A stretch of 64,000 bases of DNA from Muriicola marianensis (GTDB lineage: Bacteria > Bacteroidota > Bacteroidia > Flavobacteriales > Flavobacteriaceae). The notes under the pieces were generated by a model. The model did not search any database. It had not been told where the DNA came from and saw only the letters and a list, made by a program, of their open reading frames with translations. A program made the translations under genes and the position numbers. Of this stretch, positions 1 through 64,000 are shown in pieces (within the stretch, counting starts at the first letter, position 1; each line of letters opens with the position of its first letter). The stretch is from NCBI RefSeq assembly GCF_014638095.1, contig NZ_BMFH01000002.1, forward strand, positions 248,001-312,000. The letters are read 5' to 3'.

Positions 1-69
1 CGCGAGCATGACCAGCGCGATCAGAGGCCCTGAGACGTACCAGGGCCATGGTTGAAGTATGTAATCCAT
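1..69 (-). CDS. YeeE/YedE-family transporter, N-terminal fragment
   Basis: Only the first 23 codons are present; the gene runs off the left edge. Reading leftward from the ATG at 69-67 gives a start of MDYILQPWPWYVSGPLIALV. The PWPWYVxGPLI pattern followed by a hydrophobic stretch resembles the N-terminus of Bacteroidota YeeE/YedE (sulfur-compound transport, inner membrane) proteins. The family call is from memory of that pattern and rests on very few residues; another polytopic membrane protein is possible. Confidence 0.55.
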   Translation of the reverse strand, partial: MDYILQPWPWYVSGPLIALVMLA

Positions 70-179
70 GTGCAAAAGTTTATACAAAGATACGTGATGC
101 CCTGCTCCGAAGTGTAATCAGGGTTACAAAGCTTTAAGATAATCAGCCTCCGGCCTCAACGCTATTTTTTCCTCTAAAC

Positions 180-656
180 CTATTGTTTAAGGTAAGTCTG
201 GGTTCGGAATTCGGGGAGGTCTTCCCCCAGGGTAAGGACCATTTCTGCTCCGTTCAGGGAATACACCCAATCCGGTTCCCCACTGAGAACGATATCCTCG
301 TTTACGAAGTCCCAGGTTCCATTTTCTGTCTTGTACTCCCCACAAAAAATGGCATACTGCTCATTGGTGATAAAGGTGATATCCAGCTCTTCATAGTATT
401 TGCTATAAGTAAGATCTTCCCTGAGGATGATGCTCCCGCTGAGGCAGTCGAGTTCATCCATCAAGTCCGCAGAAAAAGTATCATCCTGGTTGAGGTCCTG
501 GGGAGGGTTGACAATGTACTCCGAGAGGTTGTAAAGCCCCGAGACTGATTCGATCTGAGCCAGGGTGAGCAGCTGATCTTCGCTCGCAGCATCTTCGGAA
601 CAGGAATAACCAAAGAGAACCACAAGTAGTAGGGATATGAGAGTTTTCCATTTCAT
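180..656 (-). CDS. small exported lipoprotein, lipocalin-like, function unknown
   Basis: A 158-residue protein with a clear lipoprotein signal peptide: basic start MKWK, a hydrophobic core, then the lipobox FGYSC, with Cys19 as the lipidated residue. The mature part is acidic. It has alternating strand-like segments (SGSIILREDLTY, NGTWDFVNEDIVLSG) ending in TYLKQ, the pattern of the small lipocalin-like lipoproteins common in Flavobacteriaceae. It is probably attached to the outer membrane or the periplasmic face. No catalytic motif is visible. It lies between the YeeE-like gene and a divergently transcribed sugar-gene pair. The fold assignment is inference; the lipoprotein call is firm. Confidence 0.8.
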   Translation of the reverse strand: MKWKTLISLLLVVLFGYSCSEDAASEDQLLTLAQIESVSGLYNLSEYIVNPPQDLNQDDTFSADLMDELDCLSGSIILREDLTYSKYYEELDITFITNEQYAIFCGEYKTENGTWDFVNEDIVLSGEPDWVYSLNGAEMVLTLGEDLPEFRTQTYLKQ

Positions 657-847
657 AGGACCGGCATTTTAGGGCGAAGATATTAAACTTGGTCCTTTAA
701 GTCTATCCTACTTCACATTTTGGGAATCTTTTATTCTTATATCTCTCGGGTTGAATCGGAATCATTACCTTTAGAAGGCTCTGGAAAGAACCTCTGATGA
801 ATTACCTGTTATGCAAATCTGTAAGAACTAAATAAAATCACATAACC

Positions 848-1714
848 ATGAAAAATACAATTACGAAATCTACAAGTCTTATACTTCTGTTGGGATTACT
901 GTTATCCGGCTGTGCCGAGAGTCGTATGGGCGGACTTGCTCTCTACACCGTGCGGGATGACATGAATGCCGATGCCAAGGAAACCTTGAGATCTGTGGCA
1001 GATGCAGGCTACCTAAATATTGAGGCCGCTGGGTATGCAGAGGGAAAGCTTTATGGGATGGCACCCGAGGAATTCAAAGCCTATGTGGAAAGCCTGGGCC
1101 TGAATCCCATAAGTACCCACCAGGGCTCGGTGACCCTGGAAAATGCCGATGCCATGATGGCCGACGTAAAGGCGGCCGGATTTGAATATTTTGTGGTTCC
1201 CGTACCTCCTATGGGATTGTTCACCTTTGATCCGGAGACCAGGACCCTGGGCATGACAGGTGGAGCCGAGAACCTCACCAAGATCATCAATGAGTTGGGT
1301 CAGAAAGCGCAGAAAGCAGGTCTGAAATTGCTGTATCACAACCACGATTTTGAGTTCATGGAAGATGAAAACGGGGTGGTTACCATCGACTATATGCTGG
1401 AAAATACGGATCCCGAGATCGTGAATTTCCAGATGGACCTCTATTGGGTCACCAAAGCGGGAGCCGATCCCGTGGCCTACTTTGAAAAATATCCGAATCG
1501 ATTCAAGATCTGGCACGTCAAGGATATGGATGAGCAGGGTAGGTTTGCTCCCGTGGGAAAAGGCAAGATAGATTTCAAGAGGATCCTGGACAAGAAGGAT
1601 CTGTCGGGGATGAAATACTATATGGTGGAGCAGGATATGACCTTTGACGGTCTGAAACCCCTTGAAGCAATAGGGATCAGTCACCAGGGCATTAAGGAGA
1701 TCGGGTTTGAGTAG
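848..1714 (+). CDS. lipid-anchored sugar phosphate isomerase/epimerase-like TIM barrel protein
   Basis: A 288-residue protein of the xylose isomerase-like/AP endonuclease 2 TIM-barrel superfamily. The N-terminus is a lipoprotein signal (LLLSGCAES, lipidated Cys near residue 22), so the enzyme acts outside the cytoplasm. Family features include the GYLNIEAAGYAEG start of the barrel, the LLYHNHDFEF metal-site strand, FQMDLYWVTKAGADP and the KIWHVKDMD strand, which supply His/Asp/Glu ligands for a divalent metal. The GH3 gene starts 50 bases downstream on the same strand, suggesting an operon for processing a glycoside or sugar outside the inner membrane. The substrate cannot be read from the sequence. 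Exported members of this family are common in Bacteroidota. Confidence 0.85.
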   Translation: MKNTITKSTSLILLLGLLLSGCAESRMGGLALYTVRDDMNADAKETLRSVADAGYLNIEAAGYAEGKLYGMAPEEFKAYVESLGLNPISTHQGSVTLENADAMMADVKAAGFEYFVVPVPPMGLFTFDPETRTLGMTGGAENLTKIINELGQKAQKAGLKLLYHNHDFEFMEDENGVVTIDYMLENTDPEIVNFQMDLYWVTKAGADPVAYFEKYPNRFKIWHVKDMDEQGRFAPVGKGKIDFKRILDKKDLSGMKYYMVEQDMTFDGLKPLEAIGISHQGIKEIGFE

Positions 1715-1763
1715 AATTTTTTAAACGAGGACAGTCAACTCCTGTCCTATCCAAATGTAGATC

Positions 1764-4058
1764 ATGAAAAATCAAATGGTTATCGCAATCATATTAAGCC
1801 TCGTGCTGTCGGCCTGCGGACCTAAATACACAGAAGAAAAAAAGGATACGTATATCCTGATCAAAAATGAAGACGGTGCACAGCTGGGTTATTCACCGGA
1901 ATCCGGAGTTAAGGTTCTCGACCAGGACGGTTATGCTTTTAAGGACCTGAATAAGAATGATACGCTGGACGCCTATGAGGACTGGAGGCTCCCAGCTGAG
2001 GAGCGGGCCAAAGACCTGGCATCTCGGATGAGCCTCGAACAGATCGCAGGCCTGATGCTGTATAGCGCCCATCAGGCCATACCTGCGGTTTCGGGAGGAT
2101 ATTTTGGTGGGACCTACAATGGGAAACCGTTTGAAGAAAGTGGGGCAGCACCCAGTGACCTCAACGACGCTCAACTTAAGTTTCTCACAGAAGACCATCT
2201 CCGCCATGTCCTCATAACCGGGGTGAGTTCCCCTGAAGATGCGGCTCTGTGGAACAACAAAGCCCAGGCTTTTGTTGAAAAGATGGGGCTTGGGATTCCT
2301 GTAAACACAAGTTCAGATCCCAGGCATGGGGCAGATTCCTATGCTGAATTCAACGCTGGAGCGGGCGGTGAAATTTCCATGTGGCCCGGGACCCTGGGTA
2401 TTGCTGCTTCTTTTGATCCGGGACTCATGCAGAGATTTGGGGAGATCGCCTCCAAGGAATACAGGGCTTTGGGGGTGGCGACAGCCCTGAGTCCGCAGAT
2501 CGACCTAGGTACGGAACCCAGGTGGAGCCGTTTTGACGGAACCATGGGCGAAGATCCCGATCTGGCGACCGATCTGGCGAGGGCCTATGTGGATGGATTT
2601 CAGTCCTCAGACGATGGAGGCTGGGGCTTTCAGAGCGTAAATGCCATGGTTAAACACTGGCCGGGAGGTGGCCCTGAAGAGGGAGGAAGAGACGGACATT
2701 TTGGCTATGGAGCATATGCTGTATACCCGGGTAAAAATCTATCAGATCAGATAAAACCATTTGTCGAAGGGGTTTTTAAACTGGAAGGGGATACAGGCAT
2801 GGCTTCGGCGGTGATGCCTTATTATACCATCTCCTATGGGCAGGACACCAAATATGGGGAGAATGTAGGTAACGGATACAGTAAGTACCTCATCGAGGAT
2901 GTACTCAGAGGGGAGTACAATTATGACGGAGTGGTATGTACAGACTGGGGGATCACCCGGGATGTCAGCGCTGTAGACCGGTTTGAAGGGAAACCTTGGG
3001 GTGTGGAGGAGCTTTCGGTGGCAGAGCGCCACTACAAAGTGATCATGGCGGGGGTCGACCAGTTTGGTGGAAACAATGACAAGGGACCCGTACTGGAAGC
3101 GTATGCGATGGGAGTGAGGGAACACGGAGAGGAATTCATGCGGAAACGCTTCGAGCGTTCAGCTGTACGTCTGCTCAAAAATACTTTTAGGGTAGGCTTG
3201 TTCGAAAATCCTTATTTGGATGTGGAGGAAACAAAAAAGATTGTTGGTAATCCGGAATTCATGGAGGAAGGGTATCAAGCCCAGTTGCGATCGGTGATTA
3301 TGTTAAAGAACCACGGGAATACCCTGCCGCTGAAGAAAAAACAAAAAGTGTATGCGCCTCAGCGCTACATCGCCCCCAGCACCAACTGGTTCGGGATGCA
3401 ACAACCCGAAAAAACGGTGGATCCCTTTAACCTGGAGGTCGTAAAAGATTATTTTGAAATAGTGGACAGCCCACAGGAAGCTGATTTTGCACTGGTCGGC
3501 ATCGAAAGTCCCAATGGAGGAGTAGGGTATGACCGGATAGATCTTGAAAAGGGAGGAAACGGGTATGTACCCATCAGTCTCCAGTATGGCCAGTACACGG
3601 CGTCTGAGGCAAGGGATGTGAGTATTGCCGGGGGAAGCCCTTTGGAAAATAGTACGGACAGGGCCTACAAGGATAAGTCGTTCACAGCTTACAATATCTC
3701 GGACATGGCCCTGGTCAACAAGACCAAAGAGCAGATGGGAGAGAAACCTGTCGTGGTAGTGGTCAAGGTTGCTAATCCTATGGTATTCTCGGAAATTGAG
3801 AAAAGTGCTTCAGGGATTCTGGCACATATGGGTGTACAGGATCAGGTGCTGATGGATCTGATCAGCGGAGTGGCCGAACCTTCAGCCTTGCTGCCTTTTC
3901 AGATGCCGGCAGACATGGCCACGGTAGAGAAACAGTTTGAGGATCTACCCCGGGATATGGTGCCCTACACGGATGAAGACGGAAATCAATACGATTTCGC
4001 CTTTGGACTCAACTGGGAGGGGGTTATTGATGATGAGCGGGTGGCGAAGTATAAGTGA
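1764..4058 (+). CDS. glycoside hydrolase family 3, beta-glucosidase-like lipoprotein
   Basis: A 764-residue exo-acting glycosidase of family GH3. It begins with a lipoprotein signal (LVLSACGPK, Cys18). The N-terminal TIM barrel contains the substrate-binding KHWPGGG motif around residue 297, and the nucleophile region VVCTDWG, with the catalytic Asp at about residue 393 (the usual motif is SDWG). The C-terminal alpha/beta sandwich includes the LLKNTFRVGLFENPY linker and the MLKNHGNTLPLKK motif that opens it. It probably removes terminal sugars in the periplasm or at the cell surface. It follows the exported isomerase-like gene. GH3 specificity (glucosidase, xylosidase and others) cannot be decided here. 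Confidence 0.92.
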   Translation: MKNQMVIAIILSLVLSACGPKYTEEKKDTYILIKNEDGAQLGYSPESGVKVLDQDGYAFKDLNKNDTLDAYEDWRLPAEERAKDLASRMSLEQIAGLMLYSAHQAIPAVSGGYFGGTYNGKPFEESGAAPSDLNDAQLKFLTEDHLRHVLITGVSSPEDAALWNNKAQAFVEKMGLGIPVNTSSDPRHGADSYAEFNAGAGGEISMWPGTLGIAASFDPGLMQRFGEIASKEYRALGVATALSPQIDLGTEPRWSRFDGTMGEDPDLATDLARAYVDGFQSSDDGGWGFQSVNAMVKHWPGGGPEEGGRDGHFGYGAYAVYPGKNLSDQIKPFVEGVFKLEGDTGMASAVMPYYTISYGQDTKYGENVGNGYSKYLIEDVLRGEYNYDGVVCTDWGITRDVSAVDRFEGKPWGVEELSVAERHYKVIMAGVDQFGGNNDKGPVLEAYAMGVREHGEEFMRKRFERSAVRLLKNTFRVGLFENPYLDVEETKKIVGNPEFMEEGYQAQLRSVIMLKNHGNTLPLKKKQKVYAPQRYIAPSTNWFGMQQPEKTVDPFNLEVVKDYFEIVDSPQEADFALVGIESPNGGVGYDRIDLEKGGNGYVPISLQYGQYTASEARDVSIAGGSPLENSTDRAYKDKSFTAYNISDMALVNKTKEQMGEKPVVVVVKVANPMVFSEIEKSASGILAHMGVQDQVLMDLISGVAEPSALLPFQMPADMATVEKQFEDLPRDMVPYTDEDGNQYDFAFGLNWEGVIDDERVAKYK

Positions 4059-4078
4059 TAGCGCCAGGATTACTTAGC

Positions 4079-4106
4079 CCTGAAGCGTGCTTAGCACTGC
4101 TTCAGG
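4079..4106. repeat. imperfect palindrome, possible terminator of the GH3 operon
   Basis: The outer arms CCTGAAGC and GCTTCAGG and inner arms GTGC/GCAC around TTA form a 12-bp hairpin with one unpaired T. It lies about 20 bases after the GH3 stop codon. No T-run follows, so it is not a classical terminator. Confidence 0.6.
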
Positions 4107-4121
4107 AGCCCTTCGTTACCG

Positions 4122-4137
4122 CCAGTCTTAAGACTGG
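4122..4137. repeat. perfect 16-bp palindrome
   Basis: CCAGTCTTAAGACTGG equals its own reverse complement. It is the second of four different palindromes in 152 bases of intergenic DNA. Confidence 0.75.
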
Positions 4138-4160
4138 TGGCAAATCTCCAGGATTACTCT

Positions 4161-4176
4161 CCCGATAGCTATCGGG
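4161..4176. repeat. perfect 16-bp palindrome
   Basis: CCCGATAGCTATCGGG equals its own reverse complement. Such short GC-capped palindromes recur in intergenic DNA of many Flavobacteriia (recalled, not searched). Confidence 0.75.
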
Positions 4177-4206
4177 ATCGTGATCCTGAGAGCAGTCTCT
4201 CCTGCA

Positions 4207-4230
4207 AACCTGCCTGCCGGCAGGCAGGTT
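4207..4230. repeat. perfect 24-bp palindrome
   Basis: The half-site AACCTGCCTGCC is followed directly by its reverse complement GGCAGGCAGGTT, with no spacer. This is the longest perfect palindrome in the cluster. A related shorter core, CCTGCCGGCAGG, occurs inside the ABC permease gene near 39230. Confidence 0.8.
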
Positions 4231-4499
4231 CCGATTTCCTTATGGTTCCGTAAACTAAATGAATGGCGTGCCAAACCTTCGGGATTAAAGGCAGGATTAC
4301 CTTCGGTGGTCCTGATAGTGCCCCCGCCTGAAAATAGTCCAAACAAAAAAACGCTCAAGCGAGCTTGTTGGGATTACGTCGCTTAGCGCCGTTTTCCTAT
4401 CCAGCTCCGTAGTCTAAATGAAAAGCTCCCAGCTTTCGCTGGGCTGCTCTTTCTTTCTTCACTTCGGCCTGCAAGGGAGCTTGCGCCTTGTTCGAAAAG
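4231..4499. other. non-coding stretch with degenerate repeats
   Basis: I see no convincing gene here. Short open frames on both strands (about 4128-4386) run through the palindromes, have no recognisable protein features and no start signals. The stretch includes another small hairpin (CCCAGC/GCTGGG around 4429-4444). It looks like decayed or repeat-rich spacer between the GH3 gene and the tRNA. Confidence 0.5.
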
Positions 4500-4527
4500 A
4501 AAAAGCCCGCCTTTCAGGCGAGCTTTT
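4500..4527 (-). terminator. rho-independent terminator of tRNA-Arg
   Basis: On the minus strand AAAAGCTCGCCT and AGGCGGGCTTTT pair around a short loop and run into a T-rich tract. It lies 11 bases past the 3' end of the tRNA, where its terminator is expected. Confidence 0.75.
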
Positions 4528-4537
4528 CATTCTTAAG

Positions 4538-4611
4538 TGACCACGCCAGGATTCAAACCTGGAACCTTCTGAGCCGTAATCAGATGCGCTATTCAGTTGC
4601 GCCACGTGGCC
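4538..4611 (-). tRNA. tRNA-Arg (anticodon ACG)
   Basis: A 74-base cloverleaf on the minus strand. The acceptor arms GGCCACG and CGTGGTC pair, with one G-T wobble. The D-arm uses GCGC/GCGC; the anticodon stem TCTGA/TCAGA holds loop TTACGGC (anticodon ACG, read as ICG). The T-stem CCAGG/CCTGG holds TTTGAAT. The discriminator is A, and CCA is not encoded. Its 5' end overlaps the 3' end of the GIY-YIG gene: the stop codon of that gene lies in the D-loop. The gene seems intact. A second, broken copy of the 5' half lies about 300 bases upstream. Confidence 0.95.
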
Positions 4612-4841
4612 GATTTAATGTATTCCCTTCCTTTACAGGTTTTTAAAAATTTCTCTCTTTTGATTGCTTCTTCTTTGGTGTCAAATTCTTCGCATAAGAT
4701 CAATTCCCATGGTAAATAAGGCTTTGTAGATTTATTTTTTCCGCCATTGTGCTGTTTTAGTCTTCTAACGGGATTTCGAGTAAAACCTACATAATTTCTG
4801 TCAAAATTTAAACTCTTAAGAACGTAAACAAAATATTTCAT
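4593..4841 (-). CDS. small GIY-YIG endonuclease overlapping tRNA-Arg
   Basis: An 82-residue single-domain GIY-YIG nuclease, the DNA-cleaving fold shared with UvrC and homing endonucleases. It starts MKYFVYVLKS (the GIY strand as VYV), followed by RNYVGFT (the YIG strand as YVG), the conserved Arg in RRLKQHN, and the catalytic Glu in KREKFLK. I chose the ATG at 4841. The frame stays open upstream to a GTG at 4910, but that extension only translates a tRNA fragment and hairpins. The last codons (SATWRN) and the stop lie inside the D-arm of the tRNA, so the protein and tRNA share 19 bases. Association with the duplicated tRNA half suggests a small mobile or domesticated element. Confidence 0.85.
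   Translation of the reverse strand: MKYFVYVLKSLNFDRNYVGFTRNPVRRLKQHNGGKNKSTKPYLPWELILCEEFDTKEEAIKREKFLKTCKGREYIKSATWRN
4597..4617. repeat. 21-bp direct repeat, copy 1 (5' end of intact tRNA-Arg)
   Basis: The 21 bases reading TTGCGCCACGTGG then CCGATTTA on the plus strand are identical to 4902-4922. This copy is the first 15 bases of the intact tRNA plus 6 bases of its 5' flank. Confidence 0.9.
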
Positions 4842-4922
4842 GAACCTTTGATGCGCCCCGCCAAGGGCGGGCTCGTATTCAGCGCGTCCGCCTTGGGCGG
4901 ATTGCGCCACGTGGCCGATTTA
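4842..4922 (-). pseudogene. broken 5' half of tRNA-Arg with two palindromic insertions
   Basis: On the minus strand this segment repeats the 5' part of the intact tRNA-Arg in order: the 21-base acceptor/D-stem block (4902-4922), then CTGAATA (4876-4882), then GCGCATC (4850-4856), and possibly AAGGTTC (4842-4848). The first three blocks are contiguous in the intact tRNA (4583-4617). Here they are separated by two 19-base GC-rich insertions, 4883-4901 and 4857-4875, each able to form a hairpin (TCCGCC/GGCGGA and CCCGCC/GGCGGG). The anticodon arm is missing, so it cannot make a working tRNA. The GIY-YIG start codon follows directly. Confidence 0.75.
4902..4922. repeat. 21-bp direct repeat, copy 2 (upstream tRNA fragment)
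   Basis: Identical to 4597-4617; the two copies are exactly 305 bases apart and bracket the GIY-YIG gene. Confidence 0.9.
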
Positions 4923-4993
4923 GATTCCCCTAAGTAAGGGCCTGCAAATATATTTCTTTTTACTTTTAAGGCAAAATAACCTAAGCCAATTCC

Positions 4994-5506
4994 ATGGATT
5001 TTAAACAGTACGTAAGGGATATAGAAGATTTTCCCAAAAAGGGAGTGGGTTTTAAGGATATTACCCCTTTGCTAAAGGATCCCAAAGCATTTAAGGCTGC
5101 TGCTGATGCCTTGCTGGCGTTTATAGGGGATGAAAAAATTGATGTAGTTGTGGGGATGGAAAGCCGGGGATTTTTTTACGGTCCGGTACTGGCGCTTGCT
5201 CTCAACGCCGGATTTGTTCCCGTCAGGAAGGTTGGTAAGCTGCCCCATCAAAAGATCAGTCATACTTACGATCTGGAATACGGCACAGATACCCTCGAGA
5301 TCCATGCAGATGCCATCAATCCAGGTGACCGGGTGGTCATTCATGATGATGTCCTGGCGACTGGCGGAACGGCCAGGGCCACATGCAAGTTGATAGAAGC
5401 CCTGGGTGGGGTGGTGGTGCAGTGCAATTTCCTCTTGGAACTCACGATGCTCCATGGGGCCTCAAAATTGGAAGGCTATTCCGTAAAATCGTTGATGCGT
5501 TATTGA
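4994..5506 (+). CDS. apt: adenine phosphoribosyltransferase
   Basis: A 170-residue cytosolic enzyme that salvages adenine by joining it to PRPP, giving AMP and pyrophosphate. The start YVRDIEDFPKKGVGFKDITPLLKD is the family hallmark, shown here as IEDFPKKGVGFKDITPLL. VVGMESRGFFYGPVLA is the flexible catalytic segment, and VVIHDDVLATGGTA is the PRPP-binding loop near residues 117-130. The length matches the family. The stop codon overlaps the end of a small convergent gene by 7 bases. Confidence 0.97.
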   Translation: MDFKQYVRDIEDFPKKGVGFKDITPLLKDPKAFKAAADALLAFIGDEKIDVVVGMESRGFFYGPVLALALNAGFVPVRKVGKLPHQKISHTYDLEYGTDTLEIHADAINPGDRVVIHDDVLATGGTARATCKLIEALGGVVVQCNFLLELTMLHGASKLEGYSVKSLMRY

Positions 5507-5655
5507 TCCAGGGCTCGCGTGGTCACATAATACCGCCAACCAATAATCGCCAGCTGAAGTTTGCTGGCCTTGGAAAGATCCAGTTGCCTTTTGGAATACG
5601 AAGGCAGACACAAGCGATTGAGGGCCGCTAGGCCGTTGAAAAGGAGCTTTTTCAT
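5500..5655 (-). CDS. 51-residue conserved small protein convergent with apt
   Basis: A short gene starting at the ATG 5655-5653 and ending TAA at 5500. The protein starts MKKLLFNGLAALNRLCLPSY, continues with RQLDLSKASKLQLAIIGWRY and ends TTRALDQ. This resembles a small basic protein that I recall beside apt in many Flavobacteriia; its function is unknown. A TACATTTG promoter-like element lies at 5667-5660 and GGAG immediately before the ATG serves as ribosome-binding site. Its 3' end overlaps the end of apt by 7 bases in a convergent arrangement. Confidence 0.75.
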   Translation of the reverse strand: MKKLLFNGLAALNRLCLPSYSKRQLDLSKASKLQLAIIGWRYYVTTRALDQ

Positions 5656-5733
5656 GCTCCAAATGTAACAAAACACAATGGGATTATTCGCTTATGTGTG
5701 TCTGCCTTATGGTATTCCCGTCTAGCTGGTTGG

Positions 5734-5910
5734 CTATAGAAACAGTCCAATTAAAAGGACAAAAAGTTGTAAAACCAATTTGATAAGTGCTATCATGTAA
5801 TCGTTTTTATTAGGAATATACTCCCTGATTCTCAAATATTTCTGATGAATATATAGAGGGCCTGAAATGCCTGCAAGGAAAAGTGAAAGAATTAATAAAA
5901 GTGAATACAC
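5734..5910 (-). CDS. possible small membrane protein, start uncertain
   Basis: An open frame of 58 codons from a GTG at 5910 to TAG at 5734. It encodes two hydrophobic segments (SLLLILSLFLAGISG and ALIKLVLQLFVLLIGLFL) separated by a charged loop (HQKYLRIREYIPNKND), which has the look of a two-span membrane protein. No ATG is available: the frame stays open upstream only to a TAA near 5950, through an AT-rich stretch without start codons. It may be a decayed gene or use a weak start. No family is recognised. Confidence 0.3.
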   Translation of the reverse strand: MYSLLLILSLFLAGISGPLYIHQKYLRIREYIPNKNDYMIALIKLVLQLFVLLIGLFL

Positions 5911-6104
5911 TTCTGTAAGTAAAAAAATAAATAATATGACTAATTATAATTCAGTGTCTACAAAAGAGTTATAATAGTGTATATAATAATCAATATAGAC
6001 TTATAAATAGAAATAATTGTAGAGGGTTTTCTGGTCATATTTGAATTTTCTAGACAGGAAATAGCCTGAAAAGACCAATTTTGATCACTTTCATCTTTTG
6101 GAAT
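5911..6104. other. AT-rich non-coding spacer
   Basis: I see nothing supportable here. The sequence is markedly AT-rich (runs such as TATAATAATCAATATA), unlike the rest of the window, and lies between the possible small membrane gene and the terminator of the M56 gene. Confidence 0.5.
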
Positions 6105-6133
6105 AAAAAAACCGGCCTTTATCGGGCCGGTTT
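6105..6133 (-). terminator. rho-independent terminator of the blaI-M56 operon
   Basis: Arms AAACCGGCC (6109-6117) and GGCCGGTTT (6125-6133) form a 9-bp hairpin. Read on the minus strand it runs into TTTTTTT, about 30 bases past the M56 stop. Confidence 0.85.
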
Positions 6134-6161
6134 CCGGTTGGGTCATCAAGGTCGGTTTTTG

Positions 6162-7916
6162 TCAGTTTTTTTTCGTGCTGATCTTGATCACCCCGTCTTT
6201 GGCACGGTCTCCGTACTCTTTGGTGGCTGCGTCTCCTTTAATTACTTCTACCGTCTCTATTTTACTGGGGGATAGTCCTTCGAATTCCTTCCTGCTCATT
6301 TCCTTGCCGTCTACGATAAAAAGGGGATCCTCTCCCTTGTCACTGTCCAGGAAGAAAAAGGAAGCTCCTTCTTTCTCGATGATCTCAATATCTTCCTCAT
6401 CATCAGAATCCTTGAGAATAAACACGTTTCCTCCTTCTCCTTTCTTAATCTTTTTGATCTGAATGCGCTTTTTGTCTGAATCTTCGCCCATTGCTTCCAA
6501 TTCTGCTTCGGATACTTCTTCCCCATTTATCGTAATTGTCTTTTTACCGTCCTTGATCTCTACCAGAACCTCTTTTTCATCTCCTTCCCCTGAAGAGGTC
6601 CAGGCGAAGCCACCCTTGTGATCTTCGGAAAGTACTTTCATCTTTTTATGGACCTTGTGTTTCCCTTCATGCATTTCTTCATCGTCCGTGTCCACCACTA
6701 TCATTTTGGTATAATTTTTTCCCATAGAATGGGCTGTGTGATGTGAGGCTCCTGAGAAAAAACCAATACTGCGATCCTCTCCATCCCCGGTGACCCTGAA
6801 AGTAAAAGGTTTGATAGGGGTGTCACTGTTCTGGCTGTAATTACCACTGATGCCATTCTCATCCTTATAACTGGCGCTGATAGCTGTGATCTCGCCAGCA
6901 CTATTGCGTTTTATCCCTTTGAATTTGAGGTCTATACCTTGTTCCTTCATGAATTTGGTGTCGGAATCTATCTGTTCATTGGAATAGTCCTTATCGATTC
7001 GGATCTCGATCTTACTGATATTCATTTCCATTGTCACCTCTTTTTCTTTTTCCTGGGCGACTACCCTGGTATTGAAGGTGAAGAGGAATCCCGCAAGCAG
7101 TGGCAGGATTAGGGCGTACTTCAAGGCATTGAGCCGGTTCGATTTTGATTTGTGTAACATGACGATTCGTTTTTTAATTAATGAACTGTAAAATGGGTTA
7201 GTGATTGGTGTATGATGAATATTCGATGATACTTTCAGCAAGGCATACTGGTAGTTTCTCACGGATTTGGTTTGCCTGATCGCACTGGAATCGGCCAGGA
7301 ATTCGAGATTTTGCTGAATATGCTGCTTGTAAAGCCAACTCAGGGGATTAATCCACAATAATATGGTCAGAAGATGGGCGAGTAGCATGTCTACCGAATG
7401 TGCCTGGGCACAGTGGGCTTTTTCGTGCTGCCTGATGGCCTCGAGCTCGCTTTCGCTGAATTGTGAGGGGTTATAGACGATATAATTGAAAAAGGAAAAA
7501 GGGGCGAGGTCCTGATCGGTTTCCACATAGCGTACATCGCCCATCCTATTTATCACGTGATTTCTCAGCAAGCGGTGCAGAGAATAAAGCTGAAACAGAA
7601 ACTTCAACCCGAGAAAAAGCAGACCCGCAATATAAACACCGGAAAGAAGCAGGATCCAGTCAGGTCCCTGTTCTCCTATTGTGGCTACCGCTGATCCCGA
7701 CTGGATGATTTCGGCATTGGGGATCGATACGGGTTCTACGGTAATGTATTTCTTTATTTCCACAAAGGGGAGAAGAAATGAAATCACTATTCCCCCCAGC
7801 AGAAAATGTCGGTTGGCCTCAAAAAACGTTTCCCTTTTCAGGAAAATGAGATACACTCCGAGGAAGAGAACTAAAATTCCGGAAGCTTTGGCCAGGTAGA
7901 TCAGAATGAATTCCAT
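6162..7916 (-). CDS. M56-family (BlaR1-like) membrane metallopeptidase with TonB-plug-like C-terminus
   Basis: A 584-residue inner-membrane sensor/protease. Several hydrophobic segments occur in the first 300 residues, with the zinc motif HEKAH (HExxH) in IRQHEKAHCAQAH near residue 165. The usual membrane segment LILPLLAGFLFTFNTRVVAQ follows near residue 285. The periplasmic part is charged and ends, from about residue 505, with DPLFIVDGKEMSRKEFE and GVIKISTKKN, which resembles a TonB-receptor plug. The BlaI-type repressor lies immediately upstream (2-base gap), so the pair resembles BlaR1/BlaI: the protease is expected to inactivate the repressor on a periplasmic signal. The signal is unknown; no beta-lactamase gene is nearby. 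Confidence 0.92.
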   Translation of the reverse strand: MEFILIYLAKASGILVLFLGVYLIFLKRETFFEANRHFLLGGIVISFLLPFVEIKKYITVEPVSIPNAEIIQSGSAVATIGEQGPDWILLLSGVYIAGLLFLGLKFLFQLYSLHRLLRNHVINRMGDVRYVETDQDLAPFSFFNYIVYNPSQFSESELEAIRQHEKAHCAQAHSVDMLLAHLLTILLWINPLSWLYKQHIQQNLEFLADSSAIRQTKSVRNYQYALLKVSSNIHHTPITNPFYSSLIKKRIVMLHKSKSNRLNALKYALILPLLAGFLFTFNTRVVAQEKEKEVTMEMNISKIEIRIDKDYSNEQIDSDTKFMKEQGIDLKFKGIKRNSAGEITAISASYKDENGISGNYSQNSDTPIKPFTFRVTGDGEDRSIGFFSGASHHTAHSMGKNYTKMIVVDTDDEEMHEGKHKVHKKMKVLSEDHKGGFAWTSSGEGDEKEVLVEIKDGKKTITINGEEVSEAELEAMGEDSDKKRIQIKKIKKGEGGNVFILKDSDDEEDIEIIEKEGASFFFLDSDKGEDPLFIVDGKEMSRKEFEGLSPSKIETVEVIKGDAATKEYGDRAKDGVIKISTKKN

Positions 7917-7918
7917 GA

Positions 7919-8278
7919 CTACTTATTTTTTTCAATCAGATTGATGATTTCCTTTAACTCTTCTACCGAGATCTTTTCTTCTTTGGCAAAGAAGGAGACA
8001 AGACTCTTATAGGAATTATCATAAAAATCGGCTATGGTCTCATTCACAAAGCGCTTTCTGTAGGCCTCTTTGGACACAAGGGGGTAATAGCGATGTGTAT
8101 TTCCAAAGGCCTCATGGCCTACATATCCTTTGTCCTCGAGGTTCCGCACGATGGTGGAAAGAGTGTTGTAATGAGGTGGATCTTCTGTGATCTCTGCCAG
8201 GATCTCCTTGACAAAGGCTTTTTCGAGCCTCCATAGGATCTTCATGACTTCCTCCTCTTTGTTGGTGAGTTTTTTCAT
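7919..8278 (-). CDS. BlaI/MecI/CopY-family transcriptional repressor
   Basis: A 119-residue winged-helix repressor starting MKKLTNKEEEVMKILWRLEK. The recognition region HYNTLSTIVRNLEDKGYVGHEAFGN matches BlaI/MecI proteins, followed by the dimerisation half (YRKRFVNETIADFYDNSYKSLVSFF). I chose the ATG at 8278; a longer frame reaches 8326 but would cross the operators. It is co-transcribed with the downstream M56 protease. Regulation is probably autogenous through the two operator dyads directly upstream, with de-repression after cleavage by the protease. Confidence 0.93.
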   Translation of the reverse strand: MKKLTNKEEEVMKILWRLEKAFVKEILAEITEDPPHYNTLSTIVRNLEDKGYVGHEAFGNTHRYYPLVSKEAYRKRFVNETIADFYDNSYKSLVSFFAKEEKISVEELKEIINLIEKNK

Positions 8279-8304
8279 GGTAAAATATCTTGAATCAAAC
8301 CTAC

Positions 8305-8320
8305 AACTAAAAAAATAGTT
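8305..8320. promoter_or_regulatory. BlaI-type operator, proximal copy
   Basis: The dyad AACTA-N6-TAGTT, preceded by TAC, matches the TACA/TGTA-type dyads bound by BlaI/MecI repressors. It lies 27 bases before the repressor start codon. Confidence 0.7.
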
Positions 8321-8324
8321 ATAC

Positions 8325-8340
8325 AACTAAATTTTTAGTT
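8325..8340. promoter_or_regulatory. BlaI-type operator, distal copy
   Basis: A second AACTA-N6-TAGTT dyad, spaced 20 bases (about two helical turns) from the first, so two dimers could bind the same DNA face. Confidence 0.7.
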
Positions 8341-8448
8341 ATTTAACATTTCTGCGGGTGCTCTATACGGTGATCGAAGAAAACCGCAATCCTTTGAGAG
8401 CTGTGGTCCTAACTTCTCGAATACCTTATATTTACCAAAATTTCAGCA

Positions 8449-9387
8449 TTGCAGTATTTACTTTTTATCATTCTGGGACTGGTACTTCTTATTCTGGGTG
8501 GTAACTGGCTCCTGAAAGCTGCCGTTGCTCTTTCTCTCAGGCTCAGAATTCCGAGGATTATCATCGGAATGACCATCGTCTCCTTCGCTACCTCAGCTCC
8601 GGAACTAATTGTGAGTGTTACTGCGGCGGTAGAGGGTTTTCCCGATCTGGCCCTGGGGAATGTGGTGGGTTCCAATATCGCTAATCTCGGATTGGTACTG
8701 GGGATCATCCTGGTCATGGGGCCCATAGATGTACGTAAAAGCTTTTACGTCACCGACTGGCCCGTAATGATGGCCGCATCCCTCCTGGTTTTTTTTCTGC
8801 TATATTACGACGGGCAGATCAGTGCACTGGAAGGACTGATCATGATCGCATGCCTCTTCCTTTTCCTCGTCTTCTTACTGCGATTCCAGCAACCCGCGGT
8901 AGTAGAGGATCTCGATAAGGCCATCCTGCCCCTGCCATTGTACAAGGCCGTTCTCTTCCTCGGATTGGGTGGAGCCGGGCTGTGGGCGGGTTCTGAACTG
9001 CTGATCTCAGGCGCGGTGGGCCTTGCCGAGTTTTACAGGGTAAGTGAGAGGATCATTGGGATCACCGTGGTTTCCGTAGGGACGAGTATCCCGGAGTTGG
9101 CGGCCTCCGTCATCGCAATATTGAAAAGGGAAAAGTCGATCAGCGTCGGAAACCTCATAGGTTCTAATATCTTTAACCTGTTAGCCGTTCTGGGGATCAC
9201 CTCTTTGGTCCATCCAATCCGGGTCATAGACCAAGGCCTGCTCTCGAACGATATATTCTGGATGCTTGGCTTTGCCTTCGTCGTACTTCCACTGGTCTTC
9301 TTCCCCAAAGGATTAAGGCTGGGATGGCACGATGGCATCGTTCTCCTGGTGTCCTATGCGGCCTTCGTTTACCTCACACTCCTTTAG
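8449..9387 (+). CDS. calcium/sodium antiporter (CaCA family, YrbG-like)
   Basis: A 312-residue inner-membrane exchanger with about ten hydrophobic segments. It has the two inverted alpha-repeats of the family: GMTIVSFATSAPELIVSV near residue 45 and GITVVSVGTSIPELAASV near residue 207. Their acidic residues bind the cation. Each is followed by a GNVVGSNIANL or GNLIGSNIFNL motif. The start is a TTG (8449) with no better alternative close by. It stands alone between the BlaI operon (divergent) and glutamine synthetase (convergent). Confidence 0.93.
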   Translation: MQYLLFIILGLVLLILGGNWLLKAAVALSLRLRIPRIIIGMTIVSFATSAPELIVSVTAAVEGFPDLALGNVVGSNIANLGLVLGIILVMGPIDVRKSFYVTDWPVMMAASLLVFFLLYYDGQISALEGLIMIACLFLFLVFLLRFQQPAVVEDLDKAILPLPLYKAVLFLGLGGAGLWAGSELLISGAVGLAEFYRVSERIIGITVVSVGTSIPELAASVIAILKREKSISVGNLIGSNIFNLLAVLGITSLVHPIRVIDQGLLSNDIFWMLGFAFVVLPLVFFPKGLRLGWHDGIVLLVSYAAFVYLTLL

Positions 9388-9396
9388 ATTACCTCG

Positions 9397-9428
9397 AAAA
9401 AAAAACCGCCAGGGTATTTCCCTGGCGG
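9397..9428 (-). terminator. terminator between the antiporter and glutamine synthetase genes
   Basis: Arms CCGCCAGGG (9406-9414) and CCCTGGCGG (9420-9428) around TATTT. On the minus strand it is followed by nine T residues, so it ends the GSII-like gene. It also lies just after the antiporter stop. Confidence 0.9.
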
Positions 9429-9451
9429 TCTGTAATTGAGCTTTAAAATAG

Positions 9452-10474
9452 TTATGCTGTAGCTTCTATTTTGGCCGACTTCACAGTCTTAACGATCCTT
9501 CCGGCGATCTTGTATGGATCTCCGTTAGATGCAGGCCTCCTGTCTTCCAGCCATCCTTTCCATCCGCGCTCTACAGTAGCGATAGGGATCCTGATAGATG
9601 CACCCCTGTCTGAGATTCCATAGCTGAAATCGTGGATCGAAGCAGTCTCGTGCAATCCGGTAAGACGCTGATCGTTGAATTCTCCATAAACAGCAATGTG
9701 CTCCTTGGCCACAGGCCTGAAGGCTTCACATACTGCTTCATAGACGTCCTTGCTTCCTGCATTTCTCAACAAGCTGTTAGAGAAGTTTGCGTGCATACCG
9801 GAACCGTTCCAGTCACCTTTGACAGGTTTCGGATGGTACTCGATATAGTATCCGTAAGACTCAGTGAGCCTGTCGAGGATATAACGTGCCACCCATACCT
9901 GGTCTCCTGCATTCTTCGCCCCTTTGGCAAAGATCTGGAACTCCCATTGTCCACAGGCCACCTCCTGGTTGATACCTTCGAAATTGATCCCTGCAGCGAT
10001 GCAGATATCTGCGTGCTCTTCCACAAATTGACGCCCGTGTGTATTTTTTCCACCCACTGAGCAGTAGTACATCCCCTGAGGTCCGGGATAACCACCCACA
10101 GGGAATCCCAGAGGAAGCTGCGTATGGTTGTCCATGATAAAATATTCCTGCTCAAAACCGAACCAGAAGTCGTTGTCGTCGTCATCGATCTTGGCTCTGT
10201 GGTTGGTCTCGTGTGGTGTGCCATCGGGATTGAGGACCTCGGTCATTACCAGATACCCGTTATCCCTTGTTGGGTCCGGGAAAATGGCCACAGGCTTCAA
10301 CAGGCAGTCAGATGAATTCCCTTCGGCCTGCTTGGTCGAACTTCCGTCAAATGACCAAATGGGGCAGTCCTCCAGTTTTCCACTGAAATTCTCCTCGATC
10401 TTTGTCTTGCTGCGCATGTTCTGGGTCGGAAAGTATCCATCCAGCCAGATGTATTCCAATTTTGCTTTGCTCAT
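9452..10474 (-). CDS. glutamine synthetase, type II-like
   Basis: A 340-residue enzyme making glutamine from glutamate, ammonia and ATP. It is short and resembles the eukaryote-like GSII group rather than the 470-residue GSI. The beta-grasp part contains IWSFDGSSTKQAEG. The catalytic barrel has FGFEQEYF (metal-binding Glu residues), the ATP/Glu segment NGSGMHANFS, and RGASIRIP near the C-terminus. It is divergent from the GSIII gene across a 213-base regulatory region, pairing two unrelated isoenzymes. There is no adenylylation-site context of the GSI type; regulation is probably transcriptional. Confidence 0.95.
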   Translation of the reverse strand: MSKAKLEYIWLDGYFPTQNMRSKTKIEENFSGKLEDCPIWSFDGSSTKQAEGNSSDCLLKPVAIFPDPTRDNGYLVMTEVLNPDGTPHETNHRAKIDDDDNDFWFGFEQEYFIMDNHTQLPLGFPVGGYPGPQGMYYCSVGGKNTHGRQFVEEHADICIAAGINFEGINQEVACGQWEFQIFAKGAKNAGDQVWVARYILDRLTESYGYYIEYHPKPVKGDWNGSGMHANFSNSLLRNAGSKDVYEAVCEAFRPVAKEHIAVYGEFNDQRLTGLHETASIHDFSYGISDRGASIRIPIATVERGWKGWLEDRRPASNGDPYKIAGRIVKTVKSAKIEATA

Positions 10475-10511
10475 AATCTTGCGAGTTAAATTTTCAAATT
10501 TTTTTGATCGT

Positions 10512-10519
10512 CAAAAATA
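10512..10519 (-). promoter_or_regulatory. -7 promoter element of the GSII-like gene
   Basis: TATTTTTG on the minus strand matches the Bacteroidota -7 element TAnnTTTG, 37 bases before the start codon. A CCCCCC run (minus strand, 10555-10550), half of the nitrogen dyad described below, lies 30 bases upstream of it. Confidence 0.5.
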
Positions 10520-10587
10520 TAGTTTTTGATACCATATATGGAAATTTCTGGGGGGTAATTATCAATAAATTAGACAAAATTATCAAC

Positions 10588-10607
10588 ACCCCTTTTTTTT
10601 AGGGGGT
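10588..10607. promoter_or_regulatory. ACCCC-N9-GGGGGT dyad between the two glutamine synthetase genes
   Basis: ACCCC (10588-10592), nine bases of T-rich spacer, then GGGGGT (10602-10607). The same architecture occurs upstream of glnB-amt at 30902-30928 and 30959-30977. I infer a binding site for a nitrogen-responsive regulator; the protein is unknown. Confidence 0.5.
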
Positions 10608-10652
10608 TCATTGTAAAAAAACTATTTTAATCGAGGATAAGTGCGAATTGTT

Positions 10653-10660
10653 TAATTTTG
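10653..10660 (+). promoter_or_regulatory. -7 promoter element of glnN
   Basis: TAATTTTG matches TAnnTTTG and lies 27 bases before the chosen ATG. It argues against the upstream TTG (10658) being the translation start. Confidence 0.55.
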
Positions 10661-10687
10661 CTCCCACATCCTAAATCAGTCCAGGTT

Positions 10688-12874
10688 ATGTCTACGCAAA
10701 GAACCAATGCCATCAGGGAAAGCAGCAAGCGCAAAACCCGCTCTTTTGTTGAACAGATCAGAAGATCCGAGCTTTTTGGGTCTCATGTTTTTAACGAGGA
10801 TAAGATGGTTCAGTACCTTACCCGTGATGCTTATGAAAGTGTAAAAAATGCCATTTTTACAGGTTCCAAGATCGACCGCAAGATGGCCGACCAGATTGCG
10901 GAATCCATGAAGGCCTGGGCACTCTCTATGGGAGCCACCCACTACACGCATTGGTTCCAGCCCCTCACGGGTGCCACCGCTGAAAAACACGATGCTTTTT
11001 TTGATCTGATGCCAAATGGCAGAGCCCTGGAGAAATTCGGAGGAGGACAACTCGTGCAACAGGAGCCAGACGCCTCCAGCTTCCCCAGCGGCGGTATTCG
11101 AAATACCTTTGAAGCCAGGGGATATACTGCATGGGATCCGTCATCACCGGCTTTTATCTATGGCGCCACCCTTTGTATTCCTACCATTTTTGTTTCCTAT
11201 ACCGGTGAAGCCCTGGACAACAAGGCTCCATTGCTACGCGCTCTCCATGCTGTAGATCAGGCTGCTACCGGGGTAGCCCGCTATTTCGACAAGTCGGTGA
11301 ACAAGGTTATGGCCACCCTGGGGTGGGAACAGGAATACTTCCTGATAGATAAAGCATTGGCCTCTTCACGGCCCGACCTGGTACTCACAGGGCGGACCCT
11401 GGTAGGTCAGGCAGCAGCCAAAGGACAACAGCTAGACGATCATTACTTCGGTGTCATTCCCCGAAGGGCCCTAAATTTTATGAAGGACCTGGAGGTAGAG
11501 TGTACCAAACTCGGTATACCAGTAAAGACCCGGCACAACGAGGTAGCCCCTAACCAGTTTGAACTTGCTCCGGTATTCGAAGAAGCCAACCTGGCGGTGG
11601 ACCACAATCTCCTCCTGATGGACGTTATGGAAAAGGTGGCCGACCGCCACGATTTGAAGGTCCTTTTTCACGAAAAACCTTTTGCGGGGATAAACGGCTC
11701 CGGGAAACACAACAACTGGTCCCTGGCCACAGACACGGGAGTGAACCTGCTAAGCCCCGGTTCCACACCAATGAAAAACCTTCAATTCCTGACCTTCTTT
11801 GTCAATACCATCAAAGCGGTTGACACCTATGAGGAACTGCTCAGGGCTTCCATCGCTTCAGCGACCAATGATCATCGCCTGGGTGCCAATGAAGCCCCGC
11901 CAGCTATTTTTTCCATCTTCATCGGGGAGCAGCTCAGCGCGGTACTCGACGAACTTGAAGGCGTTTCACAGGGTAAACTCTCTCCCGAAGAGAAAACAGA
12001 GCTCAAATTGAATGTGGTCGGAAAAATACCGGAGATCCTGCTCGACAATACGGACCGCAACCGAACTTCTCCCTTTGCCTTCACCGGCAATAAATTCGAG
12101 ATGAGAGGAGTGGGAGCGAAAATGAATTGCGCCAAGCCCATGACGGTCCTCAACACCATAGTTGCGCGCCAGTTGATCGAGTTCAAGAAGGAAGTGGACA
12201 AACTCATAGAAAAGAAAAAACTCAAAAAGGATGAAGCTATCTTCAATGTCCTGAGAGAATATATCAAAGCTTCGAAACGGATCCGTTTTGACGGAGATGG
12301 ATATAGTGAGAACTGGCAAAAAGAGGCCGCCAAAAGGAAGCTTAGCAACAACAAGACTACGCCCGAAGCCCTTGAGATCGTGGTTGCGAAGGCATCGGTC
12401 GACCTTTTCCGTGACATGCAGGTCATGAGCGAAGTAGAGGTAAAGGCCAGGCATGAGGTCGATCTCGAGACGTATATCCTGCAGACCCAGATCGAGGGGA
12501 GGGTTTTCAACGAACTGGTCAATACACAGATCATCCCGGCAGCCATTGCCTACCAGAACAAAGTGATCTCCAATATCAAGGGGATCAAGGAGATTTATGG
12601 ATCCGGTTTTCAGAAACATGCGGAGGCCCAGTTATCTATCCTCGAGGAGATCTCAGGGCATCTGGCAGCTACCCGTAAAAAGTCGGAAGCCATGACCGAA
12701 GCCAGGAAAAAGGCTAATGCAGAAAAGGACATCCGCAAGAAGGCGAATGCCTATTGCCATGAGGTAAGGCCTTATTTCGAGGATATCCGTTACCACTGCG
12801 ATAAGCTGGAGCAATTGGTGGACGATCAGGACTGGCCCCTGGCAAAATACCGGGAACTTCTGTTTATCCGATAA
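10688..12874 (+). CDS. glnN: glutamine synthetase type III
   Basis: A 728-residue GSIII enzyme, the large form typical of Bacteroidota. I start at the ATG 10688 (MSTQRTNAIRESSKRKTRSF); the longer frame opens with a TTG that overlaps the promoter. Characteristic parts are FTGSKIDRKMADQIAESMKAWA near the N-terminus (shown here in part), MATLGWEQEYFLIDK (metal ligands), VKTRHNEVAPNQFELAPVFE (family signature), NGSGKHNNWS (substrate loop) and RNRTSPFAFTGNKFEMRGVG (ATP/Glu binding). The C-terminal third is helical, as in other GSIII. It is divergent from the GSII-like gene, and both presumably respond to ammonia supply. Confidence 0.97.
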   Translation: MSTQRTNAIRESSKRKTRSFVEQIRRSELFGSHVFNEDKMVQYLTRDAYESVKNAIFTGSKIDRKMADQIAESMKAWALSMGATHYTHWFQPLTGATAEKHDAFFDLMPNGRALEKFGGGQLVQQEPDASSFPSGGIRNTFEARGYTAWDPSSPAFIYGATLCIPTIFVSYTGEALDNKAPLLRALHAVDQAATGVARYFDKSVNKVMATLGWEQEYFLIDKALASSRPDLVLTGRTLVGQAAAKGQQLDDHYFGVIPRRALNFMKDLEVECTKLGIPVKTRHNEVAPNQFELAPVFEEANLAVDHNLLLMDVMEKVADRHDLKVLFHEKPFAGINGSGKHNNWSLATDTGVNLLSPGSTPMKNLQFLTFFVNTIKAVDTYEELLRASIASATNDHRLGANEAPPAIFSIFIGEQLSAVLDELEGVSQGKLSPEEKTELKLNVVGKIPEILLDNTDRNRTSPFAFTGNKFEMRGVGAKMNCAKPMTVLNTIVARQLIEFKKEVDKLIEKKKLKKDEAIFNVLREYIKASKRIRFDGDGYSENWQKEAAKRKLSNNKTTPEALEIVVAKASVDLFRDMQVMSEVEVKARHEVDLETYILQTQIEGRVFNELVNTQIIPAAIAYQNKVISNIKGIKEIYGSGFQKHAEAQLSILEEISGHLAATRKKSEAMTEARKKANAEKDIRKKANAYCHEVRPYFEDIRYHCDKLEQLVDDQDWPLAKYRELLFIR

Positions 12875-12925
12875 CCTGAGGCTTACATAATCACTTTGTA
12901 ATGCCTGCAAGTGATTTCATTCTGC

Positions 12926-12933
12926 TATTTTTG
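12926..12933 (+). promoter_or_regulatory. -7 promoter element of purM
   Basis: TATTTTTG fits TAnnTTTG, 24 bases before the GTG start of the next gene. Confidence 0.45.
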
Positions 12934-12956
12934 CTGAGAATCATGAATTTCTGAAC

Positions 12957-14129
12957 GTGGCTGTAAGCAAGCGATACCAACAAAGGGGCGTATCCGCCTC
13001 TAAAGAGGATGTACACAAGGCGATCCGAAACCTCGATAAGGGCCTGTTTCCTAAGGCTTTTTGCAAGATCGTTCCAGATACGCTGACAGGGGATGATGAC
13101 TATTGCCTGGTCATGCATGCAGATGGGGCAGGGACCAAATCTTCTCTGGCGTATATGTACTGGAAAGAAACAGGCGATCTTTCTGTCTGGAAAGGGATCG
13201 CACAGGATGCCCTGGTGATGAATCTGGACGACCTGCTCTGCGTGGGTGTCACGGAGAATATCCTGCTGTCTTCCACCATCGGAAGAAATAAGAATCTAAT
13301 CCCTGGAGAGGTCATCGAGGCCATTATCACAGGGACCGAAGAATTTATTGAAGCCATGGCTTCCCATGGGGTACAGATCCGGTCGACCGGCGGTGAGACC
13401 GCAGACGTGGGAGATCTGGTAAGGACCATCATAGTAGATTCTACAGTTACGGCCCGCATCCACAGGGACCGGGTCATTGACAATGCCCGAATCCGCCCGG
13501 GAGACGTGATCGTGGGCCTGGCATCATTTGGGAAATCGACCTATGAGAAAGAATACAATGGCGGGATGGGAAGCAACGGACTTACCTCTGCTCGCCATGA
13601 CGTTTTTGCGAAGGATCTGGCCGGGCGCTATCCGGAGAGTTATGACCCATCCGTCCCGGACGAACTGGTGTATTCGGGAAGTATGCAGCTGACCGATCCG
13701 GTGGAGGGAGTGCCCCTGGATGCAGGAAAGCTGGTCCTATCGCCTACAAGAACCTATGCCCCGGTGATCCGAAAAATCCTCGAGAAGTACACCCCTTCGG
13801 ATATTCACGGCATGATACACTGCAGTGGAGGGGCTCAGACCAAGATCCTGCATTTCCTTGAAAAGAATCACGTGATCAAAGACAACCTCTTTCCGCTTCC
13901 TCCTTTATTCCGGCTCATTCAGGAGCAGTCGGGCACTGACTGGAAAGAGATGTACCAGGTCTTTAACTGTGGGCACCGCATGGAGCTCTATGTGGAGGAG
14001 AAGATTGCAGCAGATCTGATCGCCATTTCAGAAAGTTTTGGAGTAGAAGCCCGGGTGATTGGAAGGGTGGAGGAGTATTCTGAGAAAAAACTGACCATAA
14101 AAGGCCCACACGGCACCTATATTTATTAA
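12957..14129 (+). CDS. purM: phosphoribosylformylglycinamidine cyclo-ligase (AIR synthase)
   Basis: A 390-residue PurM-family enzyme of the purine pathway, closing the imidazole ring of FGAM with ATP. The N-terminal half has HADGAGTKSSLAY and DALVMNLDDLLCVGV, then STGGETADVGDLVRT. The C-terminal half has VGLASFGKSTYEKEYNGGMG and GMIHCSGGAQTK. It starts with GTG (MAVSKRYQQRGVSASKEDVH). It is longer than the about 345-residue E. coli enzyme, as usual for the Bacteroidota version, whose annotation is sometimes only 'AIR synthase related'. Confidence 0.88.
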   Translation: MAVSKRYQQRGVSASKEDVHKAIRNLDKGLFPKAFCKIVPDTLTGDDDYCLVMHADGAGTKSSLAYMYWKETGDLSVWKGIAQDALVMNLDDLLCVGVTENILLSSTIGRNKNLIPGEVIEAIITGTEEFIEAMASHGVQIRSTGGETADVGDLVRTIIVDSTVTARIHRDRVIDNARIRPGDVIVGLASFGKSTYEKEYNGGMGSNGLTSARHDVFAKDLAGRYPESYDPSVPDELVYSGSMQLTDPVEGVPLDAGKLVLSPTRTYAPVIRKILEKYTPSDIHGMIHCSGGAQTKILHFLEKNHVIKDNLFPLPPLFRLIQEQSGTDWKEMYQVFNCGHRMELYVEEKIAADLIAISESFGVEARVIGRVEEYSEKKLTIKGPHGTYIY

Positions 14130-14182
14130 GGTATACGATTCTGCCATAAGCCGCGTTCTCTAATAAAGAAAACCGCATTGTT

Positions 14183-14608
14183 ATGGAAAGAAAAGCCTTT
14201 TTAAAGACCCTTGGCGCAGGTGCCGCATTTGCCCTGACCTTTCCCTGTGTTCAGGGATGTTCCAAGGATGAGAGCGTTGGCTTGCCTGTACCCACAGGAG
14301 TTGATTTTACCATCGATCTGACTTCCTCTGAAGGTCAGCAACTTCAAAACAACGGAGACTTTATCTTAAAGAACGACGTGGTGGTGGTCAAGAACCTCGA
14401 AGGGAACTTTGTGGCCGCCAGTCAGATCTGCAGCCACCAGCAAACAGATCAGGTAAGGTTTGTGCCTGAACAAGGGGGCATATTCGAGTGCTCGACACAC
14501 GGTTCACAGTTCACACAAACGGGAACTCCCCTGAATCAGATCACGAACAATCCCCTCAAGATTTTCAACACCGAACTCAACGGAGATATCCTGAGAGTTT
14601 TTGAATAA
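14183..14608 (+). CDS. Rieske [2Fe-2S] lipoprotein
   Basis: A 141-residue exported electron carrier. The N-terminus looks like a lipoprotein signal (AFALTFPCVQGC). The iron-sulfur ligands are visible as CSH (C and H) and CSTH (C and H), separated by 17 residues, in QICSHQQ and FECSTHGSQF. This is the normal Rieske spacing. The rest forms the small Rieske beta domain. The partner protein is unknown; purM and prfA neighbours do not suggest one. It could deliver electrons to a periplasmic oxidoreductase. Confidence 0.88.
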   Translation: MERKAFLKTLGAGAAFALTFPCVQGCSKDESVGLPVPTGVDFTIDLTSSEGQQLQNNGDFILKNDVVVVKNLEGNFVAASQICSHQQTDQVRFVPEQGGIFECSTHGSQFTQTGTPLNQITNNPLKIFNTELNGDILRVFE

Positions 14609-14731
14609 ACATGAAAATATCGGGTCCTTTTCTTCAGGGATCGGGGATGTTCCAAGCATATTCCTCCAATAATTTATCTTCCGGGATTGCCCCTAAAAGT
14701 TGTAACTTCGCAGCCTAAGGGAAGTCAGACC

Positions 14732-15808
14732 ATGATCGATAAATTAAACATCATAAAACAGCGTTTTGATGAGGTTTCGGACCTTATCATACAGCCTGAT
14801 ATAATCGCAGACCAAAAGAGATATGTACAACTGAACAAGGAGTACAAGGACCTCAAGGTACTGGTCGATAAGCGCAAGGACTATATCGATCTGAAAAACC
14901 AAATCAAAGAAGCAGAGGATATCCTCTCTGCCGGGGCCGAAGAGGAAATGCTGGAAATGGCCAAGATGCAGCTCGAAGAAGCCAAGGAAGCCCTGCCCCA
15001 ACTCGAAGAAGAGATCAAATTACTGCTCATCCCCAAGGACCCGGAAGATGCCAAGGATGTGGTGATGGAAATCCGGGCAGGAACCGGAGGGGATGAGGCC
15101 AGTATTTTTGCAGGCGACCTGTACCGGATGTACGCCAAATACTGTGAATCCAGGGGTTGGAGAACCAATATCATTGACCTAAATGAAGGTACCAGCGGGG
15201 GCTATAAGGAGATCCATTTTGAGGTCACCGGGGAAGATGTATACGGTACCTTGAAATTCGAAGCCGGGGTACACAGGGTTCAAAGAGTTCCCCAGACAGA
15301 AACTCAAGGGAGGGTCCACACCAGTGCAGCTACCGTGATGGTACTGCCGGAAGCCGAGGATTTTGACGTTCAGATCGATCCCAAGGATGTGCGCATCGAC
15401 TATTTCTGTTCTTCAGGACCCGGAGGTCAATCCGTGAATACCACCTATTCAGCGGTCAGGCTCACCCATATCCCAACAGGGATTGTAGCCCAGTGCCAGG
15501 ATGAAAAATCACAACACAAGAACAAGGATAAGGCATTCCGCGTCTTGCGATCCCGATTGTACGATATGGAATTGCAGAAAAGACAGGAGGAAGATGCAGC
15601 CAAAAGGAATTCCCAGGTGAGCAGCGGGGACCGGTCTGCCAAGATCAGGACGTATAATTATCCTCAGGGCCGGGTCACCGATCATAGGATTGGTCTTACC
15701 CTTTATGACCTGCAAAATATTATGAACGGGGATATACAGAAGATCATTGATGAGCTCATGCTGGTGGAGAACACGGAAAAACTAAAAGAGGCCTCTGAAA
15801 TTTTCTGA
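14732..15808 (+). CDS. prfA: peptide chain release factor 1
   Basis: A 358-residue release factor recognising UAA and UAG. I start at the ATG 14732 ([15 protein letters not shown]) rather than the longer frame. It has a helical domain 1, then [21 protein letters not shown], and the catalytic GGQ loop in [35 protein letters not shown] and [16 protein letters not shown] follow. The length is standard. pyrF starts 6 bases after the stop, so the two are probably co-transcribed. Confidence 0.97.
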
Positions 15809-15814
15809 TCGCGC

Positions 15815-16636
15815 ATGAATACTACAGATTTACTGGATCAGATCGAAAAAAAGGGTTCTTTCCTCTGTATTGGTCTGGATACAGACCAGGAGAAGATCCC
15901 GCCTCATTTGCTAGATGAGCCCGATCCAATCTTCGCCTTCAACAAGGCTATCATCGATGCAACCCACCATTTATGCGTGGCTTACAAACCCAATACCGCC
16001 TTTTACGAAGCTTATGGCCTGAAGGGATGGGAGTCGCTCTCCAGGACTATAGAATATCTGAATTCATCATATCCGCACCTTCTTACCATAGCTGATGCCA
16101 AAAGAGGGGACATCGGGAATACGGCTACCCGTTATGCCGAAGCATTTTTTAACGATCTCAACTTCGATGCTGTCACTGTGGCTCCATATATGGGTCGGGA
16201 TTCTGTAGAGCCCTTTTTGAAATTTCCGGACAAGTTTACCATCCTGCTGGCGCTGACCTCCAATGCCGGGGCATTTGATTTTCAGACCCGGGAGGTCGAT
16301 GGACAGGCATTGTATAAAATAGTACTGGAAACTGCTTTGACCTATGAACATTCAGATCGACTGATGTTCGTCGTGGGGGCCACCAAGGCAGAGTTCCTCA
16401 AGGAGATCAGAAAGATAGTACCCGAGCATTTTCTGCTTGTCCCCGGGGTAGGGGCACAGGGGGGAAGCCTGGAAGAGGTTTGTAAATACGGAATGACAGA
16501 CCGAGTCGGACTGCTCGTCAACTCCTCCCGAAAGATCCTCTATGCCTCCAGGGAGAAAGACTTTGCCGAGGCGGCCGCCCGTGAAGCGGAGGGCCTGCAA
16601 AAAGCCATGAAAAAGGAATTAATTAAGAGAGGGTAA
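15815..16636 (+). CDS. pyrF: orotidine 5'-phosphate decarboxylase
   Basis: A 273-residue TIM-barrel enzyme converting OMP to UMP in pyrimidine synthesis. The active-site signature DAKRGDIGNTATRYAEAFF is at about residues 94-112, preceded by LCIGLDTDQEKIP and AYKPNTAFYEAYG. It is the longer (about 270-residue) PyrF form. It sits 6 bases downstream of prfA. Confidence 0.96.
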   Translation: MNTTDLLDQIEKKGSFLCIGLDTDQEKIPPHLLDEPDPIFAFNKAIIDATHHLCVAYKPNTAFYEAYGLKGWESLSRTIEYLNSSYPHLLTIADAKRGDIGNTATRYAEAFFNDLNFDAVTVAPYMGRDSVEPFLKFPDKFTILLALTSNAGAFDFQTREVDGQALYKIVLETALTYEHSDRLMFVVGATKAEFLKEIRKIVPEHFLLVPGVGAQGGSLEEVCKYGMTDRVGLLVNSSRKILYASREKDFAEAAAREAEGLQKAMKKELIKRG

Positions 16637-16637
16637 C

Positions 16638-16832
16638 TCAGGCGAGTTGTTCTATCTGCCTTCGGATGGCTTTTGCCTTCCTTTCAAAAAATTCTCCGAG
16701 CTGGGTGCCGGCATACCGGCTGTCAGAAGCCCTGCTGATCAGGGATTGATAATAACTGATCATCCTGGTGGTGGCCTGAGAACCACTCCCTAAATGGGTG
16801 GAGGACCCCACTTTGCAATATTGACTTTTCAT
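16638..16832 (-). CDS. 64-residue basic small protein, function unknown
   Basis: A small protein starting MKSQYCKVGSSTHLGSGSQA and ending in a basic helix (GEFFERKAKAIRRQIEQLA). It lacks a signal peptide or membrane segment. It is convergent with pyrF: the two stop codons are one base apart. I do not recognise a named family, though the composition and length look like a genuine small conserved gene rather than chance. Confidence 0.6.
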   Translation of the reverse strand: MKSQYCKVGSSTHLGSGSQATTRMISYYQSLISRASDSRYAGTQLGEFFERKAKAIRRQIEQLA

Positions 16833-17025
16833 AGACTGAGCTTTTGTTTAAAGATACGACCAGCTGCATTTAAAAGGCGCATAAGGGTGTTGAGTTACCC
16901 AATTAATCGGTGATTCTAATCAAAAACGAAAAAGCCTTTGCCGATACTCCACGTTCGGTCTGTTTTTCCGGCTCAAAGAGAAGTTGAGTATCTTTTCGTA
17001 CCTTTTTCTCATCAACCGCAATCCC

Positions 17026-17532
17026 ATGAAGATATTACCCCTATTGCTTGGACTCATGTTCTCTGCGTTTCTCTCTACAGCACAAGAAGACAACTGCGCC
17101 TGTTGCACAGACGACCATAAGGCCTTTGATTTCTGGCTGGGAACCTGGGAGGTTACCCTTCCCAATGGTAACAAAGCAGGGCAAAATCTCATAGAAAAGA
17201 TTCAGGGTGGTTGTGTGTTGCGGGAGAACTGGACAGGAGCTAACGGTAACTTTACAGGGACCAGTTATAATTTCTATAATCCGGGTACCGGACTGTGGGA
17301 ACAGCTTTGGCTTGATGTTGCAGGTACTATTTTGAAGTTAAAAGGACAAAGGACTGGAGATCAGATGATCATGGAATCTGAGGAGACTATAAATGAGGAT
17401 AAAAGCGTAAGTACTCAGCGAATTACCTGGACACTGCAAGAGGACGGGAAGGTAAGACAGGTTTGGGAAGTATTGAAGGATGGCGTTTCTGCTCAGGTAC
17501 TATTTGATGGGCTGTACAGCAGGAAGGAATGA
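17026..17532 (+). CDS. exported DUF1579-like protein, function unknown
   Basis: A 168-residue secreted protein. I start at the ATG 17026 (MKILPLLLGLMFSAFLSTAQ), which gives a clean signal peptide with cleavage after TAQ. The mature protein starts with a Cys-rich patch (NCACCTDDH), then FDFWLGTWEVTLPNGNKAGQN. The FWLGTWEV pattern is typical of DUF1579-like or lipocalin-like beta-barrel proteins. The remaining strands (NGNFTGTSYNFYNPG, IMESEETINED) fit a beta barrel. No enzyme motif is seen. Confidence 0.75.
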   Translation: MKILPLLLGLMFSAFLSTAQEDNCACCTDDHKAFDFWLGTWEVTLPNGNKAGQNLIEKIQGGCVLRENWTGANGNFTGTSYNFYNPGTGLWEQLWLDVAGTILKLKGQRTGDQMIMESEETINEDKSVSTQRITWTLQEDGKVRQVWEVLKDGVSAQVLFDGLYSRKE

Positions 17533-17557
17533 ACTTCAGCGAGGGCATAGAAGAAGC

Positions 17558-17590
17558 AAAAAAAAACCGGCCACTACACCGGTTTTTTTA
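17558..17590. terminator. bidirectional terminator
   Basis: Arms AACCGG (17565-17570) and CCGGTT (17579-17584), flanked by a long A-run on the left and T-run on the right. It ends the exported-protein gene. The following stretch to 17810 holds nothing else I can support. Confidence 0.8.
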
Positions 17591-17810
17591 ACTAACTAAC
17601 TCAAAAATACTAACTCAAATAATACGGGTAAAACTATTTTAATTCTTTGTTCTAGCGGTTAAGCTAAGATTACCAGAAAGTTACCTCTCTGTGTCTTTAT
17701 TCTTTTAACGAGTTTTTTGTAGAATTATTGCAGGATAGAAAAGGGCTCTTAAAAAAGCCGAACCTTGCTTGCAAACTCAGGTTCTGTATGGGATCAAATC
17801 AGAAGAAAGT

Positions 17811-18782
17811 CTATTTGCCGTAATGCTCGGTGATCAAAGCATCTGTTTCCGCTTTGGATTTGAATACATCAAAGGTTTTGCCCTGTGTTCTGAGGGCGCC
17901 TAAAGCATTCGCGTACTCGGCTGCTTTTACGGGATCTCCGTAAACAGCAAACCCATAGGCAAGTCCACCTGCAAAGGAATCCCCGCATCCCGTGGTGTCT
18001 ACCACATTTTCCATATAAATGGATTTGACCAGGGTTTTCTCAATTTTTCCGCCCTTTTTGGTGTAGAACACGCATCCTTTGGCATCAAGGGTGACATAGA
18101 AGTATTTCACCCCTTTTTTAAGGACGTGAGCGGCCATCTCGTCGAGGTGCTCTGTGCGGTCCTCATCATAACTCGTCATCTCATCAGAAGAATACTCCCG
18201 CTTGAACCAGCAGGCCTGAGATTCTTCCAGGTTCATCTTGAGGATGTCGATGTAGCGCAGCCAATCATCCATATCTACCCAGAATTTTCGATACCTGTCA
18301 CCTGTCATACCCATAGAGGTGGTAGGGCCATGAGCGTCGAAGACGACCAGGCCTTTCCGGTTCTTCTTGATGTACCTCAGGGTCCTCATCGAGATCTCGA
18401 AATCGGTAATAGGGATAAATACATAAGCATCCATTTCTTCCAGGGGTTTGATATCCTTGGGGACGATGGGCTTCATGCATGCGGTTTGCCGCTCCAGTCG
18501 GTTATTCTGATCTACAAACTTGAGCTCTATGACCGTTCCTCTGTCGTGCTTGCTGGAGATATGGCGGGTGTTGATGTTTTCATAAGGGGCAAAGAGGTCG
18601 ATGATGTTTTGGTAGTCCACCTCGTGTACATGTGACACAGGGTACACTGTGCCATCCTTGCCGAACAGTTTTGCCAGGGCAATGACCGGATGGGAAACGC
18701 AGCCATACTTTTTGATGGTCTCCTTGTGGTGGGTGATGATGGTGTCTCGGGGGATGGGTCCCAGAACCGCAATTTTCGTCAT
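17811..18782 (-). CDS. PfkB-family sugar kinase
   Basis: A 323-residue ribokinase-fold kinase. The C-terminal PfkB signature DTTGCGDSFAGGLAYG, with catalytic Asp in GCGD, is near residues 265-280. It begins ITKIAVLGPIPRDTI-like (TKIAVLGPIPRDT), the glycine-rich entry strand. The substrate is unknown: candidates are a sugar, a nucleoside or a sugar phosphate. It lies 152 bases downstream of purU on the same strand, possibly a separate transcript. Confidence 0.9.
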   Translation of the reverse strand: MTKIAVLGPIPRDTIITHHKETIKKYGCVSHPVIALAKLFGKDGTVYPVSHVHEVDYQNIIDLFAPYENINTRHISSKHDRGTVIELKFVDQNNRLERQTACMKPIVPKDIKPLEEMDAYVFIPITDFEISMRTLRYIKKNRKGLVVFDAHGPTTSMGMTGDRYRKFWVDMDDWLRYIDILKMNLEESQACWFKREYSSDEMTSYDEDRTEHLDEMAAHVLKKGVKYFYVTLDAKGCVFYTKKGGKIEKTLVKSIYMENVVDTTGCGDSFAGGLAYGFAVYGDPVKAAEYANALGALRTQGKTFDVFKSKAETDALITEHYGK

Positions 18783-18934
18783 AACCTTAACTGATCTCCT
18801 TACCAGGGAAGCGTCTTTTACAGTGAGTATTTCCCTTTTTAAATACGTCTTAGATTGGAGGGTAATTTATGAAAAATAAAGATAGGAATGAACTGATTTG
18901 ACAAAGGTCGGCTATCACCTTTACGCTCAGTGCT

Positions 18935-19786
18935 CTACGTGAAGATCACCGTTTTGTTGTTGTAGACCATCGTCTTCCTGTTGACGTGCAGCTGCACCGC
19001 CCTGGAGAGGACGAGTTTCTCCAGGTCCCGTCCTTTTTCGATAAAATCGTTCACCTTGTGTACGTGGGATACCCGGGTGATGTCTTGTTCTATGATGGGA
19101 CCTGCATCGAGTTCTTCCGTCACGTAATGGCTGGTGGCTCCTATGATCTTCACCCCCCGATTAAAGGCGGCGTGATACGGTTTAGCCCCTGCAAAGGCCG
19201 GCAGGAAAGAATGGTGAATGTTGATGATGCGGCTGGGATATTCGGCGATCAGTTTTTCGGTCACGATCTGCATATATCGCGCCAGCACCACGAAATCTAC
19301 CTTGTTATCTCTCAGGAGTGCCAGTTGTTTTTCTTCAGCTTTTGCCTTGGTTTCCCTTGAGACAGGGATGAAATGATAGGGTATCCCGAACTGTTCGGCA
19401 ATGTGCCTGAGATCTTCATGGTTACTGATGATCAGGGGAATTTCAGCCTTGAGCTCCCCGGTAGAATACCTGATCAACAGGTCGTAAAGACAATGGTTGT
19501 ATTTGCTCACAAAGAGCGCCATCCTGGGCCTTTTCTCCCTGAGATGCATACTCCACTCCATTGCGTAAGGCCCTGCCAGGTCTTTCTCAAAACGATTTTC
19601 TATCTCATCTGCAGGAAGACTGCCTTCAGAGAAATCAACTTCAAGGCGCATAAAGAATACCCCGGCTTCCTCGTCTACATGCTGATCGAGATAGGTGATA
19701 TTTCCGCCTCCCCTGTGAATGAAACTGGTTACAGAACTAATGATCCCTGTTTGATCCGGGCAATGGATGAGAAAAATGGCTTTCAA
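18935..19786 (-). CDS. purU: formyltetrahydrofolate deformylase
   Basis: A 283-residue enzyme releasing formate from 10-formyl-THF. It has an N-terminal ACT domain (AIFLIHCPDQTGIISSVTSF) and a C-terminal formyltransferase domain with the catalytic Asn-His-Asp set in NIHHSFLPAFAGAKPYHAAF and ELDAGPIIEQD. I start at the TTG 19786, which has an AGAGAG ribosome-binding site just upstream and gives the family's usual length (about 280). The open frame extends 16 codons further, to another TTG, without support. It supplies formate for purine synthesis or balances one-carbon pools. Confidence 0.93.
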   Translation of the reverse strand: MKAIFLIHCPDQTGIISSVTSFIHRGGGNITYLDQHVDEEAGVFFMRLEVDFSEGSLPADEIENRFEKDLAGPYAMEWSMHLREKRPRMALFVSKYNHCLYDLLIRYSTGELKAEIPLIISNHEDLRHIAEQFGIPYHFIPVSRETKAKAEEKQLALLRDNKVDFVVLARYMQIVTEKLIAEYPSRIINIHHSFLPAFAGAKPYHAAFNRGVKIIGATSHYVTEELDAGPIIEQDITRVSHVHKVNDFIEKGRDLEKLVLSRAVQLHVNRKTMVYNNKTVIFT

Positions 19787-19927
19787 AACTCTCTGCTTTG
19801 AGGGTAAAATTACTACAAAGAGTAGGTTGACCAAAAGTCGCCCCGACTATTATAAAATTCTAAACAGAAGGGAATAATTTTTGCGTTTATCGTAAATTGC
19901 ACCCTTGAAAAGGACTGTTTATTAGTG

Positions 19928-22900
19928 ATGGAGCAAATTAAGACCTATACGCCAAAAAATAAGATCAGGATCGTTACCGCGGCCTCTCTCTTCGATGGCC
20001 ATGATGCAGCGATCAATATCATGAGACGCATTATCCAGGCTACGGGCGTGGAAGTCATCCATCTCGGGCACGACCGTTCGGTTGCCGAGGTGGTGGACTG
20101 TGCCATTCAGGAAGACGCCAATGCCATCGCTATGACCTCCTACCAGGGTGGGCATAATGAGTATTTCCGATATATGTACGACCTGCTCCGGGAACGGGGT
20201 GCCGGCCATATCAAGATCTTTGGTGGAGGAGGAGGAGTGATCCTGCCGGAGGAGATAGAATCTCTCATGAAATACGGTATCACTCGGATATACTCTCCGG
20301 ATGACGGGAGGAAGATGGGATTGCAGGGGATGATCAATGACCTGGTTGAAAAGTCGGACTTTAAAACGCTTCCCCTCGAACTTCCCAGGGGAAAAGATCT
20401 GGCTACTTCACTCCGGGACAAGGACGTGACCACTATCGCCCGCATGATCAGCCTGGCAGAGAACAGGCACGATGAATTCGAGGGACTGGTAAAGACACTG
20501 GGTGAACCTGAGAATCCTGTTCCCGTGCTTGGAATTACCGGAACAGGAGGGGCAGGGAAGTCGAGCCTGGTAGACGAACTCGTCCGGCGGTTCCTTTTCG
20601 ATTTTTCAGATAAACATATAGGAATAGTTTCCGTTGACCCATCAAAGAGGAAGACCGGCGGCGCCCTCCTGGGCGACAGGATACGGATGAACGCCATCAA
20701 TAGCGACCGGGTATACATGCGTTCGCTGGCCACCCGCCAGTCGAACCTTGCCCTTTCCAAATACGTGGGAGAAGCCATCGGGATCCTGCAACACGCTCAG
20801 TACGACCTGATCATCCTTGAGACCTCGGGTATTGGCCAGTCAGACACGGAGATCATTGAACACAGCGACCTTTCGCTCTATGTTATGACCCCGGAATTCG
20901 GAGCTGCCACCCAGCTGGAAAAGATCGACATGCTCGATTATGCCGATCTGGTGGCCATCAACAAATTTGATAAACGCGGAGCCCTGGATGCCCTCAGGGA
21001 TGTCAGGAAACAGTACACCAGAAACCACAACTTATGGGATGCGGATCCTGAATCCCTGCCGGTTTTCGGAACCATAGCGTCCCAATTCAACGATCCGGGC
21101 ATGAACAGCCTTTACAAGGCCGTCATGCATAGCCTGAAGGAGAAGGCCGGGGGAACGCTTGATTCCTCCTTTGAAATAAAAGGAGAAGAACCGGAGAAAC
21201 GATATATTATTCCTCCCGCCAGGACGAGATACCTCTCAGAGATCGCCGAGAGTAATCGTGCCTATGATCAGCTGGCCGGTACCCAGAGCAAGACAGCCCA
21301 AACCCTTTTCGGTCTATACAAGAGCGTGATCTCCATCGCCGGTAATAAAGAGCAAGCAGGCGAAGGGGCCGGTTGGCCCTATCTCACTGATACAGGCCTG
21401 GATGAAGAGGCCCTGAACAGGGACGTTCCGGAGGGAAAAAAAGAACTGTTGCAGCTGCTTATCGCTGAATTCAACGCGGTAAAACTGAACCTGGACCCCC
21501 ATCACTGGAAGACCATAATTCAATGGAAATCCCAGGTGGAACGCTACAAGGCACCTGTATATCGATTTAAGGTGCGAAACAGGGAGCTCGAGATAGCAAC
21601 CCACACAGAGTCCCTTTCGCATCTGCAGATCCCCAAGGTTGTCCTGCCGCGATACGAGGCCTGGGGCGACCTGTTGCGGTGGACCTTGCAGGAAAATGTC
21701 CCTGGGAGTTTCCCGTATACTGCGGGGTTGTATCCGTTTAAACGAACGGAGGAAGATCCCACCCGGATGTTCGCGGGGGAAGGCGGACCTGAAAGGACCA
21801 ACCGGAGGTTTCACTATGTCAGCCTAGACATGAAGGCAAAAAGGCTGTCGACTGCCTTCGATTCGGTCACCCTCTATGGGAATGATCCGGGAAAACGCCC
21901 GGATATTTATGGGAAGATCGGAAATGCAGGAGTCTCCATCTGTTGTCTGGATGATGCGAAAAAACTGTATTCCGGGTTCGACCTGACGAATCCCATGACC
22001 TCGGTTAGTATGACCATCAATGGGCCTGCGCCAATGCTGCTGGCATTTTTCCTCAATGCCGCCATCGATCAGAACTGTGAGAAGTACATCAGGGAGAACG
22101 GTCTTGAGAAAGAAACTGAGAAAAAGATCGCTTACCTGTATAAAGGCCTTGAAAATACCCGGCCAAAATACGCCGGAGAACTACCAGAGGGTAACGACGG
22201 CCTGGGACTTATGCTCCTGGGAGTAACGGGAGATCAGGTTTTGCCGGCAGACGTGTATGAGACGATCAAGGCCAGGGCCCTGCAGGAGGTACGCGGTACG
22301 GTCCAGGCAGATATCCTCAAAGAGGATCAGGCACAGAATACCTGCATTTTCTCGACAGAGTTTGCGCTACGGCTTATGGGGGATGTGCAGGAATATTTTA
22401 TAGGGAAAAAGGTGAGGAATTTTTATTCGGTCTCCATTTCGGGATATCATATTGCCGAGGCAGGGGCCAATCCGATCACCCAGCTGGCCTTTACCCTTTC
22501 TAACGGATTTACATACGTGGAGTATTACCTGAGCAGGGGTATGGATATCAACAAATTCGGACCCAACCTCTCCTTTTTCTTCTCCAACGGCATAGACCCG
22601 GAGTACGCCGTAATCGGCAGAGTAGCCCGAAGGATATGGGCCAAAGCTATGAAGGAGAAATACGGGGCCGACCCCAGGGCGCAGATGCTGAAATACCATA
22701 TTCAGACATCAGGAAGGAGCCTCCATGCTCAGGAAATCGATTTCAACGATATACGTACTACGCTGCAGGCCCTTTATGCCATTTATGACAATTGTAATTC
22801 CCTACATACAAACGCCTATGATGAGGCGATCACAACGCCCACTGAGGAATCGGTTCGCAGGGCGATGGCTATACAATTGATCATCAATAAGGAACTGGGC

Positions 22901-23392
22901 CTCGCCAAAAACGAGAACCCCCTGCAGGGATCCTTTATCATAGAGGAGCTGACAGACCTTGTCGAGGAGGCGGTCTTGCTGGAATTCGACAGGATCACAG
23001 AAAGGGGAGGGGTACTCGGGGCCATGGAAACTATGTACCAACGCTCGCAGATTCAGGAAGAGAGCCTTCACTATGAAACCCTGAAGCACAATGGAGAATT
23101 CCCCATCATAGGGGTCAACACATTCCTGAGTTCCAAAGGATCGCCCACTACTCTGCCCAAAGAAGTGATCAGGGCCACGGAAGAAGAGAAAGAAAGGCAG
23201 TTGACCACCCTGGATAATCTCAAACAGCGCAATCGGGATAAGACTGCACAAGGGTTGAAAGAACTACAGGAGGCTGCCGTGCGGAATGAGAATATCTTCG
23301 AAAAATTGATGGAAGTGTCCAAGTATTGTTCCCTGGGACAGATCACCCAGGCCTTGTTCCAGGTGGGAGGTCAGTACAGGCGTAACATGTAA
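19928..23392 (+). CDS. icmF: fused isobutyryl-CoA mutase (IcmF-type B12 enzyme)
   Basis: A 1154-residue single-chain acyl-CoA mutase with its own G-protein chaperone. The order is: B12-binding domain at residues 10-150 ([13 protein letters not shown] carries the cobalt-ligand His); MeaB-like GTPase from about 200 ([14 protein letters not shown]-loop, [15 protein letters not shown]); linker; mutase barrel from about 560 ([37 protein letters not shown]). This order is that of IcmF, not of methylmalonyl-CoA mutase. IcmF interconverts isobutyryl- and n-butyryl-CoA, and some also act on pivalyl- or isovaleryl-CoA. The frame offers GTG at 19925 directly before ATG at 19928; I use the ATG. It is alone, with no ygfH or epimerase beside it. 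Confidence 0.93.
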
Positions 23393-23400
23393 GACAGAAG

Positions 23401-23838
23401 TCAGCTGAGGTATTCCCTGAAATGCCAGGTCTCTCTGGGATGGTTGTAACTCACCAGAGATTTGCGCCACTTTTTAAAAGACCTGCGGAAGAGTCGGATC
23501 TCACGTCTCAGCAGGTTGAGATACTCCTTTTCCCTCAAGCCGTCCTTTTCCAGCCCATTGCAGTAAGAACTTATGTTTCGGAGCATGATCCCGATAAAAG
23601 TAGCACTCTTCATTCGGTCTCCCATAGAAGGGGAGGTCTCCGCTCTTGCGATCTGCTGAGGGATCAGAACCGCATCAGTGATGAGAGAATCTGCAATGTG
23701 ATCCCGGTGACTGTCAGACTGGTAGAGAGTTAGTAAATTTTTGTTGTAGGATACGAAGGAAGCCAGCTCCTGACTGAGGGTACAGAGCTCTAAAGCTTTT
23801 CTATAGATCGGAAGCGATCCTAGGTGATTTTGGGACAT
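23401..23838 (-). CDS. four-helix-bundle protein (23S rRNA IVP-like)
   Basis: A 145-residue all-helical protein. The pattern IYRKALELCTLSQELASFVS, DSHRDHIADSLITDAVLIPQ, and MKSATFIGIMLRNISSYCNG resembles the four-helix-bundle family that includes 23S rRNA intervening-sequence proteins. The C-terminus is strongly basic (RRSFKKWRKSL), which could bind nucleic acid. It is convergent with icmF (8-base gap). The family call is from helix pattern only. Confidence 0.6.
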   Translation of the reverse strand: MSQNHLGSLPIYRKALELCTLSQELASFVSYNKNLLTLYQSDSHRDHIADSLITDAVLIPQQIARAETSPSMGDRMKSATFIGIMLRNISSYCNGLEKDGLREKEYLNLLRREIRLFRRSFKKWRKSLVSYNHPRETWHFREYLS

Positions 23839-23921
23839 TGTTCTTTTTCATTGCTTAAACTACTTAAAATTACATGGTAATTCATCGAAGTCACTTTTTA
23901 TTTTAAAGATAAATTTTTAAT

Positions 23922-24410
23922 TTGCTTATTAAAGCAAAAATTACAACGTTAAAAAATTTGAAAACAGAGATTGATCGATTGAACTGGGGGATATTGCAGT
24001 GTTTGCAGGAGAATTCCCGTGAATCCTTTGCGAGTATTGGCAGGAAGGTGGGTCTTACACCTCCTGCAGTTGCTGAACGGGTAAAAAAGATGGAAGACCT
24101 CGGGATCATCACCGGATATTTTGCCCGTGTATCCCATGCCATGGCCGGATATCAGTTAAAGGCCATTATTACCCTGAAGGCATTTATGGGGAAGTTAAAA
24201 CCTTTCTTGGAAATGGTAGTGACCCTGGACGAGGTGGTGAATTGTTATCGCATCACCGGAAATGAGAATATCATCATGGAAGTCATACTGAGGGATCAGT
24301 TTCACCTGGAAAAGTTTATTGACAAACTCATTCTATACGGGGAGACGCGGACCCACATTATTTTGTCTGACGTTGTGGCCGATGCCCCTATAAAAAAAAG
24401 AAGGGGATAA
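23922..24410 (+). CDS. Lrp/AsnC-family transcriptional regulator
   Basis: A 162-residue feast/famine regulator. An N-terminal helix-turn-helix (IDRLNWGILQCLQENSR, then ASIGRKVGLTPPAVAERVKKM) is followed by the ligand-binding RAM domain (LKAIITLKAF, VVNCYRITGNENIIMEVIL). There is no ATG near the start: TTG at 23922 opens the frame and another TTG at 23958 (just before KTEID) fits the family's usual length slightly better. It may regulate icmF or amino-acid metabolism; the target is unknown. Confidence 0.9.
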   Translation: MLIKAKITTLKNLKTEIDRLNWGILQCLQENSRESFASIGRKVGLTPPAVAERVKKMEDLGIITGYFARVSHAMAGYQLKAIITLKAFMGKLKPFLEMVVTLDEVVNCYRITGNENIIMEVILRDQFHLEKFIDKLILYGETRTHIILSDVVADAPIKKRRG

Positions 24411-24542
24411 AAATTATTCCTAACTTTAGATAAGGAAGTTGATTTACCTGAATCTCTTGTCCTCCTATGTAAGGATCAATCGATTTTCATTTTTCCGGAC
24501 AGGGTATTTATTTTTGGCCGGATTTTTGAGGAATACAATGCT

Positions 24543-25985
24543 ATGAAAATTCCATTTTTTCTCTGCTTAATTGCGTTCAGTATCGCCCCGTCGACTCTCA
24601 GCTCTCAGGAACTAACTATCAGAAAAGGGATGGTGCAGGATTCCGTCCGCATCAACGATTCCATTCCGGAAACCTTTGCGGTTTATCTTCCAACAAACTA
24701 CGAGCCTTCCTTAAAATGGCCTGTCCTGTTTGCCATGGATATGCAAGGACGTGGAAAACAGATAGTGCATATGTTCAGGGAAGTAGCGGAGGAGCAGGGG
24801 TTTATTGTAGCGGCCTCAAATGATATTCACGACAGCCTGTCAATAGTTCAGAATACGCTGGTGACGAGCCGGATGTTCAACAGGGTATTCAGTTTGTTTT
24901 CCATTCACAAAAATCGGACCTATACGGCTGGTCTGGCTGACGGGGCGCAATTTGCTACAATCGTAGCTTCCCTGATCAAGCCGGTGGAAGGTGTGATCTC
25001 CTGTGGTGCCGGCATTCCTTACAAGGAATTGATTAATCCAAAAAACCCATTTCAGTTTATAGGCATAGTGGGGAGATCAGACCACAACTTCAATAATCTC
25101 CTGGAAGATTTCGGCATGACCAGGACAACCACTAAAGCCATTGGAAGGTCAAAAATGGTTGATTACCTGATGGTATTTGAAGGAGGGGCGGAGTGGCCCC
25201 CCCAGGACTATCTGCAGCGCGCCCTCGAGATCCTTAATTTAAAGAGTATGAGCAAGGGGGATATCGCGAGGGATTCGACCTACGTGAACAGTAATTACAA
25301 CCGTAACATGGCAGAGCTGGATAAACTGGTGACCAATGGGGACTATCTGGGAGCGGCTTTCCTTGCTGATGAGATGCTCACTAAATTCAAGGGACTGCTC
25401 GATCTGGATGAATTGAAAAGAAGGAAGAAGTTCATCTGGCGAGAAAAGGAATACCAGGTGCAGTCGCGTAAGCAAAATCGTTACTTGCAAAAGGAATACT
25501 TCATACGGGAGGAATACGACTTCAACCTCAATGACGATGTGCTCACCCTTAATTACAACAATTTGGGATGGTGGAATTACCAGAAGGGAGAGATAGACAA
25601 GTTTCGGAAGAGTAACGACCCTTTTGAAAAAGAAATGGGGAACCGCCTGCTGGGATTTTTGAACGCCCTGGTGGAGGACAATATCGAACTTGAAAAGGCC
25701 CAGAACCCTGTGAATGAGGAAGCTCTCAGCTACCTGTGGATGGTCAAGACCATTTCGGCTCCCCTGGAATATCAGAATTACCTCAACATCATTTCCGACA
25801 GCGCCAAATACGAAGATTTTGGAACTGCTCTATTTTACCTTGAGGAACTGCTGAAGAAGGGTTTCACAGATAAGGCTGCCCTCTATACGCTGAAGCACAC
25901 AGCCCTATTGAGGATCACCCCTGAGTTTAACGAGATCATCGAAAAGTACTTTAAGGATGCACGGTACGATCTCATAGAGGATTAG
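24543..25985 (+). CDS. exported alpha/beta-hydrolase-like protein without nucleophile serine
   Basis: A 480-residue secreted protein. A signal peptide (FFLCLIAFSIAPSTLSSQ) is followed by an esterase-like fold: FAVYLPTNYEPSLKWPVLFAMDMQG, then the nucleophile elbow region TYTAGLADGAQFATIVA. The elbow reads GLADG where active enzymes have GxSxG, so the serine is Ala. The C-terminal part from about residue 230 is helical (YLGAAFLADEMLTKFKGL), possibly TPR-like. It probably has a binding rather than hydrolytic role, unless a different residue acts. It stands alone downstream of the Lrp gene. Confidence 0.8.
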   Translation: MKIPFFLCLIAFSIAPSTLSSQELTIRKGMVQDSVRINDSIPETFAVYLPTNYEPSLKWPVLFAMDMQGRGKQIVHMFREVAEEQGFIVAASNDIHDSLSIVQNTLVTSRMFNRVFSLFSIHKNRTYTAGLADGAQFATIVASLIKPVEGVISCGAGIPYKELINPKNPFQFIGIVGRSDHNFNNLLEDFGMTRTTTKAIGRSKMVDYLMVFEGGAEWPPQDYLQRALEILNLKSMSKGDIARDSTYVNSNYNRNMAELDKLVTNGDYLGAAFLADEMLTKFKGLLDLDELKRRKKFIWREKEYQVQSRKQNRYLQKEYFIREEYDFNLNDDVLTLNYNNLGWWNYQKGEIDKFRKSNDPFEKEMGNRLLGFLNALVEDNIELEKAQNPVNEEALSYLWMVKTISAPLEYQNYLNIISDSAKYEDFGTALFYLEELLKKGFTDKAALYTLKHTALLRITPEFNEIIEKYFKDARYDLIED

Positions 25986-26043
25986 CCCTTAGTATTCTTC
26001 TGCCCGGCAGAATTCGATACCAATTATCAAGATCGCTTTCTGA

Positions 26044-27252
26044 TCATTTTTTCCTGCTTGTCTGTAACCTGTAACGCAGGGCGTAAAGCAAAAGGATTCC
26101 CATAACTCCTATGATCATTGCGAGGTACCATGTCGACTTGTAACCAAAGTTTGCGATGGAGACCATACCTCCGTTATGCGCAAAAATATGGGATATGGAG
26201 AATGCAATATTGTAAAGTGCCATGTATTCTCCCTGCCTGCCCGAACGGGATCGGTCCATGGCAAAGGCACTGGAGAATGGAAATGTGATCATTTCCCCGA
26301 GAGTCATCAGGATCATGCCGATCACCAGGAGACCGGTCCAGGTACCAATGGTAAGGAAAAAGAAACTGAAAGTGGTCATGGCCAGACCTATTATCATCAG
26401 GGACGTCCTGGATAGGGTGGAGGTTTCCAGATACTTGATCAGAGGCATCTCAAAGACAAAGATGATAAACCCGTTCATGGCTAAAAGGAGCCCGATGCCA
26501 ACCTCGCTAAGAGATCTCATTTCACTGTAAAAGAGAGGGACGGTCGAAAAGTACTGCACAAAGATGAGGCCCAGCAGGACCATGGCTCCGATAAATAGGA
26601 GGTAAGGATAGTCGCTGTAGGCAGAACGGGGGGCTTCATTCTTAACCTGGTCCAATTCTTTCGCCTTTTTCGGATTGAGAACAAGCAGGAGGAGAAGTGC
26701 CGCCAGCAGGCAGGTGACTCCGTCAATCCAGAACAACCCGAAATACCCGACAGAGGCTATTATGACCCCGCCAATGGCAGGTCCGGCTGAGAACCCCAGG
26801 TTGATGGCGAGGCGGATGAGGGTCACGGACCGGGTTTTGTTCTCGTGTTTGCTGTAAGCGCTCATCGCCACATAGGTAGCAGGCCTGAAGGAGTCTGCAA
26901 TAACCATCAGGACAAAGATCCCACTGCAAATGGCATAAAAGGATTCCAGCATCTGAAGCCAGATAAAGAGGACGCCGGTGAGGAATAGGCTCCACACCAT
27001 GACCTTATAATAGCCGATCCGATCCGTCAGTTTTCCACCCAGCCAGGTTCCGGCGAGGGAGCCCAGGCCAAAACAGCTCATGATGGTTCCCACATCCTCC
27101 AGGGAAAAGCCCCTGTCCTGGGTCAGGTAAAGAGAGAGAAAGGGGATGACCATGGTGCCGGCGCGGTTGATCAGCGTGACAAGGGCCAGCCACCAAACCT
27201 CCCTTGAGAGTCCTTTAAAGGAATTTAGATAGGAGAGGTAGAGCAACTTCAT
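26044..27252 (-). CDS. major facilitator superfamily transporter
   Basis: A 402-residue membrane protein with about twelve hydrophobic segments. The loop 2-3 motif GSLAGTWLGGKLTDRIGYYKV matches the MFS G-x-L-a-D-r-x-G-r/y pattern. It resembles drug or sugar efflux members such as MdtH. The substrate cannot be inferred. It is a single gene, divergent from the DUF1684 lipoprotein. Confidence 0.92.
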   Translation of the reverse strand: MKLLYLSYLNSFKGLSREVWWLALVTLINRAGTMVIPFLSLYLTQDRGFSLEDVGTIMSCFGLGSLAGTWLGGKLTDRIGYYKVMVWSLFLTGVLFIWLQMLESFYAICSGIFVLMVIADSFRPATYVAMSAYSKHENKTRSVTLIRLAINLGFSAGPAIGGVIIASVGYFGLFWIDGVTCLLAALLLLLVLNPKKAKELDQVKNEAPRSAYSDYPYLLFIGAMVLLGLIFVQYFSTVPLFYSEMRSLSEVGIGLLLAMNGFIIFVFEMPLIKYLETSTLSRTSLMIIGLAMTTFSFFFLTIGTWTGLLVIGMILMTLGEMITFPFSSAFAMDRSRSGRQGEYMALYNIAFSISHIFAHNGGMVSIANFGYKSTWYLAMIIGVMGILLLYALRYRLQTSRKK

Positions 27253-27341
27253 GGGGATATCTGTATCGTGATCCGCTGTTTCAGGAGGTAAAGGCTCACC
27301 TTTACATCGATCTAAATCTAGCTAAAAAATGACCTATTCCG

Positions 27342-27349
27342 TACTTTTG
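27342..27349 (+). promoter_or_regulatory. -7 promoter element
   Basis: TACTTTTG (TAnnTTTG) 19 bases before the ATG of the DUF1684 gene. Confidence 0.5.
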
Positions 27350-27367
27350 AACTAAAATGGTGTACAT

Positions 27368-28009
27368 ATGAGAGTTTTCATTTGCCTCCTGTTCCTGTGT
27401 TTGGTCTTCAACAGTTGTGGGGATGGTAAGAAATACCATGATGAGGTCGCCCGTAAAGAACTACCGGCAGATAGTGTATTAGCCTCTATCATCTCCTTCC
27501 AGAATGAATTGAATGAAGAGTTTGCCAACCCGGAATCATCTCCTTTGCCAGACCGCTACCGCAAGGATTTCGAAGGGCTGGAATTCTTTGATCCGGACAC
27601 CACCTTCCGGGTCGTGGCTGATCTCACGCGTACCCCAGAGGCCATACCCTTCCTGATGCCCACCAATACGGACCGGATGTCTGAGGAGGTCGTTTACGGG
27701 GTTTTGACTTTTGAGTTGAAAGGGCAGCGGTATCAGCTGGAGGTATATCAGAATCAGGAATTAAGTACTGAAGAAGGTTACGAAGAGTACCTCTTCCTGC
27801 CGTTCACGGATGAGACCAATGGAAAATCTACCTACGAAGGGGGCCGGTATATCGACCTGAGCATTCCTGATGGAGAACAGCTCGTTATCGATTTCAACAG
27901 GGCCTATAACCCTTATTGTGCCTATAACAAAAAGTATTCCTGCCCACTTGTTCCCGCCCAGAACCATCTCTCGACTGAGGTGAGGGCAGGTGTGAAAGCC
28001 TTCAAATAA
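27368..28009 (+). CDS. DUF1684 lipoprotein
   Basis: A 213-residue protein with a lipoprotein signal (LVFNSCGDG, Cys17). The DUF1684 core is clear near the C-terminus: RYIDLSIPDGEQLVIDFNRAYNPYCAY, then KYSCPLVPAQN (both quoted in part). The Cys/Tyr-rich NPYCAYNKKYSCP stretch is the most conserved motif of the family. The function is unknown. It is convergent with the porin gene. Confidence 0.9.
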   Translation: MRVFICLLFLCLVFNSCGDGKKYHDEVARKELPADSVLASIISFQNELNEEFANPESSPLPDRYRKDFEGLEFFDPDTTFRVVADLTRTPEAIPFLMPTNTDRMSEEVVYGVLTFELKGQRYQLEVYQNQELSTEEGYEEYLFLPFTDETNGKSTYEGGRYIDLSIPDGEQLVIDFNRAYNPYCAYNKKYSCPLVPAQNHLSTEVRAGVKAFK

Positions 28010-28015
28010 GTCCAA

Positions 28016-28050
28016 AATAAAACCCTGACAATAAAATTGCCAGGGCTTAT
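28016..28050 (-). terminator. terminator of the glnB-amt-porin cluster
   Basis: Arms CCCTGACAAT (28023-28032) and ATTGCCAGGG (28036-28045), with one mismatch. On the minus strand they are followed by TTTTATTTT, after the porin stop codon. Confidence 0.7.
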
Positions 28051-28084
28051 CAACGAACTAAACAAAACTAATAAAGACTCGCTG

Positions 28085-29125
28085 TTAGAAAGAGTATATC
28101 GCTGCGATCAGGAAGGACGAGAGGCTGTTTGTCGGTGCCCCGTCACTGTCTGAAAAGGGTTCATTGTCGTCTCCAAAACTATCCAGGCGGATTTCCGGTT
28201 TGATGATCAGGTTTTCCTTGGTATAGCTTCCTGTGAGGGTCAGTCCCAGAACAGGAACATCGTCAAAACCATCCTGGGTAAAGGCGAAGTATTCACCTCT
28301 CAGTCCGATAGCAAAATCATCTGAGGTCTTCAGCTGGGGATAGATGGCAGCTCCGTAGAATCCTGAATCCGTTTCAGAGTTCTTGTTGTAGGCAGCATTG
28401 ATTCCCAGGAAAAAGTCCTGCGTCAGATCCACCCCACCGGTATAATCGATCTCAAAGCCCAGACCTCCGTTAGACCCGCTGTCGTAGTACAGGTTCAGGT
28501 ACTGCCCGTGAACGCCCAACTGTGTTCCCAGGGCATACTCCCCGGTGGCACTGATATCGTTAGTGTCCCATGGGTTGGTTACGGCAACCATCAGACTCAC
28601 GTCATCAGAAAGGGCAAAGTCGGCTTTTACTCCCATATGGGAGAACGGTCCGTTGGAAAAGAGATAGGAAACACTGTAGTTGAAGTTGGCCGCAGGCGCA
28701 ATTACCTCATATCCTACCCAGGTGTTGAAACGCCCGATAGTCAGGGTAGTGTTTTCCGATACATTCCAGTAGGCGTAGGCCTGGTTAATGATACCGTTCA
28801 GCACATCATTTTCAAAGGTGGCCTCTGTTCCTCTGGGACCAAAGACCAGGTCGACCACCACTCCGGTGTCTCCCTTTTCATAGGCTCCGATCAGGTTTGC
28901 CATCCCCAGGGCAAATCCCGTTTGATTCGCAAAGGAGGTCGGGGTAGCTGTTGTGGCCAGTCCGGCATCGTTAAAGGTTGTCCTGTAGTAAGTATCAATA
29001 CTTCCGGAGAGGGAAAACGGACTTGATGTTTCTTCCTCTTCCTGGGCTAATCCTATCACGCCGACGAAAAGTATGGTGAGATAGAGTAATTTTTTTCCGA
29101 AATTTGTATAAATAATCGTTTTCAT
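28085..29125 (-). CDS. outer-membrane beta-barrel porin (BBP2/OmpL-like)
   Basis: A 346-residue outer-membrane protein: signal peptide ending GVIGLAQ, then amphipathic strands (FSLSGSIDTYYRTTF, TTLTIGRFNTWVGYEVIAP, FNYSVSYLFSNGPFSHMGVK) up to a C-terminal FLIAAIYSF with terminal Phe. This matches the beta-barrel porin-2 family. It follows amt on the same strand after a 109-base gap with a strong hairpin, suggesting it lets nitrogen compounds such as ammonium or small amines cross the outer membrane. That role is inference from the position. Confidence 0.85.
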   Translation of the reverse strand: MKTIIYTNFGKKLLYLTILFVGVIGLAQEEEETSSPFSLSGSIDTYYRTTFNDAGLATTATPTSFANQTGFALGMANLIGAYEKGDTGVVVDLVFGPRGTEATFENDVLNGIINQAYAYWNVSENTTLTIGRFNTWVGYEVIAPAANFNYSVSYLFSNGPFSHMGVKADFALSDDVSLMVAVTNPWDTNDISATGEYALGTQLGVHGQYLNLYYDSGSNGGLGFEIDYTGGVDLTQDFFLGINAAYNKNSETDSGFYGAAIYPQLKTSDDFAIGLRGEYFAFTQDGFDDVPVLGLTLTGSYTKENLIIKPEIRLDSFGDDNEPFSDSDGAPTNSLSSFLIAAIYSF

Positions 29126-29195
29126 ATTTCTGTGTTTGTTATCCTGTTTACAGGATGTTAATACTGTTTTAAGTTGAAATGTTGAAAAGGTTATG

Positions 29196-29222
29196 AACGG
29201 AGCGTTCTGCCAAACGCTCCGT
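29196..29222. terminator. 11-bp hairpin between amt and the porin gene
   Basis: AACGGAGCGTT (29196-29206) and AACGCTCCGTT (29212-29222) pair perfectly around CTGCCA. A T-run follows only on the plus strand. On the minus strand, where both genes are read, it could be an attenuator or an mRNA-stability hairpin reducing porin expression. Confidence 0.6.
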
Positions 29223-29234
29223 TCGCTTTTTATA

Positions 29235-30488
29235 TTAATGTTGGTTCATTCTGAAATCTGCATAGGCATCCATTCCGTGCTCGTGCAGGTCGAGTCCGTC
29301 TACTTCTTCCTCCTTGGCGACGCGGATACCCACGGTCTTCTTCAGGCTGTAGAAGATGATAAAGGCTGTGAGGGAACAAAAGGTTGCTGCAGCTCCCACT
29401 CCTGCCAGCTGGTAGAGGAACTGGTCCCCTCCGGCCTTGGCGCCAAAGATACCGACAGCCAGTGTTCCCCAGATCCCACAGATCAGGTGAACGGTCACGG
29501 CACCTACGGGGTCGTCAAGTCGAATCCTGTCTATAAAGGCAACACCCAGCACAATGATCAATCCGGCGATAAATCCTATGAGCACGGCTTCATTTGGCGA
29601 CATAAGATCTGCCCCTGCGGTGATCCCCACGAGTCCGCCCAGGATCCCGTTCAGGAACATGGTGAGGTCGAGGTTCTTGTAGAGCAAGGTTGAAAGGATA
29701 AGGGCACCTACACCTCCTGCAGCTGCTGCCAGGCTCGTGGTCACCAGGACCAGAGAGGTGAGTTCAGGGTCTCCGGACAAAACAGATCCACCGTTAAACC
29801 CGAACCATCCCAGCCAGAGGATCAGTACCCCTGCCGTGGCCAATGGGATGTTGTGTCCCGGAATAGCCTTGGGTTTACCGTCTTCCCCAAATTTGCCGAT
29901 CCTCGCACCCAGGAGATAGATCCCGATAAGGGCTCCCCATCCTCCTACTGAATGCACGAGGGTGGATCCTGCAAAATCGTAAAAACCGGCGTCGTCACCT
30001 CCAAGGGTTGAGAGGAAACCGCCTCCCCATTGCCATGATCCTACAATAGGATATACCAGACCTACGTAGAGGATCACGAAGATCATAAACGGCCCGATCT
30101 TGATCCGCTCTGCAACTGCTCCTGAAACGATAGTAGCGGCCGTGGCGGCGAACATCCCCTGGAAGAGAAAATCGGTCCACCAGGTATATCCCCCATCGGC
30201 GTATTCGGGTGTCATCCCGTTCTCTGGAGCTGCGATCCCGAATCCTGCAAAATCGAGGATTCCTGCAGATCCGTCGGCGAATCCCGGGTACATCAGGTTA
30301 AATCCGCCTATGTAATACATAAGAAGTCCGACCGTAATGATAAAAATGTTCTTAAAGAGAATGTTGATCGTGTTTTTCTGTCTCGTAAGTCCTATTTCCA
30401 AAAAGGCAAATCCGGAGTGCATGAAAAATACCAGAGCGGTACAGATCATCATCCAAATGTTGTTTGCTGTAAATAATCCTGCTTCCAT
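29235..30488 (-). CDS. amt: ammonium transporter
   Basis: A 417-residue inner-membrane ammonium channel with about eleven hydrophobic segments. Family motifs include GFAFLEIGLTRQKNTINILFKN (in part), FAATAATIVSGAVAERIK, FAGSTLVHSVGGWGALIG (pore His) and HLICGIWGTLAVGIFG (second pore His). It has no cleavable signal. It lies 30 bases downstream of glnB, so P-II can gate it: P-II binding to Amt when nitrogen is ample closes the channel. Confidence 0.97.
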   Translation of the reverse strand: MEAGLFTANNIWMMICTALVFFMHSGFAFLEIGLTRQKNTINILFKNIFIITVGLLMYYIGGFNLMYPGFADGSAGILDFAGFGIAAPENGMTPEYADGGYTWWTDFLFQGMFAATAATIVSGAVAERIKIGPFMIFVILYVGLVYPIVGSWQWGGGFLSTLGGDDAGFYDFAGSTLVHSVGGWGALIGIYLLGARIGKFGEDGKPKAIPGHNIPLATAGVLILWLGWFGFNGGSVLSGDPELTSLVLVTTSLAAAAGGVGALILSTLLYKNLDLTMFLNGILGGLVGITAGADLMSPNEAVLIGFIAGLIIVLGVAFIDRIRLDDPVGAVTVHLICGIWGTLAVGIFGAKAGGDQFLYQLAGVGAAATFCSLTAFIIFYSLKKTVGIRVAKEEEVDGLDLHEHGMDAYADFRMNQH

Positions 30489-30518
30489 ATTCTGTAATTT
30501 GTTAGTTAGTTATCAGAT

Positions 30519-30857
30519 TTAGTTAATCCCTTCATATCCGTTTTCACGAGTGCGGATCCTGTAGGCATCGGTGACCTCGGATACAAAGATTTTACCGTCC
30601 CCTACATTGCCGGTATAAGCGGCATCCAGAACGGTGCTTACGGTTTTCTCGAGAAAATCATCTGAGACGACGATCACCAGATATCTACGCTGTATATCTG
30701 AAGTACTATAGGAGATACCCCTGTACACGTGTCCCTGTTTCTCGTTCCCCACGCCGGTTACATCCCAGTAGCTGAAGAAATTCACCTCGATTGCATGAAG
30801 TGCTTTTTTCACATCGTCAAACTTTGATTTGCGAATGATTGCTTCTACTTTTTTCAT
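30519..30857 (-). CDS. glnB: P-II family nitrogen regulatory protein
   Basis: A 112-residue P-II trimer subunit. It starts KKVEAIIRKSKFDDVKKAL, with the T-loop GVGNEKQGHVYRGISYSTSD containing Tyr residues at the uridylylation region and the Gln before GH. GDGKIFVSEVTDAYRIRTRE is the ATP-binding C-terminal part. It senses 2-oxoglutarate and ATP/ADP. It is first in the glnB-amt-porin cluster, so it probably acts mainly on Amt (GlnK-like); the name glnB is generic. Confidence 0.95.
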   Translation of the reverse strand: MKKVEAIIRKSKFDDVKKALHAIEVNFFSYWDVTGVGNEKQGHVYRGISYSTSDIQRRYLVIVVSDDFLEKTVSTVLDAAYTGNVGDGKIFVSEVTDAYRIRTRENGYEGIN

Positions 30858-30882
30858 TGTATTAGTTTATTGTTGATGGGGC

Positions 30883-30890
30883 CAAAATTA
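30883..30890 (-). promoter_or_regulatory. -7 promoter element of glnB-amt
   Basis: TAATTTTG on the minus strand (TAnnTTTG), 25 bases before the glnB start codon. The dyad at 30902-30928 covers the place where the -33 element should be. Confidence 0.6.
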
Positions 30891-30901
30891 GATTAAAAGA
30901 A

Positions 30902-30928
30902 ATAACCCCCTAAAAAAATGGGGGTTAT
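30902..30928. promoter_or_regulatory. 27-bp dyad upstream of glnB-amt
   Basis: Perfect 9-bp arms ATAACCCCC and GGGGGTTAT around a 9-base A-rich spacer. It overlaps the expected -33 region of the glnB promoter, a position suited to repression or to activator-dependent start. It shares the ACCCC/GGGGT arms and nine-base spacing with 10588-10607. Confidence 0.65.
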
Positions 30929-30958
30929 CTGATCATTTTTATCATTATTACAAAATAG

Positions 30959-30977
30959 ACCCCTAAAAAATTAGGGT
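30959..30977. promoter_or_regulatory. second dyad upstream of glnB-amt
   Basis: ACCCC, nine bases, AGGGT: the same layout as the neighbouring dyad with one substituted arm base. A weaker third copy, TACCC and GGGTA with ten bases between them, is at 31037-31056. Confidence 0.5.
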
Positions 30978-31089
30978 ATGATATTCTCAATTGTAAATTT
31001 TGGGAATATGGTTTTTTTGTAGGCGAGTTTTAACAGTACCCGTAAGAAAAGGGGTATGTATAGAAATTAAAACACTGAAAAACAGAGTG

Positions 31090-31464
31090 TTATAATAAGG
31101 CTTTTATCAACCAGAGTCCTGCTGCAACAGCCAGGATACCAAGGACGACACTGCCCAGTATATAAAGTAGGAAGAGAAATATTTGTCCTTCCCTGATCAT
31201 GCCGTAGTTTTCCAGGGCAAAGGAGGAGAAGGTCGTGAAGCCGCCACAAAATCCGACAGTGAGAAATAAAACAGCGGTATTACTAAAGCTGGTGTACTTT
31301 GCCGAAAGGCCAAGGATGAGACCAATCAAAAGACATCCCAGCATGTTAACCCCAAAGGTTCCCAGGAAGAAAGAAGGGATAAACGGGTTTAAGGCTTTAC
31401 TGATTAAATAGCGAAGGGCACTTCCGATACCACCCCCGAGGAAGACCAGTAAAAAATTTTTCAT
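31090..31464 (-). CDS. crcB: fluoride exporter CrcB (Fluc)
   Basis: A 124-residue four-span membrane protein forming fluoride channels as antiparallel dimers. GGGIGSALRYLISKALNP near the start and GFCGGFTTFSSFALE (Na+/F- region) near residue 75 are diagnostic. The N-terminal FLGGGIGSALRY and FGVNMLGCLLIGL fit the family. There is no recognisable crcB riboswitch upstream. It is a lone minus-strand gene downstream of a 59-residue membrane microprotein gene. Confidence 0.95.
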   Translation of the reverse strand: MKNFLLVFLGGGIGSALRYLISKALNPFIPSFFLGTFGVNMLGCLLIGLILGLSAKYTSFSNTAVLFLTVGFCGGFTTFSSFALENYGMIREGQIFLFLLYILGSVVLGILAVAAGLWLIKALL

Positions 31465-31481
31465 TCCCTAAAGATAGGAAT

Positions 31482-31661
31482 CTAGATGGCTTTCCGGTAT
31501 TCTGAAGATGACAAATCGAGGGGGTATACCTTCTCTTGAGCTGCATCATTTCTATCGCCGGAAATCTCGGCTTGCCTGCGCTTGTTCATCACCACGCTGA
31601 AGGTAAGCAGGCCTGCATTCACTGCAATTAAAATGAAGAAAATGGTAAAAAAGGTTGTCAT
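31482..31661 (-). CDS. 59-residue single-span membrane protein (F4-N15-LL-S22 family)
   Basis: The ATG is at 31661 and the TAG at 31482. One hydrophobic segment (TTFFTIFFILIAVNAGLLTF, residues 2-21) is followed by a charged tail (MNKRRQAEISGDRNDAAQ) facing one side of the membrane. Positions F4, N15, L18, L19 and S22 are shared with the two 29-residue proteins at 46659-46748 and 46806-46895. A TACTTTTG promoter element is at 31696-31689. Not recognised by name; conserved small membrane proteins of this look occur in Flavobacteriaceae. Confidence 0.7.
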   Translation of the reverse strand: MTTFFTIFFILIAVNAGLLTFSVVMNKRRQAEISGDRNDAAQEKVYPLDLSSSEYRKAI

Positions 31662-31688
31662 TTATCGGATTTCTTTGAAAGTATAACG

Positions 31689-31696
31689 CAAAAGTA
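31689..31696 (-). promoter_or_regulatory. -7 promoter element of the 59-residue membrane protein gene
   Basis: TACTTTTG on the minus strand, 27 bases before the ATG. Confidence 0.5.
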
Positions 31697-31776
31697 CGTG
31701 TTTTCTTATAGTATACGCATGAAATGCCGATTATGTTGTCAGGTCTTTAATTTTTGTGGTGTAGGCAAAAAAACTG

Positions 31777-31965
31777 TTAATTTTTCAGCAAATATTTAAG
31801 ACCAAAAAGGATAATTACGAATAGGACAAAAACGATCCCTACCCATTTTACACCTTTGTAGTTCTTTTGGTGAAGATCCTTGTCCTTTTTATAGGAAATA
31901 ACGATAATTGAGGCGAAGACAAGTACGAATAAGGCCGCAAAAATTAATTGTCCTGTGCTGAACAT
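31777..31965 (-). CDS. 62-residue two-span membrane protein
   Basis: I start at the ATG 31965 (MFSTGQLIFAALFVLVFASI); the longer frame to 32043 overlaps the promoter of the divergent gene. Two hydrophobic helices (residues 6-24 and 43-60) flank a basic loop (SYKKDKDLHQKNYKGVK), and the C-terminus is YLLKN. It looks like a conserved flavobacterial small inner-membrane protein of unknown function. It is divergent from the MazG-like gene with 42 bases between starts. Confidence 0.75.
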   Translation of the reverse strand: MFSTGQLIFAALFVLVFASIIVISYKKDKDLHQKNYKGVKWVGIVFVLFVIILFGLKYLLKN

Positions 31966-32007
31966 AATGTCTATTTTTAGTGCAAAATTACGCGAAATAC
32001 ACATATC

Positions 32008-32394
32008 ATGAAAAGTAAGATCGATGCTGTTGCCCTGTTTCATCGTTCCTTTGGACTGGGAATTTCAGAAAGTCCCAGGGCCGATCTGGGGGAAGAGAAG
32101 AACCTCCTGAGATTTAATCTTATGGATGAGGAGAACAGGGAATATTTTGAAGCAGCTAAGAAGGACGATGCGGTGGAAGTGGCAGACGCTTTGGGTGATA
32201 TGCTCTATATCCTTTGCGGGACCATCCTTGAACACGGGATGCAGCATATTATCGAAGAGGTATTTGAGGAAATACAGCGCAGCAACATGAGTAAATTGGG
32301 AGCGGACGGAAAACCTATCTACAGGGAAGACGGCAAGGTTCTGAAGGGTCCCGATTACTTCAAACCCGATATCAAAGGTATTCTGGACAGGTAG
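32008..32394 (+). CDS. MazG-like nucleoside triphosphate pyrophosphohydrolase
   Basis: A 128-residue all-alpha NTP pyrophosphatase. The catalytic region FNLMDEENREYFEAAKKDD and VEVADALGDMLYILCGT has the ExxE...ExxD metal-binding set of the MazG/HisE fold. The tail MSKLGADGKPIYREDGKVLKG is typical of the phosphoribosyl-ATP-diphosphatase-like subgroup. It probably hydrolyses non-canonical or excess nucleotides. Confidence 0.88.
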   Translation: MKSKIDAVALFHRSFGLGISESPRADLGEEKNLLRFNLMDEENREYFEAAKKDDAVEVADALGDMLYILCGTILEHGMQHIIEEVFEEIQRSNMSKLGADGKPIYREDGKVLKGPDYFKPDIKGILDR

Positions 32395-32440
32395 TCAGTT
32401 GATTTTATCCCAACGAATACATCCCAGAAGCGCATGTAAA

Positions 32441-33508
32441 TCAAACTACCTCAAACCGCCACCCAAAAGGATCTTCTGCCTTGTTGTACTGTATGTCGGT
32501 AATTCTCTTTTTCAGGCGTGATGCATAACTGTCCTCCAGGTCGGGAAGGCTGTAATCAGTTCCCCTGAAGCCGAAACCTGAGATCGGGGAGATCACGGCG
32601 GCAGTCCCGGCGCCGAACATTTCTTTTAGGCTACCGTTCTTGGAAGCTGCGACCAGCTCCTCGACTCTTACCTTTCTGATATCGACAGGAATACCCTCTG
32701 ATCGAGCAATATCGATCACACTTTTTCGGGTAACCCCATCCAGGATACGGTCGCTCACCGGACTCGTCAGCAGGGTGTCGTTGATCCGGACAAAAATATT
32801 CATGGCTCCTGCTTCTTCTATGTATTCATGGGTGTTGTCATCTGTCCATATCACTTGCTGGTATCCTTTTTGGATCGCCAGCTGGGTGGGATAGAATTGA
32901 CCGGCATAGTTTCCCCCCGCTTTGGCATAGCCCACGCCTCCGTTTGCGGCCCTTGAATATTTTTCCTCTATGAGGACCTTAACCTTACCTGAAAAGTAAG
33001 GACCGGAAGGTGCACAAACGATGAAGAATTTATATTGGTCTGCCGGGGAGGCATGCAGCCCGGCTCCGGAAGCGAAAATAAAAGGCCTGATATAAAGAGA
33101 ACTGCCCGGGGTGGTGGGTACCCAGTCTTTCTCCAGTTGAATGAGCGCCTTTAAGCCATCCATAAAGATCTCTCTGGGAAGTTCAGGGATGGAGATCCTT
33201 TTGGAGGAAATGTTGAGCCTTTTCTGGTTTTCCTCCGGCCTGAAAAGCCAGACTTTCCCCTGATCGTCCTTGTAAGCTTTCATGCCTTCGAAGACCGACT
33301 GCCCATAGTGGAATATCTTGGCAGATGGATCGAGAGTAATTCCCTGATAAGGAACAATTTTTGGTGTTTGCCAGGCTCCGTCCCGGAAGTCACAGACCAG
33401 CATATGGTCTGAGTGTACCTTACCAAAAGGAAGGTTCGAAAAATCCACTTCCGAGATTCTCGATTTCTTTACTTTTTCTATGATGATGTTCGTAACGTTG
33501 GTCTCCAT
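32441..33508 (-). CDS. ilvE: branched-chain amino acid aminotransferase
   Basis: A 355-residue PLP-dependent (class IV) transaminase for Leu, Ile and Val. The PLP lysine is in GYAKAGGNYAGQFYPTQLA; other family motifs are FHYGQSVFEGMKAYKDDQG, SLYIRPFIFASGAG, EEAGAMNIFVRIN and ILDGVTRKSVIDIA. The length fits the eukaryote-like, longer bacterial IlvE group. It is a single gene. Confidence 0.96.
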   Translation of the reverse strand: METNVTNIIIEKVKKSRISEVDFSNLPFGKVHSDHMLVCDFRDGAWQTPKIVPYQGITLDPSAKIFHYGQSVFEGMKAYKDDQGKVWLFRPEENQKRLNISSKRISIPELPREIFMDGLKALIQLEKDWVPTTPGSSLYIRPFIFASGAGLHASPADQYKFFIVCAPSGPYFSGKVKVLIEEKYSRAANGGVGYAKAGGNYAGQFYPTQLAIQKGYQQVIWTDDNTHEYIEEAGAMNIFVRINDTLLTSPVSDRILDGVTRKSVIDIARSEGIPVDIRKVRVEELVAASKNGSLKEMFGAGTAAVISPISGFGFRGTDYSLPDLEDSYASRLKKRITDIQYNKAEDPFGWRFEVV

Positions 33509-33613
33509 TTACAGAAATTTTCAGGTCAAAAATACTCAATTATGAACTCTTGTTCCTTCTTTTTTGGCTGAAAAATCCCCAATTTTGCATTGTCAACTCA
33601 AATCCCGAATAAA

Positions 33614-34117
33614 ATGAAATCAATTAACATTTTCCTTGCATTTTTACTCCTTCTTACCGCATGTAAGGAAAATAAATCTCAAAGCCAGACAGTTTCTCCT
33701 GAACCATCCGAATCGGAAGTCCAGTTCTTTGGTTCGTCCTTCGATCCCGAAGGCGCCTCTTCCGCTCAGGAAATAGCCATGGCATTTGATAAACTCGAAC
33801 CTAAAGACAGCCTGAAAGTTTCCTTTACAGGCAAGGTGACCGATGTTTGCCAGATGAAAGGCTGCTGGATCAAGGTATCGCTGGATGGAAAAGAAGAGAT
33901 GAGGGTCACCTTCAAGGATTACGGCTTTTTCGTTCCCAAGGATATCACCGGCAGGGAGGTAGTTCTGCAAGGTACAGGGTTCATCGAAGAGATCAGCGTG
34001 GAGGATCAACGTCACTATGCCGAGGACGGCGGGGCCTCAGAGGAGGAAATAGCAAAGATCACCACTCCCAAAGTGACCTACAGTTTTGTAGCAGATGGTG
34101 TACTGTTGAACGACTGA
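33614..34117 (+). CDS. DUF4920 lipoprotein
   Basis: A 167-residue exported protein. I start at the ATG 33614 (MKSINIFLAFLLLLTACKEN), with lipidated Cys17. The DUF4920 core is evident: FTGKVTDVCQMKGCWIKVSL, VTFKDYGFFVPKDITGREVV and HYAEDGGASEEEIAKI. The CQMKGCW pair of cysteines is the most conserved feature. The function is unknown; an OB-like fold in the periplasm is likely. It lies one base before mnmD and may be co-transcribed with it. Confidence 0.9.
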   Translation: MKSINIFLAFLLLLTACKENKSQSQTVSPEPSESEVQFFGSSFDPEGASSAQEIAMAFDKLEPKDSLKVSFTGKVTDVCQMKGCWIKVSLDGKEEMRVTFKDYGFFVPKDITGREVVLQGTGFIEEISVEDQRHYAEDGGASEEEIAKITTPKVTYSFVADGVLLND

Positions 34118-34118
34118 G

Positions 34119-34781
34119 GTGAAAAGGCGTATCATCACAACGTCTGATGGTTCCAGGACAATCAGCCTGGAGGACTGGAATGAGCACTATCATTCCACCC
34201 ACGGTGCAGTGAACGAAGCCTGCCACGTTTTTATCGACCACGGTCTGGCAGTGTGTCAGCAAAATGAGATCCGTATCCTGGAAGTGGGATTTGGAACGGG
34301 ATTGAATGCCCTGATCACCTTAAACGAAGCACAAAAAAAAGATCTGATTATCCACTACACAGGCGTTGAGGCCTATCCGATCTCAATGGAAGAGGTAGAG
34401 GAGCTCAATTACGCCAGGGAGTTGGACCTGGACCAGCTAGAGCAGGTGTACCGTGAAATGCACCTTTGCCGGTGGGATATTCCGGTTCAGCTAACACCTG
34501 AATTCACCCTCACTAAACAGAAGAAGGATTTTGGCCAAATCTCAGATGAACAGGAATACGATCTCATTTATTTCGATGCCTTTGGTCCGAGGGTTCAGCC
34601 GGAGTTGTGGACTGAATCCATCTTCATAAAAATGTTTAACGCCTTAAAATCAAATGGCGTACTCGTTACTTACTCGGCAAAGGGAAGTGTTCGAAGGGCC
34701 ATGCAGGCCGCAGGATTTACTGTAGACAGGTTACCCGGACCTCCGGGGAAGAGAGAAATGCTCAGAGCGAATAAAGCATAA
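34119..34781 (+). CDS. mnmD: tRNA (5-methylaminomethyl-2-thiouridine34) methyltransferase
   Basis: A 220-residue SAM-dependent enzyme corresponding to the methyltransferase half of MnmC, finishing the mnm5s2U modification at tRNA wobble position 34. The SAM-binding motif ILEVGFGTGLNALITL is near residue 50, then YTGVEAYPIS and LIYFDAFGPRVQPELWT. The end VDRLPGPPGKREMLRANKA is typical. It starts with GTG (34119), one base after the upstream stop. The FAD domain of MnmC is absent, as usual in Bacteroidota. Confidence 0.93.
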   Translation: MKRRIITTSDGSRTISLEDWNEHYHSTHGAVNEACHVFIDHGLAVCQQNEIRILEVGFGTGLNALITLNEAQKKDLIIHYTGVEAYPISMEEVEELNYARELDLDQLEQVYREMHLCRWDIPVQLTPEFTLTKQKKDFGQISDEQEYDLIYFDAFGPRVQPELWTESIFIKMFNALKSNGVLVTYSAKGSVRRAMQAAGFTVDRLPGPPGKREMLRANKA

Positions 34782-34890
34782 CGGAATGGTTAAGGAGTAA
34801 ACCACTGAAACCCTTAAACAATACTGTTAAACCTTATTTAAACCCGCTCCAAATCGCCTGTAAATCAAATATATTTACAAAAAATTACAC

Positions 34891-35841
34891 ATGCGCATTT
34901 TGATCACTGGGGCTACCGGGTTGATTGGCAAAGTTATCGTTCAAAAGTGCCGCGAGAACCAAATAGAAGTCAATTACCTCACGACCCGAAAAAATAAACT
35001 CACTACTAAAGGCAAAATCCGTGGATTTTACTGGAATCCCTCCAAGGGTGAAATAGATTCCAAATGTCTTGAGGGAGTTACCGCCGTGATCAATCTGGCG
35101 GGTTCCAGCATTTCTCAGCGATGGACCCAATCCAATAAAAAAGATATACTCAACAGTCGGATAGACAGTCTGCGGACACTGAGGTCTGCCATGGAAAAAA
35201 GTGATCTCAGCGAGATAAGATCTTTTGTGTCGGCATCTGCCATTGGACTGTATCCGGATTCACTCGACCGGTACTACACAGAGGACGAATCGGAGATAGA
35301 TGATAGCTTCCTTGGAGAGGTAGTCTCAAAATGGGAAGAAGAGATCTCGGCCTTCAAAGAATTTTCCTTCCCGGTGGCCATGATCCGTGTAGGGCTGGTT
35401 CTCTCTATGGATGGAGGCGCCCTGCCTGCCATGGTAAGACCGGTCAAGGCCTATATGGGTGCCGCATTTGGCAGCGGTGAGCAGTGGCAGTCATGGATTC
35501 ACATCGATGACCTTGCGCGTCAGTTTCTCTTCGTGATCGACCATGGCCTCGAAGGTGTTTTCAATGGGGTAGCTCCCAACCCTGTCACCAATTCGAGATT
35601 GGTCAGAGAGATCGCAGCCGTGCTGAACAAGCCCCTCATCCTGCCGAACATCCCTCAGGGTTTGATGAAAGCTGTCCTGGGAGATATGTCCTACCTCTTG
35701 TTTGCCAGCCAGCGAGTCAGCAGCAAAAAGATAGAGGAAGAAGGATTCGACTTTAATTTTAAGAACATCTGCAGCGCACTGAAAGATATTTTACATTCGG
35801 AAGAAACATCCAGCGATATCTTCCAAAAAGAGTTCGTCTGA
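34891..35841 (+). CDS. TIGR01777-family NAD(P)-binding epimerase-like protein
   Basis: A 316-residue extended short-chain dehydrogenase. The N-terminal ILITGATGLIGKVIVQKC holds the dinucleotide-binding GxTGxxG motif. AVINLAGSSISQRWTQSNKK, SFVSASAIGLYP and WEEEISAF mark the TIGR01777 group (YfcH-like). The C-terminal DUF1731 region reads NGVAPNPVTNSRLVREIA and LPNIPQGLMKAVLGDMS. The substrate is unknown. Confidence 0.92.
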   Translation: MRILITGATGLIGKVIVQKCRENQIEVNYLTTRKNKLTTKGKIRGFYWNPSKGEIDSKCLEGVTAVINLAGSSISQRWTQSNKKDILNSRIDSLRTLRSAMEKSDLSEIRSFVSASAIGLYPDSLDRYYTEDESEIDDSFLGEVVSKWEEEISAFKEFSFPVAMIRVGLVLSMDGGALPAMVRPVKAYMGAAFGSGEQWQSWIHIDDLARQFLFVIDHGLEGVFNGVAPNPVTNSRLVREIAAVLNKPLILPNIPQGLMKAVLGDMSYLLFASQRVSSKKIEEEGFDFNFKNICSALKDILHSEETSSDIFQKEFV

Positions 35842-35869
35842 TCTCAGGTTCATACTCCGTACCGCGTTT

Positions 35870-35893
35870 AACACCCCAATGAGGGTGTTTTTT
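35870..35893 (+). terminator. rho-independent terminator of the epimerase-like gene
   Basis: AACACCC (35870-35876) and GGGTGTT (35883-35889) pair around CAATGA and run into TTTTTT. Confidence 0.8.
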
Positions 35894-35902
35894 GTGTGAC
35901 AT

Positions 35903-35935
35903 TTTGACATTTTAGGAGAATTGGCAGTACTTTTG
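35903..35935 (+). promoter_or_regulatory. promoter of grpE-dnaJ
   Basis: A TTTG -33 element at 35903-35906 and TACTTTTG -7 element at 35928-35935, 21 bases apart: the Bacteroidota consensus spacing. No CIRCE-like dyad is visible. The ATG of grpE is at 35971. Confidence 0.65.
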
Positions 35936-35970
35936 CCTTCTTGAAGCGACGAGGTAAAAATGCGCCCAAC

Positions 35971-36546
35971 ATGAGTGAAAAAGACAGAATAGAAGAAATG
36001 GATGAATTAAAAGATGCCCTGACCCAGGATGAAGCTGCACAGGAAGCATCACAGGAAGAGTCACAGGAGCAAGAAAATGAACAGACTGCAGAACTCTCCA
36101 GGGAAGAAGAATTAGAGAAAGAACTGGAAAGGGAAAAAGATAAATTTCTCAGACTTTTTGCGGAATTTGAAAATTTCAAGAGGCGGACCTCCAAGGAGCG
36201 AATGGATCTCTTCAAAACCGCTGGTCAGGAGGTCATGGTGTCCCTTCTTCCTGTAATGGACGATTTTGAGCGCGCTTTAAAGGAGTTGGGAAAGTCTTCA
36301 GAGAAAGAGCTTTTCAAAGGAGTGGAACTGATCTACAATAAATTCAAAGACACCCTGAAAGCCAAAGGGCTGGAAGATATAAAGGCAGAGGAAGGCGATG
36401 CCTTTGACGCCGAGATACACGATGCGATCACCCAGATCCCTGCCCCAAACAAAAAGCTCAAGGGCAAGATCATAGATGTGGTTGAGAAAGGATATCGCCT
36501 GGGAGATAAAATCATCAGGCATCCCAAGGTTGTAGTTGGTAATTAA
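35971..36546 (+). CDS. grpE: nucleotide exchange factor GrpE
   Basis: A 191-residue GrpE that exchanges ADP for ATP on DnaK. I start at the ATG 35971 (MSEKDRIEEMDELKDALTQD), leaving a Glu/Gln-rich N-terminus and a long coiled coil (LSREEELEKELEREKDKFLR). The C-terminal beta domain follows (FDAEIHDAITQIPAP, GYRLGDKIIRHPKVVVGN). It is the first gene of a grpE-dnaJ pair, 9 bases apart, reading from the strong promoter upstream. Confidence 0.96.
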   Translation: MSEKDRIEEMDELKDALTQDEAAQEASQEESQEQENEQTAELSREEELEKELEREKDKFLRLFAEFENFKRRTSKERMDLFKTAGQEVMVSLLPVMDDFERALKELGKSSEKELFKGVELIYNKFKDTLKAKGLEDIKAEEGDAFDAEIHDAITQIPAPNKKLKGKIIDVVEKGYRLGDKIIRHPKVVVGN

Positions 36547-36555
36547 ACGGAAGAC

Positions 36556-37668
36556 ATGAAGCAGGACTATTACGAAATACTGGGGATTGATAAATCGGCA
36601 TCGGCGGCAGATATAAAGAAGGCGTATAGGAAAAAGGCGCTGGAATACCACCCTGACAAGAATCCCGGAGATCCCAAGGCTGAAGAGATGTTCAAAAAAT
36701 CAGCCGAGGCCTATGAGGTCCTGAGCAATCCGGATAAACGTGCCAGGTATGATCAATACGGCCATGCGGCATTTGAAGGCGGCGGATTCGGCGGCGGCGG
36801 AATGAACATGGAGGATATCTTCAGCCAGTTCGGTGATATCTTCGGCAGTGCCTTTGGTGGTGGTTTCGGAGGTTTCGGAGGCTTTGGCGGAGGACAGAGA
36901 AGAGTGAAAGGGAGCAATCTCAGGATCCGTGTCAAACTCTCCCTTGATGAAGTGGCCAACGGAGTAGAGAAAAAAGTCAAGGTTAAGAGGAAGGTTCAGG
37001 CACAAGGGGTAACCTATAAAAACTGTCCTAACTGTAACGGTAGCGGGCAGGTAACCAGGATTACAAACACTATCCTCGGGCGAATGCAGACCGCAACCAC
37101 CTGTGGCAATTGCAGTGGTAGCGGACAGGTGATAGATCACAGGCCTTCTAATGCAGATGCCCAGGGATTAGAGATGGTGGAAGAGACCGTATCTATCAAG
37201 ATTCCGGCCGGGGTTGAGGACGGAATGCAACTCAAGGTAAGCGGTAAAGGAAATGAAGCTCCGGGCAACAGTGTGCCGGGCGACCTGCTTGTGGCGATCG
37301 AGACCAAGGAACACGAGACCCTGAAGCGGGAAGGGGACAACCTTCATTACGACCTCTATATCAGCATCTCAGATGCGGTTCTGGGCACTTCCAAAGAGAT
37401 CGATACGGTGGGAGGTAAAGTTCGTATCAAGTTGGAGCCAGGAATCCAATCCGGTAAGATCCTGCGCCTGAGGGGCAAGGGGATCAATAACCTCAATGGA
37501 TACGGCAGCGGGGACCTGTTGGTACACGTAAATGTCTGGACCCCCAAGGAATTGACTAAAGAGCAGCGGGAGTTTTTCGAAAAGATGAATTCACACGAAA
37601 ATTTTGAGCCCAAACCTGAGAAATCGGACAAATCCTTTTTTGAGAAGGTAAAAGACATGTTTTCTTAA
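36556..37668 (+). CDS. dnaJ: chaperone DnaJ with a reduced zinc domain
   Basis: A 370-residue Hsp40. It has the J-domain at residues 1-70 (HPDKNP carries the HPD motif), a Gly/Phe-rich linker ([18 protein letters not shown] and the following FGG repeats), a zinc domain, and two substrate-binding C-terminal domains. The zinc domain shows only two CxxCxGxG motifs (CPNCNGSG and CGNCSGSG) instead of four, so one zinc centre is missing. This form is, as far as I recall, normal for Flavobacteriia. It partners DnaK (elsewhere) and GrpE, directly upstream. Confidence 0.96.
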
Positions 37669-37758
37669 ACCATTTCATAGGCGGTTTAAATAAAAAACGT
37701 ATATTTGATCCGATACTGGGAGACCGGTATTAATTTTCTTTTTCATAGCAATTTTTTT

Positions 37759-37792
37759 CCCATCCTCGATCCTTCGGGGATGGGTTTTGCTT
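37759..37792 (+). terminator. rho-independent terminator of grpE-dnaJ
   Basis: CCCATCC and GGATGGG arms (37759-37765, 37778-37784), followed by TTTTGCTTTTT. The rest of the gap to 38005 shows no gene. Confidence 0.75.
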
Positions 37793-37983
37793 TTTAAAGA
37801 GATGGACCTGGCACTGTAACCCTTGGAAATCGGGCGGTAATGACCTGGCGATCGGTGCAGGGTAAAGTTGACAAATCGCCTTAACAGGTGATCTTCAAAT
37901 GGACTTACAAGCCGAGCTTAAAACCTCCTTTCCTTTGACCTTACATATAGATTCAATACCTCAAACTTTTACCTCCAATTCTA

Positions 37984-37991
37984 TATCTTTG
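37984..37991 (+). promoter_or_regulatory. -7 promoter element of the ABC exporter
   Basis: TATCTTTG (TAnnTTTG), 15 bases before the ATG of the ATPase gene. Confidence 0.5.
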
Positions 37992-38005
37992 ACAAAATTG
38001 CATGC

Positions 38006-38941
38006 ATGAGCCCCATCCTGGTTGCCGAACGGATCACCAAACGCTACGGATCAAATTTTGCACTCAACAATGTTTCCCTGGAAATCCCGGCTAACAGCAT
38101 CTACGGACTACTGGGGCCTAACGGGGCAGGGAAAACCACGCTGATCCGGATCATCAATCAGATCACCTATCCCGACAGCGGTTCTGTCCTCTTCGGAGGG
38201 GAACCCCTGCTGCCTCACCACGTATCTATGATCGGTTATCTGCCGGAAGAGAGGGGACTCTATAAAAGCATGAAAGTGGGGGAGCAAGCCCTGTATCTGG
38301 CCCAATTGAAGGGGTTGTCTAAAACCGAGGCAAAAAGAAGGCTCCTGTACTGGTTTGAGAGGCTTCAGATAGGCGACTGGTGGAATAAGAAGATTCAGGA
38401 GCTTTCTAAGGGGATGGCTCAGAAGATCCAATTCATCGTCACGGTGCTGCACGAGCCCAAATTGCTTATTTTCGATGAACCTTTTAGCGGCTTCGATCCG
38501 ATCAATGCCAATATCATCAAAGAGGAGATCCTGCATTTAAAGGAAAAGGGGACTTCTATTATCTTCTCCACCCACCGTATGGAATCCGTAGAAGAGATCT
38601 GCGAATATATCGCCCTTCTTCACAATGCCGAAAAGATCCTTGACGGCAAGCTTTCCGAGATAAAAAAGCAATACAAGAATAATGTCTTTACCGTGGGAAT
38701 GGCCGTTCAGAAAGGAGAGGACGTCCTCAGGGAACTCTCGGAGCATTTTCAGATTACCTCCTCCTCCTTTGATCCGGAGGAATCTCAGGTAGCCTTTGAA
38801 GTAAAGCTACCTTCTCCTGATACCGCACCTCTTTTACATCACCTCTCCAAAAAGGGAACTGTCAACAGTTTTGTCGAGACCATTCCTTCGGCCAATGATA
38901 TCTTTATAAGGACAGTACAAAGCAAATCGATCCATGAATAA
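38006..38941 (+). CDS. ABC transporter ATP-binding protein (NatA-like)
   Basis: A 311-residue ATPase. Walker A is GLLGPNGAGKTTLIRI near residue 36; the signature is LSKGMAQKIQF; Walker B is LLIFDEPFSGFDP, followed by IIFSTHRMESVEEIC with the switch His. The C-terminal DUF4162-like part (ITSSSFDPEESQVAFEV) is typical for ABC-2 exporters. Its stop overlaps the permease start by 8 bases, so the two proteins form one transporter. The substrate is unknown. Confidence 0.94.
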   Translation: MSPILVAERITKRYGSNFALNNVSLEIPANSIYGLLGPNGAGKTTLIRIINQITYPDSGSVLFGGEPLLPHHVSMIGYLPEERGLYKSMKVGEQALYLAQLKGLSKTEAKRRLLYWFERLQIGDWWNKKIQELSKGMAQKIQFIVTVLHEPKLLIFDEPFSGFDPINANIIKEEILHLKEKGTSIIFSTHRMESVEEICEYIALLHNAEKILDGKLSEIKKQYKNNVFTVGMAVQKGEDVLRELSEHFQITSSSFDPEESQVAFEVKLPSPDTAPLLHHLSKKGTVNSFVETIPSANDIFIRTVQSKSIHE

Positions 38942-40274
38942 GCTAGGCCTGATCATCAAAAGGGAGTATCTCGCAAAGGTCCGCAATAAATCCTTTGTGA
39001 TCATGACCTTTTTGAGTCCTGTCCTGATGGTGGGGATGATTGTGCTCATCGCTTATCTCACTGAGATCAACGACCGGGAGGTCAGGGTATTAGGAGTGCT
39101 CAATGAAAGTGTGTATTACTCAAAAGACTTTTCCTCTACAGAGTCCATGTCCTTTGTACAGTTCACGGATGTTTCCCTGGAACAGGCCAAGGATTCAGTC
39201 ATAGGTCAGAATTTCTACGGTCTTCTGTACCTGCCGGCAGGCAATTCGCCTGAAGAGGTTGCCAGGGGTACCCTGCTATATACCAAAGAAGCCCCCGTTT
39301 CAGGCGTGGTAGACAGGCTGGATCTGATCTTCAGGGACAGGCTGAGACAACAAAGACTGCTCGACCTTGGTGTGACCCCGGCTGAATTCGCTTCCATAGA
39401 AACGGATTTTCAATTGAAGACGGAGACCTTTGAAGGCGAGAGAAACCTGAAAGGTCTCAACGAGCTGAAAGCGTTTATCGGTGGTGGGTTCGGGTACCTG
39501 ATTATGATGTTCATCATCATCTACGGGGGCTTTGTCATGAGAAGTGTCATTGAGGAAAAGACCAGCAGGATCATAGAAGTGATCATCTCTTCTGTCAAGC
39601 CCTTCCAACTGATGATGGGAAAGATCATCGGAACCTCTCTAGCCGGACTGACACAATTTGCGATCTGGATCTTTTCTGCCTCCCTTTTACTGCTCGCGAT
39701 CATGTCGTTTATGGGCCTGGAAACCTCTGCTTTTGAAACAGCGGGAGCCCTTCCGGGGGGTGCCGGGATGAACGAGCTCAGCAAGATGAATTCTGCTGGC
39801 AGTGAGATGCAGTTATACGCCATTGAACTGATGCGTATACCATGGGCCATGCTTATCTTTTTCTTCATGATCTATTTTGTATTGGGATACCTGATCTACA
39901 GCTCAATCTACGCAGCCATTGGGGCAGCAGTAGACAATGAAACGGATACCCAGCAATTTATTTTCCCGATCATTCTCCCGCTTATGCTGGCGATATACGT
40001 CGGATTCTTTTCTGTTTTTGGAAACCCTCACGGGCCGATAGCTGTTGGTTTTTCACTATTTCCCCTGACCTCGCCCATAGTCATGCTTATGCGCCTGCCC
40101 GGGGGTCTGGGAGAGGGAGGTGTCCCAATCTGGCAATTGGGTCTTTCTATATTCCTGTTGTTGGTTACCTTTATCGGGATCGTCTGGCTGGCCGCTAAGA
40201 TCTACAGGGTGGGCATATTGATGTACGGGAAAAAGCCCAGTTACAAGGAATTGTTCAAATGGTTAAAATACTAG
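38934..40274 (+). CDS. ABC-2 type permease (NatB-like)
   Basis: A 446-residue membrane partner of the preceding ATPase. Six or so hydrophobic segments are arranged as one near the N-terminus (SFVIMTFLSPVLMVGMIVLI), a large extracytoplasmic loop, then a C-terminal block (GFGYLIMMFIIIYGGFVMRS onward). The conserved VIEEKTSRIIEVIISSVKPFQLMMGK is the ABC-2 coupling region. It exports an unknown substrate, with Na+ or a drug suggested by similarity to NatAB. Confidence 0.92.
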   Translation: MNKLGLIIKREYLAKVRNKSFVIMTFLSPVLMVGMIVLIAYLTEINDREVRVLGVLNESVYYSKDFSSTESMSFVQFTDVSLEQAKDSVIGQNFYGLLYLPAGNSPEEVARGTLLYTKEAPVSGVVDRLDLIFRDRLRQQRLLDLGVTPAEFASIETDFQLKTETFEGERNLKGLNELKAFIGGGFGYLIMMFIIIYGGFVMRSVIEEKTSRIIEVIISSVKPFQLMMGKIIGTSLAGLTQFAIWIFSASLLLLAIMSFMGLETSAFETAGALPGGAGMNELSKMNSAGSEMQLYAIELMRIPWAMLIFFFMIYFVLGYLIYSSIYAAIGAAVDNETDTQQFIFPIILPLMLAIYVGFFSVFGNPHGPIAVGFSLFPLTSPIVMLMRLPGGLGEGGVPIWQLGLSIFLLLVTFIGIVWLAAKIYRVGILMYGKKPSYKELFKWLKY

Positions 40275-40275
40275 G

Positions 40276-41145
40276 ATGGAAAAGGTAAGAGAACTCTGGA
40301 AAAACTTCAACGATCTGTTGTCATATCAGATCTATGACAGTGAGAATATTCATATCACCATAGGTACCTTCCTCACCATCGTTATCGGGGTGGTTGTGGT
40401 CACCTATGTGTTGCGCATCATCCACAACATCGTCGTCAAAAAACTGCCAGAGGCCGACAAGAATAAGTTCGTCAGTATTTTCTCTTTCTTAAAATACCTT
40501 TCCTACATCCTGGTGATCATCGTAATCCTCCATTCTTCAGGGGTGAACCTCACCGTACTGCTCACGGCTTCGGCCGCCCTTTTTGTAGGCCTCGGTTTTG
40601 CGCTCCAGAATCTTTTCCAGGACATCATTTCCGGTATCCTGATGATCCTAGATCAATCTATACACGTGGGTGACATTATCGAGGTTGAGGGTAAGGTAGG
40701 GAAAGTCTTCGAGATCAGGTTGAGGAGTACAAGGGCCATTACCCGGGACGACAAGGTATTGATCATCCCCAACCATATCTTTCTGACAAACACCATTTAT
40801 AACTATACCCAGAATCACAATATTACCCGGGAAGCCCTGAATATCGGCGTGGCTTACGGCAGCAACGTGAAACTGGTCACGGAGATCCTCACTGAGATCG
40901 CTGAGGAACAGAAAGGGGTGCTCAAGAATCCGGAACCCTTTGTGCAGTTCGATGATTTCGGGGATTCTGCCCTGATCTTTTCTCTGAACTTCTTTATTTC
41001 TGATGCTTTTAGGGTACCGAGGATGCGGTCTGAGATGCGCTATAAGATTGATACCCGCTTCAGGGAGAAAGGAATTACCATACCTTTCCCTCAGAGGGAT
41101 GTGCATTTCTATCAGCACGGCCCCATTTCCCTCAAAAAGGAATAG
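40276..41145 (+). CDS. small-conductance mechanosensitive channel (MscS family)
   Basis: A 289-residue channel protein protecting against osmotic shock. Membrane helices (FLTIVIGVVVVTYVLRII, YLSYILVIIVILHSSG) lead to the pore helix LLTASAALFVGLGFALQNLF with Ala/Gly packing. The MscS beta domain follows: DQSIHVGDIIEVEGKVGKV, RSTRAITRDDKVLIIPNHIF. It starts 1 base after the permease stop, so it is probably in the same transcript. Confidence 0.95.
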   Translation: MEKVRELWKNFNDLLSYQIYDSENIHITIGTFLTIVIGVVVVTYVLRIIHNIVVKKLPEADKNKFVSIFSFLKYLSYILVIIVILHSSGVNLTVLLTASAALFVGLGFALQNLFQDIISGILMILDQSIHVGDIIEVEGKVGKVFEIRLRSTRAITRDDKVLIIPNHIFLTNTIYNYTQNHNITREALNIGVAYGSNVKLVTEILTEIAEEQKGVLKNPEPFVQFDDFGDSALIFSLNFFISDAFRVPRMRSEMRYKIDTRFREKGITIPFPQRDVHFYQHGPISLKKE

Positions 41146-41292
41146 GTGCTGATCAAAAGCAGGTAGCATCCAACATGAATTCAGCTGTTGGTTAGTCTGC
41201 ATAAGAAAATGGCACTGGCATCGTTTTTGAATGGGAGTAAGGAAAATGAATGAGCACCGGGTCTATATGAACAACATTATTAAATAGCAGAC

Positions 41293-42456
41293 ATGTCAAA
41301 AATATTAGTAATTGAAGATGAAGCGGCTATACGCAGGGTACTGATCAAGATCCTGACGGAAGAGAACGACCAATACGAACTGGAAGAAGCTGAGGACGGG
41401 CAGAAGGGACTTGAGATGATCAAGAAGAACGACTATGACCTCGCCTTGTGCGATATAAAAATGCCCAAAATGGATGGGGTGGAAGTCCTGCAGGCATCCC
41501 GGAAGATTAAACCGGAAATCCCTTTTATCATGATCTCCGGGCATGGTGACCTGGATACTGCCGTCAACACCATGAGACTCGGTGCCTTTGATTATATCTC
41601 CAAACCCCCGGACCTTAACCGCCTTCTTACAACGGTCAGAAATGCGCTCGACAGAAAGGAACTGGTGGTGGAGAACAAGATCCTGAAGAAGAAGGTGAGC
41701 AAGAATTATGAAATGATAGGGGAAAGTCCTGAGATCAGTAATATCAAGCAGATCATAGACAAGGTGGCTCCTACGGATGCCCGTGTACTGATCACTGGAT
41801 CCAATGGTACCGGGAAGGAACTCGTCGCCCACTGGATCCATCAGAAGAGCGAGAGGAGCAATGCGCCTTTTATAGAAGTAAACTGTGCGGCCATCCCATC
41901 CGAACTTATTGAAAGTGAACTGTTCGGCCACGTAAAAGGGGCTTTTACCTCGGCTATCAAGGACAGGGCCGGAAAGTTTGAAGCTGCAAACAAAGGCACG
42001 ATCTTCCTGGATGAGATAGGGGATATGAGCCTGTCTGCCCAGGCCAAAGTGCTTCGCGCCCTGCAGGAGAACAAGATCTCCAGGGTAGGTTCAGACAAGG
42101 ATATCAATGTAGATGTCAGGGTAGTGGCAGCCACCAATAAAGACCTCAAAAAGGAGATAGAGGAAGGCAGGTTCAGGGAAGACCTCTACCACCGACTGGC
42201 GGTGATCCTGATCAATGTTCCTTCTCTCAACGATCGCAGGGAAGATATTCCATTGCTCATCGAACATTTCTCAGAAAAAATTGCCGGCGAACAGGGCACT
42301 GCCCCCAAGCAATTCTCGCCAAAGGCGGTATCCCTCCTCAAGGAATACGACTGGACGGGGAATATACGGGAATTGCGGAATGTGGTCGAAAGGCTCACCA
42401 TTCTGGGAAATGATGAGATCACGGAGGCAGATGTCAAACTCTTCGCCAGTAAATAA
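41293..42456 (+). CDS. sigma-54-type response regulator lacking the DNA-binding domain
   Basis: A 387-residue NtrC-family protein. The receiver domain (residues 1-120) has its phospho-acceptor Asp in LALCDIKMPKMDG. The AAA+ domain shows Walker A GSNGTGKELVAHWI and Walker B GTIFLDEIGDMSL. The sigma-54 contact loop reads GAFTSA instead of GAFTGA. The sequence ends right after the AAA+ lid (ITEADVKLFASK), so no Fis-type helix-turn-helix is present. It may act from solution, as FlgR does. A cognate histidine kinase is not in view. Confidence 0.93.
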   Translation: MSKILVIEDEAAIRRVLIKILTEENDQYELEEAEDGQKGLEMIKKNDYDLALCDIKMPKMDGVEVLQASRKIKPEIPFIMISGHGDLDTAVNTMRLGAFDYISKPPDLNRLLTTVRNALDRKELVVENKILKKKVSKNYEMIGESPEISNIKQIIDKVAPTDARVLITGSNGTGKELVAHWIHQKSERSNAPFIEVNCAAIPSELIESELFGHVKGAFTSAIKDRAGKFEAANKGTIFLDEIGDMSLSAQAKVLRALQENKISRVGSDKDINVDVRVVAATNKDLKKEIEEGRFREDLYHRLAVILINVPSLNDRREDIPLLIEHFSEKIAGEQGTAPKQFSPKAVSLLKEYDWTGNIRELRNVVERLTILGNDEITEADVKLFASK

Positions 42457-42470
42457 AGAATGACACTTCC

Positions 42471-43175
42471 CTAATTTGTGGCCGAACAGCGTTCTCCTAA
42501 TTTTTCCAGGGCGCGCGCTGCGATATTCTTCGTCTTCAAGTTGTAGTATCGCTTACCTTCCGTGAGCTCGGCTTTAAGCAATTCAAGTTCGCATCGCTGG
42601 AAAACTCCCAGGACGTAATTCTCGGCCTCCTTGCATGGTAAGGTGGAGATGACCTTCTCCAGTGAAATCCTGAAACTTTCCAGGGAAGACTCTACCTTTT
42701 TTTCGAGCTCCTTTCCGGAAATAGGTCTGAAGGATTGAACCCTGGCCTTGTCCTCCCGGGTATTTACGCTAAGATCGTTTCCGTATTCACTGGTGTGGAT
42801 CTCAGGATGATCTTCAAGCGCTTCCAGACTACCCTGGGCATGATCCAGTGATTTCTCTAAAAGCATGCGGGCTCCCATAAGGGAACTTGCTTTTATCGCT
42901 TGTTTGAGATAACGCTCACTCTCTTCAATGCCGGACTGGGCGTATTCACATCCACAGGCAGCAAATTGATCCTTGCTCTTGTCAATAGCGCTCAATGCCT
43001 TATAGGCATAGTAGTGGATCATGTTTATTTTGTCGGCTTCGATGGCCTTTTGGGTATTCGATCTGATATAACTGATGTTCGACCCCGCAAATTCACAGGC
43101 ATTGGAGAATCCTGTGCCCGAAGGAAAGGGCAGTAAAGCGAGCCATAGATAGATTGTCAGCACCTGTAATGACAT
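42471..43175 (-). CDS. exported helical protein, function unknown
   Basis: A 234-residue protein with a signal peptide (LTIYLWLALLPFPSGTGFS). The mature part is almost all alpha-helical (ISYIRSNTQKAIEADKINMI, SGIEESERYLKQAIKAS) with several cysteines: CEF, CGC, CKE, CEL and CSA. A periplasmic helical bundle is likely. I do not recognise a family. It is convergent with the sigma-54 activator, 14 bases apart, and divergent from ppk2. Confidence 0.65.
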   Translation of the reverse strand: MSLQVLTIYLWLALLPFPSGTGFSNACEFAGSNISYIRSNTQKAIEADKINMIHYYAYKALSAIDKSKDQFAACGCEYAQSGIEESERYLKQAIKASSLMGARMLLEKSLDHAQGSLEALEDHPEIHTSEYGNDLSVNTREDKARVQSFRPISGKELEKKVESSLESFRISLEKVISTLPCKEAENYVLGVFQRCELELLKAELTEGKRYYNLKTKNIAARALEKLGERCSATN

Positions 43176-43351
43176 GGGACGTTATCTCAGATTTGGGTGA
43201 CCTAAAATAGAAATATGGAGAATCAACCCCTTATTTTATCGTCATATGGGGAAAATCCCACGTTTTTCGCACTATTTTAGGGATTTAAGACTATCCGTAT
43301 TTAATGAGTTGAGTGTAAGCAAAGCACCGATAAATGTCCTATCTTCAGCCT

Positions 43352-44230
43352 ATGAAGAAGATCAAAAGTAAAACCTATCAGGTCGACAAGACCGTAAAGT
43401 TAAAAGACATTCCCACAACGGATCCATTCGGGGAATCCGATAAAAAACTCAAGAAGTACCTGGAGAAGATTCGGGTTAAGCTCGGAAAGTTTCAGGATGT
43501 GATGTATGCCCATGACAAGTACAGCGTCCTGATCTGTTTACAGGGAATGGATACGGCAGGCAAAGACAGTCTGATCAGGGAAGTATTCAAGGACTTTAAT
43601 GTCAGAGGCGTACAGGTCCACAGTTTTAAGGTACCCACAGAACTGGAGAGAAGCCATGATTACCTCTGGAGACATTACATCGCCCTTCCCCCCAAGGGGA
43701 AATTCGGGGTCTTTAACCGGACGCATTATGAGAACGTATTGGTAACACGGGTCCATCCTTCTTACATCCTCGGGGAACACATTCCGGGTATCCATACAGT
43801 AGAGGACATCGACGAGGAATTCTGGCAAAAAAGGTTCCGTCAGATCAACGATTTCGAAAAACACCTTGCAGAGAATGGGACCATTATCTTTAAGTTCTAC
43901 CTTCACCTATCCAAGGAAGAACAGCGGCAGCGATTGCTGAGGCGGCTCGAATTGCAGGAAAAGAACTGGAAATTTTCAGCCGGCGACCTCAAAGAGAGGG
44001 CCCTGTGGGACAAATACCAGTGGTGTTACCAGGAAGCCATCAACCATACTTCCAAAGAACACGCTCCCTGGTTCGTGATCCCTGCGGACAACAAGGAAGC
44101 TGCCAGGGTTATCGTGGCGGAGATCCTCCTGGAAGAACTCAGCAAGTATACAGATGTGGTAGAGCCCGAACTGGATGAGGAGACCCGGGCAAATATTGAA
44201 GAATACAAAAGACAATTAGAAAGCGAATGA
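43352..44230 (+). CDS. polyphosphate kinase 2 family protein
   Basis: A 292-residue PPK2, using polyphosphate to phosphorylate nucleoside mono- or diphosphates. Walker A is CLQGMDTAGKDSLIREVF, the lid/Walker B region is VFNRTHYENVLVTRVHP, and EKNWKFSAGDLKERALWDKY follows. I start at the ATG 43352 (MKKIKSKTYQVDKTVK); an upstream ATG at 43334 is also in frame. The single-domain size matches short PPK2 classes, often active on AMP/ADP. The next gene starts within its last 4 bases. Confidence 0.9.
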   Translation: MKKIKSKTYQVDKTVKLKDIPTTDPFGESDKKLKKYLEKIRVKLGKFQDVMYAHDKYSVLICLQGMDTAGKDSLIREVFKDFNVRGVQVHSFKVPTELERSHDYLWRHYIALPPKGKFGVFNRTHYENVLVTRVHPSYILGEHIPGIHTVEDIDEEFWQKRFRQINDFEKHLAENGTIIFKFYLHLSKEEQRQRLLRRLELQEKNWKFSAGDLKERALWDKYQWCYQEAINHTSKEHAPWFVIPADNKEAARVIVAEILLEELSKYTDVVEPELDEETRANIEEYKRQLESE

Positions 44231-45618
44231 GAAGGACTTTTATTTTAATTATTATCGTTTTGCAGGTGCTGAATAGTACAGCACAAACGAATGATCAGGA
44301 GCAGATCAGAAAGTTTTACGATCTGGCCCTGACGCAGGGTAAGTCGTATGACTGGCTCAATTATCTTTCCAATCAGATAGGAGGCCGACTTTCGGGTTCC
44401 GTACAGGCGGAACAGGCGGTTAACTATACCCGGGCAGAACTCGATTCCCTGGGATTAGACAGGGTCTGGTTACAACCTGTCATGGTGCCCAAATGGGTGA
44501 GGGGAACCCCTGAATTCGCCTACCTCGAAAGCAAGCCCGGTTACACGAGCAACATTCCGATTTGCGCCCTGGGCGGATCAGTGGCCACTCCACCGGGAGG
44601 AGTCAAGGCAGAGGTGGTGGAGGTGCAGTCCCTGGAGGAACTTGAGACCCTTGGGCAGGAAAGGATCAAAGGGAAGATCGTTTTCTTCAACAGACCTATG
44701 GACCCCAGGCTATTGAATACTTTCCAGGCCTACGGGGGTGCGGTTGACCAGAGATCGTCAGGAGCAGCCCAGGCTGCCAGATATGGCGCTGTAGGCGTTA
44801 TCGTCAGGTCGATGAACCTCCGGCTCGACGACTATCCCCATACAGGCTCCACCAATTATGGGGATCTGCCCGAAAAGGACAGGATCCCGGCTGCTGCTAT
44901 TAGTACCAACGGGGCCGAATTCCTGAGCACAACGTTAAAACTCAACCCGGAAGTACAATTCTATTTCAAGCTAAACTGCAAACAATTGGAGGACGTTCAA
45001 TCCTACAATGTAATCGGGGAGATCAGGGGCAGTACCAAACCTGAAGAGATCATGGTAGTCGGGGGTCATCTCGATTCCTGGGACCTGGGAGACGGGGCCC
45101 ATGACGATGGGGCCGGATGTGTTCAGAGTATGGAAGTGCTAAGATTGCTGAAAAAGAGCGGGTATAAACCCAAACGGACCATCCGTGTGGTCCTCTTTAT
45201 GAATGAGGAGAACGGGCTCAGAGGCGGAAGGAAATACGCTGCCGAGGCTGAACAGAAAGGGGAGAAGCACGTCTTTGCCCTGGAAAGTGATGCAGGGGGA
45301 TTCACACCCCGTGGATTTGGCTTCGACAGTTCGGACGCAGATTTCGAAAAGATCGCGGGATGGGAGTCCCTGTTTGAACCATATCTCTCTGATCATTTTA
45401 TCAGAGGCGGAGGCGGAGCCGACATCAGGCCTCTCAAGAAGGAGGGCATGGTTCTGGCCGGGCTCAGACCTGATTCCCAGCGATATTTCGCGCATCATCA
45501 CGCCCAGAATGACACTTTTGAGCACGTGAACCGGAGAGAGCTCGAACTGGGGGCAGCGGCGATGACGAGCCTGATCTACCTGGCGGACAAATACGAACTG
45601 GGATCCATCGGTAACTGA
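44227..45618 (+). CDS. M28-family metallopeptidase (carboxypeptidase Q-like)
   Basis: A 463-residue exported zinc aminopeptidase. Signal peptide (FILIIIVLQVLNSTAQ), then a PA-like insert region (GGVKAEVVEVQSLEELETLG). The di-zinc site is visible as VVGGHLDSWDLGDGAHDDGAG (in part), FMNEENGLRGGRKYA (catalytic Glu), ALESDAGG and FAHHHAQNDTFEHVN. It probably trims peptides in the periplasm. It overlaps the ppk2 stop by 4 bases (ATGA), suggesting translational coupling. Confidence 0.94.
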   Translation: MRRTFILIIIVLQVLNSTAQTNDQEQIRKFYDLALTQGKSYDWLNYLSNQIGGRLSGSVQAEQAVNYTRAELDSLGLDRVWLQPVMVPKWVRGTPEFAYLESKPGYTSNIPICALGGSVATPPGGVKAEVVEVQSLEELETLGQERIKGKIVFFNRPMDPRLLNTFQAYGGAVDQRSSGAAQAARYGAVGVIVRSMNLRLDDYPHTGSTNYGDLPEKDRIPAAAISTNGAEFLSTTLKLNPEVQFYFKLNCKQLEDVQSYNVIGEIRGSTKPEEIMVVGGHLDSWDLGDGAHDDGAGCVQSMEVLRLLKKSGYKPKRTIRVVLFMNEENGLRGGRKYAAEAEQKGEKHVFALESDAGGFTPRGFGFDSSDADFEKIAGWESLFEPYLSDHFIRGGGGADIRPLKKEGMVLAGLRPDSQRYFAHHHAQNDTFEHVNRRELELGAAAMTSLIYLADKYELGSIGN

Positions 45619-45676
45619 GTTATTTCCCGGGATTGAATTGAAGTGCAGGCCAACTGGCTTTTAGGTGCAGAATCCC

Positions 45677-45684
45677 TATCTTTG
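45677..45684 (+). promoter_or_regulatory. -7 promoter element of the PPIase fusion gene
   Basis: TATCTTTG (TAnnTTTG), 21 bases before the ATG at 45706. Confidence 0.5.
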
Positions 45685-45705
45685 CGGCTCTTAAAATAAA
45701 GCCAC

Positions 45706-46638
45706 ATGGAAAACGGAATCTACGCTAAATTCAATACTGCAAAAGGAGAGATCCTGGTAAAACTCACTCATGAAAAAACCCCCGGTACAGTGGGCAATTT
45801 TGTCGCCCTGGCCGAAGGTAAACTCGATAATAAGGCCCGATCTAAAGGCAAGCCTTATTACGATGGCTTGACCTTTCACCGCGTGATTCCCGATTTCATG
45901 ATACAGGGGGGATGTCCTCTGGGTACGGGCACAGGAGATCCCGGATACAAATTCGACGATGAATTCCATCCAGATCTAAGGCACGATGCCCCCGGTGTAC
46001 TTTCCATGGCCAACGCCGGCCCCGGAACTAACGGCAGCCAGTTCTTTATCACGCATACAGCAACCCCCTGGCTAGATAACAAGCATACTGTTTTTGGACA
46101 TGTCGAACAGGGACAGGAAGTTGTGGATGCCATAGAACAGGGTGATACTATGGACTCCGTGGAGATCCTGAGGGTCGGAGATGCCTGTGAGGCATGGGAT
46201 GCCCTTCAAGCCTTCAGGTCTTTCGAAAAGACCAAGGAAGAAAGGATTGCAAAACAAAAAGAAATAGCCGAGGCCGAGATGCAGAAGATTTCAGCCGGAT
46301 TCGACAAAACGGAGAGCGGTCTTCGATACAAGATCATTCAGCAAGGGAATGGTAAAAGACCCGAAACAGGTCAGCGTGTATCTGTCCACTATGAAGGTTC
46401 ACTTGCCAGCGGACAGGTCTTTGACTCTTCTTACAGGCGCAAGGAGCCTATCACCTTTCAACTGGGGGTCGGACAGGTCATCCCTGGTTGGGATGAAGGA
46501 ATAGGTTTGCTGAAGGTCGGGGACAAGGCCCGGTTTGTGATCCCTTCCCACCTCGCTTATGGCAGTGCCGGGGCAGGCGGAGTGATCCCTCCAAATGCCA
46601 CCCTCATCTTTGACGTGGAGCTGATGGAGGTCTCCTAA
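45706..46638 (+). CDS. cyclophilin-FKBP fusion peptidyl-prolyl isomerase
   Basis: A 310-residue protein carrying two unrelated prolyl isomerases. Residues 1-160 are a cyclophilin: GLTFHRVIPDFMIQGGCPLG (catalytic Arg in FHRV), NGSQFFITHTATPWLDNKHT, VFGHVEQG. Residues about 205-310 are an FKBP: VSVHYEGSLASGQVFDSSY, GVGQVIPGWDEGIGLLKVGD, IPSHLAYGSAG and ANATLIFDVELM-like PPNATLIFDVEL. The linker is charged and helical. No signal peptide is visible, so it works in the cytoplasm. The two active sites may help fold the same client. Confidence 0.94.
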   Translation: MENGIYAKFNTAKGEILVKLTHEKTPGTVGNFVALAEGKLDNKARSKGKPYYDGLTFHRVIPDFMIQGGCPLGTGTGDPGYKFDDEFHPDLRHDAPGVLSMANAGPGTNGSQFFITHTATPWLDNKHTVFGHVEQGQEVVDAIEQGDTMDSVEILRVGDACEAWDALQAFRSFEKTKEERIAKQKEIAEAEMQKISAGFDKTESGLRYKIIQQGNGKRPETGQRVSVHYEGSLASGQVFDSSYRRKEPITFQLGVGQVIPGWDEGIGLLKVGDKARFVIPSHLAYGSAGAGGVIPPNATLIFDVELMEVS

Positions 46639-46658
46639 AATAAGAGGAGGTCAAATAT

Positions 46659-46748
46659 TCAGTTCCTGTTTGCCAGTTGTATGGAAAACAGGAGGAGGGC
46701 AAGGTTTAGTACAACCAGAAAGCCCATTATTCCAAAAAATACAGTCAT
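46659..46748 (-). CDS. 29-residue single-span membrane microprotein A
   Basis: ATG at 46748, TGA at 46659. The protein is essentially one transmembrane helix: MTVFFGIMGFLVVLNLALLL followed by FSIQLANRN. It is too short for routine gene calls. It aligns without gaps to its tandem neighbour at 46806-46895 and to the N-terminus of the 59-residue protein at 31482-31661, sharing F4, N15, L18, L19 and S22. No name or function is recognised. It could be a modulator of a larger membrane protein. Confidence 0.6.
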   Translation of the reverse strand: MTVFFGIMGFLVVLNLALLLFSIQLANRN

Positions 46749-46805
46749 AGCTTTTCTTACATAACAGCTATGTCTGCCATTTACCCTACCTCAGGGTAAA
46801 AGGAT

Positions 46806-46895
46806 TTAAAATTCACTTTTGCGGGCAGTACTCAGCAACAATAAGACGATATTGATCGCGATCAAAACCAGCAGGATCCAGAGAAAGGAATACAT
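46806..46895 (-). CDS. 29-residue single-span membrane microprotein B
   Basis: ATG at 46895, TAA at 46806, 57 bases upstream of microprotein A and on the same strand. The sequence starts MYSFLWILLVLIAINIVLLL and ends LSTARKSEF: one membrane helix and a short polar tail. F4, N15, L18, L19 and S22 agree with the other two family members. The identical length of the two tandem copies supports a real duplicated gene rather than chance open frames. Confidence 0.6.
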   Translation of the reverse strand: MYSFLWILLVLIAINIVLLLLSTARKSEF

Positions 46896-47003
46896 TGGCG
46901 TTGGTTATTAAGGGGTTAAGGGGTGTACATGTAGGACGCAGAATCACCTTAATTGTTGTGTGGAGGTCAGGGGAAGTTAATAACAAGTTATGAACAATCG
47001 CAA

Positions 47004-47034
47004 AAAGAAAACCCCGGTTAAACAACCGGGGTTT
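47004..47034 (-). terminator. rho-independent terminator of cspA
   Basis: Perfect 11-bp arms AAACCCCGGTT (47009-47019) and AACCGGGGTTT (47024-47034). On the minus strand the stem is followed by TCTTTTTG, 22 bases past the cspA stop. Confidence 0.85.
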
Positions 47035-47056
47035 ATAAAGAAAATGAGAGTATTAC

Positions 47057-47251
47057 CTAGTCAATTATTTTCACATTAACGGCGTTCATTCCTTTTTTTC
47101 CTTGTTGCAGTTCGAATTCCACAACATCACCCTCGCGTACTTCGTCAATTAAGCCGGAAATGTGTACAAAGTGATCTACTGATGAACCATCTTCAGTGAT
47201 AAAACCATAACCTTTGGAATCATTGAAGAATTTTACTGTTCCTTTACTCAT
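47057..47251 (-). CDS. cold-shock protein CspA family
   Basis: A 64-residue OB-fold RNA chaperone. MSKGTVKFFNDSKGYGFITE holds RNP1 (KGYGFIT); DHFVHIS is RNP2; GDVVEFELQQGKKGMNAVNV closes the barrel. The length is one domain, standard for CspA. The upstream 244 bases (to 47495) have no gene and could contain a long 5' leader as in other cold-shock genes, but no specific structure is evident. Confidence 0.95.
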   Translation of the reverse strand: MSKGTVKFFNDSKGYGFITEDGSSVDHFVHISGLIDEVREGDVVEFELQQGKKGMNAVNVKIID

Positions 47252-47495
47252 AATAAAAAATAATAAAATGTTAAGGCGCCAAAGGTACGTTTAATAATTA
47301 GAAATAAGGTCGATTTTCCAATTTTAAATCTATGCGTCCCTTTTTTATTGGCTGTCAGCCTTACTAAATCGGCTTTAATAATGGCATTTCACAACCAGGT
47401 CGTGTGTTAATTTTTAAATTTTGGCTACTTAGAGCTTTAAGTCTGTAGGAGCTTGCCATCTTATTTCTATACCTTTACTTGTATTTTTTGTTGAT

Positions 47496-48038
47496 ATGGA
47501 ACCGTCAGAACTTGAAAACCTGAAATACCCCATTGGGCATTTTATAAAACCGGCCAGGATCACTTCGTTACTACTCAAGGACTGGATCGCCCAGATTGAA
47601 GCCCTCCCTGTCAATCTCAGGGACCTTGTCCAGCCATTCAGCGACACTCAGCTGAACACTCCTTACCGCCCCGGCGGGTGGACGGTAAGGCAGGTGGTGC
47701 ATCACATCGCAGACAGCCACCATCACAGTTATATCCGGTTTAAATGGGCTCTCACAGAAGACCGCCCTGTCATCAAGCCCTATCTTGAAAAGGAGTGGGC
47801 ACAACTCGCCGATGCCCAGGATGGCCATATCGACCTCTCCCTGAATCACCTCGATGCGGTTCACTCCAGGCTGGTCTTTATGTTGAAAGGACTCACGGAA
47901 GCCGACTGGAAAAGGGAGTTCATTCATCCCGATGGGAATGTTGTGGTAAGCCTGGAAGAGAATGCGGGCAAATACGCCTGGCATGGCAACCACCATTTAG
48001 CCCATATTCAGGGACTTGCGGAGCGAATGAACTGGTAG
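47496..48038 (+). CDS. DinB/YfiT-fold metal-dependent protein (BstA-like)
   Basis: A 180-residue four-helix protein of the DinB superfamily, closest to YfiT. The metal-binding histidines are seen in WTVRQVVHHIADSHHHSYIR and in WHGNHHLAHIQGL. PYRPGGWTV and RFKWALTEDRPVIKPY are typical YfiT segments. Related Bacillus proteins transfer bacillithiol to electrophiles; a thiol-transfer or hydrolase role is therefore likely. It is convergent with a GNAT gene. Confidence 0.9.
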   Translation: MEPSELENLKYPIGHFIKPARITSLLLKDWIAQIEALPVNLRDLVQPFSDTQLNTPYRPGGWTVRQVVHHIADSHHHSYIRFKWALTEDRPVIKPYLEKEWAQLADAQDGHIDLSLNHLDAVHSRLVFMLKGLTEADWKREFIHPDGNVVVSLEENAGKYAWHGNHHLAHIQGLAERMNW

Positions 48039-48046
48039 GCCCTTCA

Positions 48047-48601
48047 CTATTTAAGAGACCGCCCCAGGAGGTACATGCCCTTTTCCTCCGGAATAGCATT
48101 CTCGAAGGGCAATACCTCTTCCCTGAGGATTTCATAGCCCATTTTGAGATAAAATGACAAAGCCCTTCCCTTTTGCATGGTAGAAAGACAGATATACCCC
48201 ATCCCCAATTGCCGGGCCCTGTCGTGCAAGGTGGAGAGTACCTTGGGGCCATAACCCTTCCCGGTATATTCTTTTAACAGATAGATCTTTTCCAGGAATA
48301 CGGGATCAGAAAATATAAGTCCTTTTGGATTTTTATTTAGGACGAGTTTAGCGATCCCAATGATCGTCGCCCCGGATCGTACCAGATAATGGAGATTGTT
48401 TTTTTGGACCAGCTCCGTTTGGACCAGCCGGGCCCTGAAGCTATTCTCGATATATGGAGAAGGGTCCTGATCGGGCCATAAATGCAGATAATGATCCCTG
48501 TAGGCCTGTTCCCCTATTTTGCAGTAGAGATCAAGGGTCTCCACAATGACGGGTTCCAGTTGGATGGTCGGCTGGCCCCGTTCTTCTAATTTTTCTTCCA
48601 T
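48047..48601 (-). CDS. GNAT-family N-acetyltransferase
   Basis: A 184-residue acyltransferase. The acetyl-CoA loop lies in KEYTGKGYGPKVLSTLHDRA (Q/RxxGxG-like, here TGKGYG), followed by GMGYICLSTMQKGRALSFYL and KMGYEIL. The N-terminal part, YCKIGEQAYRDHYLHLWP, binds the acceptor, which is unknown. It starts within the last 16 bases of the thioredoxin-like gene and is probably co-transcribed. Confidence 0.88.
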   Translation of the reverse strand: MEEKLEERGQPTIQLEPVIVETLDLYCKIGEQAYRDHYLHLWPDQDPSPYIENSFRARLVQTELVQKNNLHYLVRSGATIIGIAKLVLNKNPKGLIFSDPVFLEKIYLLKEYTGKGYGPKVLSTLHDRARQLGMGYICLSTMQKGRALSFYLKMGYEILREEVLPFENAIPEEKGMYLLGRSLK

Positions 48602-49146
48602 TTTATATTACATCCGATACTCGGCTTCTGGGTCTCTGCCTGGGGTTTCCCTGAGATCAGCCTGTCCATCGCCTGTTTTAAATCATCACCGGTCAGAGGA
48701 ATACCATTACCGGGCCTGGATGAGTCTAACTGCCCCCTGTACACCAGATCCAATTTTGAATCGAAAAGATAAAAGTCAGGGGTGCAGGCTGCATCGTAGG
48801 CTCGTGCTACTTCCTGTGTCTCGTCATAGAGATAGGCAAAGGGATATCCTTCAGCAAGGGCATTCTCCTTCATCAAATGGGGAGCATCCTCCGGATAGTT
48901 GATCACATCATTGCTGGAGATGGCTACAAAGCCAATACCTTTTTCCATGTAAGCTTTGCCAAGTCTGGTAAGGGCTGGGTTGACATGTTTGACAAAGGGA
49001 CAGTGGTTACAGATGAACATGACCACGGTTCCTTTTTCGCCCCTGACATCTTCCAGGGATTTCCGTGTTCCAGATACCGTATCGGGGAGTTCGAAATGAG
49101 GCGCCCTGGTGCCCAGGGGAAGCATATTACTGGGGGTACGTGCCAT
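48586..49146 (-). CDS. thioredoxin-fold redoxin
   Basis: A 186-residue AhpC/TSA-like thiol protein. FICNHCPFVKHVNPALTRLG contains a CNHC redox motif; GTVVMFICNHCP is the preceding strand. ACTPDFYLFDSKLDLVYRGQ is the cis-Pro region. No signal peptide is seen, so it is cytoplasmic. Such proteins with CNHCP are widespread, usually annotated as thioredoxin family; the substrate is unknown. The GNAT gene overlaps its end. Confidence 0.9.
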   Translation of the reverse strand: MARTPSNMLPLGTRAPHFELPDTVSGTRKSLEDVRGEKGTVVMFICNHCPFVKHVNPALTRLGKAYMEKGIGFVAISSNDVINYPEDAPHLMKENALAEGYPFAYLYDETQEVARAYDAACTPDFYLFDSKLDLVYRGQLDSSRPGNGIPLTGDDLKQAMDRLISGKPQAETQKPSIGCNIKWKKN

Positions 49147-49249
49147 GAGGATGAATTTATTCTACAAAAATAGCAAGCCTCTGGCAGATTCAGGTACCTT
49201 TAAAGAAATTCAAGGTAGGAATCCCAAAATCCCAAAACCTGAACTTGGT

Positions 49250-49257
49250 TATCTTTG
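49250..49257 (+). promoter_or_regulatory. -7 promoter element of the symporter gene
   Basis: TATCTTTG (TAnnTTTG). Its position places the RNA start near 49264, so translation cannot begin at the TTG 49255. Confidence 0.45.
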
Positions 49258-49278
49258 GTAAGGATACAGTTGTGGTTA

Positions 49279-50214
49279 TTGAAAATCGAACAGGTGATAC
49301 AAGCTGCATTAGACGAGGCGAGAATTGATTTTTCCACAGAGACTCTCTGGGTCCTGAACGTCATCCTTGCTTTGATCATGTTTGGTGTAGCCCTGCATAT
49401 CAGGGTAAGTGATTTCAGGTCTCTGATCAGTAATCCCCGCCCTGTTCTGGTAGGCGTCTTGTGCCAGTTCCTGGCCCTGCCGCTGGTCACTTTCCTTCTT
49501 GTCCTTTTTTTTAGGCCGGACCCCAGTCTCGCCCTTGGAATGATCCTGGTAGCTGCCTGTCCGGGTGGGAACATCTCCAACTTTATCACCTCCTATGCAG
49601 GAGGCAACAGGGCTTTATCTGTGGCCCTCACGGCCAATGCAACCCTTTTTGCCATCCTGCTTACTCCTCTGAATCTGAGTTTTTGGGGTTCCCTTTATCC
49701 ACCAGCACACGACCTGCTCAGGGTAATTTCCATCGATTCATTAGAAATGGTCCGGATCGTTGCTCTCATCCTCGGGGTGCCTCTTCTGGCGGGGGTGTGG
49801 ATGAATGAGCGTTATTCGGCTCTTGCCGGGCGTATGGCCAACTATTTGAAACACATTTCCCTCGCATTTTTTATAGGCCTTATCCTGGTCGTGATCTACA
49901 ACAACAGGATACAGATCCGCGACTATCTACATCTGGTTTTCTGGCTGGTGTTCATCCAGAACTCTGTCGCTTTTCTCACGGGTTATATGGTGGGCCGGTT
50001 GGCCGGGTTATCCCCCAGAGATACCCGAAGTATCACTATTGAGACAGGGATCCAGAATTCAGGGCTTGGCCTGGTCCTGATCTTTACATTTTTTGACGGC
50101 CTGGGAGGCATGGCTGTGATCACTGCATTCTGGGGTATCTGGCACCTAATTTCCGGGCTACTCCTTGGAAGTTTTTGGGCCTACAGGCCTGTGAGAGAGG
50201 AGGTGAGGGGATGA
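49279..50214 (+). CDS. bile acid:sodium symporter family protein
   Basis: A polytopic membrane protein of about 311 residues (BASS family). LWVLNVILALIMFGVALHIR is the first helix; AACPGGNISNFITSYAGGNR is the conserved ligand/Na+ region, and IQNSGLGLVLIF is the second crossover motif. No ATG exists near the start: I use the TTG 49279 because the promoter element at 49250 rules out 49255; the TTG 49270 or GTG 49294 are possible. It probably imports an organic anion with Na+. It is translationally coupled to the acyltransferase (ATGA). Confidence 0.88.
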   Translation: MKIEQVIQAALDEARIDFSTETLWVLNVILALIMFGVALHIRVSDFRSLISNPRPVLVGVLCQFLALPLVTFLLVLFFRPDPSLALGMILVAACPGGNISNFITSYAGGNRALSVALTANATLFAILLTPLNLSFWGSLYPPAHDLLRVISIDSLEMVRIVALILGVPLLAGVWMNERYSALAGRMANYLKHISLAFFIGLILVVIYNNRIQIRDYLHLVFWLVFIQNSVAFLTGYMVGRLAGLSPRDTRSITIETGIQNSGLGLVLIFTFFDGLGGMAVITAFWGIWHLISGLLLGSFWAYRPVREEVRG

Positions 50215-51266
50215 GGCGACTGATGTATGACATAACCCAAAGAATTGCATGTTTCGGGTTGTTTTGCTACTACCGTGACATGAAGCTGTATGGCTATCAC
50301 AAGGTGCCAAGAAACAAAGCGGTGATGTTTCTTGCAAACCATCAGAATGCCCTGATGGATCCATTGGTAATAGCTGCCTTCACCCCTTTCAGGACCTATT
50401 TCCTTACAAGGGCTGATATCTTTGTCAACCCGGTTGTCAATCAGATTTTCCGGTTCCTCAGGATGCTGCCTATATACCGTATGAGGGACGGGCGCGATAC
50501 CCTGGGCAAGAACGAAGAGATCTTTATGGGGTGTGTCCGTATCTTAAAAAGTGGCGGATATATCCTTTTGTTCCCTGAGGCCAACCACAACATTATGAGA
50601 AAGGTGAGGCCACTGAGCAAGGGATTTACCAGGATTTTGTTTGCGGCACTCGACCAGGATGCAGACCTCGATGTCCTCCTTGTCCCGGTGGGGATCAATT
50701 ATGAGAATGCTTCGGAATTTCCGGACAGGGTTGCTTTTTATTTCGATGACCCAATCTCCTCACGTGCATTTTACAACAAAGATGACATTCAGGGCTCAGT
50801 AACCCGTATAAAACAGGAGGTGTCCGAAGCCCTGCAAAGGAATACCACTCACATTGCCCCTGATGAGGAGTATGCAGAAAAGCTGGCGTATCTCGACTCC
50901 CTTGGATTGAACTACCTGGATCCTTCAGAGGCCCGTGAGGCCCTGGCGAAATATCCGGAGAAAAGAAAAGAAGAGAATAGGACGAAGAGAAGTCCGCTGC
51001 GTTCGATACTTAAATGGATCTTTTATCTGATCAATGCTCCGACCATCGTCATATGGAGGTTTTTCCTCAAGCCTCGGATACTTGAAGTAGAATTCATTAG
51101 CACCTTTAGGTTTGCCTATGTGATCTTCGTCCAGCCGTTATTCTATATCCTCCTTTGGTGGATTTGCTATACACAGCTGAATGCACTCTGGGGCGGCTTG
51201 ATAGTCATCCTGCATTTCCTCCTGAGTCTGTTCTATGTAAAAACGGGAAGCTCCCGATCGGGGTAA
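50211..51266 (+). CDS. PlsC-like 1-acyl-glycerol-3-phosphate acyltransferase
   Basis: A 351-residue membrane-associated acyltransferase. I start at the ATG 50211, which overlaps the upstream TGA. The acyltransferase block I is FLANHQNALMDPLVIAA, with His and Asp separated by five residues (HX5D, rather than HX4D). Block III is YILLFPEANHN, replacing FPEGTRS. C-terminal hydrophobic helices follow (YVIFVQPLFYILLWWICY). It likely acylates a glycerophosphate in phospholipid synthesis, though the variant motifs allow another acceptor. Confidence 0.88.
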   Translation: MRRLMYDITQRIACFGLFCYYRDMKLYGYHKVPRNKAVMFLANHQNALMDPLVIAAFTPFRTYFLTRADIFVNPVVNQIFRFLRMLPIYRMRDGRDTLGKNEEIFMGCVRILKSGGYILLFPEANHNIMRKVRPLSKGFTRILFAALDQDADLDVLLVPVGINYENASEFPDRVAFYFDDPISSRAFYNKDDIQGSVTRIKQEVSEALQRNTTHIAPDEEYAEKLAYLDSLGLNYLDPSEAREALAKYPEKRKEENRTKRSPLRSILKWIFYLINAPTIVIWRFFLKPRILEVEFISTFRFAYVIFVQPLFYILLWWICYTQLNALWGGLIVILHFLLSLFYVKTGSSRSG

Positions 51267-51290
51267 CCAATCGGGTAGCTACCCATCCAC

Positions 51291-53816
51291 TTACATCATA
51301 TCCCCGAAGAAGATAGCGTTCATCAGGAGCTTGTTGGTTCCGTACCAGAAAGCCCGGAAGTTGGTATTATCCGTAAACAGAACAACCTTTCCTCTCCCCA
51401 TGCTACTTACCTTGAACGGGGTGCTGTTGGAGATAAGGGAGGCATTCTCCTCAGAAATGTACCCGCTCATCAAAGGGGAGGCCGTATACTGTATTGGGTT
51501 GTTATAACTGTCCTTTTCAGGTTCCAGGTAGATGTTGGAGTTCCTGAACAGGGGAAGGGTACCGTTTTTATACCCAAAGTTGATAGGGTGGGATCGATCT
51601 AACCTGGCTTCAAAAATAGCACCCCCTGTTACCTGAGCTCCCCTGAAGTCTTCTCTCTCCCCGAAGGAGACATTTTTTGCAACCAGGGTATCTTTTTTAA
51701 ATACCAGGTCGAGGAATTCATTTTTATCAAACCAATTGGCTGTATTGCGGTACCCGATGAGGGTTCCCCCGGCCCTGACCCAATCCTTGAGTTTCTCAGT
51801 ACCGGATTTGTCCAGGCCCGCACTTCCCCAGGTTCCCGGGATAATGATATCGGTGTACGAACTCAGGTCGGCCCTCGAAAGGTATTCTGTATCAATTTTA
51901 GTGAGGGTGATATTGTATCTCGTATCGAAGAGATGCCAGATCTCCCCGGCATCATAGGAGCGCATACCTTCGCCCACGATGAGCGCCACCTTTTGTTTTT
52001 CTACAGGCTCGAAATCTCCGCTGCCCAGGTCGATTCCCCGGGTCTGGCCGGTATTCACCGACGTGATCTCGATATGGCTATCCTTCGCAACCCCAGAAAG
52101 GAAGTCATACAATTCCCGCTTGCTCAGTAACTGGTTCTGTACGGGTATCATGACAGTCCCATAGTCGTAGTTGACACCATTCATACTGAAAGGATACTGT
52201 GCGATTTTAGCTCTCAATCCTTTTTCCAGGATCTGATTGAGGGCTTTAGGAGTGTAGTATTCATGCCATTCGAACAAATAGGCATAGGAGCTTTCGCCAC
52301 TTACGGATCCGGGTAATTCTTTTAATTCTCCAATCCGGGGTCCGGCATTGGAAAGGGAGGTGAGCTCTGCGTAATCGAGGTTAAACGCCAAAGGGAAGGT
52401 CCAGGCTGAGATGTCGTAGAACAAACTGTCTGTGAAGGTGGTCCTCTTTTCGAACATGGCCTTGATCAGCCGGTGATTCTTTTGCTCGAGGGGTACCACA
52501 TAGCTCTTGCCTTTTACATAACGCTTGCCTCCCAAGGTCACATCCTGCCCCAGTTCGTGTATGTCGATATTCTGGCGTTCGAGGATCTCTGCCAGGTGCC
52601 AGGCTTTTGCCCCGTCTTTCTCATCCCCGAAGATAAAAGCTTTTGTCTTGCTTCTGCCCGCTTCAGATCTGAGATCCCTGTAGAAATCACGTTGATAGCT
52701 CAATAATTTTGTCCTCATCTTCTGGGCAGCTTCCACGGTGGAGAGGGCCGTGGTAAACTGGTTGCGGATCGTAAAAGGAAAGGTCAGTGTGCCGTTCTCA
52801 CTCTCCTGAATATGGCCTCTGGAGCTGGCCTGTTCAAAAAGGATTCCAATGCTTCCCATCACATCAGGGAAGGTAGATCCCTTGCCGTAATAGTAGTCGT
52901 CATAATTCTCCTCCGAATAATACAGTGAACCGATCTTATCAAGGGCTTTGGCGTGGTAAGTACCTATCTCAGCCGTGAGTTCCTGATTGAGCTTCGGGGT
53001 CAGGGGATGTACCCTGGTCGGCTCACCGGGCTGGAAAAAGAAGGTGGAATTGGTACCCATCTCATGGTGATCGGTCAGAATGTTCGGCAGCCAGCGATGG
53101 AAGGTTTTGATCCGCGCCCGGCTTTCCGGAAGCTGCACCGGCAACCAGTCCCGATTGACGTCGAACCAGTAGTGGTTTGTACGACCGCCGGGCCATACCT
53201 CGTGATATTCCCGGTCATTATTGTCCGCAGTCAGATTCATATTCCTGTTGGTGTTGGCCCAATAGGCAAATCGCTGCAAGCCATCAGGATTATATGAAGG
53301 ATCCATCAAAATGACGGTATTCTTCAGCATCTCATCTATTTCGGGACCCTGTGCAGCAGCCAGATAATACGCATAGGCGAGTCCGGCATTGGCTCCACTG
53401 GGTTCATTGCCGTGTACTGAAAAGCCCTGGTAGACCACGATGGGCATATTCTCCACACTGGTACTGTTCCCTCCGGCCTCACTCAAGGCCAGGTGCTGTT
53501 GCCTGATCTCCTCCAGCCTGCCGTGATTCTCGGGGGAGGTCACGGTAAGCAACAGGATAGGCCTGCCTTCAAAGGTGGTACCCCTGTTCTCAATAATGAT
53601 CCGGTCGCTGGCCTCAGCGAGAGTCTGCATGTAAAACATGAGTTTGTCATGGGTGACATGCCATTCTCCCACCTCATGCCCGATGACATCAATGGGTTTT
53701 GGGATTGAAGGATCATAAGACAGTTGCTGAGGCAGGTAATAGTCCAGGGAAAGATCGTCCTGGGCAGAGAGAAAACAGGTAAAAATAAGTCCGATTAGGA
53801 GTAGTGCTTTTTTCAT
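51291..53816 (-). CDS. M14-family zinc carboxypeptidase
   Basis: An 841-residue exported peptidase. Signal peptide (LLLIGLIFTCFLSAQ), then the M14 domain: zinc ligands in GFSVHGNEPSGANA (HxxE) and ILTDHHEMGTN (His), plus MDPSYNPDGLQRFAYW. From about residue 630 the C-terminal region (DIIIPGTWGSAGLDKSGTEK, WVRAGGTLIGYRNTANW) resembles a glutamine-amidotransferase-like fold that occurs at the end of this Bacteroidota group. It digests peptides in the periplasm or outside. It is convergent with the acyltransferase gene, with a small hairpin between them. Confidence 0.93.
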   Translation of the reverse strand: MKKALLLIGLIFTCFLSAQDDLSLDYYLPQQLSYDPSIPKPIDVIGHEVGEWHVTHDKLMFYMQTLAEASDRIIIENRGTTFEGRPILLLTVTSPENHGRLEEIRQQHLALSEAGGNSTSVENMPIVVYQGFSVHGNEPSGANAGLAYAYYLAAAQGPEIDEMLKNTVILMDPSYNPDGLQRFAYWANTNRNMNLTADNNDREYHEVWPGGRTNHYWFDVNRDWLPVQLPESRARIKTFHRWLPNILTDHHEMGTNSTFFFQPGEPTRVHPLTPKLNQELTAEIGTYHAKALDKIGSLYYSEENYDDYYYGKGSTFPDVMGSIGILFEQASSRGHIQESENGTLTFPFTIRNQFTTALSTVEAAQKMRTKLLSYQRDFYRDLRSEAGRSKTKAFIFGDEKDGAKAWHLAEILERQNIDIHELGQDVTLGGKRYVKGKSYVVPLEQKNHRLIKAMFEKRTTFTDSLFYDISAWTFPLAFNLDYAELTSLSNAGPRIGELKELPGSVSGESSYAYLFEWHEYYTPKALNQILEKGLRAKIAQYPFSMNGVNYDYGTVMIPVQNQLLSKRELYDFLSGVAKDSHIEITSVNTGQTRGIDLGSGDFEPVEKQKVALIVGEGMRSYDAGEIWHLFDTRYNITLTKIDTEYLSRADLSSYTDIIIPGTWGSAGLDKSGTEKLKDWVRAGGTLIGYRNTANWFDKNEFLDLVFKKDTLVAKNVSFGEREDFRGAQVTGGAIFEARLDRSHPINFGYKNGTLPLFRNSNIYLEPEKDSYNNPIQYTASPLMSGYISEENASLISNSTPFKVSSMGRGKVVLFTDNTNFRAFWYGTNKLLMNAIFFGDMM

Positions 53817-53904
53817 TCGAATCGTTTTTTATACGGTCGCAAAAGGTACTCATTAGAAGGACAAGCCGCAAATACCCAAAGGGTTAAAGATTCCTTAAAA
53901 TGAC

Positions 53905-53933
53905 AAAAAAAAGACCTCTAATAAATGAGGTCT
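53905..53933 (-). terminator. rho-independent terminator of the DUF3276 gene
   Basis: AGACCTC and GAGGTCT arms (53912-53918, 53927-53933). On the minus strand the hairpin is followed by TTTTTTT. Confidence 0.8.
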
Positions 53934-53962
53934 CGTATGTTTTCTTAAGGGATAAACCGATG

Positions 53963-54334
53963 TCAAATATCATCAAAGTCCACATCGGTAAAATTGTCGA
54001 GGGTTTGGTTTCCATCCCCGCTCTCGGAATCTTCCTTCTTGAAGTCCTTTTGGTGGCGCTCAGAAATAACCTCCTGGCCTTTTTCAGTGATGATGTAATC
54101 CATCATTTCCTCCATATTTTCTCTAAAAGCTTGAAAATCTTCTTTGTACAAATAGATCTTGTGTTTCTTGTAGTGGAAAGAACCGTCGTCGTGAGTAAAT
54201 TTTTTACTTTCTGTAATGGTCAGATAATAATCCCCGGCTTTAGTACTTCTCACGTCAAAAAAATAAGTCCGTCTGCCGGCCCTTAAAACTTTGGAGTAAA
54301 TTTCCTCCTGATCCATTAAATCTTTGTTAGCCAT
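53963..54334 (-). CDS. DUF3276 family protein (Pur-alpha-like)
   Basis: A 123-residue nucleic-acid-binding protein of the bacterial PUR type. EEIYSKVLRAGRRTYFFDVR, STKAGDYYLTITESKKF and HYKKHKIYLYKEDFQAF form the characteristic beta-beta-beta-beta-alpha repeat. The C-terminal tail is acidic (TDVDFDDI). It forms dimers that bind RNA or single-stranded DNA in related species; the cellular role is not established. Confidence 0.93.
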   Translation of the reverse strand: MANKDLMDQEEIYSKVLRAGRRTYFFDVRSTKAGDYYLTITESKKFTHDDGSFHYKKHKIYLYKEDFQAFRENMEEMMDYIITEKGQEVISERHQKDFKKEDSESGDGNQTLDNFTDVDFDDI

Positions 54335-54410
54335 TTGTACAGAAATTGGTTGAATTTTTCGAATAAGGTCATCAAAAATGTAAAAAAATTCCTAATTCAG
54401 CAACAAATTT

Positions 54411-56165
54411 CTAGTTTTCTTTCTCGCTGAGTTGATGGGTGTAAAGCTCCTTGTAATACCCGTCCTGTTCGACGAGTTCCTCATGGGTTCCCTGTTGCAG
54501 AATGCGCCCTTCATCGAGAACGATGATCATATCTGCATTCTTGGCTGAGGATACTCTGTGACTTACGATCAGGGTGGTACGGTTGCGGGAAGCTCTCTTA
54601 AGATTGTTGAGAATGGCCTCCTCTGTCTCTGTGTCCACCGCCGAAAGGCAATCGTCAAAGAGATAGATCTCGGGATCTTTTAGTAGGGCCCTGGCAATGG
54701 ATATGCGCTGTTTCTGTCCACCGCTCAGGGTGATCCCCCTTTCACCGAGGATCGTATCGTACTTTTTAGAGAATCCTGTGATGTTATCGTGTACCACTGC
54801 CATTCTCGCTACCTCTTCTATCTCCTCCTTTGAAGCTGTTTCCTTCCCAAACCTGATATTGTTTGAGATAGTGTCGGAAAAGAGGAAGGCATCCTGAGGG
54901 ACGGCTCCGATGGAACTTCTCAGGCTTTCCAGGTTTAATTTTCTTATGGGGGTACCATCGATCCTGATCTCCCCGCTACTAACATCATACAGGCGGGCAA
55001 CAAGGTCGAGGATGGTGGATTTACCGGATCCGGTCTGACCCAGGATGGCCACGGTCTTCCCGTCTTCCACTTTGAAGGAGAGCTCCTTCAGGGCTGTGAT
55101 GTTCGTGTCGTCATAGGTAAAGCTTACCTTATCGAACTCTATCTCACCTCTGATCGGAGTTTCTTCCTCCACCTCATTTCTGAGCTCGGGTTGCACTTTC
55201 AGGAATTCATTGATCCTTTTCTGTGAGGCCTCAGCCCTTTGTACAAGGGACGTCAGCCACCCCACTATTGCCACCGGCCAGGTCAGCATATTGACGTAAA
55301 GGATGAACTCTGCAATGGTCCCAATGGATTCGATCTCGCCATCGATATACTGCTTGCCACCCACATAGATCACAAAAATGTTGCTGATCCCGATCAGCAA
55401 TATCATCAGGGGAAAGAACCACGCATCCACCTTGGCCAGGTCCATGCTCCTGTTCTTCCCTTCCAAAGCCAGCCCGGAGGCCTCCGAATTGACGTTGGGT
55501 TCTAAAGTATAGGCCTTGATCACGGAAATGCCCGAAAAGGTCTCCTGTGCAAAGGTGGAAAGATTAGACAGGAATTCCTGCACCTTCGTACTTCGCTTGT
55601 GGATGATCTTGCTGATCTTATAGATGAGAACAGAGAGGATCGGTAAGGGCAATAGGGCGTAAAAAGCAATGGTGGGCGCTTTGATGAACATGAGTGGAAT
55701 GAGGCATACAAAAAGGGTAAGGGTCTGCATCCCGTACATTATGGCGGGTCCCGCATAGAGGCGTACCTGACTTACATCCTCACTGATCCTGTTCATGAGG
55801 TCTCCCGTCCTGTTCTTTTTGTAAAAGTTCAGGCTGAGCAATTGATAATGATCAAAGACCTCGTTCTTGAGGTCGTATTCTATGTAGCGGCTTACATTGA
55901 TGATGGTCTGCCGCATCAGAAAGGTAAAAAACCCCGACAGCAAGGCTGCCCCCAGGATAATCAGGATGTATTCGAGCAGCAGGGAGGTCGCCTCCGGTTT
56001 CGCCACGGTTCCGGCAAAATACTTCTCCACCACTTCTATGGAATTCTTAACGTATGAAGGCATGACAAGCTGGAATACCCGGGCTATGATGGTGATGATG
56101 ATACCCAGGAATAACTTGAACCAATACTTCCTGAAATATTTGTTGAGGTGTTTTAATTCTTTCAT
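54411..56165 (-). CDS. ABC exporter half-transporter, MdlA/MsbA type
   Basis: A 584-residue fusion of six membrane helices (from KLFLGIIITIIARVFQLVMP) and an ATPase. Walker A is AILGQTGSGKSTILDL; the signature is TLSGGQKQRISIARALL. Walker B is EIYLFDDCLSAVD, with Asp where the catalytic Glu normally stands. This D-D form is typical of the degenerate half of heterodimeric exporters (MdlA, LmrC, TM287), so it may need a partner half encoded elsewhere. The substrate (lipid or drug) is unknown. Confidence 0.93.
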   Translation of the reverse strand: MKELKHLNKYFRKYWFKLFLGIIITIIARVFQLVMPSYVKNSIEVVEKYFAGTVAKPEATSLLLEYILIILGAALLSGFFTFLMRQTIINVSRYIEYDLKNEVFDHYQLLSLNFYKKNRTGDLMNRISEDVSQVRLYAGPAIMYGMQTLTLFVCLIPLMFIKAPTIAFYALLPLPILSVLIYKISKIIHKRSTKVQEFLSNLSTFAQETFSGISVIKAYTLEPNVNSEASGLALEGKNRSMDLAKVDAWFFPLMILLIGISNIFVIYVGGKQYIDGEIESIGTIAEFILYVNMLTWPVAIVGWLTSLVQRAEASQKRINEFLKVQPELRNEVEEETPIRGEIEFDKVSFTYDDTNITALKELSFKVEDGKTVAILGQTGSGKSTILDLVARLYDVSSGEIRIDGTPIRKLNLESLRSSIGAVPQDAFLFSDTISNNIRFGKETASKEEIEEVARMAVVHDNITGFSKKYDTILGERGITLSGGQKQRISIARALLKDPEIYLFDDCLSAVDTETEEAILNNLKRASRNRTTLIVSHRVSSAKNADMIIVLDEGRILQQGTHEELVEQDGYYKELYTHQLSEKEN

Positions 56166-56285
56166 GAGGGGAAAGCCCGTGCTGTTTCTCTGAGCAGAGC
56201 AAAGATAGGAGATTCGTCAGTAAAGAAATGTTATAAAAGCCATAAGATAATCCCTCCCCGGGGAAGGTCATATCCGGAGAATTCT

Positions 56286-56293
56286 TATTTTTG
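56286..56293 (+). promoter_or_regulatory. -7 promoter element of nusB
   Basis: TATTTTTG (TAnnTTTG), 33 bases before the ATG. Confidence 0.5.
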
Positions 56294-56326
56294 CCAGCGA
56301 TTAATTTTCTTTAAAGTTCTTTAGAC

Positions 56327-57274
56327 ATGCTTACGAGAAGGCAGTTGAGGGTGAAGGTCATGCAGTGCATTTATGCGATCACCCAAACGAAGGATGATTC
56401 TCTTGAAAAACAGGAAAAATTCCTCCGTGTAAGCATCGAGAACACGTATACCCTTTACCTTTTAATGCTGTGTTTGCTGAGGGAGATCCACGCCATGGCC
56501 CTGCATCGCCTGCAAATGGATTCCAAGAAATACCTGGCTTCCGACACAGACGAGTTTCCCGACAAGGAAAAATTTGTACACAACAAGCTCCTTTTGCAAT
56601 TAGTGGAGAATCCATCACTGGATGAGGAACTGAAAAGGCGCAAGATCCGGGGTTGGTACCTCAATGAGGACTATGTCCGGATCATCTTCAAAGAGATTCT
56701 GAAGCACGATCTCTATCTGACATACATGAAGAAAAACGGGCGATCCTTCGGGGAGGACAAGAATTTGGTGATCGACCTGTTCAGGGAGGTGATCGCGCCC
56801 AATGAAAAGCTATACGAATTTTTTGAGGATGACAAACTGACCTGGGTAGATGATATTCCCCTGGTGAATACATTTATTGTCAAGCAACTGCAAGCTGTGA
56901 AAGAAGATTCCCCCCAGAGATACTTCCTGCCTCGATTGCTCAAGGATGAGGAGGACATGGACTTTGCCAGGAAGCTGCTTTCGAAAACATTGTTGCAAAA
57001 CAAAGCCCTGGAGGAAGAGATTCAGGGGAAAACGCCGAATTGGGACAAGGACCGAATCGCCGAGATCGATGCGATCCTTTTAAAGATGGCGATTTGCGAA
57101 CTCCTCAATTTCCCTTCCATCCCTGAGCGGGTGTCCATCAATGAATACCTCGAGATCGCCAAGGAATATTCCACCCCCAAGAGCAGTATCTTCATCAATG
57201 GGATTTTGGATAAGCTCGTGAAGGAATACAAGGCCGAAGGAAAACTTAAAAAAAGTGGGCGTGGACTTCTGTAA
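56327..57274 (+). CDS. nusB: transcription antitermination protein NusB
   Basis: A 315-residue protein; the NusB fold is in two parts. The N-terminus MLTRRQLRVKVMQCIYA is the conserved Arg-rich helix, and the C-terminus (DAILLKMAICELLNFPSIPE, NEYLEIAKEYSTPKSSIFIN, GILDKLVKE) is typical NusB. The middle 150 residues are an insertion relative to the 140-residue E. coli protein, as usual for Bacteroidota. It binds boxA RNA with NusE in rRNA antitermination. It begins a nusB-DUF1573-yajC group. Confidence 0.95.
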   Translation: MLTRRQLRVKVMQCIYAITQTKDDSLEKQEKFLRVSIENTYTLYLLMLCLLREIHAMALHRLQMDSKKYLASDTDEFPDKEKFVHNKLLLQLVENPSLDEELKRRKIRGWYLNEDYVRIIFKEILKHDLYLTYMKKNGRSFGEDKNLVIDLFREVIAPNEKLYEFFEDDKLTWVDDIPLVNTFIVKQLQAVKEDSPQRYFLPRLLKDEEDMDFARKLLSKTLLQNKALEEEIQGKTPNWDKDRIAEIDAILLKMAICELLNFPSIPERVSINEYLEIAKEYSTPKSSIFINGILDKLVKEYKAEGKLKKSGRGLL

Positions 57275-57286
57275 GTATTTATTCCT

Positions 57287-57294
57287 TAATTTTG
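57287..57294 (+). promoter_or_regulatory. -7 promoter element of the DUF1573 gene
   Basis: TAATTTTG (TAnnTTTG), 25 bases before the ATG; the DUF1573 gene may be transcribed separately from nusB. Confidence 0.5.
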
Positions 57295-57319
57295 CAGCTG
57301 AATATTAAAATCTAGTTCT

Positions 57320-57796
57320 ATGAAAAGAGTTTTTGTCGCCCTGGGCGTAATCAGTATGTTCGGCTTTGTTTCCTGTAAAGAGAAAGCCTCCAGTAAAATT
57401 GAGACTGCCAATATCGAGGTGGCCGCTGAAAGGGATGCCGCTGCGAAAAACCTTCCCGTGATGACCTTCGACAAGTCGGAGCACGACTTCGGGAATATCG
57501 AACAGGGAACGCCTCAGGAGACTGTATTCACTTTTACCAATACGGGTAATGCTCCCCTGATCATCACAAACGCTACGAGTAGCTGTGGGTGTACCATTCC
57601 CGAGTATCCAAAGAACAAACCGATCGCACCCGGTGAAACAGGTCAGTTACTGGTCAAATTCAATGGCTCAGGACAGAACCAGGTCACAAAGACCATAACC
57701 GTTTCTGCCAACACCGCAAAAGGCTCCGAATTGTTGCGTATCAAAGCATTTGTAAATCCAAAGAACGCGGCCAATACACTCGGGCCCGTAAAATAA
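57320..57796 (+). CDS. DUF1573 lipoprotein
   Basis: A 158-residue lipoprotein (signal ending FGFVSC, Cys20). The DUF1573 immunoglobulin-like domain is clear: FDKSEHDFGNIEQGTPQETV, FTNTGNAPLIITNATSSCGC, and PIAPGETGQLLVKFNGSGQN. The CGC pair is conserved in the family. The function is unknown; it faces the periplasm or the surface. It precedes yajC in the usual flavobacterial order. Confidence 0.93.
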   Translation: MKRVFVALGVISMFGFVSCKEKASSKIETANIEVAAERDAAAKNLPVMTFDKSEHDFGNIEQGTPQETVFTFTNTGNAPLIITNATSSCGCTIPEYPKNKPIAPGETGQLLVKFNGSGQNQVTKTITVSANTAKGSELLRIKAFVNPKNAANTLGPVK

Positions 57797-57817
57797 ATTT
57801 TAAAAAACTATTCCGGT

Positions 57818-58102
57818 ATGAATGAGATAGGGAATTTCCTGCCTATGATCCTGATCTTTGTCGTGGCGTATTTCTTTATGATACGACCCCAGATGAAGAG
57901 GCAGAAAGATGAAAAGAAATTTGCCGCAGCGCTGAAGAAAGGGGACAAGATCGTCACCAAAAGCGGGATGCATGGCAAGATCGTGGATCTGAATGACAAG
58001 GATTTTTCCTGCATCATTGAGACTATGGCGGGCAGGCTGAAATTCGACCGTTCGGCTATTTCTATGGAGATGAGCAATAAGCTCAACGCAGACAAGAAAT
58101 AA
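57818..58102 (+). CDS. yajC: preprotein translocase subunit YajC
   Basis: A 94-residue single-span membrane protein that joins SecDF to the Sec translocon. PMILIFVVAYFFMIRPQMKR holds the membrane helix and the IRPQ motif; GDKIVTKSGMHGKIVDLND follows. Length and context (nusB-DUF1573-yajC) are typical. Confidence 0.96.
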   Translation: MNEIGNFLPMILIFVVAYFFMIRPQMKRQKDEKKFAAALKKGDKIVTKSGMHGKIVDLNDKDFSCIIETMAGRLKFDRSAISMEMSNKLNADKK

Positions 58103-58127
58103 TCCCCGGAAGATCTGAAACATGAAG

Positions 58128-58157
58128 ACCGGTATGAAAGATCATACCGGTTTTTTT
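58128..58157 (+). terminator. rho-independent terminator of yajC
   Basis: Perfect 10-bp arms ACCGGTATGA (58128-58137) and TCATACCGGT (58142-58151), running into TTTTTTTATT. Confidence 0.9.
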
Positions 58158-58172
58158 ATTTCATTTATTTGA

Positions 58173-58766
58173 TTATGACTTTCGGTATTTGTCATTGATA
58201 CTTACCCCGGCACGGATCATGGGGATGATCTTCTCCAACCTTTTTAATTTGGTCGTATCCTGTTTGGCCGAGTCTATGTGTTCGCAGAATTCCCTCTGCT
58301 TATAGGGGGAGAATTTCACAAAAGAGTCTTTTAGGGCCGGGTCGGCTTTCAGAGCCTTTTCCAGGAGTTCAGGAATCTCGGTAGTTTTCTTGGCATCAGG
58401 TTTCCAGACCATCCCCTTTTTCTGGTTTTCCACGGCTTCTCCCATATAGGAAAAGACAATTTTGGCGTCGATCTCATCTGCCGAAGCGAACTTCAAGTGC
58501 CTCATGGCCTTGGTCTTTCCTTCCTGTGCATTCTCCAGTACTTTTGCCGGGTCCTTGAGAAAGCATCCATTGAAGAACCAGATCCCGAAATGGGAAGAAA
58601 AGGCATTGATCCCAAATATATTCTTTCCACCGAGGGTGTAAACCGGGCTGTTCCATTTGTAATCCTCCTGCAGACCGCTTTTTAGAGCGAGTTCCCTGAG
58701 GAGACTCAACCCTTTCCTAAAAGGGGTGTCTTTCTGGTAGAAGGTGTCCGCTTTGGAATTGCTCAT
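58173..58766 (-). CDS. YdeI/DUF1801-like protein
   Basis: A 197-residue cytoplasmic protein. The N-terminal DUF1801 fold (GLQEDYKWNSPVYTLGGKNI, HFGIWFFNGCFLKDP) is followed by the OmpD-associated YdeI tail (IPELLEKALKADPALKDSFV, FSPYKQREFCEHIDSAKQD). The molecular function is not known; related proteins are implicated in stress response. It lies 10 bases downstream of pepT and is probably in the same transcript. Confidence 0.9.
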   Translation of the reverse strand: MSNSKADTFYQKDTPFRKGLSLLRELALKSGLQEDYKWNSPVYTLGGKNIFGINAFSSHFGIWFFNGCFLKDPAKVLENAQEGKTKAMRHLKFASADEIDAKIVFSYMGEAVENQKKGMVWKPDAKKTTEIPELLEKALKADPALKDSFVKFSPYKQREFCEHIDSAKQDTTKLKRLEKIIPMIRAGVSINDKYRKS

Positions 58767-58775
58767 AATGTAGAA

Positions 58776-60002
58776 TTAAGATTTTTCAGCCGTAAGCTCG
58801 CAAATTTTCACGATAACTTCAACCGCCTTTTCCATACTCTGTATGGGTACGTACTCATACTTCCCGTGGAAATTATGGCCACCTGCAAAGATGTTCGGGC
58901 AGGGCAGGCCTTTATAACTGAGCTGGGAACCGTCCGTACCCCCGCGGATAGGTTTGATAATGGGCTCAATACCCACTTGTTCCATGGCTTCTTTAGCGAT
59001 CTCGACGATATGGTATACCGGCTCCACCTTTTCACGCATGTTGTAATACTGGTCCTTCAACTCCAGATCTACTGCCTGAGGATGCCTCTGGTTGAATTCC
59101 TGTACAAGTAGGTTTAAAAATTGCTTCCTCTCCTCGAATTTCTCTCGGTCGTGATCCCGGATGATCAGTTCCATGGAAGCGTTTTCTATAGTGCCTTTGA
59201 GGTGGTGCACGTGAAAGAAACCTTCCCTCCCCGATGTTTTCTCAGGCACCTCTTCCCTTGGCAGACGGGAAGCGAGATCCGTGATGATGCCGATTGCATT
59301 CACCATCTTGTTCTTGGCATAGCCAGGGTGAACACTTTTACCCCTGGCCGTGATCTTTGCGCTGGCCGCGTTAAAATTCTCGAATTCCAGCTCCCCGATC
59401 TGGCTCCCGTCCATGGTATAAGCCCATTCGGCCCCGAAAATGTCAACATCGAACCGGTGAGCACCCCTGCCGATCTCCTCATCAGGGGTAAAACCTATCC
59501 GGACCTTTCCATGCTTGATCTCGGGATGAGCAATAAGGTATTCCATGGCCGTAACGATCTCGGCCACACCGGCCTTGTCATCGGCTCCAAGGAGGGTTGT
59601 CCCATCGGTAACGATGAGATCCTGTCCCTTGTAAAGCAACAGATCCTCGAAGTAGTCCGGAGAAAGGACGATATTTTTCTCATTATTGAGGACTATATCT
59701 TCTCCCTTATAGTTCTTCACGATCCTTGGCTTTACTCCCGTGGCCGTGAAATCCGGGGAGGTGTCATAATGAGAGATAAAGCCTATTACCGGGACATCCT
59801 TATTCAAATTCGATGGGAGTGTGGCCATGATATAACCGTTCTCATCCATGGTCACATCTTCTAAACCAATGGCTTTCAACTCCTCAAAGAGGTGCCTGGC
59901 TAACACCCATTGTTTCTCAGTGCTGGGGGTCGACTCAGACGCTGGGTCGCTTTGGGTGTCCATTCTTACATAAGTAAGGAAACGATCTGTCAACGAGGTC
60001 AT
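58776..60002 (-). CDS. pepT: peptidase T (tripeptide aminopeptidase)
   Basis: A 408-residue M20-family zinc enzyme cleaving N-terminal residues from tripeptides. Metal and catalytic residues are seen in [46 protein letters not shown] and [18 protein letters not shown]. The end [20 protein letters not shown] carries the last His ligand. The length is as expected. It works in the cytoplasm. Confidence 0.97.
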
Positions 60003-60162
60003 GATATTCTTTTTAAAAAAGCAAATGTAGGTCTTCTTTAATAATGACTGGCGGGAGTTCTTTTCGGGCTTGAAAGAGCTGTCATGGATCCAATGTAATT
60101 TATATCAATTATTTCTCTGTAAATCACTAACTTATCAGGCTTTTAACTCAAATACCGAACCT

Positions 60163-63021
60163 ATGAAAAAACAATTACTTTTTCTCGTATTGCTGTTTTT
60201 AGGTTCCATTGCTCTGCTTCAGTCGCAGGTCACGGGAACCGTAACAGATGAAGATGGAAATCCCCTGCCGGGGGCTTCTGTAGTTAAAAAAGGGACCCGG
60301 GTGGGTACGACCACGGATTTCGATGGCAATTTTTCTATCGATGCCATTATCGGTGACAGGCTTACGGTCTCCTACATCGGATTTCAGCCGAAGGAAGTAC
60401 TGATCAACAGCACGATCATGTCCATTACCCTGGTCTCAGGTGTTCAACTGGCCGAAGTCGTGATCACCGGATCCAGGAACCCGAACCGCACGGCAACGGA
60501 AAGTACGGTTCCTATTGATGTTATTGACGTCAAGGAGCTGGCCAATGCGGCCCCACAAGTGAATCTGAATCAGATCCTCAACTACGTGGCGCCTTCCTTC
60601 ACCTCTAACACCCAGACCATCTCAGACGGAACGGACCACATAGATCCGGCCTCCCTCAGAGGATTAGGGCCTGATCAGGTGCTGGTACTTATCAATGGAA
60701 AGAGAAGGCATACTTCTTCTCTGATCAATGTCAACGGAACCTTTGGCCGAGGTAGTGTAGGTACCGACCTCAATGCTATTCCGGCAGCAGCAATTCAACG
60801 AATCGAAGTACTGCGTGATGGAGCAGCTGCCCAGTACGGTTCGGATGCCATCGCAGGGGTTATAAACATAATCCTGAACAAAAATGTGGATGAGCTTTTG
60901 ATCAATGTTACCTCAGGGGCTAACTTTTCGAAGAATGCCAACAGTCAGACCGGTGGTGTTGATGGAGCGACCACAAATATCGCTGGAAGTTACGGTATCC
61001 CGGTAGGACAGAATGGTGGTTTCCTGAATCTTTCAGGGGATTTTGATGTTCGACAGGATTATAACAGAATGAAGGAATGGGAAGGAGATATTTTTAACCT
61101 GTACAATACCGTCGAGCGATTTGCCAGGGCAGATGGCGCCGATCTCTCCCTGTTGCTGGATGACGACGTGACCGATGTATTACAGTACGCCAATGCGGCA
61201 GGTATAGATACGCAGGGAGCAACGACCAAAGCTGAATTGCAGCCTATCCTGTCGGCCGACAATACGGCTGCCGAATTAGCAGCCAGGGGCTTAGTACGCA
61301 GTGATTTCAATATGAGGGTAGGTCAGTCGGCCTTGAGAGGCGGCAGGTTTTTCGCCAATTTCTCCCTTCCGTTAGATGACGAGGGAACCGAGATCTATTC
61401 ATTTGCCGGCCTGAGTGCACGTACTGGTAATTCTGCGGGATTTTACAGGCTGCCTAACCAGAGCAGGACCTATACCCCTGCCTATTTTAATGGATTTTTA
61501 CCCGAGATCAACTCCAACATCAAGGATCAATCGATCTCTGTGGGGATCAAGGGTATGATTGGCGACTGGAATGTGGATCTGAGCAATACATATGGAAAGA
61601 ACTCCTTTCTGTACGTTATCGGCAACACCTATAACGCTTCGCTTCAGAATGCATCTCCCACAACCTTTGACGCCGGTGGGTTTTCATTCGCCCAAAACAC
61701 AGCAAATCTGGATATCTCGAAATTCTACGATGATATCTTCAGCGGTTTGAACGTCGCTTTCGGATCCGAATACCGACTTGAGAATTACACCATCCTGGCA
61801 GGTGAAGAAGCCTCCTATGCGCAATATACTGCAAACGGGGAGGTAATAACCCTGGCTTCACAACAGCCCGCGGTAGACTTTTTTGGATCTGCAAGGCCGG
61901 GAGGATCACAGGTTTTTCCGGGATTTTCTCCTAATAATGCCCTTTCAAGGGAGCGGAGCAGTGTTGCGGGTTATCTCGATCTTGAAGCGGATTTCTCAGA
62001 AGCATTTCTGGCGAGTTTTGCCACGCGATATGAAAACTACAGTGATTTTGGTTCAACGATGAACTTTAAGCTGTCTACCCGGATCAAAGCCTCGGATAAT
62101 CTCAATATCAGGGGGGCCGTAAATTCAGGATTCCGCGCACCTTCACTGCATCAGCTTAACTTTAATTCCACTTCCACGATCTTCGACAACTTGGGGAATC
62201 CGCAGGAAGTGGGTACATTTTCCAATGATAGTAAGGCCGCCAATCTCCTGGGGATTCCGGAACTGAAGCAGGAAACATCAAAGAGTGTGAGTTTGGGTCT
62301 CACCTCCAGGATTCCTTCGGCAAATCTCACGGTAACCCTGGATGGGTATTTTGTCAAGATCGATGACCGAGTGGTTTATACAGGACAGTTCTCAGGTCCG
62401 GGAACCGGGACAGAACTCGATCTGCTGCTCAGACAGGCCAATGCCACAGCAGCTTCGTTCTTTGCCAATGCGATTGATACTGAATCCAAAGGAGTAGACC
62501 TCGTGATCACGCATGATGCCTTGTTGGCCGATGGATGGAGACTTCGGTCCGATCTGGCCGGAACCTTTTCCAAGACCCAAAAGGTAGGGGATATCAATGC
62601 TTCGGATGTTCTCCGTGATGCAGGATTGGTAGATACCTATTTTCCGGAAGACAGCAGGGTCTATTTGGAACAGGCCGTGCCCAGGACCAAGGTCAACCTG
62701 ACCAACAACCTTTCCTCAGACCGATGGGTGTTCTTCCTCAGGAATGTATTCTTTGGAGAGGTGACTGAAGCAACCACGATTGTGGCCAATCAACAGGACT
62801 TCGGGACGAAAATCGTGACCGATCTCTCTGTAGGCTTCAAGGCTTCCGAGGAATTGACACTGACTGTAGGTGCCAACAACCTCCTGGATGTATACCCGGA
62901 CATGGCCGACCCTGCTTTTGGTAACAGGAGCGGCGGTAGATTCGACTGGTCCAGGAGATCGCAGCAATTCGGTATCGCCGGGCGGTTCCTGTTTGCGCGA
63001 CTGAGCCTTAATCTGAAGTAA
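60163..63021 (+). CDS. TonB-dependent receptor with CarboxypepD-regulatory-like domain
   Basis: A 952-residue outer-membrane receptor. I start at the ATG 60163 (MKKQLLFLVLLFLGSIALLQ) for a clean signal peptide. Domains in order: carboxypeptidase-regulatory-like (VTGTVTDEDGNPLPGASVVK), plug (ASLRGLGPDQVLVLINGKRR, AAAIQRIEVLRDGAAAQYGS), then a 22-strand barrel ending RFLFARLSLNLK. No SusD partner follows, so it is not a classical polysaccharide locus; the ligand (siderophore, vitamin or peptide) is unknown. Confidence 0.94.
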   Translation: MKKQLLFLVLLFLGSIALLQSQVTGTVTDEDGNPLPGASVVKKGTRVGTTTDFDGNFSIDAIIGDRLTVSYIGFQPKEVLINSTIMSITLVSGVQLAEVVITGSRNPNRTATESTVPIDVIDVKELANAAPQVNLNQILNYVAPSFTSNTQTISDGTDHIDPASLRGLGPDQVLVLINGKRRHTSSLINVNGTFGRGSVGTDLNAIPAAAIQRIEVLRDGAAAQYGSDAIAGVINIILNKNVDELLINVTSGANFSKNANSQTGGVDGATTNIAGSYGIPVGQNGGFLNLSGDFDVRQDYNRMKEWEGDIFNLYNTVERFARADGADLSLLLDDDVTDVLQYANAAGIDTQGATTKAELQPILSADNTAAELAARGLVRSDFNMRVGQSALRGGRFFANFSLPLDDEGTEIYSFAGLSARTGNSAGFYRLPNQSRTYTPAYFNGFLPEINSNIKDQSISVGIKGMIGDWNVDLSNTYGKNSFLYVIGNTYNASLQNASPTTFDAGGFSFAQNTANLDISKFYDDIFSGLNVAFGSEYRLENYTILAGEEASYAQYTANGEVITLASQQPAVDFFGSARPGGSQVFPGFSPNNALSRERSSVAGYLDLEADFSEAFLASFATRYENYSDFGSTMNFKLSTRIKASDNLNIRGAVNSGFRAPSLHQLNFNSTSTIFDNLGNPQEVGTFSNDSKAANLLGIPELKQETSKSVSLGLTSRIPSANLTVTLDGYFVKIDDRVVYTGQFSGPGTGTELDLLLRQANATAASFFANAIDTESKGVDLVITHDALLADGWRLRSDLAGTFSKTQKVGDINASDVLRDAGLVDTYFPEDSRVYLEQAVPRTKVNLTNNLSSDRWVFFLRNVFFGEVTEATTIVANQQDFGTKIVTDLSVGFKASEELTLTVGANNLLDVYPDMADPAFGNRSGGRFDWSRRSQQFGIAGRFLFARLSLNLK

Positions 63022-63041
63022 CTACTCGATATTGTAAGTCT

Positions 63042-63070
63042 AAGGCCCTGTGAACTCAGGGCCTTTTTCT
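63042..63070 (+). terminator. rho-independent terminator of the receptor gene
   Basis: AAGGCCCTG (63042-63050) and CAGGGCCTT (63057-63065) pair around TGAACT and run into TTTTTC. Confidence 0.85.
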
Positions 63071-63133
63071 TTCCGGTTATACTAAAGTGCAAACATCCCT
63101 GTTTAATGAGTATAACTCAATCCTTTCGCTCGG

Positions 63134-63574
63134 ATGATAAAAAATGCCATTCTTTTCTCTCTATTTGCCTTGTACAGCTTTGAAATCTCTGCCCAGTCCG
63201 GTGATTGCATGCTTGGTATAGGCGGGAATGACACAGAGACCATCATTCAGGTTTTTCAGCTCAGTGAGGAGCAGATCGGGAAGATGGAGGAATGGCGGGC
63301 CGAATTGGCTCTGGCCAACAAAATCTACCAGGACGAGATCCGCCAGCTGTTCGATACGCATCCCCAAAGTACGGATGAAGAATTGCAGGCCCTGGCCAAT
63401 AAATACAGGGTCCTTAAGGATAAAGTACTGGATAATGCCCGGGAATACGATATCCGTATGCTTAAGATCTTTAATCCCAGACAGTATGACCGCTACCTGG
63501 AACTTTGTGCGAGCGCACAAAGAGTTCCCTACAAAGTTGTACCCCGCCCATTCACAAACAAGGGACCCGAATAG
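63134..63574 (+). CDS. exported helical protein, function unknown
   Basis: A 146-residue protein with a signal peptide (AILFSLFALYSFEISAQ) and a helical, charged mature part (LSEEQIGKMEEWRAELALAN, ALANKYRVLKDKVLDNARE). The pattern of short amphipathic helices with ELxxLANKYR resembles periplasmic Spy/CpxP-like proteins, but the LTxxQ motifs are not convincing. It stands alone between the receptor and pyrD. Confidence 0.65.
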   Translation: MIKNAILFSLFALYSFEISAQSGDCMLGIGGNDTETIIQVFQLSEEQIGKMEEWRAELALANKIYQDEIRQLFDTHPQSTDEELQALANKYRVLKDKVLDNAREYDIRMLKIFNPRQYDRYLELCASAQRVPYKVVPRPFTNKGPE

Positions 63575-63628
63575 TTATTCCCATATCAAATAAGGGCGAA
63601 AACCCGAAAGTGAGAAGATTGAAGTTTG

Positions 63629-63636
63629 TATTTTTG
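63629..63636 (+). promoter_or_regulatory. -7 promoter element of pyrD
   Basis: TATTTTTG (TAnnTTTG), 16 bases before the ATG. Confidence 0.5.
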
Positions 63637-63652
63637 CCTTTCAAAAGGCCGT

Positions 63653-64000
63653 ATGTACAGGTTAATCATCAGACCTCTCCTATTTCTATTCGATCCTGAA
63701 AGTGTCCACCACTTCTCATTCCTGACCATCAGATGGATGGGTAAACTCGGTCTCTCCGGTCTTATCAGAAGATGCTATTTCGTGGAAGACCCCAGGTTAG
63801 AAAGGGAGGTTTTTGGATTGAAGTTTAAAAATCCGGTGGGCCTCGCCGCAGGGTTCGATAAGAATGCAGAATTGTACAATGAACTCTCCGACTTCGGATT
63901 TGGATTTGTCGAGATCGGGACCCTGACCCCCCGGGCCCAGGACGGAAACCCTAAAAAGAGGTTGTTCAGGCTCAAGGCAGACCAGGCGATCATCAACCGG
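63653..64000 (+). CDS. pyrD: dihydroorotate dehydrogenase (quinone), N-terminal part
   Basis: The first 116 codons, cut by the window's right edge. It starts [20 protein letters not shown], the membrane-associated N-terminal helix of class 2 enzymes. [20 protein letters not shown] and [20 protein letters not shown] follow (FMN- and substrate-binding). It oxidises dihydroorotate to orotate with quinone as acceptor, the fourth pyrimidine step. pyrF is elsewhere in the window, so the pathway genes are dispersed. Confidence 0.94.

Follow-up and report, generated by a model that had tools for sequence, protein, structure and literature searches.

A small GIY-YIG nuclease gene between a broken and an intact tRNA-Arg gene in Muriicola marianensis: a probable homing-type element of tRNA genes

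The window analysed here, a stretch of 64,000 nucleotides from the genome of Muriicola marianensis, contains only one tRNA gene detectable by ARAGORN, tRNA-Arg(ACG), and this gene is physically tied to a small nuclease gene (Table 1). On the minus strand, the order is a TATATTTG box, a broken 5' copy of tRNA-Arg(ACG), a GIY-YIG gene, and the intact tRNA-Arg(ACG). The final codons of the nuclease gene lie inside the intact tRNA, with the TGA stop formed by tRNA nucleotides 17-19 in the D-loop. The first-pass annotation of this DNA had described this overlap with an 82-codon GIY-YIG gene as well as an exact 21-bp direct repeat; ARAGORN, Rfam, and Pfam confirm the former, and a mechanical repeat search recovered the latter with a spacing of 305 bp. 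The broken copy is composed of tRNA nucleotides 1-15, a hairpin, nucleotides 16-22, a hairpin, nucleotides 23-29, and a 7-nt match to nucleotides 44-50, and its D-arm holds two perfect GC palindromes, TCCGCCcaaGGCGGA and CCCGCCcttGGCGGG. The TAnnTTTG box, which we take to be the Bacteroidota -7 motif, occurs only once on the minus strand of positions 4531-5000, and also precedes the tRNA in G002, a relative in which the site is empty. Since this sole box lies upstream of the remnant, the intact tRNA is probably transcribed through the remnant and the nuclease gene. The divergent gene beyond it is presumably apt.

Table 1. Features at and around the tRNA-Arg(ACG) locus of the window
Feature	Position	Strand	Evidence or remark
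Intact tRNA-Arg(ACG), working copy	4537-4611	-	ARAGORN; Rfam tRNA 58.6 bits at 4538-4611
82-aa GIY-YIG nuclease gene	ATG 4841 to stop 4593	-	Pfam GIY-YIG 6.5e-17, 62 bits
Broken 5' copy of tRNA-Arg(ACG)	4842-4916	-	Extends past the 21-bp repeat, up to the start codon
Palindrome TCCGCC-loop-GGCGGA	4887-4901		In D-loop part of broken copy
Palindrome CCCGCC-loop-GGCGGG	4857-4871		Immediately before D-stem 3' strand of broken copy
21-bp direct repeat, upstream copy	4902-4922		Exact-repeat search; outer part of broken copy
21-bp direct repeat, downstream copy	4597-4617		5' end of intact tRNA-Arg plus 6 nt of leader
TATATTTG, TAnnTTTG box	4945-4952	-	Promoter-like; upstream of broken copy
Adenine-phosphoribosyltransferase-like gene, divergent	4994-5506
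AATCCTGGCGCTAT	4058-4071	-	11/14 match to T-arm/acceptor 3' part of tRNA-Arg; weak
T-arm-like fragment adjoining palindrome TCCCGATAGCTATCGGGA (4160-4177)	4142-4177	-	10/14; fragment weak
Palindrome AACCTGCCTGCCGGCAGGCAGGTT	4207-4230		Downstream of intact tRNA-Arg

Downstream of the intact tRNA-Arg are three weak T-arm-like fragments (11, 10, and 9 of 14 positions). Three matches of such size, including one of 11, were found in one of 256 window segments of equal length, although the identity of that segment was not recorded. From its sequence, AATCCTGGCGCTAT is possibly the decayed 3' half of the resident tRNA, but the match is weak. The 20-bp core of AACCTGCCTGCCGGCAGGCAGGTT has five copies in the genome, none of them more than 360 bp from a tRNA. 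As a side observation, positions 4040-4536 of the window, with terminator-like hairpins, T-arm-like fragments, and two palindromes, look like the tRNA 3' debris that follows other tRNAs of the genus.

Eight other genomes of the genus were compared, and DNA of the locus was matched in six of them, with no match in G004 and G007. The tRNA-Arg(ACG) site is filled in the window's genome (G000) and in G001, which carries the same insertion with a nuclease 84% identical to that of the window, and it is empty in G002, G005, G006, and G008; in G003, the match was confined to the interior of apt. Each empty site has one tRNA-Arg(ACG) adjoining the same gene as in the window, with no copy of the tRNA 5' end in the 400 nt upstream (best 7/12) and no GIY-YIG ORF on the retrieved stretch. 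This is exactly the state that the first-pass annotation had proposed for an empty site, one tRNA-Arg with neither repeat nor nuclease. The outcome named there as a refutation, that all relatives would carry the same arrangement with diverged, non-tRNA flanks, did not hold. Presence in two genomes and absence in four at one site in close relatives meets a criterion for homing elements. The sequence of the intact tRNA-Arg(ACG) is identical in G000, G001, and G002.

Pairs of a nuclease and a tRNA occur in two mirror forms. In type A, to which the window belongs, the order is 5' remnant, nuclease, and intact tRNA, and in type B it is intact tRNA, nuclease, and 3' remnant. With at least 10 of 12 identical tRNA end bases required for a remnant, a copy of the initial 12 nt of the tRNA is found shortly before the nuclease in 30/33 type-A pairs versus 1/32 unrelated flanks, which excludes a chance repeat, and a 3' remnant was found in 19/31 type-B pairs versus 2/27 unrelated flanks. 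Among the 12 type-B pairs lacking a 3' remnant are some that do not represent genuine type-B units, for example L120, which lies at a contig end, L125, and L150. The pairs of either type are not independent, and non-units were kept in the counts (L114 in type A; L125, L150, and L184 in type B). An assembly artefact is excluded by the same layout in many genomes, including the single-contig genomes G002 and G301. Thus, the earlier expectation that such nucleases are preceded by a fragment of the same tRNA holds for the window's layout but did not cover the mirror type, which is also common (19 versus 30 remnants).

The junctions are often sharp. With pairs lacking a remnant and five duplicate or artefact loci set aside, the type-A nuclease stop lies inside the intact tRNA in 19/30 units, at nucleotides 8-10 (TAG) in nine and nucleotides 21-23 (TAG) in six. 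The first tRNA block ends at nucleotides 21-24 in 16/26 type-A remnants, and in six of those 16 (three Leu, Arg-TCG, Arg-CCG, and Arg-TCT) the tRNA resumes directly after 19-21 extra bases. Among the type-B remnants with blocks on both sides, 6/11 jump from nucleotides 26-28 to nucleotides 44-47, with the anticodon arm replaced. Most loci lack the opposite half of the resident tRNA; it was found beyond the intact copy in 5/33 type-A, 8/30 type-B, and 6/17 Patescibacteria cases, where 0.2, 0.1, and 0.1 were expected and a reverse-complement control gave 1, 0, and 0. These counts include array or artefact cases (L114, L125, L184, and L196), and L271 may be due to chance. At L251 (Cys), L255 (Ser), and L263 (Thr), the acceptors of the outer halves, compared by eye, match each other and differ from that of the enclosed intact tRNA, so that the cassette appears to carry a complete, different tRNA. 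Judged by sequence, these three are the clearest form of the arrangement, a tRNA gene split around a nuclease and a substitute tRNA.

An integrase island at a tRNA gene was rejected as an explanation, since the unit contains no tyrosine or serine recombinase and holds only the GIY-YIG ORF (cutoff, 60 aa), and a group I intron was rejected since Rfam matches (E up to 1) in window positions 3900-5100 included no intron family. It could still be argued that the unit is the last fragment of an integrase island or phage with a tRNA attachment site, as such elements classically attach at tRNA genes, which are restored upon integration. However, no ORF of at least 60 aa other than GIY-YIG was found within the 305-bp unit, the compact layout recurs in many families, and 5' and 3' remnants both occur; we find such an origin scarcely credible.

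Several loci carry further tRNA debris. ARAGORN calls the broken tRNA-Val copy at L114 a tRNA-SeC (TCA), and such remnants can therefore give false tRNA-SeC annotations. At L004 and L020, several more tandem broken tRNA-Pro(GGG) copies with hairpins lie between the nuclease and the intact tRNA. At five tRNA-Asn loci (L009, L011, L012, L015, and L018), the nuclease follows tRNA 3' fragments, terminators, and palindromes, which suggests repeated old insertions.

Units also stand head to tail. Three were found at Pro-GGG with a 304-bp period (L154), and among the matches listed there are at least five at 365 bp (G236), at least five at 450 bp (G301), and at least four at 322 bp (G251), while L187 has eight nuclease ORFs in an array. 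In addition, a scan covering 30/38 tRNAs of G000 found palindrome-bearing remnants without a nuclease before Leu-TAA (two in tandem; L058/L218), Leu-TAG (L219), Arg-CCT (L215), and Arg-TCT (L041). At Arg-CCT, the nuclease is present in G001 and G002, and only a remnant is left in G000, so units seem to lose the nuclease and decay. It is possible that the broken copies without a nuclease in G000 are non-autonomous or decayed units.

Perfect palindromes with arms of at least 6 nt are present in 22/30 type-A and 10/19 type-B remnants, compared with 3.4 and 1.7 in dinucleotide shuffles and 5/30 and 3/19 in flanks; the other 8/30 and 9/19 remnants have no perfect arm-6 palindrome. Where present in remnants, palindromes often sit at the borders of tRNA arms. 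In the 3.03-Mb genome of the window, CCTGCCTGCCGGCAGGCAGG has five copies, all within 360 bp of a tRNA, and CCCGATAGCTATCGGG has five copies, four of them within that distance, so that 9/10 palindrome sites are near a tRNA. Exclusivity of the palindromes to tRNA neighbourhoods thus holds in this genome but fails in the family, where only 4/17 palindrome loci of other genomes (one per genome, of many matches) are near a tRNA and 13/17 have no tRNA within 330 bp. The identical 20-mer lies in tRNA remnants at two Patescibacteria loci (L254 and L271). A REP/RAYT system was rejected because there is no Y1-type transposase and the unit's only gene is a GIY-YIG gene by Pfam.

Alternatively, the palindromes themselves may be the mobile, REP-like units and the GIY-YIG protein the enzyme that mobilises them, with tRNA genes favoured as landing sites because they form hairpins. 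The placement of CCTGCCTGCCGGCAGGCAGG and CCCGATAGCTATCGGG, the identical 20-mer in Patescibacteria, and the remnants that have palindromes but no nuclease at Leu-TAA, Leu-TAG, Arg-CCT, and Arg-TCT are compatible with this, whereas the variation of palindromes between units, the sizeable share of remnants without one, and the family loci away from any tRNA are not easily accommodated. We consider this alternative quite improbable. Double-hairpin elements are known from Allomyces mitochondria. Mitochondrial double-hairpin elements resemble the palindromes described here as short GC-rich hairpins inserted at several sites, but they are organellar, and the part of the source available to us gives no link to a tRNA-splitting nuclease (PMC10085805).

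In the window's genome, all three small stand-alone GIY-YIG genes adjoin a tRNA (Leu-CAA, Arg-ACG, and Pro-GGG), and the other three GIY-YIG matches lie within long reading frames. The family and genus loci listed and retrieved gave at least 114 distinct small GIY-YIG ORFs. The retrieved stretch includes a tRNA for 35 of them, always on the nuclease's strand, and none for the other 79. A tree of 151 rows, built without near-identical proteins (>88%) or unlinked contig-edge ORFs, has a canonical GIY-YIG group of 61 rows, only one of which has a tRNA neighbour (His, 486 nt off), and another side of 90 rows, 69 of which have one. The tRNA-linked and the canonical small GIY-YIG proteins are different proteins. 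A profile of 21 tRNA-linked proteins matches 158/247 genomes of the phylum at E<=1e-8, and a same-strand tRNA lies within 180 nt in 25/29 retrieved loci (L156-L184; one per genome, with top scores). The loci without such a tRNA are L160, L162, L169, and L178, the last three of them near contig ends. These rates apply to the tRNA-linked lineage, from which the profile was derived. Within the phylum, tRNA-linked nucleases accompany, on the same strand, tRNA genes of ten amino-acid classes. The first-pass annotation had noted a frequent association of small GIY-YIG proteins with tRNA remnants; a tRNA link applies to the lineage just described but not to the canonical group, 60/61 rows of which have no tRNA link. 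A lack of association beyond chance among homologues, which would have refuted its proposal, is not what the 25/29 phylum loci indicate.

A single-protein scan of genome contigs gave eight loci, including Marinilabiliales and Bacteroidetes MAGs, and from these named relatives the surveyed phylum is inferred to be Bacteroidota. Among them, an Ignavibacteria MAG has a tRNA-Ser unit (L209), and a Parcubacteria MAG (L210), the phylum of which is taken to be Patescibacteria, has a tRNA-Arg-like remnant layout by eye with no tRNA called by ARAGORN. ARAGORN found no tRNA at L211, L208 yielded no row, and a Xanthobacteraceae locus (L212) has a tRNA-Pro 89 nt upstream without a clear remnant. In Patescibacteria, the profile matches 105/145 genomes, and 17 of the 31 nuclease ORFs in 30 retrieved loci have an intact tRNA on their own strand no more than 110 nt downstream, while 14/31 do not. 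A phage collection gave three records, at 39% identity. Separately, Rfam placed three of 20 nuclease loci that are without a tRNA or at an edge (L258, L274, and L136) downstream of a same-strand tmRNA gene, at distances of about 120-155 nt in the first two and 410 nt in L136. From this position, the nuclease may also target tmRNA genes at their tRNA-like end, although no tmRNA remnant was found at these three loci.

In 21 aligned tRNA-linked proteins including that of the window, Y, G, R, H, E, and K positions are invariant (Y6, Y17, G19, R27, H31, and E63), which satisfies the GIY-YIG superfamily criterion of conserved Tyr/Gly, Arg, and Glu. Purifying selection acts on the nuclease: the window gene and its G001 orthologue differ by dN 0.083 and dS 1.45 (dN/dS 0.057, tRNA-overlapping codons excluded), and dN/dS is 0.077 for the Pro-GGG nuclease of the same two genomes, 0.18-0.26 for other pairs, and 0.06-0.40 on few changes for array units, with one pair undefined. 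Labels were mapped on a tree of 32 rows, one per host family and amino acid, from which L082 (tRNA-His 486 nt off, judged chance) was removed by hand and in which L114 was assigned to Val, given that ARAGORN reports its broken copy as tRNA-SeC. The amino-acid label requires 18 changes, versus a mean of 23.2 and a minimum of 19 in 300 shuffles, whereas host family is not clustered (24 versus 22.2 shuffled). Insertion side, 5' or 3' type, needs 10 changes versus 10.9 shuffled and is thereby excluded as a property of nuclease lineages. Leu nucleases of four host families cluster, as do Pro nucleases of three, and both groups mix sides; two of the five Pro nucleases (L165 and L200) fall outside the Pro group. 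Because most inner forks are weak, the tree gives clustering rather than a resolved history. With this reservation, the nuclease lineage appears to follow tRNA identity and not host family, as a homing element should.

These results also bear on a purely host-based explanation, in which duplication and decay of tRNA genes leave copies between which a useful GIY-YIG gene is retained for its promoter. Small canonical GIY-YIG proteins are indeed common without any tRNA link, as seen in their part of the 151-row tree. But the same architecture is repeated at tRNAs of ten amino-acid classes, with sharp tRNA breakpoints, empty sites, and arrays, and nuclease lineages track tRNA identity across host families, so we give this explanation very little weight.

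By sequence, the nearest solved relatives of the tRNA-linked nuclease profile are UPF0213 and SLX1-type GIY-YIG proteins (PDB 1zg2, 1ywl, and 7cq2), although the canonical small group, as noted, is not found beside tRNAs. Given the structure specificity of SLX1, the tRNA-linked nuclease could recognise hairpin-forming tRNA arms in DNA, but this is speculation. The target could instead be RNA, the nuclease acting on tRNA or tRNA-like RNA and the broken copy being a structured RNA (a decoy, antitoxin, or autoregulatory leader) rather than a scar. In the alignment of G000 and G001 by eye, tRNA-derived positions and palindrome arms of the broken copy are unchanged up to GCGCATC, with differences limited to loops and one linker base, despite the saturated synonymous sites of the nuclease gene. 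Similarly, the broken Pro-TGG copy at L150 retains nearly the whole tRNA with the T-arm replaced, and its RNA folds much like the intact tRNA. Both observations speak for an RNA-level system. However, the remnant precedes the gene in type A and follows it in type B, and often lacks half the tRNA; the tRNA part could be kept by gene conversion; and the solved relatives with a named function include SLX1 and an intron-associated endonuclease, both DNA nucleases. On balance, we regard an RNA-level system as unlikely, without dismissing it.

It is likely, in our judgement, that the unit is a homing-type selfish mini-element specialised on tRNA genes, which splits its target tRNA and supplies a working copy. 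Comparison of genomes shows the architecture, the presence or absence at a site, the recurrence on many tRNAs, the tandem arrays, the target-following lineages, and the purifying selection; cleavage, mobility, and the role of the palindromes are inferred. Such a unit would consist of one GIY-YIG gene and a working copy of the target tRNA inside a resident tRNA gene, of which the 5' half, the 3' half, or both persist. The nuclease would cut the uninterrupted tRNA gene in the region of the D-arm or anticodon arm, repair from an occupied copy would install the unit, and the intact tRNA copy would keep the host alive, which would make it a natural 'home-and-rescue' element. Since rescue would come from a second copy and not from splicing, insertion into an essential RNA gene would be tolerable. 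In the 5' type, transcription of the nuclease would probably start at the promoter of the tRNA itself, with the tRNA then excised from the shared transcript. Repeated cuts in the intact copy followed by repair would produce the tandem arrays. The palindromes probably make the remnant unusable both as a tRNA and as a nuclease target and break up the direct repeat, although this is the least certain step.

Several observations count against this reading, among them the palindromes away from tRNAs in other genomes, the type-B pairs without a 3' remnant, the frequent absence of the opposite half, the loci without a tRNA in the scored place, and the two Pro nucleases outside their group on a tree with mostly weak forks. 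The intact tRNA of the window, being identical to that at the empty site of G002, should remain cleavable. Moreover, homing nucleases such as I-TevI have a separate DNA-binding part, whereas the window protein is little more than a catalytic domain without one, and specificity for a long site is therefore unexplained. The first-pass annotation had inferred a minimal tRNA-targeting element that regenerates the tRNA gene at each insertion; the empty sites and the tRNA association support it, but movement of the unit and the nuclease as its driver remain inference.

Group I introns with homing endonucleases occur in tRNA anticodon loops, and like the proposed element they are selfish DNA with a homing nuclease in tRNA genes. 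However, they splice, while the window unit would rely on rescue by a second tRNA copy and has no intron family by Rfam. Homing ORFs that replace gene ends are already known, in mitochondria. In the fungal mitochondrial mobile ORFs of Allomyces atp6 and Glomus atp6, atp9, cox2, and nad3, as described in the portion of the source available, an essential gene has received an endonuclease ORF along with a substitute for its end, and the displaced native end may decay; the endonuclease of the Glomus atp9 mobile ORF is a GIY-YIG protein (PMC3630166). The window unit meets the same criterion of a nuclease ORF plus a duplicated part of the interrupted gene, but the fungal ORFs, by that account, affect C-terminal ends of mitochondrial protein genes and the window unit bacterial tRNA genes of many kinds, and the same portion mentions no palindromic arms, mirror 5' type, or tandem arrays for the former (PMC3630166). 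SegB of phage T6, according to the accessible part of its report, is a free-standing GIY-YIG homing endonuclease beside tRNA genes of many isotypes, with nuclease-dependent tandem amplification of nuclease and tRNA; the nuclease 3' end shares microhomology with the 5' end of the tRNA (PMC13096335). The head-to-tail unit arrays resemble this SegB-dependent amplification, but SegB is a phage gene, and that part of the report describes neither split tRNAs nor palindromes (PMC13096335). By analogy, the simplest account of the window unit would be a tRNA version of the fungal mitochondrial mobile ORFs, with cleavage and movement inferred. No description of such tRNA-splitting nuclease units turned up in searches of a library of open-access papers, subscription papers and preprints being outside the scope of the search, and the recurrent architecture is apparently undescribed.

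More broadly, and only as a tentative proposal that falls somewhat short of an even chance, these units may represent bacterial 'cleave-and-rescue' selfish genes, in which an essential tRNA gene is destroyed by a single small nuclease and replaced by the tRNA that the element brings along, so that cells come to depend on the element. They would have radiated to tRNAs of at least ten amino-acid classes and would be present in Patescibacteria as well as in Bacteroidota (with Ignavibacteria), with tRNA arms swapped for palindromic hairpins and the hosts' tRNA genes replaced by foreign ones over time. A new class would be justified if cleave-and-rescue behaviour is shown, and the nuclease lineages matched to tRNA types make target recognition by a minimal GIY-YIG protein directly testable. 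tRNA genes are essential, and they are usually viewed as targets of integrases, their ends being restored on integration. Here, the entire parasite appears to consist of one 80-residue nuclease and one tRNA, which may place it among the smallest of autonomous mobile elements. If true, this would provide a natural counterpart of synthetic rescue-type gene drives and a route for the horizontal replacement of essential tRNA genes, and it would explain why these bacteria have tRNA pseudogenes, arrays of tRNAs, and some of the palindromic repeats that surround their tRNA genes.
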